This document shows positions 1 through 64,000 of a stretch of 64,000 bases of DNA, in pieces. Each line of letters opens with the position of its first letter. Position 1 is the stretch's first letter. The notes under the pieces are model-generated. The model worked only from the letters and a program-made list of their open reading frames with translations. It made no database searches and was not told the DNA's origin. Source of the DNA: Liolophura sinensis (Eukaryota; Mollusca; Polyplacophora; Chitonida; Chitonidae); NCBI RefSeq assembly GCF_032854445.1, contig NC_088305.1:3045001-3109000 (forward strand). Reading direction: 5' to 3'. Both the position numbers and the translations under genes were made by a program.

Positions 1-2030
1 CCAAGCATATATTATCAATGGTAAAACCTAGCTTTTTGCCCATATTTGATAAACTCTTGATCAAGCTGTCCAGTCAGCCATCATTCAGCCAGAGATATTC
101 TTTTGTCGATGGTTACCTTTGAAGCTGTAGTATATGTGTTTTAATGTGATGAAAAGAACTGCAGTACATGATCTGATCGTCTCTGTCCATGCTGGGTGGG
201 AATTGGGGAGGGATGAGGGGACTTCTAATAGATTTGTACATGTTGTAAATTTTAGCTACAGTTTGATGGGGGACAGGTTCTTTTATTTTAGAAGAATTTC
301 TTTTCTGGAAATGAGAATCAAAAAAGGTTTGTAATTTTACTCATACAGATGGTTGAAAGGAGAAACTGTTTTTGGTGAGTTGCTACTTCAGTGAGTTGTT
401 TGCAGTGACTATATCGTACTTGTTTGTTTGCCATGACTGGAGACAATTGAGCAGTTGTTGCTGATTTCCTGTTGAATCAAAGTGTATACACATTGTATTA
501 TGTACAACAGATAGCCATTAACCAGAAATATGTAACAGGTCATTACGTCACGTCCACGTCCACAACATTGACACAGTTTCTTAATGGTTTCTGGAAAAGA
601 CACAGGGGTTGTTGCAATGATATAACATCTAAATAGTAGCACCTCTGTGTGTGGAATTGAACAGTGGGGAGCATTTCTGGCCTGAAGTCACTGGGCCCCA
701 TTGTTCTAAAGTGTATTAGCCAATATAAAAGAGCAACTTTCATTGCGATTTATGCACATTAATAATTAGATTTTGGATACAAAACGATATTACTTAGGTT
801 GGCCAATTTCAAGGCTTCACAAAAGTATGTCTTTATCATTCAGCACAGAATAATACCTTCAAAATATGCTTGAATAAACACCTTGCTAACATGCGAAAAG
901 GGTGGAGAATTACAATAAGTCATATTACGTATTCACGACTTAAACAAAACCCAGTAACCAATAGAGTTGCAATAGCAGCAGATTTAGTTCATATTTAATT
1001 ATACTGTCAAACAATTATGTTTGGACAGGGAATAAAACTGCAAGATTTGGCTCAAAGTTAAATCTGGTCTTAAAACAGTTTTGAACAACTGGGCCCTGGC
1101 ACCGGGCTGAAACCTTAAGACCTGTATTCCCCTAATACGAAACAATGAACTTTAGTCCATACTAAAGTTAATACCCGACTTAACTGGTAATACACTTTCG
1201 AGTAACTGGGCCCAGGAGCCAAAGCTGTGTTGTGTTTCATGTAGGGTCGTAATACACTTTCGAGCAACTGGGCCCAGGAGCCAAAGCTGTGTTGTGTTTC
1301 ATGTAGGGTCGTACTCATGTATTACTGGATGACAGTGGTCAGTCTGGCGTGGGCCTGAGTCGCCATTTCATAGATAAAAGTATCTCATTATCACACAAAT
1401 AGCCTGTAATAAATGAATGGCTCTGTAATCCCAGATCTAATGTGAATGAACTGTATTTTAGTGGACTGTACTTTCCGTAGAGGCCATGTTACAGTTATTT
1501 TTTGTAATAGGAAACCTATTGCCGCCTTAAGACATAAGCTGTGTAGTTTATTGGCCATTCCTCTCTTGGCAATGACATTTTCTGGACAAACTGACAACGT
1601 ATTACTCATTCATTGCTACAAAAATATGGTCAAGTCAATTTGGAACCTAGTCGCCATTTCGCGAAATATGCTACTTCTATAATCTAAGTGTATTTGACTA
1701 ATATTAGCCGAAGTGTCCTACGTCACGTGAAGTGTTAAATGGCTTGAAAATGCGCCAGTGCCAGGCTTGACGAGCTGTTGTCCATTTCTTATTAATCGAC
1801 GTATGATTCCATGTAATTTTGTCACATTCTGTATAGATATGATGTGGAAGAGCATTGCTAGAAGTGCTCGGTACAGGTTTGAAATCTTTACGTTTGATTG
1901 TATACATGTATGTATAGTACACCGTACATGTAGTTGCCATTAAAGGGCTGTGTAAATAATTTGACGTCAGTATATTTTTAGTTTTCCTCTGTATATTTGT
2001 GCCATGTAATATCGATCTTTTTTTAGGAAG
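1..2030. other. Non-coding stretch with one 62-bp tandem duplication
   Basis: No gene is recognisable. The only structure seen is a two-copy direct duplication at about 1189-1312 with a period of 62 bp. Each copy contains the words AACTGGGCCCAGGAGCC and TGTTGTGTTTCATGTAGGG. The short open frames here lack codon or domain signal. Confidence 0.6.
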
Positions 2031-2199
2031 TCCAGCTCATGTTGACTTCTTCATCTGCTGATCTGCTAGCAACCTGCAGATGATCGTGAGTTTCTTTCGA
2101 GCACTGTCCGGTTTCCTCCCATCGTAATGCTGCCCGGTGCTGTATGAGTGAAATATTCTTAAGTACGGCATGAAACACCAGTCAAATAGATAGGTAAAT
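2031..2199 (+). repeat. tRNA-type SINE (family A), 5'-truncated diverged copy
   Basis: The order of blocks matches the 3' two thirds of the common SINE of this window: TCCAGCTCATG, AGCAACCTGCAGATG, GGTTTCCTCCCA, GTGAAATATTCTTAAGTACGG and AACACCAGTCAAATA. It lacks the tRNA-like head and is more diverged than the copies at 24.9, 28.0, 30.5 and 41.2 kb, so it is probably old. Confidence 0.75.
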
Positions 2200-2317
2200 A
2201 CTGAGCAAGTTGTGTGGCCCAGTGCTGAATGTGTTTGCCTTTCAGACACGTGTCCTTGGGCAAGGAATTTGCAGACTCCAGATTTCATTGTTTGCAGAGA
2301 TACGATGATTTGGTGAC

Positions 2318-2553
2318 GCTCATATGGCCGTTTGCTCACCCAAACAGTCGTTAAAGACCGCTTGTCTTCCGTTAGTATGGCGTGCGTATCAGTACGTCAC
2401 ATGTGGCAAAGTTTGTAAGTAAGTTTCCAGAGGTTGGTGGTTTATGCTGGTCACTCCGGTTTCCTCCACCCGTAAAACTGGCCGCTGTTGTATAAGTGAA
2501 AAATTCAGAAGTATGTTGTGAAAACAACATCAAGCAAAAGAAATAAATAATAT
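2318..2553 (+). repeat. SINE-like repeat family C
   Basis: This shares the words CTTGTCTTC, TAGTATGG, GGTTGGTGGTTTA, TTCCTCCACCCGTAAAACTGG and a GTATAAGTGAAAAATTC end with pieces at 9056-9225 and 43120-43317. It also resembles the unit of the 150-bp array at 61213-61825. It ends in AAATAAATAATA, like the SINE tails, so I read it as a SINE relative with a different middle part. Confidence 0.55.
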
Positions 2554-3087
2554 AAATAATGTCAGTGGAGAAGCAACTTTAAAATACCAATACACTGCTG
2601 TTTTAAATTCAGTGTTTGTATGAAAAGGCATTGGGAACAATGTAACCAGGAGTAATGTTCGTTATTAGGTCGCATGTACAAAGTACAGAGCTGGCGTAAA
2701 GCTTATGTCATATAGACTGTACGCCCGCGTCGGCGTCCAACAACAGGGAAAGGGATGTTAACAAATGTTAGGGGTTGTACCCCGAAAAATACTGCATGTT
2801 TTACCGCCTCACTAGTGTAGTTTTTCCACACTCTCCAAATTAAAGTCCCACGTACATCTATCTCAATTACGCTTTCATAGAAGCCCATCATTCATGTTCT
2901 GGCCACTGGTACATATGAAGACCAACACAATATCTTGCTGCTTTCCTGATTAAATGAAATCAGGCAAAAGGAGTAGAAAGTCATCCGCCAAATCCCAGTT
3001 AACGACAGTAGTTGTGACGTCTTCTGTCCTTATATAGTGCACACAGACAGGGTTGACACCACCATAACCGCGCTGTGGCTGGAAGAC

Positions 3088-4790
3088 TAGGTTGCAATTA
3101 AGTAATGTTGAACACACACAGTGTATTGCGTGTTTGTTACTAGACCGGCTAGTTTCCACAGTACAAACAATACTTCACGATCAACACACAGTGTATTGCA
3201 CATTTGTTACTATACCGACTAGTTTCCACCTCACGAACATTTCACGTATAACACACACAGTGTATTGCACCTTTGTTACTGTACCGGCTATGTAACCAGG
3301 GGGTTAAGTTTCCACAGTACCAACAACACTTCACGCTCAACACACACAGTGTATTGCGTGTTTGTTACTAGACCGGCTAGTTTCCACAGTACAAACAATA
3401 CTTCACGATCAACACACAGTGTATGGCATGTTTGTTACTATACCGACTAGTTTCCACAGCACCAACAACATTTCACGTATAACACACACAGTGTATGGCA
3501 CGTTTATTACTGTACCGGCTAGTTTCCACAGTACAAACAATACTTCACGATCAACACACAGTGTATGGCATGTTTGTTACTATACCGACTAGTTTCCACA
3601 GCACCAACAACATTTCACGTATAACACACACAGTGTATGGCACGTTTGTTACTGTACCGGCTAGTTTCCACAGTACAAACAATACTTCACGATCAACACA
3701 CAGTGTATGGCATGTTTGTTACTATACCGACTAGTTTCCACAGCACCAACAACATTTCACGTATAACACACACAGTGTATGGCACGTTTATTACTGTACC
3801 GGCTAGTTTCCACAGCACAAACAACATTTCACGTATAACACACACAGTGTATGGCACGTTTGTTACTGTACCGGCTAGTTTCCACAGTACAAACAATACT
3901 TCACGATCAACACACAGTGTATTGCACATTTGTTACTATACCGACTAGTTTCCACTTCACGAACATTTCACGTATAACACACACAGTGTATTGCACGTTT
4001 GTTACTGTACCGGCTAGTTTCCACAGCACCAACAACATTTCACGTATAACACAGTGTACTGCACGATTGTTACTATACCGGCTAGTTTCCACAGCACCAA
4101 CAACATTTCACGCACAACACACACACACTGTATTGCGTGTTTGTTACTATACCGGCTAGTTGCCACGGCACCAACAACACTTCACGATGAACACACACAG
4201 TGTATTACACGTTTGTTACTATACCGGCTAGTTTCCACAGTACCAACAACACTTCACGCTCAACACACACACTGTATTGCGTGTTTGTTACTATACCGAC
4301 TAATTTCCACCTCACCAACAACATTTCACGTATAACACACACAGTGTATGACACGTTTGTTACTGTACCGGCTAGTTTCCACCTCACCAACAACATTTCA
4401 CGTTTAACACACACAGTGTATTGTGTGTTTGTTACTGTACCGGCTAGTTTCCACAGCACCAACAACACTTCACGCTCAACACACACAGTGTATGGCATGT
4501 TTGTTACTGTACCGGCTAGTTTCCACAGCACCACCAACATTTCACGTTTAACACAAATTAGTGTATTGGACGTTTGTTAATTTACCGGCTGGTTTCCACA
4601 GCACAAACAACATTTCATGTATAACACACATAGTGTATTGCACGTTTGTTACTGTACCGGCTAGTTTCCACAGCACAAACATTTCACGTTTAACACACAC
4701 ACTGTATTTCAACGTTTCAGGTATAACACACACAGTCTATGGCGTGTTTGTTACTATACCGGCTAGTTCCCACAGCACGAACAACATGTA
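3088..4790. repeat. Minisatellite array, about 71-bp unit, about 24 copies
   Basis: Tandem copies each contain ACACACAGTGTAT, TTTGTTACT, ACCGGCTAGTTTCCACAG and TTTCACGTATAAC blocks. Between about 3420 and 3850 two unit types alternate, 72 and 70 bp long. One carries ACTATACCGACTAG with CGTATAAC; the other carries ACTGTACCGGCTAG with CGATCAAC. This makes a 142-bp dimer. Copies at both ends are more diverged. Short open frames on both strands here are by-products of the repeat. Confidence 0.95.
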
Positions 4791-6018
4791 CTGTTTCAGT
4801 TTTAAATGCTCCACATTCACCTATACTTTAATTGTAAACATACAAGAGGTCAGTAAAATACAGTACAAGTTACTGGTAAATCAGTGATATTGTTGATTGT
4901 CTTTTGTCAGTGTGGCGGTAAAACTGTGGTCATATATCATGGTTCGATTTGTTATCTAACGTGTACGTGATGAGCATCAAACCAAAGGCATACTAACCCG
5001 TGTCGACGTACATTTACTCAATCAGGGATTTTATAAAATATTGACCAAAAAAATGTACATAAAATTTTTTAGGTAATACCTTTGACGATACTTTATACAG
5101 AGGAACACAAGCTGTACATAACGCAAATCAATCTACAACGAAAGTTAGGGCCAAGTATTATTTTAAATAACTCGAGCGCGCACAGATTTCAACTGACGTC
5201 CGTTAACAGGAAAACATGAATAATGGGGTACAGCTTTTTGGGCATTTGCATATACGGTTCGAATAACGCTCTAAATCTGAAGACGATTGCCAGGAAGCCG
5301 TATTTCAGCGGTTATGTTGGATCATTCGCCAGTTATCACACTGTCGTCGCTGATCCGATTCTTCTCCCCGCGCTCTACGTCTCAATGGTATCATATTCAG
5401 TCATATTTAGCACATTGAATGCGCTGTAATTATCCATGTTGCAAGGGATATGACTTGAAAACTTGAATGCAAGAGACTGAACACCACCGTAATTTATCAC
5501 TCTGTCCTGAAACTCCAACAATTTCTTTGTCCAGCGATTTATCATATACAAAGTTATCAAGTAAATGATTTTACCTGCTCCCTCTTTACAGAGTCCGTAC
5601 AATCTGGCGCTGAAGAGAATACCGATAAAAAATGGAAAACGTCCGGTAAAAACAAAAATATGTAATTTTCGTACAAAGGCGAAATAACAAACAAATCCTG
5701 ATCTCCTGTTGCAACGAGAGGAGCTTCTACGGAGCAGATAGGCGTAGGTCTATTCGATAAATTGTTGCCGCTTGCCAGCCTGCTGGTGCGAACAGAGTGA
5801 AAAGTCGCTTGAGAAAGCGATTTCCCAAATGTGCGGATTTTCGTCATTGAAGTCTCCAGTAATGGATTTTCAGGCCAGAGATTATGAGAGTGGTGAGGTG
5901 TATGATTATGATGAAGGGGGAGGACAATATGCCTGAGTATGGCGAGGTCGCTGACACAGACAGTTCTCCCCTTTTCAAATAAAACAAAAAAAAAAAAAAA
6001 AAAAAAACAGAAACCCAT
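4791..6018. other. No recognisable gene
   Basis: I see only unique AT-rich sequence, with a poly(A) run at about 5985-6006 just before the SINE tail at 6019. The 75-codon minus-strand frame at 5375-5602 and the 172-codon frame at 5557-6075 have no recognisable domain. The longer one reads through the poly(A) run as poly-Phe. Confidence 0.6.
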
Positions 6019-6370
6019 CGAGTGAGTGAGTGAGTGCTTTGAGAAATTGTTAAGTACGAGGTTAAACCCTGTCACATAACGACGAAGGAGTCCTTAGAGT
6101 GCATGTACGTGCAGTGTGCCTCCTTGTTGCTGGACGGATTTCCACCGCTCTGTTATCTAGTCATGCTAGTGCGGCTTCATGGAGACGACTTACCGAAGGC
6201 AAGTAAGCTGATCCATGCCCCAAGCTGCCATTATACAGATACGGGTTAACCAGTTGTTGCACTATCCCCTTGACGATGTGACCCCCGAGCGAGAAAGCTA
6301 CAACTTCAACTTTTAAGGATCTACCGCCCCTGAAGCGGACGCTCTACCATATGAGCCATCCGGTCAGGTA
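6019..6370 (-). repeat. tRNA-headed SINE family B, (CACT)n tail, minus strand
   Basis: On the plus strand it begins with (GAGT)n, runs through ACGACGAAGGAGTCCTTAG, GTGCCTCCTTGTTGC, GAGACGACTTACCGAAGGCAA and TTGCACTATCCCC, and ends near CTGAAGCGGACGCTCTACC. Read on the minus strand, that last part is tRNA-like (GGCTCATATGGTAGAGCG), giving a Pol III head and a (CACT)n tail. Related pieces are at 25800-25856, 54872-55106 and 60432-60692. This copy has a scrambled tail end. Confidence 0.75.
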
Positions 6371-6542
6371 AAACCCGTCTGGCCACGTATACTGAAATGG
6401 TTACATTTCCTCTACATCAAAGGACAAAAGCAGTTTATCAGTTATTGCCAAACAGCTGGAAATGAAAGCACAAACGGGCTGAAATAATTTTTAATGTCTT
6501 AATGATCAAGGTAACAAACCTGGCGATAATAAAATACAAAAA

Positions 6543-7018
6543 ATGGAAAAAATCCACAGGCCTGGGAATTTTACCTCGGGAGTCGGACCAAAGGTTGGTG
6601 AGATAATTTGGAACATGTTGTGTGCCACAACCCAGCCTGTCGACTTTCGTTTCCAAAGAGCTCATTTATGTGTTGTTAAGGCGGTGACAGTTTTCAAAAG
6701 CAGAACTGATCGACTCCTGGTACTCGGGGAGAATCCCGAAACTGTCATCCGTGAAACCTTAGATGAACTGATACATTCAGCAGTAGATTTCATCGAGCTG
6801 GCTGCCTATGGAAACTATGGAATAAATATGACAAGACGCGACAGCATGAAATTCGACTGAAAGTCTGAGTACTCGGCTCTTCTAGCCTTCTCTGTGTCCA
6901 TAATTACAGCCCGAGAGGTCGCGGCAAAACGGACAAAAACAAGACCCCGGCCTAGATAAACTTGACCAGTATAATGATGATGCCCTAAGTAAGAAGTGTC
7001 TGCACATGTTGCACTCAT
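6543..7018 (+). pseudogene. DIRS-like retrotransposon remnant, gag-like region
   Basis: An open stretch of about 105 codons from an ATG at 6543 looks like the end of the first (gag-like) frame of DIRS-type elements. It has a PKVGEIIW-type start, and ends in a NYGINMTRRDSMKFD-type block corresponding to the family's 'N-[FY]-E-[LM]-x-x-R-R-R-x-x-x-K-P-D' region. A stop follows directly, after which the frame still reads LKSEYSALL, which fits the same family. DIRS elements move by a tyrosine recombinase and reverse transcription. Here the frame is interrupted and no upstream half is seen. The assignment rests on remembered family patterns and on the reverse-transcriptase piece 300 bp downstream. 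Confidence 0.6.
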
Positions 7019-7610
7019 ATCAGTTTCAGAATTGATGCCGGGTAGATCAAAAAATTTCTTTTCTGAATGGGAAGAGTCGTTAACCTCAGACGATCAGATA
7101 CTTGACACTGTTTTATGCGCATGTATTGATTTCACTGGTAATATAAACAAAGGGCAAGGTTTTACTCCGAAATAAATACAATTTAATAACCGAGAAGAAA
7201 ATAATATTCAGACAGAACTATCCAAATTGCTTTATATAGGGGTCATTAAACAAATGCAGCCCTGTGAGGGCAATACATATCGAATATATTTGTCAGGCCC
7301 CAAAAGGATGGGTCATACCAGCTTATTCTCAATTTGAAACCACTGAATACAATGGTTGTCTATCACCATTTTAAAATGGAAATTCTGCAATCTGCAGTGA
7401 AACTGATGAAGCCTGACTGCTTTATGGCGTCCGTTGACCTAAAAGACGCCTACTATTTAGTCGCTGTATCAAAACACAGAAAATACCTGCGATTCCCATG
7501 GAAAGGAGATCGTTTCCAATATACCTGCCTTCCTAATGGACTAGGATGTTGTCCAAGAATGTTCATGAAATTGTTAAAACCGGTGTAATCTACTTTGAGA
7601 AAAAATGGAT
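7019..7610 (+). pseudogene. DIRS-like reverse transcriptase fragment, truncated
   Basis: The 84-codon frame at 7334-7588 holds a clear reverse transcriptase block with FMASVDLKDAYY (the palm aspartate motif A), KYLRFPWKG, FTCLPNGL-like YTCLPNGLG and FMKLLKPV. This signature is typical of DIRS-like and related retroelements. Before it, frameshifted sequence still shows the usual upstream region, including SEWEESL at about 7060. After LKPV there is a stop, a short STLRKNGWVN continuation and then unrelated sequence. The YxDD motif B/C region, RNase H and recombinase are absent. The element is dead. Gag-like then RT order on the same strand supports one degraded insertion. Confidence 0.8.
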
Positions 7611-8125
7611 GGGTAAATATAAACAGTGCAACAAAAGTAAGTTTCCCCCAAAACGCAGTTTGATATCTCCCTTGATATGTACCAGATCGCAATGAAATTT
7701 TGCACACACCATCCCAGTAATCCGGCTGACGTTGTATATCAAGGATTAACGTGCAGGTGCAGTTGTGCGTCAATGGGCATGAGCAAACTGAAAATCGGTC
7801 GATTCTGAAAATTTCACAAAAGGAGTCGACCAGATATTTCACCGCCAAATCTTTGATTTCATATGAGAATTCGTGTTACCAGTCCTAAAATATTCGTGCG
7901 GGTGGGCATTAAGGACGTGACACACACCACAAGAAATTCATGCAGTTAAACATGACCTGCATCAGGTCTGAGATGGTCAGTAAAAGATTCTCGGACATGA
8001 ATCGCCCACATTACTGTCCACAAGTCTTGGACTATCAATGTTGCACGTTTTGTGACTGTGGTATACCATGCCTCGATTATACAACACGGACAGGGCGATA
8101 GCAATTGGCCATTTGGAGGCTAACA
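7611..8125. other. No recognisable gene downstream of the DIRS fragment
   Basis: Unassigned sequence between the broken RT and the duplicated repeat D. A minus-strand open frame overlaps 7453-7848 but mostly mirrors the RT piece. Confidence 0.5.
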
Positions 8126-8656
8126 CCCCATGCACAAATCTCCCATGCAGCGAGAAAAGATTGTCCGGTTTCTGTCTGAATTCCCCCAATGACTCCTGGG
8201 ATTCCCAGAGGGTAAGACAAGGTTATTATGAAAGGAAGATTCTGAGAGTGTCGTTGCCGTGAGCGGCATCTAGTTTATACCGGAGTTGCGAACCTGAGTT
8301 GTAGCTATAAGCTATAGAAGAAGGTGCTACACGATTTGGAGTTATACAACATGTAACTGGATACGACAGGTGCCAGGCGAAGCCATTTGGTTGGTTAGAG
8401 ACAGCGGACATAAGGTATGACATCACGACACAGCGAGGCGCCCGCGCAACACTATTGACTGTACACTGTTTCAGGCACTGAGAATGATTCCACAATGCCC
8501 TGTCTACCTTACCTCAAAGTTACATATCTCGTCACAGTGCTTCGAGTTTGATACTGGTTTAAAGTTTAAATTCTGACACTTTTGTCACAAGGCACCATTT
8601 ATGAGGTCTTCAAAATTTTAACTGAATAGGGTCCAAAAGTAGGCTTGTTTAACTTA
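8126..8656. repeat. Dispersed repeat D, copy 1 (about 520 bp)
   Basis: Nearly identical to 14240-14763 through CATGCAGCG, GACTCCTGGGATTCCCAG, GAGCGGCATCTAGTTTATACC, GACAGGTGCCAGGCGAAGCC, GAATGATTCCACAATGCCC and GTCCAAAAGTAGGCTTG. Differences are few, and copy 1 has a small duplicated CTATAAG. There is no coding signal, and I see no terminal inverted repeats. It could be a solo LTR or a nonautonomous element. Confidence 0.85.
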
Positions 8657-8761
8657 GCCCCACCACTGGTGTCATTCATCTTTAAAATGGTTCAAGTATT
8701 GGTTAGAGGGATCTTGCGAATACTTTAGATGAAGGGACTGCATGTGTTTTTTGTATTATTA

Positions 8762-8900
8762 TAGCCAAAGATTGAGCCAGAGTTTTTGTGTTTTCTGACA
8801 TCAATTCCCGTCTCATTACTGTGATCCCAATGACCTCGGCGCTGTTAAAGATTTCTGTACAAAATTGGCTAGTGGTGGCAGTGATGACAAGCAAAGATCG
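8762..8900 (+). repeat. Dispersed repeat E, copy 1
   Basis: The block TTTTCTGACATCA...CATTACTGTGA...GTTAAAGATTTCTGTACAAA...GGCTAGTGGTGGCAGTGATG recurs at 21870-21990 (plus) and, inverted, at about 23170-23300. The copies are well diverged. Function and class are unknown. Confidence 0.65.
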
Positions 8901-9055
8901 ATGCATACACTGTAAGGAGTTTGCATAAGAGGTGTGGGCTCAAAAGAGGTCATGAGAATTTTAATAAATTCTCTCTCACTCACTCTTCTTATGGCCTTGC
9001 AGACAGTGAGCGGTCGCAACGTTAGTGTGGCTGTTTGTGTGGTCTAACATTCGTA

Positions 9056-9225
9056 GAAGAGCACCTATCCGCCACAAATATGCACCCTGTGCAAAGTTCA
9101 TCAGTAACTTGTAACGGTCGATAGTTTAAGCCCGGGAATCCGTTTTCCACCCTCCACAAAACTGACCCGCATCACATCCATACCTGTAAGTGAAAATTCT
9201 TATATGACGTTAAACAAAAAATCAA
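9056..9225 (+). repeat. SINE-like repeat family C, diverged copy
   Basis: It shares AAGTTCATCAGTAACTTG, CCACCCTCCACAAAACTGACC, GTAAGTGAAAATTCTTATA and GACGTTAAACA with the family C pieces and with the 150-bp array unit near 61.5 kb. Confidence 0.5.
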
Positions 9226-9251
9226 ACCACTGAATATATCAGCTAGTGTTT

Positions 9252-9380
9252 TATTCATTGATTTATTGATTTCATTGGTGTTTTACGCACCGTTCACCGT
9301 TATGGTCAGTGGAAACCTGGCAAAGCCCGCGAGAAACCTACGACCATACGCATGTTGCTGGCAGACCTTCTCGTGTCATC
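9252..9380 (-). repeat. tRNA-type SINE (family A), 3' part, minus strand
   Basis: The plus-strand sequence starts with a TTTATTGATT tail followed by CATTGGTGTTTTACGC, then GTCAGTGGAAACC, ACCTACGACCATACGCATG and TTGCTGGCAGACCTTC. This is the family A body reversed. The tRNA head is missing and an internal stretch is lost. Confidence 0.7.
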
Positions 9381-9489
9381 TTATAGAGAATTATTCTTGT
9401 ATGCTGGAGAATCAAGGAAATATCTGTCATGATCTGATAATTCTACGTAACATCTTTAAATGTGTCCCTAAATGCTCTGCCTGCATGCA

Positions 9490-10530
9490 GCACCAAACGT
9501 GCAGGTTGTTTTGATTTGTATAATTCGGAATAGAAATCCTGCATGTGGTTAATTATTTCCGTTTGGCTGGTAAGCTCGTATCCTCTATCGTCTAGTAGCG
9601 TGGTAATGTGTTTTTGAACCATCTCATACGGTTTAGGTTCAAAGAATATTTAGTGCTTTGTCCACTCTCTTCGGCTCATCTGACCATGGCACACACCATG
9701 TGATTTTCGTTAATTCATATAACTTGTCAAGATCATGTTGAACCATATGAATTCATTCTGTAAATCTGTAGTAGGTGAAGATTTCTTGCAGCTGCATGTT
9801 TGTGTAACATTGATAAAGATTCAACCAGACGTTTTTCTAAAACAGCGGCTTGGGTCGAGTCATCAATGGTATGGAAAAGTTCATTAAACTAAATTTCAAC
9901 CATTCCCAATATCTTTGTGGTTCCAAGCTGTTTCACATAGACAAGATCTTTTAGTTTAGAAAAGTATTCCTCGTTATTTAATAACTGGTTATTTAGTTTC
10001 CAAAAATTGAGCTTAAATATGCACTCTCCGAAGTCAATTTCTAAAGACACAGTTTTATGGTCAGATTTATTGCGTGGTTGTATAATTGTTGATTTAGTGA
10101 TTCTTTTAAAGTGGGGAGGGGTAACCAAAAATCAATAAAAAAATCGTTATTTTTCTCCACGTAAAAGTTTACTTGCGACGATTTAACTCCTTCCAAATAT
10201 CAACAAGGTTTGCCACAACTGGTAGATCATGTATGGCTACTGACGAGAAAGAGAGGTTCTTTCATAAACTTTTAAGATATATGTCAATATGAATACCCAC
10301 ACCTACTGTTTATTGGTTTTGTCCCGGCAGATAAGAACAGTTCTCTTTCTGACTTATCATTTGGAGCATAAATATTGGTTATTGTAAGCTTCCTGTAATT
10401 AACTTCGGCTTCCACAGCAATAAATCGGAAGTGAAAATGTCCGGTTTTAAATTCTTTAAATACAAAAAAGGACTCAACGTTTATATTTACCTGTTATCCC
10501 TCTACGTCAAGCGAAGACAATTTCATACAT
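9490..10530 (-). pseudogene. LINE (APE-endonuclease type) fragment, broken
   Basis: On the minus strand the sequence reads, from high to low coordinate, an endonuclease stretch with TITNIYAPND (about 10355-10390), then a 79-codon open frame (9889-10128) with the SDH catalytic block (SDHKTVSLEIDF) and a FWKLNNQLLNNEEY block. Frameshifted sequence follows, with QTEIINHMQDFYSELYKSKQ near 9500-9570. This order (NVYAPN-like motif, SDH, WKxNNSLL, HMQDFY-x-LY) is that of LINE ORF2 between the apurinic endonuclease and the reverse transcriptase, most like L1/Tx1-type elements. Several stops and frameshifts break it, and no RT domain follows. The clade is uncertain. Confidence 0.8.
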
Positions 10531-10605
10531 AAAACTGGAACAATTACTCCAACATGAAAATCAATTTACACTAACACAAATATAAAACACTATTCAGCAA
10601 AAAAT

Positions 10606-10855
10606 AAATTTATTTATTTGATTGGTGTTTTACGCCGTACTCAAGAATATTTCACTTATGTGACGGCGGCCAGCATTATGGCAGAGCCCGGTGGAAAACC
10701 ACGACCATCCGCAGCTAGCTGGCAAAGCTTCCCACGTACGACCAGAGAGGATCCCAACATGAGCTGGACTTGAACTCACAGCGACCGCATTGGTGAGAGG
10801 CTCCTGGGTCATTACGCTGTGCTAGCGAACTAACCAACTGAGCCACGGAGACCCC
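10606..10855 (-). repeat. tRNA-headed SINE family A, nearly full, minus strand
   Basis: The plus strand begins with the A/T tail (AAATTTATTTATTTGATTGG) and ends with the reversed head (CCAACTGAGCCACGGAGACC). The head on the minus strand gives a box A of TGGCTCAGTTGG and a box B-like GAGTTCAAGTCC. A short internal deletion removes part of the TGGGAGGAAACCGGG block. GCAAAAAA on both sides may be a short target duplication. Confidence 0.85.
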
Positions 10856-10860
10856 GCAAA

Positions 10861-12430
10861 AAAAAAAAAAACAAGTATAATCGCAAAGCCGCTTGCGATG
10901 TATTCCCTATAGCAATAGAATATATATGAAAGGGACATAAGTCCACTCAGGAGCTAATACAGACAGTTTTTTGGGCAATTGGTGCCATCTCGAACAATGT
11001 TACAGGTTGTGTAGCTATATGCTCAAAATAATACATTGTTGCAAGACTACTTGCTGGATGATTGACAGATGCGGCTAAAAGTTGTCACGCTCTGAAGTAA
11101 ATAGCTTGCTACGATTGGATAATACATTATCAAGTCGACGGAGCAGACTTTTGTGTCAGAGTACAGCATTTATTACTAAAAGCTACAAGAGTATTGAACT
11201 CTAGGGAGTGCAAGTGCAGTTATATAGGCCTAATTATCTTCCAAAAACAAATTTTAGACTGCATACTTTTCGTTTTCGTACACTGGCGGACTGGATATAC
11301 ATGCAAATAAAAACAAAAGAATGAAATCATTGAAGTATGTAAATTGACCAGAACCGGTTAATCGATTCCTTTACATTCGGACATTTATAAACTGCGCTCC
11401 TGTCTAACAGCAGTCAGTTGATCCAGTGGTCATCAGATTTGAGGGCCTATACATGTATCTAGTCCACGTTAATCAGGCCAACTGGTATACAGCAGTTTTC
11501 GTCAAATGAGTTATAACTATGGGACGTAACAGTGTATCTCGCTTACGCGCAGAGACACAAATATCGATAATTTAGTCAGCAGATAGACAGTGTGTTTACT
11601 ATTAAAATTTGCCAACCGCATGAATATGAATGTCAACCACTGAACATCGTTCTTGGCACTATCTCTAATACATATATTATTACTTATCATGTAAGTGACC
11701 ATACAGGATATATGTAAAAAATACAAACTGGCAACACACCTGCTACACCGTCGATAGTTCATCGATATATCTGTTAATCTATTCAGGGATCAAGAAAAGG
11801 TGATTTGAAGTTTGGGGGGTGGGGGGTGGGGTGTTACTTGCGGTATGGGCCTCCTGATAAAGTTTGCGAATTTAGGTGCAATCAAGGCTGTTATTTAAGA
11901 AAACTAGACTTGCAGTCGACGAGATGATCTGCATTTCTGTTTAATAGAAAGTCCAACCTCTTGTCCTTCATCAGCGTTGTTTAGAGAGGTTCGATGAAGT
12001 CGTCCGTCAGTGTAAAGCCTCCCGTCCGTGAAGTTGAGACTTTTACCTAACTTAACGGCCTTCTCCATCACGGAATGTAGACTTGTTCAGACGGAAGTTT
12101 TCCTCGGTGAAGTCCCCTGATTATATTGGGTGGCTTGGATTAATTCCGACTGATGCGGACCTCTTCGCCTCACAGACCCGTAAACATCACAGACCCGTAA
12201 ACATCACACTGCACGTAAAGTGTTCTTCGCCGCTTTAACGTCACATCTTTTCTGATTTCGATCGCTTATTTCAGTTATTATACGCTTGACAATAGAAACA
12301 GAATGTCATGTAATATATCTAAATTATTACATTTCCAAAGTAATATATAGGAATAAATATATTTAATATCTTCTATTTAGTTTTACGACATTAATCATCA
12401 TAAACCAGCATCCGGCATTACTGCAGTCTT
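10861..12430. other. No recognisable gene; G-rich run at 11812-11833
   Basis: The stretch is unassigned. At 11812-11833 three long G runs separated by single Ts (G6-T-G6-T-G4) could form a G-quadruplex. A 15-bp direct duplication (CACAGACCCGTAAACAT type) lies at about 12171-12206. Confidence 0.5.
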
Positions 12431-12435
12431 ACACT

Positions 12436-12553
12436 ACGCACACTGTAATCTTACAGTACACACACTGTAATCTTATAATGCACACACTATAACCTCATAG
12501 TATACACACTGTAACCTTATAGCACACACACTGTAACTTTACAGTACACACAC
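12436..12553. repeat. Short tandem array, about 22-bp unit, five copies
   Basis: Diverged copies of ACACACTGTAATCTTACAGTAC run in tandem. It lies about 460 bp downstream of the stop codon of the minus-strand GPCR gene. Confidence 0.8.
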
Positions 12554-12911
12554 GCATAATTGGGGTTTGGCACGCGAGTTAACACTGTACAATGTAGAAC
12601 TGTGCAGTACAGTTTTACAGTGATCTCCGCTAACGTTTCAGCTGTAAAGTGAAAGTAGATGTAGTTTTATTGTTCCGGCTCACATGACTGTCACATGTAC
12701 AATGAAATCCATCGTAAATGGAAATCACGCAAATGTTAGCCGTATTTACTGTTTATATATTGGTAAAGTTACCACCTTTTTTTACAGTATACACTGAAAA
12801 ATAAACAGTATGCACTTTAAAAAAACCATCTCAATCTATGTCCCGATATGCTTTCTTGTCGTACCCATCAAAATAATTGTTAAATGTGTACGTCACTATG
12901 AAGTGATAATT

Positions 12912-12917
12912 TTTATT
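12912..12917 (-). terminator. Candidate polyadenylation signal for the GPCR gene
   Basis: TTTATT on the plus strand reads AATAAA on the minus strand, about 100 bp after the GPCR stop codon. AATAAA is common by chance in AT-rich DNA, so this is only a candidate. Confidence 0.35.
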
Positions 12918-13018
12918 TTGTCGCAGATGTTAGTTACTGCAATGGAGTCTGTTTCATCACAACCGTTGATTTTGATCTTGATCACTTGAACCCCCGACGA
13001 AATGTTCCCTTCAGTACC

Positions 13019-14041
13019 TCAAATTTCGTTTTTAGTCTTGTTTATGCTCTTGGTCTCACTTTTGCTTCGTGTCAACATAGAAGAACTGGTAGATAGCAGC
13101 TGACCCTTAAACTGTTCACCAGGCTCTCTCTTTCCCATGAGATTTCTGAACGCCGTGGAGAATTCCTCGTTGTTCGAGTTGTACATGATGGGGTTGGCGC
13201 AGGAATTTGCCCAGAGAATGAAATAAGCTGCTTGGTACATAAGCGGTGAAAAGCTGACCTGTCGGTCCAAAAAGCGAATAAGGATGACAAAACTGTATCC
13301 GGTTGTCCAGGCGATGAATAAACGAAAGAGAAGTCTGGTGAGTCTGTTTTGACGTTGCTGCTTTCTGTTGAGGGAAAAGGAATACTTGGCGACAAATTGT
13401 CTGATTTTAATGTAAAATATGATGGCAATAACAGCAGCTAGGTAAAATAGCACAACGAAACTGATGGGCTGACCAGGAAACACTGGCTTCTCCCGAGTGC
13501 ACAGTCCCAGGTAAGGGTTATATTTAATGTTTCCTCCTGGAACCACAAAGGTGCAATACAACCCCGCATCGAAAATGACACAGAGTCCCAGGGCTCCATA
13601 AACCACTTTGTGGAACGTCGGCGACATTTTTCTTCGAGACGTCGTGATCTTGTAACGAGCCACGCTGAGAATGGCCTGTATCTGTGTCGACAGAATGGTC
13701 AATATGGGAGAAAGGAATGATGTCAGAAAGCACACGCGCCTGTTTTTATCGATGTCCAGGATGCGAATCACACACATCGGCAAAAAGAAGCCGCAGATTA
13801 TTAAGTCTGTAATGGAGAGAGCAGCGATTAAGTTGTGCGAAAGCGTTCGCAGTTTTCTATCTATTGCTGTGACAATGATAACCAAACCATTGCCGATGCT
13901 GCCGGTGATGACGAGTAGGCCCAGGCACCCTGCGAATATATTCCTGAACGACATCGCCACGGGCACAGTCCCATCGGTCGAGTGTCTCGTGATATTATTC
14001 CATGCCATCGAGGGTTTCATATGGCTACTGTTATACTGCAT
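13019..14041 (-). CDS. Orphan rhodopsin-class (class A) GPCR, atypical DRY motif
   Basis: A 340-residue seven-helix receptor expected in the plasma membrane; the ligand is unknown. I chose the ATG at 14041 because the open frame upstream of it has no ATG. Seen: N-glycosylation sites at N4 and N16; TM1 with GN at 50-51; TM2 with SITDL, Asp 79; the conserved Cys pair at C104 (start of TM3) and C181 (loop 2); SVARYK at 126-131 in place of DRY; TM5 about 193-213; TM6 with AWTTGY, lacking the usual CWxP proline; TM7 ending in NPIMY at 283-287; then a helix-8-like stretch and a Ser/Thr-rich tail. The coding region is one exon. A possible splice acceptor (TTGTATTCACAG) ends at 14111 on the minus strand, so an upstream exon is possible. 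Loss of the DRY acid and the TM6 proline suggests unusual activation. The subfamily cannot be set from memory. Confidence 0.88.
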   Translation of the reverse strand: MQYNSSHMKPSMAWNNITRHSTDGTVPVAMSFRNIFAGCLGLLVITGSIGNGLVIIVTAIDRKLRTLSHNLIAALSITDLIICGFFLPMCVIRILDIDKNRRVCFLTSFLSPILTILSTQIQAILSVARYKITTSRRKMSPTFHKVVYGALGLCVIFDAGLYCTFVVPGGNIKYNPYLGLCTREKPVFPGQPISFVVLFYLAAVIAIIFYIKIRQFVAKYSFSLNRKQQRQNRLTRLLFRLFIAWTTGYSFVILIRFLDRQVSFSPLMYQAAYFILWANSCANPIMYNSNNEEFSTAFRNLMGKREPGEQFKGQLLSTSSSMLTRSKSETKSINKTKNEI

Positions 14042-14239
14042 GCTCACTTCTCCAACAATGTTAGAGTCGAATCTCCAACAATATAGAGTATATATACAGC
14101 AGATAAGGTGCTGTGAATACAAGAGTTAGAGCATATGGAACTTCCAGGGGGATGTTCGAGATGATCACCTCTGCTAGCGTCAGTCTTACCTGGCTTCCAA
14201 AGAATCGAATTAACATGAACATAACAGTCTAATCAGTCT

Positions 14240-14763
14240 TCACCCATGCCCAAGTCTCACATGCAGCGGAAAAAGAATGTCCTGTTTCTGTCTGTATTCC
14301 CCCAATGACTCCTGGGATTCCCAGAGGGTAAGACAAGGTTATTATGAAAGGAAGATTCTGAGAGTGTCGTTGCCGTGAGCGGCATCTAGTTTATACCGGA
14401 GTTGCGAACCTGAGTTGTAGCTATAGAAGAAGGTGCTACACGATTTGGAGTTATACAACATGTAACTGGATATGACAGGTGCCAGGCGAAGCCATTTGGT
14501 TGGTTAGAGACAGCGGACATAAGGTATGACATCACGACACAACGAGGCGCCCGCGCAACACTATTGACTGTACTCTGTTTCAGGCACTGGGAATGATTCC
14601 ACAATGCCCTGTCTACCTTACCTCAAAGTTACATATCTCGTCACAGTGCTTCGAGTTGGATACTGGAAGATTAAATTCTGACAGTTTTGTCATAATGTAA
14701 CAATTATGAGGTGTTCAAAATTTTAACTGAATAGGGTCCAAAAGTAGGCTTGTTTAACTTAGC
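14240..14763. repeat. Dispersed repeat D, copy 2
   Basis: This is the second copy of the repeat at 8126-8656, in the same orientation, about 200 bp from the GPCR start. It ends abruptly at CTTGTTTAACTTAGC, where a reversed SINE fragment begins. Confidence 0.85.
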
Positions 14764-14875
14764 TCCGTCCGGGAGAAACCCACGACCATCCGCATGTTGC
14801 TGCAGACCTTCCCATGTACAGCCGGAGAGGAGGCCAGCATTAATTGAACTCACGGCGGCCGCTCTATTGAGTGAC
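14764..14875 (-). repeat. SINE family A internal fragment, minus strand
   Basis: It contains GAGAAACCCACGACCATCCGCATG, cut to AAACCCACGACCATCCGC, then GCAGACCTTCCCATGTAC, GCCGGAGAGGAGGCCAGCAT and GAACTCACGGCGGCCGC, all family A blocks in reverse. Both ends are missing. Confidence 0.75.
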
Positions 14876-16320
14876 CGAGAACGATATACTCCCACGTATG
14901 TAGTTTGCGGGAAAAAAATTTAGGTTTATACGTTTTAGGTTTTTCCTTAGGTGGAGGAAACAGTGCCCAAGACAAAACACTGATCTTCGGCAAGAAAAAA
15001 TGTACGATCCAGTCACAGCAGAGTTGCGACTAACCGACAATTTGACTATGCTCAATCCTGGCAGATTTACTCCAGTTGAAACCCAAGCATTGGGGTTAAC
15101 TGTACCATCGACCATGCAGGATTGGGAGATACATATTTTGTTATCGACAATTTATATACTAGCATGGTCAACACCACTAAAGGTGTTGACTGTTTCTCTT
15201 TGTATGATTCCCTGTTGTATTCCGTCGATTCCATCATGATTCCGTCGCACTTTGTATACTTTCATGGTTCTTTGGTGGTCTGTGTTAAACACTGTTTTGG
15301 AAATTCTGATAGCCTTCTGATTATTGACCTGGAACATCTATATTGATTGACAGCTGGTATACGGATGTCTGTTTCGACGCAATGATACAATTTATCCAGG
15401 GTTATTTTTGTGATCAGATGAAATCAAAGGTACACCGTGACAAATGTGCAGACATATCATGAAGACCGTCAGCGAAGCTCGTAAGTGGCTCATGAAGTAA
15501 GGGCGGACCAATTAACATTACTGTAATTCTTCTACCCTTTCGCATATTTGCAAGGTGTTTATTTAAGCATACCCTGAAGGCATTATTCCATGTAGACTAA
15601 TAATATTATACTTTTTTGTGAAGCCCTGAAGTTGACCAATCCAACCAATGTATTTTTATCTCCAAAACCAAATGCAAAATGTGCATAAATTGCCGTGAAC
15701 ATATCTGTTTCATATGCGAAAAGGTTGAGCATCCTATTAGGGTAGTCAGGATTTGTTTAAGATCGCAACTGATCACAGCTGGTGTTTGTACAAGGACGAT
15801 CACGGACGATTCCTTCAGACTCACATCTGCCATGATTCCACACGACTTAACAAGTTTGTTTTATGATGATGAATTCGCGTTCGCAGGTTCCCATAAGTCG
15901 TTCTTAACGTCGTGTGCCAACCCGACCTGGGTTTAATCCTTGCACGGACCCGTATTTACCGAACGTCTTGAGACTTAAGTCAAACACTGCTATAACTAAA
16001 ATATTTACGTCTAGAACGTTTAGTACCCAGATACCTTACTGCAGAACAACGTAAGGACTTACAATTTATGACCTAAGTCTTAAGTTGCTTGATAAATACG
16101 GGCTCTGGTCTCCAGATTTTCATTTTGTATAATGAATAACGTTAAGGTAAAACTACCAGATACATGGTCAAAACCCTTACCATCACTTGAATCTAAGAGT
16201 TCTCTTGATTTTAGAAACGTGTTTTGAGGTTTGGTTGAAATGTACATTATGACAATTATTTTCGTATAAAAATGCAGTTTTGAGGCCAAATTTGAAGTCA
16301 TTCGTACCAGGCTTAATCAG
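14876..16320. other. No recognisable gene
   Basis: Short overlapping open frames occur on both strands at 15000-15346 and 15606-15936, but none shows a domain, splice context or codon pattern that I can defend. Confidence 0.5.
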
Positions 16321-16344
16321 TGCCGCACAATTTTCTCTGAAAAG

Positions 16345-16665
16345 GAAGCGAGGAAGCGAGGTAGCGATGCATGGTAACGAGGCAACGAGGCAGCAAGGCA
16401 GCATCGTTACCTTGCTACCTCATTACCTCGCTGCCTCGCTGCTCGCTACCTCGCCCTGTATTAGAAAGGTCGAGGTAGCGAGATGTCCTCTATCCGCTGA
16501 AATAATTCCAGAATTTTACCACCTCATACTATGGAAGCCGATAGAGGACATCTCGCTACCTCGACCTTTCTAATACAGGACCAGGCAGCGAGGTAACACG
16601 GAAGTGAAGCGAGGAAGGGAGGTGGCGAAGCAAGGTAATGAGGTAGCGAGGTAATGAGACCTCGG
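16345..16665. repeat. Fold-back element with 40-bp perfect inverted repeat in GAGGTAGC-rich DNA
   Basis: Arms at 16455-16494 and 16540-16579 are perfect reverse complements over 40 bp (outer end CCTGTATTAG, inner end CCTCTATC), with a 45-bp spacer. Outside the arms both flanks are built from degenerate GAGGTAGC/GAGGCAGC octamers, which also run in opposite orientations, so the fold-back extends imperfectly outward. An extra small hairpin (GGTAACGA/TCGTTACC) lies in the left flank. Confidence 0.9.
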
Positions 16666-16830
16666 TTGAAATATTTCTCGTATGAAAATAGAAATTCCAT
16701 GTTTAATATAAAATTTCCTATGTAAAAATTGATGACGTTTTATAAAAACAGTTCTTTTTCTGAGTCAAAAATACCTATTCTCATTTTCTTTGTAAAAGGA
16801 TTCTTCCCTTGGAAAGTCCACAGACAAACT

Positions 16831-17066
16831 TTAAGTCGTACTCAAGGATATTTCACTTATGCGACGACGGAAGCATTATGGTGGGACGAAAACGGGCAGA
16901 GCCTGGGGAAAAACCATTACCATGTACAAGTTGATGAACAAACCTTCCCACATAAGACTCGAGAGGAAGCCAGCATGAGGTCTACATGAATTCACACAAA
17001 CCGCATTGGTGAGAGGTTCAAGAGTTATTGCGCCGCGCTGGCGCGCTAACCACTCGGCTACGGATA
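16831..17066 (-). repeat. SINE family A, diverged near-full copy, minus strand
   Basis: Reversed body blocks (AAGTCGTACTCAAGGATATTT, cut to GTACTCAAGGATATTTCAC; GCATTATGGTGGGACG; GAGAGGAAGCCAGCATGAG; CCGCATTGGTGAGAGG) and a reversed head (GCGCGCTAACCACTCGGCTACG) are present but carry many changes. The tail is lost. Confidence 0.8.
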
Positions 17067-17907
17067 TAGATAAAGCGCTAAAATTTGCTAATTATGAAAT
17101 TTGAAACTCACGTTGACGCATCCTGCTCGGTCTTTACTGATTTCCTCTACATATTTTACTATGGGCAATATACTTCTTAAGTTTTGCCTCATTAGCGCTT
17201 TTACCCCCAATTATTTCTGTCACTAAAGAATGTTTCGGAACATAAAACATGGATAACGGAAGCTAGTGATGTGCAAGACGTGGTCTAGTCTACATATATA
17301 GATGATAACCTGGCCAATACTAATTACGGTATTGTTGAAACTTTATTTTGGTCTACGCCTGGAAAAATCTTTAAATTGGCCCATTGAAGAGTTTATTGAA
17401 ATTTTGATTTGCTCGAACCAACCAACCAATAGCTGCGTGTCTCTGGGACTAGTGAGTGTATATTCATCGTGCTGAATTAGATCACCACGTTGTCTATATG
17501 AACAGCTGCAATCAAAGCGCAACTGAGATACACATTTTGATAATCGACAACTTACATACATGTACTAGCATGGTACATGGTTTGAGTACTTCACTCCTTG
17601 CCTCCGTCAAACATCAATGATAACTATTGGGGGCTTCACTTTGCATGATTCCTAACCCAATTTTATACTTTACATACTCCCTTAGTTCTTCGATGGTTAG
17701 TGTTAAACGTCGTTTTTGCGAATTGGCCTTGCACTATCACATTGTCATCGTTGCTCTGGATTTACTTTCTGTGCTGTGCGTCTTTTATAGCATTGCGATT
17801 ACTGACCCGGAACGTCTGTTTTGGACGCCGGCTGGTATGCGAATGTTTGTTTCGACCCATTGATTCCTGCGATCTTACGGAAGGTGCATTACTCGTCCAA
17901 CCATGGG

Positions 17908-18125
17908 AGCCGTCCGTGGACGAATGGTTAGCAGCACAATGAGCATCTAAGCAATGGGGTCGCTATGAGTTCAAATCTAGCTCGTAGTGGCTTCCTGTCA
18001 GGTCGTTCGTGGGAAGGCCTGTCATCAACCTGCGGATGATCGTGAGTCTTCGCAGGTTGTGCCCGGTTTCCTCCCACCATAAACGTGGAAAAAGTGAAAT
18101 ATTCGAATAATCAAATAAATAAATA
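17908..18125 (+). repeat. SINE family A, diverged copy, plus strand
   Basis: The head-like CCGTGGACGAATGGTTAGCA leads into GAGTTCAAATCTAGCTCG, GGGAAGGCCTGTCATCAACC, CCCGGTTTCCTCCCACCATAA, GTGAAATATTC and a TCAAATAAATAAATA tail. Confidence 0.8.
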
Positions 18126-21100
18126 TACTGAACAAAAAAAAGAAACCTCGTATGTGTTACTTTCTGTTCCAAATATGCCCACATAGAGCAAAGTGTGGAT
18201 AAATCTGGTTTATCGACATAATGAGCGTACACTAACAGGATTAGGCATTAAGGTGTGGCGGAGCACGTTCCCACATAAAGCTGCCCAAACCATTCCGCTA
18301 CTGATCTCAGGCGTGCATTACAGTACCAGAGATTTGTATACTATTCATGTATCCTGGGACTAATATAACTTTTCCCAGATGTATCCGACAAAAAATGCAG
18401 GAAATCCGAAATGTTTGAAACTACCAGTTTAATTCACACAGCTGGTTTGGTACTCATGCAACTTGTTAACATTACATATTCAGATATCGCCTATACATGA
18501 ATAAGTGTTGTATATTCAATAAAGCCTCTACAGCAGGAAAATCGACGGGTACGTGTGTCGTTGTTGTGCTTCACAAAAAACGTCATACTCAGAACAAGTG
18601 CAAAATAAATGCCACAAACCACAAAACAAAGTCTGTCAAGATGATGTTTTGAGAGGGAAAACATAGTACAGACAACTGAATTACTACTTCAGTGGACATA
18701 AATGGGGTGAGATTTTGTGAAACCATTTTCGAACTCGATATGTCAGCTCTCTGTTTTGGCACTTTCAGCTGATCGGCAACCTGTTGAGATTTTTCTTCAT
18801 CTCCGTGTTTCAAGGGGGCGCGATCCGTGGTCTAGTGGTTAGCACTGGGACAAAGGTGTCTCTCATCAGTTATCAGTTATCAAGCCTAGACGGTTGACCC
18901 GACTGACATGTAGGGTCAAGTCATACTTCTTACAGAAAAGGTTGGACAGTATATAGAGATTGACAGTCCTATAGGGCCAGTCTTATAGATGAAAATACTC
19001 AGTACGTTGTACCCTGTGGAAATGGTTGGACAATGTATTCCACAAGCAGAATGCTCAATCTTTGTAAAAAGTATCATGCTTTATTTTTCCGACGTGATTT
19101 CGCCTAATAAGAGGTGAAACCAAATGACAATACATGAACTAATGGCTGGCGTTAATCGAGATAGCCATCTTGTGAGTTTTATCCAATCAAGCGCTTTTTG
19201 CACCTTGGCTGCGCGGTCTAAGATGTGACGTTGTCTTCACCCATTCACTCTACGAAGTGATAGCTAACACCTAACTACTACATAAGACATCACTTTGAGA
19301 TCGTTTTAAATCATTTAGTTAAGGGTACATTGTCGTGGATAAGGGATTATTCTCACACAGTGTTGTGGCACAGGCGTTTGCCACAGGTGTGCCATTTACT
19401 GACCACCACTGATGTAAAACCAGATGCTTTACGAGCCGTGTAATATTCAACTTTAAATAAACAATGTTGGACAGTACAGCATACTGTCTCGGCCATGCAT
19501 TAGTCATGTTGTAAAAGATATACATATGTTCAAGATATACATATCTATGCAGGCCTACCGTGTACAGTGTTCATTTTAGTGTTTAGCAGGCAGTTTGTAA
19601 ATAACAAATATCAGAGTTGATGAAAAATAAATCTTCCGGATGCCGATGGTTTATTTGAACTAAAAGAAGACATTTCATCGGATAACGTTTAAAATTATAT
19701 GTTCTGATGTAAATTGTTTTTCTCTAAATATAGGCCCTATCACAAATGATATGATTGAAGAGTTTTAATTTGGCTCATTTGTAGATCAGAGAATGCTCTT
19801 TTCTCTGGCATCCGCGCATGATAACCAGATCGGCAAGATTCCCACTGCATCTACAAGAGATTTCAACTGGATCACAGGTCAACCCTTTCACACTGGCCAT
19901 GTACATTCTATACAGCACAGCACAACCGAGGTTATACCGCCCGCGGCGAATCCGCCGATACTGAGCCGACGATCCTTGTAAATGATGGTAGACCTACTGT
20001 ATAGCAACAGTTATGCCGATAACACGGAAAATACCTCCGACGTAAAGAGCTCGAGTAAAGATTGCTTCACTTTTCTCTCCATAATGTGGACGAGTTGAAG
20101 TGTTGTCAAAAGCCAGTTTAACTAAACTTTTATTGCGTTGTAAAAATACCCCAAAAATGTGGGTTTAAGATACTTTGAATACTAGTCTTTCATTGAAAAT
20201 AAACATAAACCAGGTGCTTTCTTGTAATTTAACTGAATTTTTCGACTTGACAACAGTTATAAACGACATCAAAAGAGATATCTAAATGTAAATGTAAAAC
20301 ACGCACAATATCAGATGTATCCTGTGTAGTGGTAGTTTGTAGATGTCTTAAAGCTCTCGTTTTGCTATGATAGACCTCGCTAGCTTTGTATGATGGGTAT
20401 CTTTGTATGGGTTATGCCCCCTTTTATAAACACATTTAGTGTTGAATGTGCTAAATCAAATATTGTCAACAGTCATACAGTGCTATAACAGTGCTAACAA
20501 TAACAGTGCAATTTGAACCCCCACTGAACTCAGGAACAGAGTGTTTACTTTTGGGTATATTTCCTTAACCAATTCAAACTAATCTTTTCAAACGTAATGG
20601 CAGATTTGTTGACTAAAGATGACATTTTAGCCTTCTCTGGGTTGGGAGAGGGGTGAGTTACATGGGCGAGAATGACTGCATCAGAAGTTTTCTTTGCAGG
20701 CAGAAAACGACAGAAGACACGAGGTTTATGTTTTGTAACATTTTAGGGCATTCTATCGTGGCTGTGTTAACAAATAAGTGTTGACTACAGTTCTCAATAT
20801 CCAAACGGTAAATTCCAAATGACACATACTAGGGGCCTTTGACCTCCAACACCAAAGGAAACTGCAAGACTTCTGATTCTTTCAGAGAGACTTTCACACT
20901 CTCATTTATCTGTCAGGGACTGTCAGGGAAATTTAATCAACATCTTGCTCTTTGATTTGACTTCTTAATTCTACGGCGGCTTTAATTGCAGAACTCTGGA
21001 TGTTGGCAGTCATTGGTGAGTTGTGTGGTCAAGCTGTCTGGATAAAGGAACAGATTTCTCTCCTCACCCTCACTCCGAATCATGATTGTTTGTGGACGTT

Positions 21101-21869
21101 TTGCCCGGTGGATGTCTGTCAAGCGTAACACTTTTTGATTTGGAAGAACATTCCTTATAAGAAGAGTATTTCTTTGCACCTTTTCATTAAGGTTTCATCA
21201 CCTTTACAGTTATTTTCTGTTCCTCTCCAAGCATTACTTCTGGAAGAATAAATGAATAAATGAATGATTGTGGATTAACACTGCTATTTCTGGAGGAAGA
21301 CTCCTGTTTGTGTACAATCTAGAGCTCCTAATGCACGACTGCAGCATCGAGGTTCATCTTGTGTAAGGCAAAGATTCTTTGGTCAAGTTTTTTGATTGCT
21401 CTTCTAAGTGTGCTGCCATCTGCACCAAGCTAAACAAACTGGACAGGAGGCTCATTTGATTTCGTCCAGTAGAGAGCAACTGCATCTGCGTGATAATTCT
21501 TTAACCATCTTTGTGTGCTTTGCTGCTGGGAGAGAGTAGACCCACGATTTCATCTCGAAAGATCGAATATCTTGAGATCTGTCAAACAACGCTTTGAGTG
21601 GAACGCACTGTAAGTATCCCTAGAAAATCTACAACTGTTAGTTACAGGTTAATCACAAGCACCTTTGGATACTACAGTCAGGTTTTGGCCATACTGAATA
21701 TACTACGGAACTAGAAGTCATGTTGCATTTTTGAAATCTGTCCATGTTCAAGTCCTGTTGTCTGATGTCCACCCTTCATTGTAGAATGTTCCGCGAACCT
21801 ATTCTTCTGGCGATATCAAGGGTTCAGAGTCATCATCAAAACAATGAATATATTTGCTGCTCCATTTGC
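18126..21869. other. No recognisable gene; possible SINE head fragment at 18823-18870
   Basis: Only low-signal open frames are seen. At 18823-18870, ATCCGTGGTCTAGTGGTTAGCAC resembles a tRNA-like SINE head, but no body follows. Nothing else is assignable. Confidence 0.5.
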
Positions 21870-21990
21870 ATAGTGGTGCCTTCATCAACGAATGATGAAA
21901 TCAATTCCTGTCCCATCACCGTGAGCCTAGTCACCACGGCGTTGTTCAAGATTTCTGTACAAAGTTGGCTACTGGTGGCAGTGATGTAAT
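21870..21990 (+). repeat. Dispersed repeat E, copy 2
   Basis: It shares TCAATTCCTGTCCCATCACCG, cut to TCAATTCCTGTCCCATCAC, then AAGATTTCTGTACAAAGTTGG and CTGGTGGCAGTGATG, with 8762-8900. Confidence 0.65.
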
Positions 21991-23169
21991 TAAACGAACG
22001 TAGACAGTGCGCATGGGCTATTAAGGAGTAGGTTTATGAAGTCCTGCAAACGTCATCGCCACTGCTTCCAAGCTTCTCATTGGCTGTTGGCAAATCTCTC
22101 TTTAAATCATGACAGCCTCGTTTTCCCAAACAGGTCAGCTATTTATAAATCAAGGCTGTGGGGAATCCCTCACTGACATGGCCATATACAACGTACAGGT
22201 ATCGGTATCATCATTATCAAATTTATCTAATTGTTACCTTAATTTGTCTACAAAGCGGAAACAAATCTGTCGTACACAACCAAAGTAAGAAAAGCAGAAT
22301 TTATTTTTCTTCAACCCAAACAGGCGGATTGTTTGAAAGTGTGTTTGGACAACACTGCTGTTTTGACCAACGGGATATGGAAAATACTTCTTTTTCGAAA
22401 TTATTGCTATACCTGAAGATGGAAAAACTGCCACGATTACACTATGTTCACATAGGCCTGTATCCTTCACATGTGTCAAACCTAGAAGGGATTCCCATGT
22501 GGCATTAACGTGGCGCACTGTTCAACATAGGTTCTATCACAGCACAGCAATGCTTCTGACCGGAGAATTCTAAAGCGCTTACACTGCCCATGGTAGTCTC
22601 TCTATACCAGGCCGTCCTAACCTAACGGTACCCTACCGGTTATCGTAGTAGACTTACGGCAGCGGTCCTCTGCATAAGGAGAGTATCTCCATGGCAGTTT
22701 TCAAACTTTGAATTCAGCTCCACTGCCCCGAGAATGTCTCACTCAATGAAACAGCGGCAAGATAGGCCATGGCGGTAGTCAGTGCTGGATCCTACATGTT
22801 GTTAGGACAGGGGAGGTAAGAAGGGTCGAGGTACTGGACTAAATTCAAGGGTTGACTTTAAGGACGGAGATGACATGAAAATTACTTAAAGTTCAGATGA
22901 AAGAGTGCAAAACATTTTAAATTTGTTGTAAATGTGGTGTTTAATATTTTTCAGTTTATCTTCATAGAGAAAGAGACACGTCAAAATAACTTTTGTATGG
23001 TGAGTATTTGGGACCACCTTGGTATATATTGCGTAATAATATTACAAATGAGGATGTAACACATTGTCTCATTATCCTAACTTTAATTCTCGCTGTGCGA
23101 TATTTAATTCACTGCGATTTCACCTTGAAGGTAAAAGAACAGCGAGTTGGTAGGGCTAGACACACTCTT
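21991..23169. other. No recognisable gene
   Basis: A 116-codon plus-strand frame (22158-22508) and an opposing minus-strand frame overlap each other. Neither has a recognisable motif. Confidence 0.45.
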
Positions 23170-23300
23170 TACAGCGTGTGCGTCACTCTCTTACGTTTGC
23201 CACAACTAGCAAACTTCGTACAGAAATCTTTAACAATATCGAGGACACTGCGATAAGGCAGGAAGTGATGTCAGAAAATACGAACACTCTGTCTCCACCT
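23170..23300 (-). repeat. Dispersed repeat E, copy 3, inverted
   Basis: The reverse complement carries TTTTCTGACATCACTTCCTG, GTTAAAGATTTCTGTACGAA and TTGCTAGTTGTGGCAAACG, matching the other two copies. Confidence 0.65.
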
Positions 23301-24353
23301 TTGTTCCTCATATTAGGCCCTTCATATATCTTATACATATTCATTCTTTTTATCAAAAGTATGCACAACATGATTCTAACCATCACCTGGAACAACTTCA
23401 TCGCTGAATGCGGATTAAAATTATGTGCCAGTCGCACAGGTCAGTCGTATCTAGTGGTGGAAATGATGGAAGGGAGCGGCACATGCGCCGTACGGAGCAG
23501 GAGGGCTAGATTGTTAAAGAACGGACAACAAATAATTTTCCCTTATTTGTGGAAAAAGACCCAAAGGACAATAGCGATTTTTTTCTGGCGCGCTTGCTAA
23601 CTCTATAAATCAACTTTTGACCCTGAATTCTTACGAAGTCAGAGATACTCCATCTTAATGAAAAACGGAAGCACGACGTTCTTCCCCCAAGCTAATTAAA
23701 GGCTAATAGGCAAAACAGAAGTCGGGTGATGTCAGCAGAGAAATAACTCGCGCGCTATTGGTTTAAATTTTAATTCTCTCAGTGTGCGCAATTTTGCTTA
23801 CTTTAACCTGCAATATCTCAGTTTTGCAACATCACAAAGTCAGAAGGTATGCTTTTTTAAACTTCACATATACACTTGCTGTAGTGTTGCTCTGTCTTTT
23901 AAAACTATCCCTAGAATTGAGCTACTCACCAATGAGGTCAATGTAAGCCCAGTTCATGCAGCCTTCCTCTCCGGTCCTCATGGGAAAGTCCTCCAGCAGC
24001 CTGCCGATGGCCGTGTGTTTCCGTCGGGCTCTGCTCGGTTTCCTCTGCCCAGCCTCACTCTTAATTTGTCTGAATAAAACAATGGCGCATTTTTAGCAGC
24101 TCAACACATGTGCGAACTTACGAAACATAAGATTAGTCCGGATATTTTCTGTTACATTTAAGTCTATGGCGTTACTGTATTATTTATTAGCCATTGTCAA
24201 ACAAAGGGTGGGATTCCAACTGCTTAGGTGAAATTGATAGTAAAATCAGCAATGTATTGGGCGATAACTCTTCGACACCAACGATTTAAGGGAGACAACT
24301 TTGATAATTCCATCCTAGCGTTCCGTTCACATTGTTTGGGGCGTGTTATGATA

Positions 24354-24425
24354 CTTATTTATTTGATTTGTGTTTAAAGCCATACTCAAAAATATTTCAC
24401 CTGTACGACGGCGGCCAGCATTATT
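24354..24425 (-). repeat. SINE family A 3'-end fragment, minus strand
   Basis: It contains the tail TATTTATTTGATTTGTGTTT and the body block ATATTTCACCTGTACGACGG, followed by CGGCCAGCATTAT, and then stops. Confidence 0.75.
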
Positions 24426-24841
24426 TCGGATAGTGTTGTATACAACTCTAATAACTTTAAGACTAACACTGTAGGCAGTGATGAAGGTGGGAATACATTC
24501 ATAATGTCAGTCGAGCACTTTCTGAAGTGTTAAAAATTCCACACTGTACGAAAATGCTAAAATAAATTCCAGTGTTATTATTTAACAATTTCTTAATGTC
24601 ACATTAAGACTTTAATTTATTTTCAAACGCTGGTCGGGTCACACCAAACTCTTAAAATAATAGCCAGCTATGGTTGCTGGCGTTCATTACTGAGAAGTTA
24701 GAGAAACGAAAGAGGGCTGGTTAGCCTGATGTCTGTTCGATGTAGCTGATCTGACGTCTTCGACATGACATATGAGTGCCACTTTGGCGGCATGGACATA
24801 GAGATGGCCACGAGAAGACACCTAATGACACCTCGTCGTCA

Positions 24842-25057
24842 TGTTAACTACGATTTATTTATTTATTTGCTTGGTGTTTTACGCCGTACTCACCATCCGC
24901 TGGTTGCTGGCAGACCTTCCCACGTACGGCCGGAGAGGAAGCCAGCATGAGCTGGACTTGAACTCACAGCGACCGCATTGGTGAGAGACTCCTGGGTCAT
25001 TACGCTGCGCTAGCGCTCTAACCAACTGAGCCACGGAGGCCCCTTTGTTAACTACGA
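24842..25057 (-). mobile_element. SINE family A insertion with 12-bp target duplication and internal deletion
   Basis: The direct repeat TGTTAACTACGA flanks it (24842-24853 and 25046-25057). The body is in minus orientation. The head ends in GAGCCACGGAGGCCCC on the plus strand, with box A TGGCTCAGTTGG on the minus strand. About 90 bp are missing between GTTTTACGCCGTACTCA and CCATCCGC, so the middle of the element was lost. The intact duplication marks it as a real insertion that moved by target-primed reverse transcription. Confidence 0.93.
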
Positions 25058-25508
25058 AGTCAGTTACATGTATGTGCGTAGAGGAAACAGGAGTCCCAGT
25101 GATACATTAAAAAAATGAATGTGTTAAAGGACCTGGTACGTCAAGGCGGAGAATGGGCCCCAGAGAGGTACGGTAAGAAAGTGCAAATTTCAAAATCCAA
25201 GCACAGTTCTGTAAATTTCCGTATCAGAAGTGTAACACTTGATCGAAGCACTTATAAATGTTATATGGCCATAAAAAAGATGGTTGCTTTGTAATAACCC
25301 GCCGAAAATGCATTCTCGATCAAAAACGAGAATTTTTCGTTCAAACGAGGTTCTGTGCTTTTAATTTACAGTATGAAGATCAATGTTAACCAGAAAAATA
25401 TCTTTACCCTAACTCAAACCTTGGATGCTTTCTTTGTCTTCTTTCTCTGGAAACATGCTTTTGTGTGAGTAATGATATCGGCCATCTTAAATAAAATGAA
25501 ATAAGCGT

Positions 25509-25679
25509 TATTATAGACTATTTATTTATTTATTTGATTGGTGTTTTACGCCGTACTCATGAATATTTCATTTATACGACGGCGGCCCGCATTATGGTGG
25601 GTGGAAACCGGGCACCGCCCGGAGGAAACCCAAGACCATCCGCAGGTTACTGCCAGACCTTCCCACTTACTATTATAGA
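25509..25679 (-). mobile_element. 5'-truncated SINE family A insertion with 9-bp target duplication
   Basis: TATTATAGA flanks it at 25509-25517 and 25671-25679. The body (25518-25670) covers the tail to the CAGACCTTCCCAC block and lacks the tRNA head. A truncated copy with target duplications shows incomplete reverse transcription rather than later deletion. Confidence 0.85.
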
Positions 25680-25799
25680 TTAGAACGGATAATTGTTAAG
25701 GTGTGGTACACATAACACGTGGCAACTATACCAAAATCACATGTGACTCCTGCTTGAGAGAACACTATAAGGCTGAAAGCTACATTTCCTTGATATTTA

Positions 25800-25856
25800 T
25801 TCGACTGACTGGAATTGTAAAGTACGACGTTAAACCCCAAGCACTCACTCACTCAA
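25800..25856 (+). repeat. SINE family B tail fragment
   Basis: It shows GACTGACTGGAATTGT, GTACGACGTTAAACCCCAAG and (CACT)n, the 3' end of the family seen at 60432-60692. Confidence 0.7.
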
Positions 25857-27890
25857 TGGAATGGTGCATAACTGTGTGTTCAAGAATTTTTCAGAAAGTT
25901 ACATTTGTGGTGCAGTGATTTTCACAAGTCGATGTTATGAGCTATACATCGCCTCAGTGAATGTTTGAAGCTGTACAAGTCGTAGGCTTGCCATATAACA
26001 GGAAAAGAAGAATAAAGCAAAATTGAAAAAGGTGGCCTTTCGAGTGTGTCAACAGCTATCACTCACACCTTTACTCATTTTCTCTTCTTGGGGTTCACAG
26101 TTTCTTGCACTGGGGCGATTCCCCGCCTTAACATATACCAGATCCTTTACCAGGAAGTCTTTTGTCTGAGGGATGCTAGAATGTGTTCTGTATTTATAAC
26201 GTAATATTCTGTCATAATCCACATAATATCCTTTTAGACTAACAGAATGTTGAATTAACAGAATATGTGTGTTATATTTGTCAGAACAATCTACATATAT
26301 TTTACATCACTCAGATAAGCCACCGGCAAGTTATACAGAAGAAAGTGTACCCATGGACGTTTGATACATTGATAGAAGACAAGTGGCCTTCAACAACCTT
26401 TCGTCGACCACGTATTGTCATGAAGGCCTTAGAAATAATGAGGGCGGGGCAATCTACAGGACGGGGAGATGAAGGGGGAAGAGAAGAGAGCATGGAACAT
26501 TTATCAGAGGGGTAGGATCGGGGCAATGTTTGTACACAGAGCAACAGTTCTTTAAAAATGAATAAATAAATATGGTTAAACGCCATATCGGCAATATCTG
26601 CTACATATCTTCTTTTAAGGGAACTCATTGCAAACAGATATTATTTCTCTGTTCACACGCTGATTAGTGCTAATGATAAAACCAATATTTATTTTATTTA
26701 TTTATTTACTTATTTATTTATTTATTCATTTGGATGATGTCGCCGTAACATTACAAAATGTAAAGATATGTAATTCTAACATGTAGATGCATGTGTCAGT
26801 CCGCTGAACGGGGTCCTGTTATTGGCCACTATTTAAGTTGAGGAAAACATGCATAAACATTCTTTATTTCACTAAAAATACAGGTTTTTTAAGTGATACA
26901 TTTTACTTGATTTTGACTTATTCATCCACTGTATTTTGTGAAGTATTAATGAATTACTTGTCAGAAAACTTATAGGATTAGTGTACAGATTCAGTATTTA
27001 TTAATAAATAGCTACACCTGTATATATTGTTAAACTGAGTGTATTGAAAAAGGGTACATTAACCTGAGTAATATGGCATTTAAAATCACTAGATAAGGAG
27101 GCTGGTTTCATGGATTTTTTTTCGCCAATACCGGTAGTCTCCGCCGAATGACGTCGAACAACCCTGTAGTTAGTTTTTTCAAGTTTGCGCACGATTTTGC
27201 TCTAAGGAGAGCGTGGATTCGTGGCACAAGACGGAAGAAATCCTGATGATGCGAATCCCCAGGTCATTTAGGCCAGCTACGCTTGGGTTGGCCATGACGT
27301 CATCCGCTGAGCAGTAGGCTACCGGGCGGCCGACTGGAGATCGGCTAGGGCAGTAAATCTATTGTTTTTGGTGGATTTAAGGTCATTATTACGTAGAAGC
27401 CCTCCCGGTTACATACTGTTTAAACAGGTTATAATTTTTATAATTAGACCGAGGCATCCGTGGCTATATTAGTTCTGGACAACAATCCTTCAAGGATTGG
27501 CATCACAGAATTATCATTTTAAAGCATTTACGTGCTTTTGAAAGTGCAGTTTAACTTGGTGGTACCAAACGTTGATTGAAATTCGCTCTATACATATATA
27601 TGCTATAGATTGGTAGAAGTGAAATGAGATGTTAGCCTGCTGTAAAATCAGACATCGTTCAAATACCAATTAAAACAAAACTGATGACGAACACTTCCCG
27701 CTTCAGTCAAAACAGACATGCGCATAGCAGCCACCAACCAAACGGACGTCCCTTTTCAATGATCGCAAGGTCAATTCCCAAAACAACGTTCAACACAAAC
27801 CACTCATTAAAAAAATAAGAAAGAATATACAATGTACGGAATTAGTTAGGATTCATACAAAGAGAAGCACTCAATAGTTTTCAATGACGT
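25857..27890. other. No recognisable gene
   Basis: A T-rich TTTA microsatellite lies at about 26690-26728 and may be an old SINE tail. Nothing else can be assigned. Confidence 0.5.
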
Positions 27891-28174
27891 TGGAAAGGCG
27901 CAAAGGTTATTTATTTTATTTATTTATTTGATTGGTGTTTTACGCCGTAGGCCTACTCAAGAATATGTCACTTATACGACGGCGGCCAGTATTATGGTGG
28001 GTGGAAACCGGACAGAGCCAGGGGGGAAACCAGCGGGTCGCTGTCGGAGATGAAGCCAGTAATGAGCTGGACTTGAACTCACAGCGACCGCATTGGTGAG
28101 AGACTCCTGGGTCATTACGCTGCGCTAACGCTCTAACCAACTGAGCCACGGAGGCCCCTGGAAAGGCGCAAAGG
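27891..28174 (-). mobile_element. SINE family A insertion with perfect 16-bp target duplication
   Basis: TGGAAAGGCGCAAAGG stands immediately before (27891-27906) and after (28159-28174) the element. It is oriented on the minus strand, with tail at the left and the head reading GGGGCCTCCGTGGCTCAGTT on the minus strand. Box B-like GAGTTCAAGTCC is kept. A stretch between AACCAGCGGGTCGCTG and the GGAGATGAAGCCAG block is reduced. This is one of the youngest-looking insertions in the window. Confidence 0.95.
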
Positions 28175-29560
28175 AATCTTCTAGACGAGTGAGTGAATTC
28201 AGTATTCAAATCGTGTATCATGAAATAGTATGTGGCTTTTCTCTAATCAGAGCATGTATCTCAGTTGTGCTTTGATAGCAGCTGTTCATATATCCAGCGT
28301 GGTGATCTAATTCAACACAACAAATATGCGCCAACTAACCCTGCGTTGGTTATTCGAAATTAGACACAGTTATGAAGCAGGCAGCCATGGATTCTGGGCC
28401 GTCTGTCAGTATTTACTTACAGTAGTATTACACTTTTTGTAAAGCTTAAAAGGGTGATGATGTTTGGTGGAATAACCTTGACATACATGAACCTTCAAAA
28501 GCTACAAGGACCCTTCGGTATATTGCTACCCACATAAGGATAACTTACGGTGCCAAAATTGAAACTTAAGCCCAGGTAAGATTTGTTCGGTTTCCTTCAA
28601 AGGTTGGTATATAGATTTGACCGCCTTGCTATAGGTGTTGTTTAAAGGCTAGCAGACCAATATTCCGTTTAGTGAATGAGCGAAATGGAGCTTGATGAAG
28701 ATCAATAATCAGGGATGAGACAGACATTGTGATGAAAAAGAAGAAACTATACATCATATTTATAACTTTGGCAATTTTAGCATTTCTGAATTAAATTCTT
28801 AACATTTTTCTGGTGACCTTTTTGTATAAACAAAGACGAATTCCTTCAAAAAGAGGACAAATCTCGTGCTTGACTTTCTAATAATTTCTGCACATTTAAT
28901 CGTATCCATAGGAAAACAAGTATAAGTTAGCCAAAAGGAAGCACAATTTATACCCATCGGAATATACCTATACACTTGATTTTTTAAAGGTTTCAACGAA
29001 TTTAACATAGATGGTATTTAGTTGATGAACAACGAGACATTCCATAAACAGTAACATTTGTGTGCATGGTGGATTTGACGGTAATGTAGGTGTGACCTGT
29101 TTTATTAAACCCCCGAAACAACTGAGATGGAAATTTTATCATTTAAGTCTTTTTGAGGAATAGCAGTACAGAATATAGAGAAACCCCAGTTGGATAAGGA
29201 CTTACACGGTACGCGTACACTGCACCTATAGTTCTTCACCGAGACGTTTCGAGTTTTAAAGAATTTAGTTAACGCCTGAGTTTTTTGCAAGTGTTTTTGC
29301 AAGAGTGTATTTTTTCCAAACTGATTACTTCTTGTAGTGTCTTCGCTAAGACAGCAGATACAAGTTTGCTTGTACAGCTTCTTGACCACGCAATATTGCT
29401 AGCTTTTATGGGATATTTGAATTTTTTGGAATCCTGTAAAGTTGTAGTACATATCCGTGCGACGGAAAGGTACAGATAAAATCCTTCTTTTGAGAAACCA
29501 TTGATGTTTTTAAAATTGTTCCCCCAAATTGCACTTCGTTTTAGAATACGTTGACGTCGC
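28175..29560. other. No recognisable gene
   Basis: Minus-strand open frames near 29105-29577 have no recognisable motif. They end where the palindromic element begins. Confidence 0.5.
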
Positions 29561-29848
29561 GGCAGCTGTTGTAGCAATATTTACATGCCCGACAAAAATT
29601 GATTGTAATAAGTCTGGCAGACAAATAAAATATAAGATATAAAATGTGTGAAAACATAGTGGTCGGTGATCACAGTTCACAGCACTCAGCACCAAGTGTG
29701 TCCACCGTTAGCATGCATCACTAAAAGCGTGAATTGTGATCACCTATCACTCTGTATTCACACATTTTATATATTATATTTTAGTTGTCTGCCTGACTTA
29801 TTACAATCAAGTTTTGTAGGGCATGTAAATATTGCTACAACAACTGTC
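29561..29848. repeat. Palindromic element IR-A, arms about 125 bp
   Basis: The left arm (about 29561-29686) and right arm (about 29725-29848) are imperfect reverse complements. GTTGTAGCAATATTTACATG near the left edge matches CATGTAAATATTGCTACAAC at the right, and AAAATGTGTGAA matches TTCACACATTTT near the centre. The inner part holds GGTGATCACAGTTCAC and GTGAATTGTGATCACC. No protein is encoded. It is a fold-back or MITE-like element. Confidence 0.9.
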
Positions 29849-29870
29849 ACGTGAAAATCTGGTGGAAATT

Positions 29871-30307
29871 GAAGCTACAACTGATAATGAATACTTAAAT
29901 ATAAACGCACGAAGCAATTTTGTTGTTTTCTCTCAGTACTAAATAACGTTTCAACATTTATAGTTCAATTTTAATTTCCACCATGTTTTTACATTGAAGG
30001 GCAATAATCAAGGAGCTATAACAGCGTGAAAACAGAGCGGTCGGTAACCACAGTTCACACAGCACTCAGTGCCGAGTGTGTCCAACGTCAGCATCACGAA
30101 GACTGAACTTGTGATCATTGACGGTCCACTCTGTTTTCACGATGCCAAAGCTCCTGGATCATTGCCCTAAAATGTGATTATCTGGTGAAAGTTGATGATG
30201 AACACTTACCCTATAGCTATTGAGTGAGCGCGTTAATACCGAGAGAAAACAATGTAAAATTGCCTCGTGCGTTCATACTTTTGTTAAGTATCTGTATATA
30301 CAGCTTT
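29871..30307. repeat. Palindromic element IR-B, arms about 190 bp, related core
   Basis: The outer blocks ACGCACGAAGCAATTTTGTT and, reversed, AAAATTGCCTCGTGCGTT pair with each other, as do TTTTCTCTCAGTA with its partner near 30240 and GAAGGGCAATAATCAAGGAG with CTCCTGGATCATTGCCCT. The core (GCGTGAAAACAGAGCGGTCGG to CCACTCTGTTTTCACG, cut here) resembles the core of IR-A. The two palindromes sit 22 bp apart, which suggests either nested insertion or local duplication. Confidence 0.88.
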
Positions 30308-30478
30308 TATTTGGCCAGCTCAAACCGGTATATATAGGGGACACGTAAATTGTAAAAGCAATACTTCAAGAATGCTTGTTTTATTCTTCAGTTTATATAC
30401 AGGTTAAAAGTCGATCAAATAAATAAACGAAATAAATAAATAAATAATGGTTGTTTTCTTTAAACAGCTCTAGCAGCT

Positions 30479-30749
30479 TTTTATTTATTTATTTATTTGA
30501 TTGGTATTTTACGCCGCACTCAAGAATATTTCACTTATACGACGACTGCCAGCATTATGGTGGGAGGAAACCGGGCTGAGCCCGGGGGAAACCTACGACC
30601 ATCCGCAGGTTGCTGGCAGACCTTCCCACATACGGCCGGAGAGGAAGCCAGCATGAGTGGGACTTGAACTCACAGCAACCGCATTGGTGAGAGACTCCTG
30701 GGTCATTACGCTGTGCTAGCGCGCTAACCAACTGAGCCACGGAGGCCCC
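30479..30749 (-). mobile_element. Full-length SINE family A, minus strand
   Basis: The complete reversed order is present: tail TTATTTATTTATTTATTTGA, GTATTTTACGCCGCACTCAA, GGTGGGAGGAAACCGGGCTG, GACCATCCGCAGGTTGCTGG, GGCCGGAGAGGAAGCCAGCA and head CTAACCAACTGAGCCACGGA. This is the best reference copy in the window. A diverged duplication (TAGCAGCTTTTT/TATCAGCTGTTT) may flank it. Confidence 0.93.
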
Positions 30750-30955
30750 TATCAGCTGTTTCATTAATGTGTAGAAAACATGGTCTTAATACATAATGAT
30801 TCAACAATATAGCCCGTACTCGAACGCATCCACTGTTTATAGCAAAGGCATATCAGGGGAGCATTTGATATTATTATTTACGGTATTAGAAAATTACTAA
30901 AATTCAAAATATTTTGTTTTTACGAATGTCTATATCACAGCGACATGTATATGTC

Positions 30956-31043
30956 TGGCTGACGTCGTAGAAGTGAAATATTGTTGGGCACGGCGTAAAG
31001 CTTCAAGCAAATATGGGTCTAGATAAATAAATAAATAAATCTA
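30956..31043 (+). repeat. SINE family A 3'-end fragment
   Basis: It reads GCTGACGTCGTAGAAGTGAA, ATATTGTTGGGCACGGCGTA and an ATAAATAAATAAATAAAT tail. Confidence 0.7.
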
Positions 31044-31150
31044 GCTGTTTATGCATTGGCCTATATGCTTAAAAAGTATAACAACGTATAGACGCCCCTT
31101 TGAACCATGGCTGAAGCACAATAAGGTAAGAAAAATGCATTTTTTTTTTT

Positions 31151-31414
31151 GTTTTTTATTTTTTGATTGTTGTATCACGCCGTACTCAAGAACATTTCAC
31201 TTTTACGACGGCGGCCAGCATTAAGGTGGGTGGAAACCGGGCAGAGCACAGGGGAAACCCACGACCATCCGCAGGTTGTCGGCAGACCTTCCCACGTACG
31301 GCCGGAGAGGAAGCCAGCATGAGCTGGACTTGAACTCACAGCGGCCGCATTGGTGAGAGACTACTGGGTCATTACGCTGCGCTAGCGCGCTAACCAACTG
31401 ACCCACGGAGGCCC
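31151..31414 (-). repeat. SINE family A, near-full copy, minus strand
   Basis: All body blocks from ATCACGCCGTACTCAAG to the head CTAACCAACTGACCCACGGAG are present. Its T-rich tail is homopolymeric rather than TTTA repeats. It sits 25 bp from an oppositely oriented partial copy. Confidence 0.9.
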
Positions 31415-31438
31415 TGGTCTTCATTGTTAAACTCGAGG

Positions 31439-31580
31439 GAAGGTCTCCCAGCAACCTGCGGATGGTCGTGCTTCTCCCCCGGGCTTTGCACGGTTTCCTC
31501 CCACCATAATGCGGGCCGCCGTCGTATGAGTGAAATATTTGAGTACGGCGTAAAACACCAATTAAATAAATAAATAAATT
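31439..31580 (+). repeat. SINE family A, 5'-truncated copy, plus strand
   Basis: It begins at GGAAGGTCTCCCAGCAACC and runs to AACACCAATTAAATAAATAA. Together with the preceding minus copy it makes an inverted pair that could form a long hairpin in transcripts. Confidence 0.88.
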
Positions 31581-33419
31581 ATTGTTAAACTGACATAAGG
31601 CATATGGCGCATGTACTCCGTTAGGAAATAAGTTAATCTGACATGAAAATAGCTAAATTGTGGAGTTTTGTTTTACTTGACCAGTTTGTTTTAGTTAGTC
31701 CCTATATTTTGTGGCAAAAATATGCTCTTTTAATATCCGGAAACCACAGAGGTTATATATGGGCCGATCGGCTGGCTATACGGCAACTCATTATATGTAA
31801 GATTCCAGTCGGTGATCTTTTGACAATTAAATTAGACTAGATTTCTTCATGGGTCACACCCGAGTCTTCAGTAAAACCTGCATTGGTTATGACAGTAACA
31901 ATTAACACAAGTATGTGAAAAGACGGAAAATCAATGGGAAATCTACAATGTATTTTGGTGGAAACAGAAAACATGTGACTTTTATCGGTCTAGGTCCTCT
32001 CTTCAAGAAGAAAAGATAAAAGCTAAATGATTAGTCTCACCTCTGCGCCGTGAAGGCATATGGTCACCTCCCAATTGACTGTGAAGTAGAAGTATACATA
32101 AAATGAAACAGGAAAAGAAAATAAGAAAGGCCATATAACGGTAAATATATGGAGCTTGTCGACATGAAGGTGAAGAGAAACAGGCCAGCACCACGCCTTG
32201 CTTAAAAGGCGGAGAATGGCAACTGTTGTGTTGGAGGTGTGAATAGATATACACTCAGGACATAAGAGCACGTGACATATCGCTTAAATTTTGCCCCAAA
32301 GCTGACAAACGACCGTGAAAGTGGGGGCGACCGTTCCCACTGTAACCCGATCGCCATTCTGTGTCTGCCGCCTTTTGTCGTCTGGGAAATAAGCTGTCGC
32401 TAAGCCGCACTTGGTCTATTGGTGTCATAGTCTGTGCCAGAGCTGCGGGTCTCAGCGATTCTGGAAAACCTGGGCGAAATGGCAACTAAATTTTATCCTT
32501 TCCACAGATTGGGTTTGATTGAAGAAAGCGACACTTATTCTACCAAAAAAAAAAAAAAGAAAAACAAACAAAAAAAAAAAAAACAAAAAAGAGAAAAAAA
32601 TGGGAGGGGGTGGTGGGTGGTTGGATAGAGAGAGATTCGATTGCTAGTTAGAACAGTGAAAAACACCCCAAAAAACAAAAACCAAAAAAAAAAACAAACA
32701 ATATAATGTTAAAGTTTTCCTGTATTGCTCTAAATGCTATTTAGAATTTATTTTTATGCTATTCTAGATAGCATCCTGTATTGCTCCAAATGCTATTAAG
32801 AATTTATTTTGATACAAAAAACTGCATTGATTGTTGGATTAGCTCGTTTTGGTGTATAACTAGACGTACATAATCCTGTAGATAAAGTCATAATGATTTT
32901 ATCCAAAGATAAAAGAACAGTACAACAACTTAGTTTCACATGACTGCCATCTTATTTGATATCACCTTCCACGGTTGTCATTTCGGGCCAAGATACAAAT
33001 TTTTAATCGTCTGCATAAATTCTAGTTTCAACCTGGATGCTCAAACTTTAAGTACGGTATGGATATACTTTCAGTGGTCTTTCCACTGATGTTCACATAT
33101 TTTGGGGCTTTTTTAAAAATTTTACTTCAATAGTTTTAATCATGAGGACTTGGTATGAACAAGATAATATGTACCTGGAAAAGAAAAACGGAAGAGATCT
33201 GCATACACATGTACATAAAAAAAAACATGAATGAAAAAAAAAATCATAAAATTGTCACACTCTGTTTTTGTGTAATATTAACATTGTTAGAGCTTAAAAT
33301 TTTGAACACTATTGGAGACCGTCAATCTAGCGATTTAAGCACATTGTCATAGATTGATCTAATCATTTATGAGCATTACATATATCCGCAATAAGTGAAG
33401 GGAAAATAAGCGAATAAAT
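31581..33419. other. No recognisable gene; long A-rich tracts
   Basis: A/AAC-rich runs occur at 32544-32600 and 32670-32700. A near-repeat of about 48 bp (GTATTGCTC-AAATGCTATT) occurs twice at 32720-32810. A modestly CpG-richer patch at 32290-32480 has no clear exon. Confidence 0.45.
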
Positions 33420-33659
33420 TATTCAGAATGAGCTGTCGATCTACAGCGGTGAAATGAAGCATAGAGCGATGGAGCATCCGGGCACCTGCGCGAGCGTTCT
33501 CCTCTCCGATGACAGACGAGTGTAGCGCGCCGATAATGGTAGGGTGGCGGAGCAAGTACAGCCATCGGGATTGGATTTTACCGAAATTCGGCGATTTCAG
33601 ACGGATTCTGACGCGAAGAGAAGCCGTTGGATTGTACCCCTGCCACTGAGCTTTTCATG
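33420..33659 (+). promoter_or_regulatory. Candidate promoter/first non-coding exon
   Basis: Sequence here is visibly richer in CG dinucleotides than its surroundings and ends at a strong donor, CAT|GTGAGTATAC, at 33660. An ATG at 33536 opens only a 37-codon frame that stops before the donor, so any exon would be 5' UTR with a short upstream frame. The nearest downstream coding exon on the same strand is the MRL exon at 61838. Linking them is an inference; other unseen genes could own it. Confidence 0.3.
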
Positions 33660-33660
33660 T

Positions 33661-36144
33661 GAGTATACATTTGGAAGCTTTTTCTGTCGTAAAAGCTCGA
33701 GAAGGCCCGTTGAAGTGGACACGTGCGAGGCGCCGGGAACTGGCGGCTGTCATTTTCATTGTGTCCTTATAGACCCGAGTAGGCCTAACCCAGACGCTCT
33801 GTAATACCGACTAGCATAATGTGTCTGCCTAAGACGACCAGAACCATGCTAACCTCCAACCTTACCACTGCTCTCAGCACTGCTCAAGTGTCAGCTACTT
33901 GATCTGATCGAAGTTTAATGACCGTATTTTTAGGTGCTAGCAGTTTAACAGTTTAATTTGTAGGCAGTATGCCTTGCCAGCCACATACTTGTAGGCTACT
34001 ACACAAATTGTACACGTAAGTTGTACACTGTATAGAATGCTTCTATTGTTGTAGGCCTGCGGCGCCTGGCAATGGCTTGTGTTTGACAGCTCAGTGTTGT
34101 CGATATTAAAATGACTAGTGCCTACATTAAGTATATATATATATATATATATAAATTGTATCAAGTGTTGGACCCGATTTCATCCATGATGCATTGGTAC
34201 ATACTACAGAATAGAAAGCCATGACCAGGCGTTTAAGTGCCTAGCCAAGAGTCTCGGCTCTGATCTTTTAATATGGAACTAGGCGTAGATCACGGCCGAG
34301 GAGTCATCCTAGTTAAAATAGTGGTCTTTAAAAACAGCTTTGCGTCTAGAAACTCCGCGTTGCAAAAATCCGTGCAAAATGAACCAATACATGCATTTAC
34401 CAGGCAAAACTCCAATAAATTATGTTCACCAAGACATTCTCTGTTCCTCTGCCAATTTTTGCCACATTCTGTTGCCTTTAAGGCTGGTAAATCCAAGATA
34501 ATTCACAGTTGTGACGTACGCTCACACGCTGTGTTGACATTGTGACCTAATAAATCGGGTTGTTGCTCGACATGCTTGCGTATGTATAGAAACATACGTC
34601 TCTATGTTTTGATCAGCTGGCTGTCAGTTCTGACAGACAGAAAGCCATGTTACTGCAGAAGAATGAATTTGCAATTGTCTGAAGGCTATAGAGCAGAATC
34701 GTGCACCCCACAGTTGGTGCGAAATTCCAAATTAAGTTTGCATTTGCAAAAAAAAAGGGGTGGGGGGTGTCTTCGGCAACCATTCCATTCTGAATTTCAG
34801 GGAAAGGCCAACTGCTGCTGCGTATGCGCGCCTCACTGACCCAAATTTTAAAAACATGGAAGCGCGCGGCAACCTGCTCAATGAGAGCCTATTTTTGACC
34901 TCGGCTAAGATTTACAGGAGAATTGTGATGTAACGGCATGTAGCGATTGTGGCAAGATGTGCACAGTTGCCGTGCTATGTGTGTACTCAGGATGAATCTA
35001 ATGTGCATGCATAGGAGTTGAACGAGAGAGTAGCTCTTTGTAAGCTGAGTTCCCATAACTCTCGGGCTAAGGGTGGCCAGTGGTCCCCGCTTTTCAGTAT
35101 ACATCCTTAGCCATCCTTAGACCGATGTCCCGGGCTTATTCAGCGCAATCCCAAAATATGTCACATTTCCAGAACAGTTAGGTGAACAACAACAAAATAC
35201 TTTTCCCCTTTCTCCATAAAAAGAAAATGAAAGTAGTGAAGGAAAAGCAAAGCGAGTATTGTCCCTACCCCTGCTTCACAGCTGGAATAAACTCACATAA
35301 GACGTACGCTATAAACAATTTTTAAGAAACTGTCAGCAGAGAAAACTGAAAATTTATCCTCATTCACAACCATGGTAGGCCGAGATGTAGTTCTCTGTAG
35401 AAATACTTCCCTTTGCCGATTTCTGGGGAGAGAGGGACATTAAAATGTTTCCTGTTTTTTTTTTTGACTGCATGTCCTTGTACTTTGTCATTATTGCTAG
35501 TCCAGTCATAACTGGCTTACATATATTATTGAATATACATGTATGTATAAATGCATACTCTCATTCTAACATATTATATATTATGAATATACAGGTTCAA
35601 CTATCAAAGTTTACAATATAATCAGCCACTACTATAATTTTTGATTAATAAATGTTGGGCCAGAAATCAAATTAAGGTGATGCTTTGACACAGCTTGCAC
35701 AAATGTGTCCCCAACTGTTGATTATATTTATTATGATTCATGCATATACATGTTTATGTAGGCCTGTGGAAATATTCATGGGTCAGTGCTTCATTGAAAT
35801 TCTAATAAATGTAAAAAAAAAAAAAAAAAAAAATTATCGTCAGTATAATCAATGTAAATTATTTGTTAATGTTTCTGCTGCTTTCTATTATCATGCAGGT
35901 TACGTATGATGTAAACATCTGTTAAATACATGTAAACGTTATATATACATGTATACCTACATATTGCTTATATAAGGATAGATATACATAGATAAACATG
36001 TAAATCTTCTACAAACATTGTAATGGCAATATGCTAGATCCTCCACAAATTCGACCAGAGAAGTGATGCATGTTTTAACCATATTAGAAGAATGTTCCCT
36101 GAACTGGACAGGTTATTCACCTGAACAATACATTGTATTCTTCA
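33661..36144. other. No recognisable gene
   Basis: A (TA)n tract lies at 34133-34152 and a poly(A) run at 35813-35833. From about 35.5 kb onward the palindrome TACATGTA becomes frequent and stays so to the end of the window. Confidence 0.5.
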
Positions 36145-36235
36145 AAAATCTTCCCGCCGTCGTATCAGTGAAATATTCATGAGAACCGCAAAGAACACCA
36201 ATTAAATAAATAAATAAATCAATCAAAATCTTCCC
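36145..36235 (+). mobile_element. Very short 5'-truncated SINE family A insertion with 11-bp target duplication
   Basis: AAAATCTTCCC flanks a 69-bp body (36145-36155 and 36225-36235). The body holds only GCCGTCGTATCAGTGAAATATT, cut to CGTCGTATCAGTGAAATATT, then AACACCAATTAAATAAATAA. Confidence 0.85.
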
Positions 36236-39200
36236 TTCTCAAATTTGACTGTACTGCATGTTCAAACAATAAAAGAGAACTGTGCATACATAAATCTGAA
36301 AAGAGTGTATTCTTGGTGCAATCAGTCCTTGTGGATGTAATTGAGATACAAGTATTTGTGGTTATAAACAAGGAAGCAGACCAGGGGGAATGCAGCCAAA
36401 TGCCGGCCCCTGGAATATATATGTATATATAGGTATATTATTCGCTACTATGTCCCCTGGATTGACTGTTAGTACAGACAAAAGGTTTGTGGATAGATTT
36501 ACATGTATGTGTGGAGCATTTTTAACCACAGCCAGCGTATTATCAAGCTGGCATAAAGCACAGGAATGTGAAGTAATAAAGACTATGGATCTGTAGGTGT
36601 CAGGGGTTGACATTAACGACAAAATGGTAGTAACAAATAGGACTTGTCTCTCAAGATACATTGTATATTGAGCCGCCTCAGTATTAGCTGGTCCTTCAGT
36701 TAAATGTAGGAAAACCTGATCAAACTCTTATATTTTCAGTCTAAATGTACATGTACATTGTATGTAAATAGATGTCATATTATAAAGTGATTGTTTAATC
36801 ATGAATGTAGAGTTGGTAATCTAAATTAAACATTGATAACTCACAGGCCAGTAGAACCGGTCCCTGTTTAATTCTACTGGGGGGACCAAAATTTCATCGG
36901 CCTTTTGACTAGCAGGCCAGTGTTAATTTCAAGCCCTGAATGTACACTGCATCTGTTTGTGTTTAGGATTTATGGTTTATTGTTATGAAAACTTTATTCT
37001 ATTTGCATTCAACTGATTATGCATGTATGTATAATGTACATGTACTTGGTCACCATCACCCTGTACTAATTGAAAAAAAAATACATAACGTGCACATGTG
37101 TATTCAACATAATACTTAAAAAAAAAACACAAAAAAAAAAACTGGACTGTCGCAGTAGAGCTCTGTCAAACTCACACACAAATGATAAATTTTAATTAAT
37201 TCTACTTATGAATACGTCTCTGTCACCATGAACATCTGTATTATTAAATATCCTGATATCAAAGCCTTGGGCTGAGCTGCATGATTGTATAAACTGCTTC
37301 CTGACTACAGGCGGTGTTACCCAATAAGCCTGTAACAGGCTTTTAATGGTAATACCCTTAACAGCTGGCATGTACACCAGGCAGATTACCATCATTATTG
37401 TGGTCGCTATGGTTACCCCAAAGTCCTGTCTTTGTGGAACATGCATGTAGTGAGGCCTCTTTGTTTCTGTTGTGTAACAACAATTATAGGGAGTGCATAA
37501 TCAGGATGCAGCACCCATAAACTCATGCATATTTATAGTATATATATCTATATGTTCCCTTTTCCCCACGTCGCACACTTTGTAGGGTATTTAGGCAGAG
37601 TCTGGCCATTAAGTGTACAGACTTGTACAGGATGGGCACACAGTGATAATAACAAGGGCGACATGAGGGAAAAGTTAGAAATTTGTGAATAAATACAGAA
37701 GCTGACAATACAGACTGATATTTCACATTTGAATTTACCTCGAGACTGAGATAAAAAGCTGACAACTACATTGTACTTGCACAGTTCAAATTCATGGAGA
37801 TTTTTGCCTCCAGTATATATGCTGCAATTTTATGAAGTTGCAGTATACCAAATGTGCATGTACAGTATAAAGTGTACATGTGCACTGTGCCAGCAATATC
37901 AAGGTGTGACAAACGGGATTTCATTTGAAGAGAATGAATATGTGAAAAGCTGACAGCTACATGTATGTATGTGGCCTTGATTTCAACTGATGGGTATTTT
38001 TTTGCTGCTGTGCGCTCCATTTTCATAAAATTGCTGGAGACATAGATATTTAGGGGCGCATATGTGCATGACTGTGTAAATCTGGTAGGATGGTTAAGAA
38101 ATGTTACTGTTAAACCGCTGGTTAGCTGGAGCAGCTGAGAATCTAGTTAGGAGTCTGTGCTGTCAGACCTGACTCCTAGGAGGTTGTAGGAAGAGCTTGG
38201 ATTTCTTCCTGTACTGCATACATACACGTATGTGTAACCATTACAGCTCTGCACTATGTGCAACTGCTGCAGGGCTTGTGTTTATTTAAACTTGCTCCAG
38301 ATGCTGCTGGTAAATTATGCGTTTATCTTGGTTTTGTCGGCTAGCATGGCCGTTTCTTGTTTCTCGTTCCACGCATTGCTTGCATTTGACCTAAAACCTC
38401 CAGGTTAAGTTTGTTGATGATTTGCATTCCTTGGCCTAGTGATGATCCTCTTACACTTTATACATGTATAGTTCAGGAGCAAAAACAGATTAATCCATTT
38501 CAATCTTTCATTCTAAATCAAATTTTGTATTTTCCTTCTGTTTTTAGGAATGATTGCACACAAAGGTACATGTAGGTGTAAAAAAGTGAATCATTGTTGG
38601 GAGAGCAAATGCAAATTTGTCGATAGTGTTACGTGTAGAAATTTCAAGAATTCGATTTTTTTTAATGTCTTGTCATGAATTGCGTTTATACGTTTTTGCG
38701 CCTGAACCCTTTATTATGTATCTGAACTATTATGTGACAGTTTTGTTGTATATTTAGCACAGTGTTATGCGTGGTACTCGGGGCCATGCTTTATCTGTAG
38801 CCATTTTAGTGCCGGAAAATGCTTGGCCTCCCAGACTCTTTGGCAGCCAAACTTATCAAGTTGTATTAAAAGTAATAAGTAACTGGAACAAAAATATAAT
38901 GGTTTACCAATGAACAGTTAAGTTTTCATACAAATTTCTTTTATTCAAAGACTTAAAATCATTTTGGGTTTGCTTTTTATAAAATTAAAGTTTGAGCCTT
39001 CATTTATTTTTCTGGCCCTGTGTGTAGATATACCACACAGCTGCAACTTTAGGCATCTAAAACAAAACAAAGTGTGGAGTACAAAATGTTCATGTTCTGA
39101 GAATAATAGCTATGAGGTATACACTGGGATACCTGTGGAGATATGTACAGGTAGAATTATACAAGTAGCCTAGGCTGAGAAAGCAGCTTCTCCGCTGTTT

Positions 39201-40037
39201 GCAAATTGATTGCAATCTGATATTCATATTTATGTGGTATGCACATTTATACGCAGTATTTTAATGTGGTTGCTGGACATTCTGTAACATCCATTGTTTT
39301 GTTACACACCTGAAAATATTATTAACACCTGTCCTTAAACTGCATGAATATACATTTGATCACCTGTATAAGTGATAATGCCCAGTTCTTGCCTGTGGCA
39401 TTGATTAGCTATGTAGTCGTCAGCATGTACAAGATTATTATAATTACTGTGTATTATGTAAGTAATTGTATTTATGTACACGTAAAAACAGACAAAAAAA
39501 AAAGAGTGAAATATTTTGGCTCCTAAATGGTGATGTTAGCCTGCTTAGGTGGATGAGATGTGGGAGTTGGTGAGAATATCAGCCTGACAGTTGCTGAAGA
39601 TAGTGGGACAATACCAGGTGACAGGTCACTTGATTAAAGGTAGATTGATGGGGCTTAGTCACTCAGGTGTATAGAAAGCCCCCCCCCTCCCCCCTGCCCC
39701 CCAAAACCCCACAGCTCTCACTTCGTTGCCAAGGCTCATGACAACCCCATCAGGGGAGGCAAACTCAGTCTCTGACTCATACCAATCTTTGTGTTCCTCA
39801 ATACAAGAATATCCCAATTGACTTCTGCTGCTGGCATCTGCAGTAGGCAAGCACCATCTGTTTGGATGCACAGTCTTGTTGGTCTGTTTTCTTTGGATGC
39901 AGGGCCATACCATACTGCTTGGTTGCAAGCAGATGTACATGTAACTTGCAAATAAGCTTTGCAGGTATGCACTGTAGGTATCAGAGTTCCAGGGCCTTGG
40001 AAGTTCTGGAAATTGGGAAACGAACTTGCCTCAGGTA
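36236..40037. other. No recognisable gene; one diverged dispersed repeat
   Basis: About 38795-38965 shares AGTTAAGTTTTCATAC, CATTTTAGT-CC-GAAAAT and a short A-rich block with 40925-41090, suggesting two old copies of one repeat. A C-rich tract (39679-39715) could form an i-motif or, on the other strand, a G-quadruplex. Confidence 0.5.
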
Positions 40038-40115
40038 CATGTACTTACCTATTTGCAAGTGCATGTACTTACCTATTTACAAGTACATGTACTTACCTAT
40101 TTACAAGTGCATGTA
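40038..40115. repeat. 24-bp tandem repeat, three copies
   Basis: The unit contains CATGTACTTACCTATTT followed by GCAAGTG or ACAAGTA. Copies start at 40038, 40062 and 40086. Confidence 0.9.
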
Positions 40116-41098
40116 GACAGACTACAGAACCTACCTGAGTTTTGACTGTATGCAACAAACTGACTCTTTTTACGCAGCAAAAACTGGTATGCATATACGT
40201 GCATATTAAAATAAACACATCTGTTTGACCACTCCAGTTGTCTATAAAACACCAATTTTTGGGAGACAGCTTTCTAGTCCCACCATACACATACTTATGG
40301 ATAAGACATCTGCATTCAGATAAAAATGGCAAAACTGGAAAATGCGAATTTTAGTTCTTCAGAACTTGGAAAAGCCTGGAAATTTGTAATTGCTAAGGTG
40401 TACTTGCACAGACCCAGCTGGTATTCATGTCTGTGGACAGTTTTTCTGACCCATCCCACATGTACATGTACACAGTAAACACAGCTTAGGAGATTGCTTT
40501 CCCAGATGCTGCATGCCCCAATGTACAGGCATCTGGTATATAGCCTACACGAAGGTCCACAGGAGCCATACCTAAGGCTTCATCAACCAGATGTACAGGT
40601 ACAGATATGTCATAGATGTATGTACCTTTCCCAGTGTCACTAATTAATGTCAGGTGTGCTGAATGGTACATACACACCCTGCGTGTATGTATCATTATAT
40701 CAGTAGCATATTGGCAGGTGTACAGAGTCGATTGGTTCTAAGTGAGATTACACTTATGGAGCTTACTGTTACCTTGTCAAGTCCTATATAAAGGATGGAT
40801 TTTACTGGTTTCACCTGCGTGGAACCCTCTTCCCAACATTAGGGAAGCTCTGAGTTGGAATTGTCCACTTTAATAGTTTGGGTGTCTATGCAGAGTTGTA
40901 TGGCTCACCCTTCACTAGCATCGCATATCTAAAGTCATTTTAGTTCCAGAAAATATTTAAGTACCTAAACAACATGTAATCAAGGTGTGTTAAAACCTAC
41001 AATAAAATTGAAAAAAAAAAAGATTAAGGTTTATCAATAGAAAGTTAAGTTTTCATACTAATTGACTCTCAGAAAGCATCATTTTGAATTGTGTTTTA

Positions 41099-41378
41099 TG
41101 AATTCTCTTTGATTGATTGGTGTTTTACGCCGTACTCAAGAATATTTCACTTATATGACAGCGGTCAGCATTATGGTGAGAGGAAACCGGGCAGAGCCCG
41201 GGGGAAACCCATGACCATCCGCAGGTTGCTGGCAGACCTTCCCACTTACGGCCGGAGAGGAAGCCAGCATGAGCGCGACTTGAACTCACAGCGACCGCAT
41301 TGGTGAGAGGCTTCTGGGTCATTTTGCTGCGCTAGCGCGCTAACCGACTGAGCCACAGAGGCCCCCTGAATTTTCTTT
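41099..41378 (-). mobile_element. Full-length SINE family A with 12-bp target duplication
   Basis: TGAATTCTCTTT (41099-41110) and TGAATTTTCTTT (41367-41378), with one mismatch, flank a complete minus-strand copy. All body blocks and the head (GCTAACCGACTGAGCCACAG) are present. Its AAATAAATAAA tail is nearly absent; it has only TTTGATTGATTGG-like sequence at the junction. Confidence 0.92.
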
Positions 41379-41731
41379 ATGCACAGTGATAATTACGTGT
41401 ATATTTGAGATCAGAACCTTCAACTTTTTCTCGATATGGCCCTAATTTCTCTGGATAAAAGTTTAACTCTTCAAAATAAAACTTTAAGATTTCAATGTAG
41501 TGCTTATTGTTTAAGCTGGAATGGTCATTGTCATATCATAATTATCATAGACTCAATGAAGAAAGGTCAGTCTCAAATTTTTTTTCTTTTAATATAGGAC
41601 ATTAACTTATTGAGGAGCCTGAGTACAACGCAACACGAAATTCTGCGCTCTCTGACGAGCCAGGCAAATAAATAAATACGTCTTTTACTTTATCCGTGTA
41701 TATTTCAGTGGTCATTTGTTTAGGAAATAGA

Positions 41732-41876
41732 TGGTTTGCAATGGCAGCCGTCTTTGAGGTATGTTTGTGTATACTGCCCATTGTGTGCCCTCTCTGCCCA
41801 GCTTATGACCTGTAACAGTAGACACCCAGCCAGCAATACTCAATCTTACATCAAAGATGGCTGCTATTGCAAACCA
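41732..41876. repeat. Small MITE-like inverted repeat
   Basis: Termini at 41732-41757 and 41851-41876 are reverse complements at 24 of 26 positions (TGGTTTGCAAT-GCAGCC-TCTTTGA). Weaker pairing continues inward. No target duplication is clear. Confidence 0.75.
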
Positions 41877-42187
41877 ACTAATGCAAATTTGCACTTGCTA
41901 TTTAAGCCATTTATTGGCAATACAGCAGCTTGTTTACCTTGATTATAATATTATTGATCATGACTAAAACTAGGTGAGGTGAATGCATGTATGGAGGCTA
42001 CTTGTAGTTGTACAGCCTGTGCCAGTGATACACACCATTTGCCAGTATTGAACAGTTCTCTGGTACAATAGATATAACTGGTGCTAACAAAGAGATGGAG
42101 GGGAAATAAGACACAGCTGGGGGTAGGCGATAAAGCGGTCCATTCATAACCCCAGGGATTCTCCTCTAAACTTGTTGTTCTCTTGTC

Positions 42188-42405
42188 AGTGTATGTACAG
42201 GTACTCAGTACCTGTGATGTTATAATACCACCCTGACCCCCAGTGTACGTACAGGCACTCTGTGCCTGTGATGTTGTAAAACCACCCTTACCCCCAGCGT
42301 ACGTACAGGCACTCAGTACCTGTGATGTTATAAAACCACCCTGACCCCAAGTGTACTTACAGGCACTCAGTACCTGTGATGTTATAATACCACCCTGACC
42401 CCAAG
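42188..42405. repeat. 54-bp tandem repeat, four copies, each with a hairpin
   Basis: Units begin near 42188, 42242, 42296 and 42350. Each contains a small inverted repeat: CAGGTACTCAGTACCTG at 42198, CAGGCACTCTGTGCCTG at 42252, and CAGGCACTCAGTACCTG at 42306 and 42360. The rest of the unit is TGATGTTATAATACCACCCT with CCCCAGTG. Confidence 0.92.
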
Positions 42406-43119
42406 AAGCTGTCAGTCCTGTCAGATGACGTGATCTTTGTGTATGTGCATACCTTAGCTCTCAACCCAGATAGGACCAAAGAAGTAAGAGACCCAAACAG
42501 GGGGTTCAAGGGGCTGCAGACCCTTGCTCTCATCCATGGAAAATTCCTGGTTGGCGTTCAGGGGAAGCCCCCATGATGTGAGAAACGTGGGACTTGTGTC
42601 AAAAACGTGACATCAGTGATGCATGTGTTGATGTGCACTATTGTACAGCTTGACAATCAGAGCATGTGAACGCAACTTCAATCGCACATGCATGAAGAAT
42701 TTTTCTCTACTGTTTTTAGTCAAGTGGGAACATGTTTTCCATGTTAAATCTGAGTAGTAATTCTTGGAAGAGAAACTGATATTACTTACATGTAAGTGCG
42801 CAGAAACAAGGAGGTACATGTGACTCTTCAAGGTTTAATGAGTAAATTGGAGATACTGTTTGATAAATGGGAGATACTTTTTGATCAGATGCATTTTATA
42901 CCACTGAAAGTATATTAATAAAAACTTTAGGGCAATATTTTGTGGCAAAACAGTGTGACATGCGTTGTTGTTGTTGTTATTGCTGTTGATCGTTAACGTG
43001 ATTTTGTGTTGGTCGTCGTCATGTCAGCCAGAGGTACAGACAATTTGTGAAGTCCTCACTCTCACTGTTTGTTGGCCGCTGGTGCCATAAGCTGCCATCA
43101 ACACTGGCTTGACTATTTG
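42406..43119. other. No recognisable gene
   Basis: Unassigned intron-like or intergenic sequence. A (GTT)n-like tract occurs at 42965-42985. Confidence 0.45.
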
Positions 43120-43317
43120 CGCAGTGTAATGTTTGCTGAAGACAGCTTGTCTTCTACTAGTATGGTGTGTTTATTAGGGAAAGGTTGTCAGTCATTTGAT
43201 AAAGGTCGGTGGTTTACACCAGGCACATGGCCTTCCTCGATCCACTCATAAAACTGAGAGCTATCATAATTGTGGAAAAAATGTTTGTGGCATTAAACAA
43301 TAATCTAATAAATAAAT
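43120..43317 (+). repeat. SINE-like repeat family C, plus strand
   Basis: It contains GACAGCTTGTCTTCTACTAG, GGTCGGTGGTTTACACCAGG, TCCACTCATAAAACTGAGAG and an AATAATCTAATAAATAAATAA end. It resembles 2318-2553 and the 150-bp array at 61.2 kb. Confidence 0.6.
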
Positions 43318-44117
43318 AAGCGATGCTTTCATGTAGATGACTTGTCAGTTTATTGGTTACGTGTGGGTATATGTACATGTAGATACATGTAACCAGCCCA
43401 AATGTTTTCCACAACGAAAACGGCGGTAGACATATTGCCTCAACATCACAGGCCAACCATGCACATGTAGACAGGCTGTCAGGCTTTCACCAGTTTATAG
43501 CAGCGTTATGGTGATACTTTTGTGATATCAAGCCGCCCACTCCACCTGACTCACACAGCTAATTCTCACCACAGATACTTGTAAATAATTCATGGTCTAG
43601 CACCGGTCACCCTACTCGTCATTCCAGAAGGCGGATTCTTAAATAATAAGACTCTAGTATTGGAAATAAGCCAATATGGGCAGTCTTCCCCCACTGACTC
43701 AGGTGTTTGTCAGGAGCTGACCAGTGTGAGTCATCCTGTCACGCTCTAAATAAATTAGCATTGGTGGCCAAAAGTCCAGAGCACATTGACCATTGGTCAG
43801 TATGTGTTAATGGCTGTTATGAGCTAATCCACTGGCACTGCTTGACCCATCCCAGGAAGCTTGCATACAAGCCCTTAAGTTCTGATTATATCTATTTTCC
43901 CACAGATCTGTACATTGTAGCGGTGAGATGCCAGTGTCAGGAGGACTAACTATACAGTGTATACCACTACATGCACATATGTACATATTATTAAACTTCA
44001 TACAGATTAGGGTGTAAACTTCAATGTTGAGTCAGTCTTTATGTACAGTATGTCAGGTACTTGCCATCTCATATCCTTGAGAGATTTCTTGCTTAATCCT
44101 GTACTATTTTCAGTTTT

Positions 44118-44325
44118 ATTATTATTATTACTATTATTATATATTATTATTTTCAACGATTGTTATTAATCACCAATACCTGCCATTAATCTCCAACACC
44201 TGCCATTAATTACCAATTCTTGTCATTAATATGGAATCCTTTAATTACCAACGAGTATTGTTCATTTATTTGTAGCCAATACATGTATTTGTCATTAATG
44301 ACCAATATTAGTTTGTCATTAATTT
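44118..44325. repeat. Low-complexity ATT tract and CATTAAT-spaced repeats
   Basis: An (ATT)n run at 44118-44152 is followed by irregular copies of GTCATTAATNACCAAT spaced 20-60 bp apart to about 44325. Confidence 0.7.
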
Positions 44326-44414
44326 GAATGAAAAAAACAACACATTTCAAATTAAAAAGAAAAGATGTGTTAGAGATTGGGATTTTGTACCTGTTTTTAT
44401 GTGATCTGTATGCC

Positions 44415-44598
44415 ATACACTGTATCAGCATACATGGGAGGGTCTGCCAGCAACCTGTGGATGGACATGGGTTTGCTGAGGGCTCTACCCAGTTTCCTCA
44501 CACCATAATGCTGACTGCCGTTGTACATGTATAAGTGAAATATTCTTGAGTACGGCATAAAACACCAATTAAATAAATAAATAAATACACTGTATCAG
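44415..44598 (+). mobile_element. 5'-truncated SINE family A insertion with 14-bp target duplication
   Basis: ATACACTGTATCAG flanks it exactly (44415-44428 and 44585-44598). The body starts near GGTCTGCCAGCAACCTG and ends in AACACCAATTAAATAAATAA. The tRNA head is missing, again indicating incomplete copying at insertion. Confidence 0.93.
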
Positions 44599-44814
44599 GG
44601 TTCTGGGTGAAAGAACCAACCAGAATATGAAGCCAGGTTATAGGAGAAAAACTCACACTGTAAAGCAATACAAGCGGGCGAGCCACTCGTATCCAACATG
44701 AAACCTATCAAGCACAAAGCATGTACATGAGGCCTACAGACTTAGTCATTCAAGCTGCAAATCATGTAGGCTTGTCAATGCTCCCTATAATATCAGGGTT
44801 TGGCCAACAACTTA

Positions 44815-45012
44815 GGAACCTAGGCTCTGCATGGTTTTCTCCCTCCACTTCTTCTTTCTCCTTAATCCTTGTGGAACCTAGGCTCTGCATGGTTTTCTCC
44901 CTCCACTTCTTCTTTCTCCTTAATCCTTGTGGAACCTAGGCTCTGCATGGTTTTCTCCCACCATAATGTTGGAAATAAGTGAAATATTCTTGGGTGTCAA
45001 ATAAATAAATCA
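44815..45012 (+). repeat. SINE family A fragment with internal 58-bp duplication
   Basis: GGAACCTAGGCTCTGCATGG starts at 44815, 44873 and 44931, giving a 58-bp tandem unit. The last copy runs into CTCCCACCATAATG, GTGAAATATTCTTGGG and AAATAAATAAATC, the SINE end. The duplication therefore amplified part of the SINE after insertion. Confidence 0.85.
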
Positions 45013-46160
45013 AACCTCTGCGGTGAAAACAATGTACTGTACCTCTCTTTGGTTTTAGTAGCTTAGGTAAATGGCTTATTCATTCGCTGACCTGTTACAG
45101 AAGGCTATGTATTTATGAAAAACTGAGACTTATTGATACAGTAAGAGAATCATCGAACTCTCTGATTCGCGGCTGTCAGTTGATGGGAGCTGAATGTATG
45201 TGCACAGCCCAGTCAGGTGATCAATCAAGCGTTGTTGTAACAGGGGCCAAGATAATTGATTGGAATGGACGTAAGTGCGTCTGTGCGCAATCAATTACAA
45301 TTGGTCACGGATGATGGCAACTGTCTGTCTGCTATAACACAGCACCTGTAGGCCAGCATTGATCGTCTAAACCCCTCTTTCTCTTTTACTTCTACTTCTC
45401 TCCCTCCTGACCCAATCTCCTACCCTGGGGCAACCTGTACATGAACATCTGTTACTTCAAGGCCTCTCCCCCCACCGGATAAGTCTGTGATTTTACCAGC
45501 TATGCGCCACATCCTTGGCCTTGTCTCAAATTCTGCACAGTATTTTTGCCTCTGTACCCTTTACTACATATTATAAGCATCCCTATCCCCTTTAGGCATC
45601 CCCCTTCCATTTGCCCCCTCCCTCCCTCTTTATATTCTATGCTGTCCTCGGTATGTCCATTTCCTCAACCCCCAGGCAGTCAATGTAATCATTACAGCAC
45701 TGTGCCCTGTCTCACTTTGAACACCTAATTATACTCCATGTTCAGATTGACCCAGATAGCCATATGTCAGTAGTCTCAGTTGTCCGTAAACAAAGGATCC
45801 CTGCTGGATTTGTCATTGACACGCTGCTGCAAGCTCTACATTACTCACGCTTTCATTACATTCATATTGTTGCTTCATTAAAATGGGTTTAAATTCTAAT
45901 TAAAGTCCTTCAAATTACATTTAGGTGCATATCAATGTGGGTACTGCAGGGCTGTGATATTGCAAGGTAGTTGTTACATGATGTAAACAATGTCCTCAAT
46001 GACTACACCTGCTATCTGAACAATGTGCTGAAGTGGGGTGAGTGAAGAGTGGCTATCTGCTAACAACACAAACGACTGAAGAGATGTCCTGTGACAATGT
46101 GCATATCTACCATATGTGATTAGTGAAGTACAGGTACAAATAATGTTCTCAGTAGAGTAT
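45013..46160. other. No recognisable gene
   Basis: Pyrimidine-rich tracts occur at 45380-45420 and 45580-45650. No exon can be supported. Confidence 0.45.
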
Positions 46161-46413
46161 GGGGGTCTCCGTGGCTGAGTGGTTAGCGTGCTAGCATTGC
46201 ACCATTACTCATGACCGAATGTGGCCATTGTGAGTTCAAGTCCAGCTCCTGCTGGCTTTCTGTCTGGGTGTAAGTGGAAAGGTCTGTCAGCGACCTGCAG
46301 GTGGTCGTGGGTTTCCTGCGAGATGTGGTTGGTTTCCACCCACCAAGAGGCTGGCTGACTGTTGTACAAGTTAAATATTTCAGAGTGGCACTCAAGTAAA
46401 TAAATAAATAGTA
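46161..46413 (+). repeat. SINE family A, near-full diverged copy
   Basis: The head GGTCTCCGTGGCTGAGTGGT is followed by box B-like GAGTTCAAGTCC, GGTCTGTCAGCGACCTGCAG, GGTTTCCACCCACC and AAATAAATAAATAG. Several small deletions are present. Confidence 0.85.
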
Positions 46414-47385
46414 TGTGCACCTCATTTTGTCATCAGAAATACAATGTACATGTACATCCAAACAGTGGCTTATTGCTTCTGGCCTGTGTTGCAGACCTCA
46501 TGGAGAAATGGATATATGTATATCCCTGATGATGAGAGAAGTGAAATGCAACTCAGGAGTGCATTATATACATGTATGTAAACCTAGATAGGGATGGGGT
46601 AGTCCCGGCTGGTGGTAGGGGGGGATAAACCTCCTGGGGGTGGAGACACAGATAGTGTTGTGAAATGTAGGGTCATACCCTGTTGCCCTGATAGTGACAC
46701 CCTCCTGGGTACCAGTGGTCAAATGATGTGGCTATTACAAACTAGGATTAATTTTCAGGACTTGGCCCCTGGTCAGCTGGGGTCAGATAACAGTACTTGT
46801 GGTCACCAAGGTGATAATCACCCTAGATGGGACTCCAGCCAAATCAGCCTGTTTCAGAGGGGTGCCTAATTGACCTCTGGACACTTTTACCACTGTATTA
46901 CTACATGCCATGTAAGATGGTGTAGTCTGAATGTGCGGGAGAGTCCAGCCTACACATGGAGCTGTTTGCTGATGCCACACTGGAAGCATTGGGATATGGA
47001 TGTGTTTAAAATAGATACATACACTGTTACAGCTGTGTTAAGATATGCACAAACTTGTAAAAGGGAAATACATGGGGATTTTTGTTTTTGTAGTGTCCTG
47101 TAAACCTGACTTTGGAGGAGAGCAATCCACAGAGCATCTGTAAATTGATTTATTTTTACTTATACAGTGTATATTTACATGTACAAACTCATTTATGAAG
47201 TTGCATACATCTCCGAACATAGGAACTTGTGGAGATAAATGCACATGGACTTCTGATCGAGCAAACTTTGCAGATATGGAGGAAAAAGGAGTAAACCACC
47301 AGTCTTTGGCAAGTTACTGACAAACTTTCTCATATGCAGCACATACATGTAGGTGTTCACACCAGATTGGCCTTCATGGAAGTAC
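46414..47385. other. No recognisable gene
   Basis: Short overlapping frames on both strands at 46612-47387 have no defensible coding signal. Confidence 0.45.
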
Positions 47386-47494
47386 ATCAGCTTGTGGAAC
47401 CTGGTTGTGCGTTTCCCTCCATCATGTTGGCTGTCGTCGTGTAGGTGAAATATTCTTCTGTATAGCCTAAGACATCAATGAAATAAATAAATCA
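47386..47494 (+). repeat. Older SINE family A 3' end, target of the next SINE
   Basis: CAGCTTGTGGAACCTGG, GTTGGCTGTCGTCGTG, GTGAAATATTCTTCTGTA and GAAATAAATAAATC form a diverged 3' end. The next SINE inserted immediately after its tail. Confidence 0.75.
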
Positions 47495-47771
47495 AATGAT
47501 TGAGGGGCCTCCATGGCTCAGTCGGTTAGCGGGCTAGCGCAGCATAATGACCCAGAAGCCTCTCACCAATGTGGTCGCTGTGAGTTCAAGTCCAGCTCAT
47601 GCTGGCTTCCTCTCCAGCAGTAAGGTCTGCCAGCAACCTGCGGATGGTTGTGGGTTTCCCCTGGGCTCTGCCCCGTTTCCTCCCACCATAATGTTGGCTG
47701 CCGTCGTATCAGTGAAATATTCTTGAGTACGGCGTAAAACACCAATCAAATAAATAAATCAAATGATTGAG
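47481..47771 (+). mobile_element. SINE family A inserted behind another SINE tail, 24-bp flanking repeat
   Basis: A 24-bp direct repeat ending in CAAATGATTGAG occurs at 47481-47504 and 47748-47771. It includes the AAATAAATAAAT tail. The body has an intact head (GGGGCCTCCATGGCTCAGTC, box A TGGCTCAGTCGG; box B GAGTTCAAGTCC) and lacks only about 15 bp near the GGCCGTACGTGG block. Part of the 24-bp repeat may be the tail itself, so the true target duplication is between 12 and 24 bp. Confidence 0.92.
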
Positions 47772-47994
47772 CACAGCATCTACATGTGTATTACTTGTGA
47801 TAATGGGACATCTACATATACTGGCTATAAAAATCTTGTGGCTTTAACTGTCAGAAGAGTTGTCTAGTCAAGTTGTTCTTTGTTTTAGATATTACTCGTA
47901 CATATGGTGTCTTCATTCACCAGCTACGTGTAGCACATATTTATTTGCTTGAGTGAAAATCTTTAAGCATTGACTTTCAGAAAGTTTTTTTTTG

Positions 47995-48089
47995 TGTATT
48001 TATTTACTGGTTAGTGTATTGCGTTGTACTCAAGAATATTTCACTAATATGACGGCAGCTTGCATTATTGTGGGAGGAAATCGGGCAGA
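47995..48089 (-). repeat. SINE family A 3'-end fragment, minus strand
   Basis: It reads TTTATTTACTGGTTAGTGTA, GTACTCAAGAATATTTCACT, ATATGACGGCAGC and GTGGGAGGAAATCGGGCAG, then breaks off. Confidence 0.75.
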
Positions 48090-48594
48090 AAGTTGTTTAG
48101 CCTATTTGTTTTTGATATTACATGTGTTGTCTTAATATCATATGTGGACAGTGAACAATCAAGTGATGTGTCATCCTTAAAAAACCCTTTCTTGTGTAGA
48201 ACACAACCCTATCAGGAAAAATAAGGTGTACGAGATTATTTGATCTATTTATTTTTTTTTTATTCTGGCTGTTAAAAAAGATGTGAACTTTTAAGACATA
48301 AACATTAAGAGAAAAATGAAAGAAAAACTTTACGGGCCCTGTTTGGAGTTTTGGTTGGGTTAGTCGCAACAAACAGTTGTTAATGTTTTGCCTCATTCAT
48401 TTCTGACAGCTTACATTTATTGTCTAGAGTAGATATAGGTTTTGTTTGATTATTTTATTGTTGAAACATTGATGAAAACAGCAAATTTGACAGACCTAGA
48501 TGTGGGAGAAAAAAGCTTGTCTACTGGCCTTATTTCTACCTAGAGCTGATCTAGGCCGATTTTGAACCCGATATAACGGGTTTGGGCGTGGCCA

Positions 48595-48610
48595 GTTTGG
48601 GCGCCCAAAC
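48595..48610. promoter_or_regulatory. Perfect 16-bp palindrome near the hAT-like left end
   Basis: GTTTGGGCGCCCAAAC is its own reverse complement. A third half-copy (GTTTGGGCG) lies at 48580-48588, and an inverted half-site near the right end at 50377. Repeated subterminal words of this kind are transposase-binding sites in known hAT elements; that role is inferred here. Confidence 0.5.
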
Positions 48611-49010
48611 GAGTGACAAAGAAAAACAATATTCGCGGAAAAATGAACTTCACTGCTTGTATGGATCGGTCTAAACAGTAGGAAACAAAACGACATCAAA
48701 ACACCCTTAAATAGGCCATTACAATCACAATCGGTAGCTAGCGTGATGTATTGTTTAAATCTCTGCAAAGAGGATACAGAATATGCATTGTCACATGCTG
48801 TTTGAATCTGCGCGGAGAGTGGAACTCTTCTCCCAATAAATGTTAGGATAATCAGGTCACACGTGCAAGACAGTGACCTCAGACAGGTTGAAGGACATCG
48901 CGCATACAAAGCCAATGCAACTGAACGTGCGCGGTGACCCCGAAATCGTGCACTAGGCAAGAAATGGCAGGCGAGGTGATAGCGAGACGTACCGGTTGAT
49001 TGATGCCAAA

Positions 49011-49727
49011 ATGCCGCGTCCAAAGACGACTAGAGTTAGCCATAACAAAAAAGCGTCAACGTATAGATCCGGCCGATTAAACAGCACAGAGGACCTGAAA
49101 AATCCACAAAAAATAACAGATTTTTTTGGCGGTAGTGGTCGAAATAAGGCAAGGATTTCAGAAGCAAATGAAACACGTGACGGCATCGATAGTGAGGGAA
49201 GTGCTGCAGAGCCAGAGGTGCCGGAGTCGGGCGTGCTGATATCCCCTAGCCCCGAACCGGCGTCGGCAAGCACCAGCGAAACACCAAGCACTTCTAAACT
49301 TCACACCCAAGAAAACTTGGAAAATATACAGGAAAATGTCGACAGCGATAGGCCTTCAACACCAGAACAAACCGAGCCTTTAGACTATAGCACAACGGAG
49401 GGCAAAAGATTTGACGGACGAACAAACAGGGACGGTCAATCACGGGCCCTGTGGGAAAAAATGTTTTCTTGGATTTATTACAGTCATGACCAACAAGGTT
49501 GGAAGTGCAAATTATGTGAGGAATATGCTGTAACAGGTGACGAGACATGGAAAAATAAAGCAGTTAAACTAGAAGGCCATCCAAAAAGGGTTTTAGAAAA
49601 TCACAGCCGTGGCAGTAAACACCAGAATGCCATTACTCAGAAAAGAGCTATACAAGCCATGGTTTCCAAGGGAAATATAACACAGCAGATAACGAGCGGA
49701 GAAATGGGCTTCAGTGAAAGATCGTAG
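49011..49727 (+). CDS. Zinc-finger protein inside the hAT-like element, PIP-box-like motif
   Basis: An uninterrupted 238-codon frame. I start it at the ATG at 49011, the first ATG in frame. Seen in order: a basic N-terminus (MPRPK, HNKK); the PIP-box-like PQKITDFF at residues 32-39; an acidic, Ser/Pro/Thr-rich linker about 50-130; a WKCKLC block (Cys 166, Cys 169); then His 198 and His 204 in ENHSRGSKH, a C2-H2 spacing like the BED/TTF-type DNA-binding fingers at the N-termini of hAT transposases, notably those with a DUF4371 transposase. The protein stops about 30 residues after the finger, so the catalytic RNase H-like and dimerisation domains are absent. A GTGAGT donor lies 55 bp after the stop, so a spliced form could exist. 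It might bind the element's ends and act as a regulator, but that is inference. Confidence 0.75.
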   Translation: MPRPKTTRVSHNKKASTYRSGRLNSTEDLKNPQKITDFFGGSGRNKARISEANETRDGIDSEGSAAEPEVPESGVLISPSPEPASASTSETPSTSKLHTQENLENIQENVDSDRPSTPEQTEPLDYSTTEGKRFDGRTNRDGQSRALWEKMFSWIYYSHDQQGWKCKLCEEYAVTGDETWKNKAVKLEGHPKRVLENHSRGSKHQNAITQKRAIQAMVSKGNITQQITSGEMGFSERS

Positions 49728-50307
49728 GATCCTGCCTTGCTGAATCATAATGTGCTAATTTTCATTTGAAAAGATGAACTTGGTGAGTTAATACACAATT
49801 TGTTTGAGACTTTTTGCACATTATGGTTCTGAATGTATCTATTATGTGCATGTCTGACATACTGATAGTTATCAAGTCAATACATAAGAAATAGAATGTT
49901 TACTATAATGAGCAAGTAAATGAACTCAAAGCAGTGCTTGGGTGAAAGTCAAGGTACATTGTGCATGCACTTGTTTATTTACAACAACAAACCTGCTGAC
50001 ATATATGTGATGGTATGTGTTATAAATTAAAACCCGAGGGTCTGCGACAAAATGCACTGTTTCATTATTTGTCACATGTATGTATGTCACATCTAAAACT
50101 CAGGGTCAGTCCCAGTTCGTAGGCCTACAACAGAGACGTATATCGTTATATTATTAAAACATATATATATAGATGTAAAATATAAATGTGTGGATAGTAT
50201 TAACTAATATTTTAAGCTGTTTAAAATACCTGAGAGTGCTTTTCATAACATCTATCAAAGTGCTTAATATGGCCTAGAATGCATTTCTGGGCGTCGAAAA
50301 AATCTAG

Positions 50308-50340
50308 CGGCTGGGGGCCTGCGGCCACCAGACCCCCGGC
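50308..50340. other. GC-rich hairpin near the hAT-like right end
   Basis: GGCTGGGGGCCTG pairs with CCAGACCCCCGGC across a 6-7 base loop, with only two mismatched positions. It stands out in otherwise AT-rich flanks. Confidence 0.7.
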
Positions 50341-50414
50341 TAATAGGCAACGCCTCGCTACGCTCGGCCCAAGGGTGCCCAAACTTTGGACCTAGAATAG
50401 CCCCAGTTTCTACC

Positions 50415-51805
50415 GTACATGTACATCAAACATTTCTAGCTGACTTGAGTGCAGAGTTTAGCCTAATGCTTTTGTGTCGCAAACATGAATGTGTACCCAT
50501 GGTACGTTGTAGGTGTGTTAACAGAGGCTTCAGTTGATCCGTGACCATTGTACACGCGGGCTTAATTTCTCCAGGGGTCAGTTTTCTCGATGGGCTTCAT
50601 GCGATCAGCAAAGAGATTCAATTAGATGAGGCAGATCATGGCAGTTGTGCACAGTGGACAAACAGACAGCATGTTTGCAGAACTCACTAAATTCATCCCA
50701 ATAATTGGTCACTAGTGCTGGACATGACATCTTGACTTGACAAGATCGGGCACAATTGACCGGTGAAATGCGGTATGGCCGGTGGCCTGGCTTTGGTCAG
50801 AGGCATGACAAGTCAGACGTACAGCCTGACAGACGTGTGATTATGAAGATGAATACAGTTCAAAGAGAATAGCAACTGATTGGCTACTAGATGACATAGG
50901 GGATTGCGTGCCTACTACCCGGGTCAGCTTGACGAAAACAGCATTTATTTGATCATGCTTAATGCCGTACCTTAGAATTTCTAACTTACAGGTACATGTA
51001 TATGATGGGGGTCAGTTTTATGGGATGAGAAAACCGGAGTGCTTGGGGTAAACCAACAGACTTTGACAGGTTACCGATTTCTTACATGTGGCCCATACTA
51101 CACCGTGTTGGTGGAAGAGGAAGTGTCTTCTGTGAACGTAAAACATTGGAATTTAGGGGGCCACATGAGTGTCATCAATGTGTTATTGTCCCTAAGGTAC
51201 CGCAAGCTGTGAGAGCAATCCACAGTTACCTGTCTAAGGCGGGATCTGAACATATAGTCAGGAAACAAATACATGTACACATGTATGCATACTGTAGAAA
51301 CAGTAGGGTTACAGTTAAAATTGTAGTTTTACATCTTGGATCAAATGGGCCTTTCTGCATATACATCTACATGTAACATTCTGAAGATTTCCTCAGGATG
51401 CACCGAATTTTATGTAAATAATAACTCTGATAACAAAGAGGGGAGTTTACGATTGTGTTGGAACTGGAATTTTGATAGAGTCTTTGTTTGTAGTGTGCAA
51501 GTGTCAGTGCTCAGCAGGACTTCACCCCTGACTGCCCCCCTCTCCCCTAACTACCCCCCTGATTACCCCCCTGCCAACCCCCCCCCCCGACTGCCCCTCC
51601 CCCCGACTGCCCCTCCCCCCTAACTGCCCCCCCCCTAACTGCTCCCCCCTCAAAAAAATACATACTGAGGGCTGGAGTCTCCCTGTTTCAGTCAAACTTC
51701 CAATCCATTATTACACTTTATTGCGATGCATACATGTATCTGTGGTGGGCTAGAAATAGGCGCTGTATCACGACTATAGTAAACTGTGGGTTTCATGGTT
51801 TTAGT
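50415..51805. other. No recognisable gene; C-rich degenerate repeat at 51530-51652
   Basis: The C-rich tract consists of irregular CTGCCCCTCCCCC- and CTAACTGCCCCC-type units. Nothing else is assignable. Confidence 0.5.
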
Positions 51806-51938
51806 TATTTTTTTATTTATTTCTTTCATTGGTGTTTTAGGCTGTGCTTAAGAATATTTCACTTATACAACGACAGCCAGCATTATGGTGGGAGGAAGCC
51901 GGGCAGATCTGAGGGGAAACCGATTGTCATCTGCAGCC
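51806..51938 (-). repeat. SINE family A 3' half, minus strand
   Basis: Tail TTTTTTTATTTATTTCTTTC, then ATTGGTGTTTTAGGCTGTGC, AAGAATATTTCACTTATACA, GCCAGCATTATGGTGGGAGG and CCGGGCAGATCTGAGG. The head is missing. Confidence 0.8.
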
Positions 51939-53409
51939 CATGTCTTTCTGTATGTAAACTACATGTGTACTTGTATGTATGTATGTACATGTATGTAAAA
52001 CTTATTAGTGTATATATACATGTATATGTGTGTGCACAGCATGATAATAGCTTGTATGTAGACTTAATGAGGATAATTTGTCAGTTAACTGACTAATAAT
52101 GATGTCTTAAGAGCAGATTACATGGGTATGCGCGGCTGTGGGTGCGTTCTGTTTTTTATGTGTACATTACACTTTTACATGCCCTTGTGGTGTCATGCGC
52201 CATAATTCCGGAGGACGGAAGTGACAGAAAATCATGCAGCCCGTAATCTGTAACATACATTGTACATTCATCTAGTGTATATACATATACTATATAACCA
52301 TGTACATGTACTACAGTGGAGTACTTCAAGTGTATTATTTCTGAGTACTGTAGTTGTGGTTTCAAACAAGGATGGAGTAATGCTGTCTAATTTCAGTCAT
52401 ATGGAGCACTTATAAGTATGACTGTACATCAGGAGGGCAGTGTGTTTCTGGGTCAGTTTTTGTGTGTTCAAGTATACCCCCACAATTTCCCCTCCCCTAA
52501 CCTCCCATTCCTCTCCTGGTCTCCTGTCCCTCCATTTCCGGGGCTGATCTAAGGTTCCCCTATGCACCCCGATGAAGTAGGAAGGCCTTCTAACATCAGC
52601 CATGACTTTCCATCTGTCCATGGCTGTTTTAGCTGGCTTCTGTTTTGGTAATTTGTTTTCTGTCCACTGTTGACCAGATTTCCTCTGACAGCAAGATCAG
52701 ATTGTGGATTGCTCCAGCTGACATTTATGGAATTGAAATGTCGAAGGGACAGTTGAGGTCATTTGTCTACTGACCACATGACCTGGACTGCCAGTAGGCT
52801 GCAGCCAGTAGCCAGTGAGGAAGCACTTCCCTGTGTGTACATCTGCTGTAATTCTGAAACCTTTTGCCTGTTAGGAAGATAGCCACTCATGCACATATAT
52901 TCTGAGGTCACTTATAAGCTCTGTAGTCTATCTGATAAAGTTATGCAGTTTTCTGAACCCAACCAATGTACATGTAGTTTTGTCTCCAAAATGAAATTAA
53001 AAAAAGTGCATAAATGGAGCTGAAGGTTGCTTTTTCCTAGATGTTCATTTGTATATTCATGCGAAAAAGCACGGAATTAAGGTATGTATGTTACAGTGTA
53101 TATTATTTATGAGCATTTTTCTAGGCTCAGATATATGTACACACTCCATGCACCTTTAATTATAAGATTAATACAAACATTCATTTTTTCATTTGATACA
53201 TTAGGAGACATTTTATTGTTCAGTCTGAAATGCTGTAGAAAGGTATATGGTCAGTTTGTGGAGAAGCCTTTAGCTAACCCAGGGATAGAGGTACAATTGT
53301 ACATCATATATTGTATCCCCAACAGCTGGCAGTGTTTTACTGGGTGCAGGAAGTCCCTAAGGCTGCTCTGTGTATATACCCCAGATGATGATACTGGACC
53401 CACAGCCTC
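51939..53409. other. No recognisable gene
   Basis: TACATGTA-type words are dense at 51960-52030. No exon can be supported. Confidence 0.45.
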
Positions 53410-54835
53410 TGTATAGAGAATAGGTGTAAACATAGAGCATAAAATTAACCAACTGCTAGGCCTATGTACAGAGAATCAGTGTAAACATAGAGCATACCAT
53501 TAACCAATTGCTACGCCTACGTACAGAGAATCAGTGTAAACATAGAGCATACCATTAACCAACTGCTACACCTATGTACAGAGAATCAGTGTAAACATAG
53601 AGCATACCATTAACCAACTACTACACCTATGTACAGAGAATCAGTGTAAACATACAGCATACCGTTAACCAACTACTACACCTATGTACAGAGAATCAGT
53701 GTAAACATACAGCATACCGTTAACCAATTGCTACGCCTACGTACAGAGAATCGGTGTAAACATACAGCATACCATTAGCCAACTGCTACGCCTATGTACA
53801 GAGAATCAGTGTAAACATACAGCATACCATTAACAAACTGCTACGCCTATGTACAGAGAATCGGTGCAAACATACAGCATACCATTAACCAACTGCTATG
53901 CCTATGTACAGAGAATCGGTGCAAACATACAGCATGCCATTAACCAACTGCTATGCCTATGTACAGAGAATCGGTGTAAACATACAGCATACCATTAGCC
54001 AACTGCTACGCCTATGTACAGAGAATCGGTGCAAACATACAGCATGCCATTAACCAACTGCTATGCCTATGTACAGAGAATCGGTGTAAACATACAGCAT
54101 ACCATTAGCCAACTGCTACGCCTATGTACAGAGAATCAGTGCAAACATACAGCATACCATTAACCAACTGCTATGCCTATGTACAGAGAATCGGTGCAAG
54201 CATACCATTAGCCAACTGCTACGCCTATGTACAGAGAATCGGTGCAAACATACAGCATGCCATTAACCAACTGCTACGCCTATGTACAAAGAATTGGTGT
54301 AAACATACAGCATACCATTAACCAACTGCTACGCCTATGTACAAATAATTGGTGTAAACATAGAGCACACCATTAACCAACTGCTACGCCTATGTACAGA
54401 GAATCGGTGTAAACATACAGCATACCATTAGCCAACTGCTACGCCTATGTACAGAGAATCATTGCAAACATAGAGCATACCATTAACCAACTGCTATGCC
54501 TATGTACAGAGAATCATTGCAAACATACAGCATGCCATTAACCAACTGCTACGCCTATGTACAAAGAATTGGTGTAAACATACAGCATAACATTAACCAA
54601 CTGCTGCGCCTATGTACAGAGAATCAGTGTAAACATAGAGCATACATGTACCATTAACCAGCTGCTATGGCTATGTACAGAGAATCAGTGTGAACATAGA
54701 GCATACCATTAACCAACTGCTGCGCCTATGTACAGAGAATTGGTGTAAACATAGAGCATACCATTAACCAGCTGCTATGCCTATGTACAGAGAATCAGTG
54801 TGAACATAGAGCATACCATTAACCAACTGCTACAC
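53410..54835. repeat. Minisatellite, 55-bp unit, about 26 copies
   Basis: The unit contains CCTATGTACAGAGAATCAGT, GTAAACATAGAGCATACC and ATTAACCAACTGCTACG. Copies vary at a few sites (CAGTGT/CGGTGC, TAGAG/TACAG, AACC/AGCC). One unit near 54200 lacks about 8 bp, and one near 54640 has an extra ACATGT. The variants are clustered, as expected from unequal exchange. Confidence 0.96.
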
Positions 54836-54871
54836 ATTTACAACTTTTACATGAACTTGTACATGAAGTTC

Positions 54872-55106
54872 AGCATGAAAAGGATAGTGCAACGACTGGT
54901 TGACCTGTATCAGTATAATGGTTCGGGCAGGGCAGCTTACTAGCCTTCTATAAGGCGTTTCAGTGAAGCAGCACTAAATAAAAGAGTGGTGGAAATCCGT
55001 CCTGTGTAAAGGAGGCACATTACATGCATTCTAAGGATTTCTTTGTCGTCATATGACTGAAAAATTGTTATTTACGACATTAAGCCCCAAGCACTCACTC
55101 ACTTAC
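54872..55106 (+). repeat. SINE family B, 5'-truncated copy, plus strand
   Basis: AAGGATAGTGCAACGACTGG, ACCTGTATCAGTATAATGG, GGAAATCCGTCCTG, GGAGGCACATTACATGC, CATATGACTGAAAAATTGTT and CCCAAGCACTCACTCAC follow the family B order. It begins within 40 bp of the 55-bp array. Confidence 0.88.
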
Positions 55107-55568
55107 ATGTACATGTACATCAGTGGTCTACGCGCCCTGTATTATGATCTGGTGACCTGCGCTGGCCATCATGTGTTGTGTTTATCTACATCTACATGCA
55201 GTAATTATATTTGACTTACCTGTACAGGTATATATTTTGTATCAACTAGAGAAATTAATCGATATCTCTGAGTGTAATTGCTGTTGTATATGTTCGCAAG
55301 GCCTGCCAATGTAATTTAGTCATACTACCCTTTTCAGACTTCTCTTTAAAGAGTAAAAATGTGCAGTTGAATTAAACATGATTTGGCCCATGTACATGTA
55401 CAGGAAAAATCCTTCTTACAGTGTGTACATGTACGTACATTCACAATTGTTCTGTGCCTGCATGGAGGCACATTTAATGTTGTACGTGTGAATTTAACAA
55501 AGGTATTTTTATAAGGATTATGGCAAAGCACACTATTCAGCCATTAGAAAGGCGCTTTCAGAATTATT
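55107..55568. other. No recognisable gene
   Basis: Unassigned, with several TACATGTA palindromes. Confidence 0.45.
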
Positions 55569-55789
55569 TTCATAAGTTTATTTATTTATTTATTTGATTG
55601 GTGTTTTATGCCGTACTCCAGAATATTTCACTTATACGATGGCGGCCAGCATTATGGTGGGGGGAAAACGGGCAGGGCCCGGGGGAAACCCACGACCATC
55701 TGCAGGTTGCTGGCAGACCTTCCCATGTACGGCCGGAGAGGAAGCCAGCATGAGCTGGACTTGAAATTACAGCGACTGTTCATAAGTTT
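55569..55789 (-). mobile_element. 5'-truncated SINE family A with 11-bp target duplication
   Basis: TTCATAAGTTT flanks it at 55569-55579 and 55779-55789. The minus-strand body is well kept (GCCGTACTCCAGAATATTTC, GGAGAGGAAGCCAGCATGAG) but ends at ACAGCGACTG, just where the tRNA-like head would begin. Confidence 0.93.
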
Positions 55790-56690
55790 GAGCCCTGGCT
55801 GATACATGTACGTGTACACAAGGCTTACATATGATGTGTACATTCTGTAGAATGTGTACAGACGATGCAGTGTACACATGTATCTGGGATGTTTTCACAT
55901 TGATCAGAACATTGGCTGTGTTTAGCTCTATATGTGAGGTGTGTACAGCGATGTTTGAGCATCTGGTTTTATCTACATTCAAACTGCAGTAGGACACTAC
56001 GCGTAGTGTTATAGTGTAGAATCAGCTGGTCTCGAGTATGGCCCAGCAAAGTGCAGCGCGGCACACAAAGACAGCTGTACATCTTAACACACCAGCAGAC
56101 ACTGACATGCAACTCCTGGCGATACTGGCCTCAGCGGCAGCAAAATCAGTCCTAGCTACAGTACCACAGCCAGCTGCAGCCGGTGCAGTGATGCAGGGCC
56201 AGTGCGTGTCGGCGCTCCACTCGCCGGTATAACAGGCGCAGTGGATATGTGCATGTCCTTTGAACAGCATGGCATGAGAAAGCAACATGTTTTATTGGAT
56301 TTTGGATGGTATGGATTAGATGGTAGCTTGTGCAGCTATTTGATGAAATCCCATCCCTACTGTAGCCAGCTGTGGTAATCAGCTTGGCACGGACTGGGAG
56401 ACTTGGCATGTATCATGGGGGAATATTGGACCAGCAGTTAGCAGATCTTGGTTCCAAAGAATTCATAATGGCTTTGTGACAGCCAGGGTTAGTCTGCAGA
56501 TATTTGTATGCTTAATACAGTTAGCATTTTGCAATGTTTTGATGTTCAGCAACATATGTAATTTACCACTGTTCATTGCCCAGTTGACTTAATACCAGTT
56601 TTAACCTTAATCCAAATCTTAATCCAAGTACTTAGCCCCAAAATAATTGCGTAACAGTATATTAAATATGAACTGAATATCCTGCTGCCC
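55790..56690. other. No firm gene; weak 64-codon frame at 56038
   Basis: An ATG at 56038 opens a 64-codon Ala-rich frame in a somewhat GC-richer patch, ending beside a weak donor (CCG|GTATAAC). An overlapping minus-strand frame of 88 codons exists. Neither has a recognisable domain. It could be an alternative 5' exon of the downstream gene, at low probability. Confidence 0.3.
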
Positions 56691-56696
56691 CATTGC

Positions 56697-58760
56697 ATGT
56701 GCATTCATATAAGTGTAATAGGTTCTATACAGCACAAGCTCATACGTGACAATACGTACACCAGTACATACAAGACAGTGAGATGTATACACATGACATT
56801 GTTGAATAGAGTTGTGCAGCACAATGTCATACATGACAATACGTATACCAGTACATGCAAGATAGTTAGATGTATACACATGACATTGTTGAATAGAGTT
56901 GTGCAGCACAATGTCATACATGACAACATGTATACCAGTACATGCAAGACAGTTAGATGTATACACATGACATTGTTGAATAGAGTTGTACAGCACAATG
57001 TCATACATGACAATACGTGTACCAGTACATACAAGACAGTGAGATGTATACACATGACATTGTTGAATAGAGTTGTGCAGCACAATGTCGAACATGACAA
57101 TACGTATACCAGTACATGCAAGATAGTTAGATGTATACACATGACATTGTTGAATAGAGTTGTACAGCACAATGTCATACATGACAACATGTATACCAGT
57201 ACATGCAAGATAGTTAGATGTATACACATGACATTGTTGAATAGAGTTGTGCAGCACAATGTCATACATGACAACATGTATACCAGTACATGCAAGACAG
57301 TTAGATGTATACACGTGGCATTGTTGAATAGAGTTGTGCAGCACAATGTCGTACATGACAATACGTGTGCCAGTACATACAAGACAGTGAGATGTATACA
57401 CATGACATTGTTGAATAGAGTTGTGCAGCACAATGTCGAACATGACAATACGTATACCAGTACATGCAAGATAGTTAGATGTATACACATGACATTGTTG
57501 AATAGAGTTGTGCAGCACAATGTCATACATGACAATACGTATACCAGTACATACAAGACAGTTAGATGTATACACATGACATTGTTGAATAGAGTTGTAC
57601 AGCACAATGTCATACATGACAACATGTATACCAGTACATACAAGACAGTTAGATGTATACACATGACATTGTTGAATAGAGTTGTACAGCACAATGTCAT
57701 ACATGACAACATGTATACCAGTACATGCAAGATAGTTAGATGTATACACATGACATTGTTGAATAGAGTTGTGCAGCACAATGTCATACATGACAACATG
57801 TATACCAGTACATACAAGACAGTGAGATGTATACACATGACATTGTTGAATAGAGTTATGCAGCACAATGTCATACATGACAACATGTATACCAGTACAT
57901 GCAAGACAGTTAGATGTATACACGTGGCATTGTTGAATAGAGTTGTGCAGCACAATGTCGTACATGACAATACGTGTGTCAGTACATACAAGACAGTGAG
58001 ATGTATACACATGACATTGTTGAATAGAGTTGTGCAGCACAATGTCGAACATGACAATACGTATACCAGTACATGCAAGATAGTTAGATGTATACACATG
58101 ACATTGTTGAATAGAGTTGTACAGCACAATGTCATACATGACAATAGGTATACCAGTACATACAAGACAGTTAGATGTATACACATGACATTGTTGAATA
58201 GAGTTGTGCAGCACAATGTCATACATGACAACATGTATACCAGTACATACAAGACAGTGAGATGTATACACATGACATTGTTGAATAGAGTTGTGCAGCA
58301 CAATGTCATACATGACAACATGTATACCAGTACATACAAGACAGTGAGATGTATACACATGACATTGTTGAATAGAGTTGTTCAGCACAATGTCATACAT
58401 GACAACATGTATACCAGTACATGCAAGACAGTTAGATGTATACACATGACATTGTTGAATAGAGTTGTGCAGCACAATGTCATACATGACAACATGTATA
58501 CCAGTACATACAAGACAGTGAGATGTATACACATGACATTGTTGAATAGAGCTGTGCAGCACAATGTCGAACATGACAATACGTGTACCAGTACATACAA
58601 GACAGATGTATACACATGACATTGTTGAATAGAGCTGTGCAGCACAATGTCGAACATGACAATACGTGTACCAGTACATACAAGACAGATGTATACCCAT
58701 GACATTGTTGAATAGAGTTGTACAGCACGTCATACATGACAATACATACAATAGTATATG
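56697..58760. repeat. Minisatellite, 87-bp unit, about 23 copies, seven-unit higher-order repeat
   Basis: Each unit has GATGTATACACATGACATTG, TTGAATAGAGTTGTGCAGCA, CAATGTCATACATGACAA and CGTATACCAGTACATGCAAG. Variant sites (GTCATAC/GTCGAAC/GTCGTAC, ATACG/ACATG, TGC/TAC, GATAGTT/GACAGTG) recur in order. The rare CACGTGGCATTG variant is at 57312 and 57921, exactly 609 bp (7 x 87) apart, and neighbouring units match at the same distance. Because 87 is divisible by three, frames stay open for 640 codons on the plus strand and 727 and 551 on the minus. The last two units lack 4 bp, breaking the frames. Confidence 0.96.
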
Positions 58761-58807
58761 TACATACATGTCATTTATGAATTTAAGTGTACGTGTGTCC
58801 ACACCTA

Positions 58808-58993
58808 CCCTAAACTACCTAAAATTCGACCACAAAAATCATTTTTGGAGGCCAGTAAAGGTCATGAGATATTACTTCTGGTGCTAAAATATACATTTTC
58901 CCAGTAGGATATCATCCTACTCTCAAAGCACCTTTCTAAAAATCCATAAAATTCCCAGATTCTGGGAAAATAAGCAACTTTGTCATGGAGGAA
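58808..58993. repeat. MITE, partial copy related to the one at 62710
   Basis: It starts CCCTAAACTACCTAAAATTC after a TA, then CCACAAAAATCATTTTTGGA, GGTGCTAAAATATACATTTT, GTAGGATATCATC, GCACCTTTCTAAAAATCC and ATTCCCAGATTCTGG, in the same order as 62710-62925. Its right terminus is missing, replaced by a 28-bp tandem repeat. Confidence 0.8.
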
Positions 58994-59077
58994 ATTTTAG
59001 GTACATTTGATACATGTACACATTTTAGGTACATTTGATACATGTACACATTTTAGGTACATTTGATACATGTACAC
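58994..59077. repeat. 28-bp tandem repeat, three copies
   Basis: Copies of ATTTTAGGTACATTTGATAC followed by ATGTACAC start at 58994, 59022 and 59050. It abuts the truncated MITE end. Confidence 0.92.
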
Positions 59078-60257
59078 ATTCATGGCCTTCTGTAATGTGG
59101 CACACGTACATGTGTTTTGGACATTAGCTTATAAAGGTGATTATCAAATGCTTGTACATGTACCCTGCAGGTCTTGTCTACATGGACATGTGGAGTATAG
59201 GTGTGACAGTCAGCCCTCAGTCTCTGTTTGACTCAGAATTTATTGGTCTGATGGCCTTCTTTTGAACATAATATATGGTATAGATTTAATCTTGAAAGTG
59301 GGTCATTCACACATTCACTTCAGGGGGTGGTGGGGGGGGGGGGGGCGGGTCATAATGCCAGATGACATACATGGGCACATAGGTGTCTCGGGGGATGTCA
59401 CAGAATTAGCAAGTTTGCATTCATTTGATCTTGAATTTCACCCACCTGGCTGTAGGATTTGAAACGCGTCTAGATGACCATCTGCAGATGTGACTACCTG
59501 GATCTACGTGTACCCATATGTAGGTGGAAGTAGTTGTTACCCGTACTATAAATGTAACACAAATGTTAAACTTTGTTCCATTTAGAATCTCTCTTTTTTT
59601 TTATGCATGTTCAATGAATGATGATGGTGCACCCAAATCTTTCTCATGCTGCTGGCCATGTACATGTCCAGCGTATCCGGGATTCAGCAATGCTCTTATT
59701 CCTCTCCTCGGAACATGCTGTCTGCTTTCCCCAAGACATTTCCGCAGCACTTAGATTATTTTTTTCATCTTGAATACTTCTTTCGGAAGAAGAATTGATT
59801 TTTGTCGCAGTATAAGCATGGCTATTGGGGCAGTAGTGTTGCAGCGGGTCTTTGCTACCGTGGTGCGTGTCCCAGGTCTGGTGGAAATGCTGATTTGTGT
59901 AAGAGATGCATTGTGCACCACACTCTACTGTCTGTCACCGAGTACTTGGTGATAGCTACGATATTAAAACCTTGGAAATTTGCAAATGCGTAAGCCAGAT
60001 ATTATGATGACAAAGGCCCTGTTCTTGGAAGACTTGCATTGTGCGATCATTCAGTGAATATATTTATAGATACTGCCTGATGCAGCTAGCTTTGAAGACA
60101 AAAATTTTGGAAATAAGAACAAAGATATGTCGGTTTGATGATGACAAATAAACCAGTACTTAACAAAAGTCCAGCAGAAGTTGAGAGCATTATGGTAACA
60201 TGCTCCCAAAATGCTGAACATAGAATAAAAGTTGTGCTCTTTTTGTGGATACAAATA
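59078..60257. other. No recognisable gene; G-run at 59324-59348
   Basis: A long G tract (59324-59348) could form a G-quadruplex. Short frames at 59524-59993 carry no recognisable motif. Confidence 0.45.
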
Positions 60258-60395
60258 TGTGGGAAAGTCAGCCAGCAACCTGACGATGGTCGTGCGTTTC
60301 CCCAGGTGTCTGTCTAGTTTTCTCCCACCATAATGCTGGACACCGTTGTGTAAGTGAATTATTCTTGTGTATAGCGGCGTTAAACACCAATCAAA
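60258..60395 (+). repeat. SINE family A 3' half
   Basis: GGGAAAGTCAGCCAGCAACC, GATGGTCGTGCGTTTCCCC, CTCCCACCATAATGCTGG, GTAAGTGAATTATTCTTG and TTAAACACCAATCAAA are present. The poly-AAAT tail is lost. Confidence 0.82.
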
Positions 60396-60431
60396 GTCAT
60401 AATGAAATTAATTTTGTAGTTACATGTACCA

Positions 60432-60692
60432 TTGAGTGAGTGAGTGAGTGAGTGAGTGCTTGGGGTTTAACGTCGTACTCAACAATTTTTCAGTCATATG
60501 ACGACGAAGGAATCTTTAGGGTGCATGTATGTGTAATGTGCCTCCTTGTAGCAGGGCGGATTTCCATCGCTGTTTTTTATTTAGTGCTGCCTCACTGAGA
60601 CGACTTACCGAAGGCAAGCAAGCTGCCCCGCCCGAGCCATTATACTGATACGGGTCAACCAGTCGTTGCACTATCCCCTTCATGCTGTGTAC
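60432..60692 (-). repeat. SINE family B, 5'-truncated copy, minus strand
   Basis: The plus strand starts (GAGT)n, then GCTTGGGGTTTAACGTCGTA, TTTTTCAGTCATATGACGAC, GGAATCTTTAGGGTGCATG, GAGACGACTTACCGAAGGCA and TCGTTGCACTATCCCCTTC. The tRNA-like head is absent. Confidence 0.9.
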
Positions 60693-61212
60693 CATTGATG
60701 TCAGGGACGTAATAACATCAGCCCCCTCCCGGTGTAGGGGAGGGGGGGGGGGGGGCTCCCTTATCCATAGCTGGGTACATATACACATCCATGTAGCTGT
60801 AAGCCATTATCCTGGACAGGGAATGTCCATCCCTATGTGGCAATAAATCAGGATAATGTTTATATGATTACTTGGAATAAAAGGGACATCTTCAGCTGTG
60901 GTTACTTGTATATTATATGTGAGTACTTACCGCCCAGAAAAACCCACAGACAGGCTCACATTTTGGCATTATCTCCTCCTCCTGACATCTGTAGGTTCAA
61001 ACCTCACCTTGGACAGGTTATTTTTAGACTTTCTCCTGATCTCACTGTTGTGTAGACTTAAGTGGTGACAGTAAGCGCTTGGCGACCTTTGCATGACCGT
61101 TTGTTCAGGCCTGGAAAACCTTGATAAAGTCTGGAATTTGAGATCTTTAAAATGTATAAACCCTGGCGGGGGGGAATTCTTATATGTGTGGTATGGTGTT
61201 AAAGAACTGTAA
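60693..61212. other. No recognisable gene
   Basis: A G-run lies at 60738-60755. The rest is unassigned. Confidence 0.45.
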
Positions 61213-61825
61213 AATAAATCCTACCTGAGTTTATAGTTGTGTGTGTGTCTGCGACAAGTTCATCTATAACTTGCCAAATGTTGGTGGTTTACATGGTGAC
61301 TTGATGGTTTTCTCCACTCACAAAACGGTATGACATTATAATACAACAGTGTTGTAATCCTACCCTGTAGTTGTGTGTGGGTGTATCTGTGTGTCACACA
61401 TGGAAAAGTTCATCCATAACTTGCCAAATGTTGGTGGTTTACATGGTGACCTGATGGTTTCCTCCACTCACAAAACTGTATGACATTATAATACAACAGT
61501 GTTGTAATCCCACCCTGTAGTTGTGTGTGGGTGTATCTGTGTGTCACACATGGAAAAGTTCATCCATAACTTGCCAAATGTCGGTGGTTTACATGGTGAC
61601 CTGATGGTTTCCTCCACTCACAAAACGGAATGACATTATAATACAACAGTGTCGTAAAACTAACCAGTACAGTTGTGTGTGTATCTGTGAGTCACACGTG
61701 GAAAAGTTCATCCATATCTTGCCAAATGTCGGTGGTTTACCTGGTGACCTGACGATTTCGTCCACCCATAAAACGGTATGACATTAAGCAACAGTGTCGT
61801 AAATCCAAACTGAGCGTCAGTTGTG
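61213..61825. repeat. 150-bp tandem repeat, about four copies, next to the MRL exon
   Basis: Units contain AGTTGTGTGTG, AAAAGTTCATCCATAACTTG, CCAAATGTTGGTGGTTTACA, TGGTTTCCTCCACTCACAAA and ATGACATTATAATACAACAG. GTGTATCTGTGTGTCACACA starts at 61381 and 61531, giving a 150-bp period. The unit resembles the family C SINE-like repeat. The final copy ends 6-13 bp before the TG-rich run leading into the exon acceptor. Confidence 0.93.
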
Positions 61826-61837
61826 TGTGTGTTTCAG

Positions 61838-61961
61838 GATGGAGGAGGAGGTGGAGTTTTACCCGTGCGCCAGCGATGTGGAGGTGGACAGTGACCATGA
61901 CGATCAGGATGCAGAGAAGCAGCTGGGAGACTGGCTGGGCCAGTTAGAAACTCTCAAGATG
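61838..61961 (+). CDS. First coding exon of a MIG-10/RIAM/lamellipodin (MRL) family adaptor, partial
   Basis: The exon begins after a TGTGTGTTTCAG acceptor; the ATG at 61839 opens 41 codons up to ATG|GTGAGT at 61962 (phase 0). The peptide is acidic (MEEEVEF... then DSDHDDQD at 17-24), followed by an amphipathic segment LGDWLGQLETLKM at 29-41. This matches the start of vertebrate lamellipodin/RIAM as I recall it: an acidic D-rich stretch ending DQD, then [FL]G-x-WLG-x-L-x-x-L. In RIAM that helix binds talin and so helps activate integrins. Full MRL proteins continue with Ras-association and PH domains and proline-rich Ena/VASP-binding repeats, which would lie downstream of this window. With only 41 residues the call is good but not certain. 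Confidence 0.7.
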
Positions 61962-64000
61962 GTGAGTTACCTGCAACTGTACCTTTACCTGTCACATCTG
62001 CAGTCTAAACACTGTACGCGTACACCAGCAGCAGTCTCCCTTATAGTTTTGCAGTGATGTGCATAGCTGCTCTGAGCCAATCATCAGTGCACTGTTTGGT
62101 CACATGACCAGAGTACTGGTGGTAAAACAGAGCAAATTTAACCCTCGACATTGAATCTGAATTAACATTAAAAAAAAAAGCATGTTATGATTGAGTGGCT
62201 ATTAAGATGCTTGTCTTTGAAGTGAAAGGAAAGTCTTCAAGATTGTCCATTGACCACACTTCTTGGAGACTGCTCACGTACTCTAGGACTGTTTAAGTGG
62301 GCTTACATGAAGTTTATGGCCTATATTCTTGAATACATGATTATGCCCCAATCAGATATATAAATACTTACATGTACTAATTTGAACTCTTCAAACTTCT
62401 TGCACTGTGTCATGAATAGATTAAATACTGCAATGAAGCTTCAGTTTGTACATGTATATTACATGGATTTCAACATTTAGCTCTTGCTGGCTAACCTTCA
62501 CTGGTCATTCATTGGGAAGATTTGCAAAATGTAGCAGCCTGCAGATGGTCATGGGTTAATTTCCCCTGGGCTATGTACTGTACATGTACATGTACTACAA
62601 AGGTTTTAATTCTGTTTAAGAAAAGTGAATATGATAAGAGAAAACATAACTATTGCTGACAGAATTGTTTCTTGTTGAGAATTAGTGGACTGAATACAAT
62701 TATAAATTACCCTAAATAACCTAAACTTTCGCCCACAAAAGTCATTTTTACAGACAAATGAATGTCACAAAACATTATTTTTGGTGCTGAAACATACAAT
62801 TTTCTAGTAGAATATCATCACATGTTCCAAGCAAACCTCAAAACACCTTTCAAAAATCAGTAGAACTCTCAGAATCTGGAAGAATGGACAAGTGAGTCAT
62901 TAATTAAATTTATGGTCATTCAGGGTAGTTTGAAAGATGTCAAAGGCAGTTTCCTAAAGAATGAATCCAGGAAATCAAATACAAAGGTTGCATGATCAGT
63001 ATGCTCAAATCATGGGTTGGCTTGTAGAACAAAAGGAATCATATGATGTATACTTTTTAAGTGTTTCTTGTAAAGTGTGTTTCTTGTAAGTTTTGGTGAT
63101 TGTTGCTTGTCAAAGGAAAACCTCATGAAATCAGTTCCAATAGACTTGGCATTTCGATGTGGCAGCACAGATTTGTTTGATGACTAACAGTCTGCATGTA
63201 CTGAGCCATGTAACACAATTTATGTGCTACGCTTCATTGAGTTTATTGGTGCAATTAGATTATAGGTCAATGGATCTAGTACCACATTCCAGTCTCCATC
63301 AACCAGTATTGACTCAAGATTTGTGCGTTATGATCAAGGGACGGAAAGATTAATGATTGCATAGCGAAAAGATGGAAATGAATGACTGTACATGTGTATG
63401 GTCCAGAATGTATGCTCGGGTATAAGTGCTGATGTACTGTGCCTACATTGTGAACGTGCGGATTAGTGAAATATGTTTGTCAGTTGATTTTATTGAGTTT
63501 TTATTTTGCTGTCTATTAATTCTTAGGATGTATAATCTGAAAAGTCAGTTGTAAAAAATATTTTTTTGCTCCTAATTAGCAAAAAACACCCCTAATGACT
63601 CCTTGTCACACATTGATAATGAAAATAATGTTCAGTGCGACATATATTTTGTGAATCTACATGTATACCCATATAAGGGGTACCTTGGTTTTCTTCAGAA
63701 AAAAAAACAATTCAGTATCGCCTTTTCGACTAACTCAATGATAAATTCTTGCAAGCTTTAGCAAATAAACAAATGTGCACATCGATTTTTTGTAGACCAG
63801 TAGTGTATCATATGCATCATACAGAGTCGCGCCGATATAGGACAAAATTGACGGGAATAAAGATCCACAGAACTTGCTCTATCCCAACGTTGTTATTAAC
63901 TAATGCTAATGACGATAATGGCAAATCACATAGTACAGATGACTTTTTTTTGTTTTTTTTTTATTATTAAAGAAATATGAAAAAAAAAAATGTGCATGAT
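61962..64000 (+). other. Start of the intron after the MRL exon
   Basis: It begins with GTGAGTTACC. No later exon with acceptor, donor and plausible frame is evident. It contains the MITE at 62710 and a decayed SINE piece at about 62515-62580 (AGCAGCCTGCAGATGGTCATG, cut to GCAGCCTGCAGATGGTCATG). It is otherwise AT-rich. Confidence 0.55.
62708..62927. mobile_element. MITE with TA target duplication, 216 bp
   Basis: The left end is TA|CCCTAAATAACC and the right end GGTCATTCAGGG|TA. The ends are inverted repeats at 10 of 12 positions. TA duplication plus short inverted ends fit a Tc1/mariner-type or similar nonautonomous element. The interior matches the partial copy at 58808 but encodes nothing. 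Confidence 0.82.

Follow-up and report, generated by a model that had tools for sequence, protein, structure and literature searches.

Does a transposon that carries nothing but an intact zinc-finger frame keep that frame as a gene in its own right, or is the frame what a deletion has left of a transposase? The question is raised by a 1.87-kb element in the genome of the chiton Liolophura sinensis, which lies within a stretch of 64,000 nucleotides analysed as a whole (the window, C11:3045001-3109000). A sequence-only reading of the window had seen in its 238-codon frame a possible repressor, titrator or helper for a full element elsewhere, with a recent internal deletion as the alternative, and had proposed that relatives be sought with both ends of the element.

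We searched a genome of 609 Mb in 632 contigs with the reported element and with each of its ends; the repeat counts given here are lower bounds. The whole element returned 24 matches, of which 19 were pieces that assembled into ten elements; the other five were short, weaker (78-93% identity) and confined to the left end. Across the whole genome, the left end (141 bp) gave 15 matches, ten at 98-100% identity and five weak, and the right end (145 bp) gave 10, all at 99-100% and all in the same ten copies. The search with both ends thus yielded a family of ten copies with the same ends, eight of them long (3359-3711 bp) and two short, namely the window copy and a second copy, L009, at C8:30881247-30883114. 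Any two of the ten differed by 4-24 substitutions over at most 3705 aligned positions, and the copies are therefore young; the long copy L010, for instance, differed from its nearest relative, L013, at 4 positions. The DNA into which the full-length copy L012 is inserted has many GTGGCACAGTGAGTAGTAC-like repeats, and these create long spurious frames on the other strand.

Alignment of the ten copies fixed the common edges of the element and bore out the proposal of a bounded element with agreeing flanking repeats. The limits proposed earlier were right to within one base, the left edge being C48540, and the direct repeats at the edges exist at a length of 7 bp rather than the 8 bp first reported. 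The element starts with CTAGAG and finishes with CCCCAG; all ten copies share the start (CTGGAG in L016) and finish with ATAGCCCCAG. The features of the window copy are collected in Table 1.

Table 1 Features of the element in the window copy, in window coordinates.
Feature	Position	Strand	Remarks
Whole element, 1867 bp; almost certainly non-autonomous and derived from a 3.7-kb hAT transposon by internal deletion	48540..50406	+	Same ends in ten genomic copies
Left target-site duplication TTTCTAC, 7 bp	48533..48539	.	Identical to 50407-50413; edge from ten-copy comparison
Right target-site duplication TTTCTAC	50407..50413	.	Identical to the left one
Left terminal inverted repeat CTAGAGCTGATCTAGG	48540..48555	+	12/16 positions match the right end
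Right terminal inverted repeat, CTGGGGCTATTCTAGG reading inward	50391..50406	-	Pairs with the left end
Subterminal words GTTTGGGC	48580-48587 and 48595-48602	+	Exact; within 48580..48610
Reverse complement of GTTTGGGC	48603-48610		Exact; within subterminal region 48580..48610 (+)
Right subterminal word GTTTGGGC	50377..50384	-	Exact
238-codon open frame: transposase residues 1-229, 9 out-of-frame residues, stop	49011..49727	+	ATG start
Zinc-finger-like region, zf-C17orf113-like, residues 152-212 of the transposase N-terminus	49464..49646	+	E=0.19, below cut-off; alignment with L028
Deletion junction	49694..49697	+	1838 bp absent relative to L010; 2-bp microhomology AG at 49695-49696

The terminal inverted repeats were short and, as the sequence-only reading had described them, imperfect: CTAGAGCTGATCTAGG and CTGGGGCTATTCTAGG agree at 12 of their 16 positions. 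When the two 80-bp ends were aligned locally, the score was reached by 9 of 1000 shuffles and the alignment picked the subterminal palindrome, so this comparison gave only modest sequence support for the inverted repeat. The repeated subterminal words were likewise present, as four exact occurrences of GTTTGGGC over the two strands: the left 71 bp hold three, and the fourth lies close to the right end.

At the common edges, target duplications were exactly 5 bp long in eight of the ten copies (ATTAG, ACTGT, GAGTG, GATGT, ACAGG, CTACC, TTTCA and TTGGT); in the other two copies, the window's (TTTCTAC) and L010 (CCTCTTC), they were 7 bp long. A left edge shifted by one base gave 8 bp in the window copy and in none of the other nine; a match at the next base beyond the duplication was also seen in L014 and L016, which makes three of ten, about the number expected by chance. 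By this comparison the 8-bp repeat reported earlier consists of a 7-bp duplication and a chance match at one further base. A single family thus showed two exact duplication lengths, 5 and 7 bp, with none of 6 or 8 bp at the common edges, and L010 had a duplication of 7 bp, yet its nearest relative, L013, had one of 5 bp.

We then looked for uninterrupted insertion sites of five copies (the window copy, L009, L010, L015 and L017) by joining their flanks. The joined flanks of L015, whose site lies in a repeat, were matched unbroken in all 40 of the matches listed (the best 40 of 861 candidates), and those of L017, in a small repeat, were matched end to end by five relatives at 92-97% identity. 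For L015 and L017, therefore, the uninterrupted sites fixed both the edges and the 5-bp length of the duplication. Joined flanks of the window copy matched its own two flanks alone (2 matches, 2 candidates), and an empty site was found neither for L010 among the best 40 of 482 candidates nor for L009 among the best 40 of 1957; the left flank of L009 is a repeat whose matches stop near the insertion point. As none of these three copies gave an empty site, the 7-bp duplications are deduced from the edges that the other copies define.

To place the family we turned to the long copies. L012 has a single-exon transposase frame of 858 codons that starts at the same ATG as the window frame. Translation from the shared ATG ran over 856 codons in L010 and in L013, 815 in L016, 406 in L014, 288 in L015 and 184 in L011; L017 has lost the start (345 bp deleted), though from residue 105 onwards its frame is open throughout. 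Full-length open frames of 856-858 codons were thus present in three of the eight long copies (L010, L012 and L013), and L016 was open at 815 codons with alignment gaps that sum to 123 bp. The 858-residue protein matched Pfam DUF4371, which we take to be a domain belonging with hAT transposases, at 38.2 bits (cut-off 32.1), and fell below the cut-offs for Dimer_Tnp_hAT (12.9 bits against 21.4) and zf-C17orf113 (11.6 against 29.5).

By itself the 858-residue protein had no match in the PDB at E<=1. A profile built from the transposase and eight pieces of relatives from the same genome matched Hermes transposase with a best E of 4.8e-10; the best stretch lay in the C-terminal part, and the relatives in the profile contribute to the match. 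Four distinct PDB sequences were matched, two named Hermes transposase (6dww and 8edg) and two named simply 'transposase' (4d1q and 2bw3), which we assume to be Hermes transposase as well. The family therefore resembles Hermes as a distant relative, with no match for the single protein. One more diverged relative in the genome, L028, passed the cut-offs for DUF4371, Dimer_Tnp_hAT and zf-C17orf113 (the last at E=1.8e-14) and aligned along the length of the transposase, and another, L026, has a finger and DUF4371 in one frame, the finger being below cut-off. The alignment with these relatives made visible the candidate motifs ADESTD, CRNH, TRW and ERGFS, presumably the catalytic-type motifs of a hAT transposase.

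On the homology of its transposase, with DUF4371 and the Hermes profile match of the parent, the family belongs to the hAT superfamily, as the sequence-only reading had assigned it. The 8-bp target duplication typical of hAT was found at the common edges in none of the ten copies; this does not exclude hAT, since groups with 5-, 6- and 7-bp duplications are described in the relevant part of PMC12730594. The hAT5 group is characterised by 5-bp target duplications in the sections of PMC9004415 and PMC12730594 that deal with it, and a hAT5 label is likely for our family from the exact 5-bp duplications in eight of its ten copies. The likeness is one of duplication length, and two copies, the window copy included, depart from it with 7 bp. 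The 'hAT-5' of PMC6004678 is, where that source uses it, the name of a family with 8-bp duplications and not the hAT5 group. A second hAT family, with three copies (G000:C4:10231209, C4:688541 and C2:5164647) whose frame starts are near-identical, was 42-43% identical to the transposase over residues 231-484, and on C4 about 33 kb separate one of its copies from the long copy L015.

The long copies also bear on the origin of the short form. Relative to L010, the window copy lacks 1838 bp (1844 relative to L012, which has six extra bases, and 1837 relative to L015), and the loss begins after residue 229 of the transposase and spares about its last 15 codons. The short frame leaves its parent at this junction with an out-of-frame tail, GEMGFSERS, and the stop finishes 31 bases past the junction. 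Aligned with the long copies, the 238-codon frame is the remnant of a longer transposase frame and not a gene of its own. Part of the earlier description of an intact 238-codon zinc-finger gene therefore stands, namely the open ATG frame, which at 238 codons compares with at most 179 in 500 single-base shuffles, and the part that made it a separate gene does not. Its zinc-finger identity is similarly divided: the region aligns with L028, which passes the cut-off, while in the element itself it is weak by sequence and below the Pfam cut-off. When the structure of the 238-residue protein was predicted from its sequence alone, the model was uninformative (mean pLDDT 46.1).

The sequence-only reading had also pointed to a GTGAGT 55 bp after the stop, which is indeed present at 49783-49788 and from which the remainder of a transposase might have been supplied by splicing. 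What lies downstream of it in the element, however, is the 3' part common with the long copies, past the transposase stop. L012 encodes its transposase in one unbroken frame and has the GTGAGT only after the stop of that frame; the motif is identical in all ten copies. The chance that splicing completes the protein is negligible, and we rule it out, there being nothing to splice to.

The window copy and L009 share the breakpoint. Two substitutions, at columns 607 and 912, set this pair apart from all eight long copies. A further two (51 and 935) are private to the window copy, and L009 has five of its own together with a one-base insertion. The two short copies lie on different contigs (C11 and C8), in unlike flanks, and with different duplications (TTTCTAC and ATTAG), which argues against a segmental duplication. 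A common breakpoint and private substitutions at different target sites point to one deletion, after which the short form transposed at least once. A deleted founder, then, arose once and moved at least once more, presumably in trans. The recent internal deletion that the sequence-only reading had offered as an alternative was thus supported by the long copies and the common breakpoint, with the qualification that the window copy is not strictly alone in lacking the transposase. The second copy with the same deletion indicates that the founder transposed again, not that the zinc-finger protein was selected for.

We also weighed the reverse order of events, in which the zinc-finger-only form, separately maintained as a helper or titrator, came first and the transposase part was acquired later by the long copies. 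The short structure is indeed common to two copies. Against this, the short frame runs unbroken into the 858-codon transposase of the long copies, its tail beyond the junction is frameshifted, the substitutions at 607 and 912 are in short copies and in no long copy, and in the distant relatives L028 and L026 a single frame encodes both the finger and DUF4371; so far no outgroup element has been seen that conserves the short form. We give this order of events practically no credence, and the continuous frames (858 codons in L012, 856 in L010 and L013) and the substitutions of the short pair rule it out. Used as a protein query against the genome, the 238 residues found 14 matches, of which 13 lay in the ten known copies and the 14th was a weak, 30-residue match to a diverged relative at C6:38966990. 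This search missed the fingers of L026 and L028 and is too insensitive to reveal zinc-finger-only members of other hAT families. Among the papers listed in literature searches we found none on a zinc-finger-only hAT element, and in the broadest of these listings (the best 15 of 146) deleted hAT elements were absent by title.

We next considered whether the shortened protein may itself act. Repressor-type deleted P elements are described, in the part of PMC12393704 that treats them, as having an interrupted transposase translation and a retained DNA-binding domain, and such elements can give defective transposases that occupy binding sites (PMC12393704). KP is presented as dominant negative in a passage of PMC6917496, and the same general point is made for inactive transposases in part of PMC2874221. 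By analogy, a truncated protein made from the promoter of the element itself would bind the subterminal words and block the full transposase. The window copy resembles KP, of the Drosophila P family, in its internal deletion and in keeping an N-terminal, putatively DNA-binding part in a frame that is open over 238 codons; its transposase translation is interrupted and a DNA-binding domain is probably retained, as in the P elements described in PMC12393704.

The sister copy departs from this structure, as the one-base insertion breaks its frame and brings a stop after 185 codons, so that the frame is broken in one of the two short copies found. KP, moreover, belongs to another superfamily, and nothing suggests that the window element has been amplified or its frame kept. 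The shortened protein is without the C-terminal dimerisation region, and open frames remain in three full copies. Compared with the commonest base of the long copies over the first 228 codons, the window copy carries three replacement and no silent changes, and so does L009; two of the changes in L009 are common with the window copy, one of them K45N in a basic cluster, which makes four distinct changes in the pair. Each long copy has 0-3 replacement and 0-1 silent changes over the same codons (10 and 2 summed over the eight), and all these counts are too small to test constraint or to reject it by themselves. As the long copies share the same mix, the pattern is how young copies of this family look. 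With L009 frameshifted and all four substitutions of the pair being replacements, the short-form frame gives no sign of preservation at the sequence level.

We therefore consider a repressor of this kind improbable, and it is a shade less probable that the element is a new KP-like, self-limiting one of a hAT5-type family in which the window protein and the full transposase are rivals for the GTTTGGGC words. Nor did the earlier notion of an undamaged DNA-binding-only gene serving as repressor, titrator or helper hold up, given a deletion in two of ten copies, a frame kept in one of those two and an accidental 9-residue tail. The many copies with the same zinc-finger-only structure that the sequence-only reading had thought worth seeking amount to that same pair.

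Taken together, we are confident that the element is non-autonomous and arose by internal deletion from a cut-and-paste transposon of the hAT (hAT5-like) type that was active recently. The genome holds a full 3.7-kb form with a single-exon frame of 858 codons; one derivative lost 1838 bp at the 2-bp microhomology, probably through end-joining or interrupted gap repair, and this derivative now occupies two unrelated sites, each with its own target duplication. The intact ends and GTTTGGGC words should let the transposase of full copies excise and reinsert the short form in trans, as in the relation of Ds to Ac. The open zinc-finger frame would be a by-product, still unbroken on account of its young age. 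The dependence of Ds on Ac is described in a section of PMC12393704, and our family resembles that system in having a deleted derivative with intact ends beside full-length, transposase-coding copies. It is unlike Ac/Ds in that only two short copies were found here, and mobilisation in trans is suggested by the common deletion at two sites. Short, non-coding elements in many uniform copies (MITEs) are a poorer comparison, as the element is 1867 bp long, partly coding and found in two copies.

Elsewhere in the window, positions 56622-58814 hold three long open frames that overlap and take up both strands. An 87-bp tandem repeat of 23 copies (56730-58745) underlies them, and they stay open over it because 87 is a multiple of three. 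The Pfam matches of one of these frames (RavZ_C, RnlB_antitoxin and others), with no stretch that passes alone, look like repeat artefacts. A 55-bp tandem repeat (26 copies, 90% matches) occupies 53405-54833, and a 368-residue open frame at 13022-14125 on the minus strand matches the rhodopsin-type 7-transmembrane receptor family (E=7.4e-16).

The element is thus a recent internal-deletion derivative, of the ordinary kind, of a young hAT family; it is most likely mobilised, as an ordinary passenger, by the intact relatives that the genome also contains. Should the repressor reading nevertheless prove true, a KP-like repressor would have been caught at its origin, with three full-length open copies still present. 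The mixture of 5- and 7-bp duplications in one family is a small point for studies of hAT integration. The family offers a clean young example of the birth of a non-autonomous element, in which one genome shows the open-frame relatives, a single deletion and a deleted form that has since jumped at least once.
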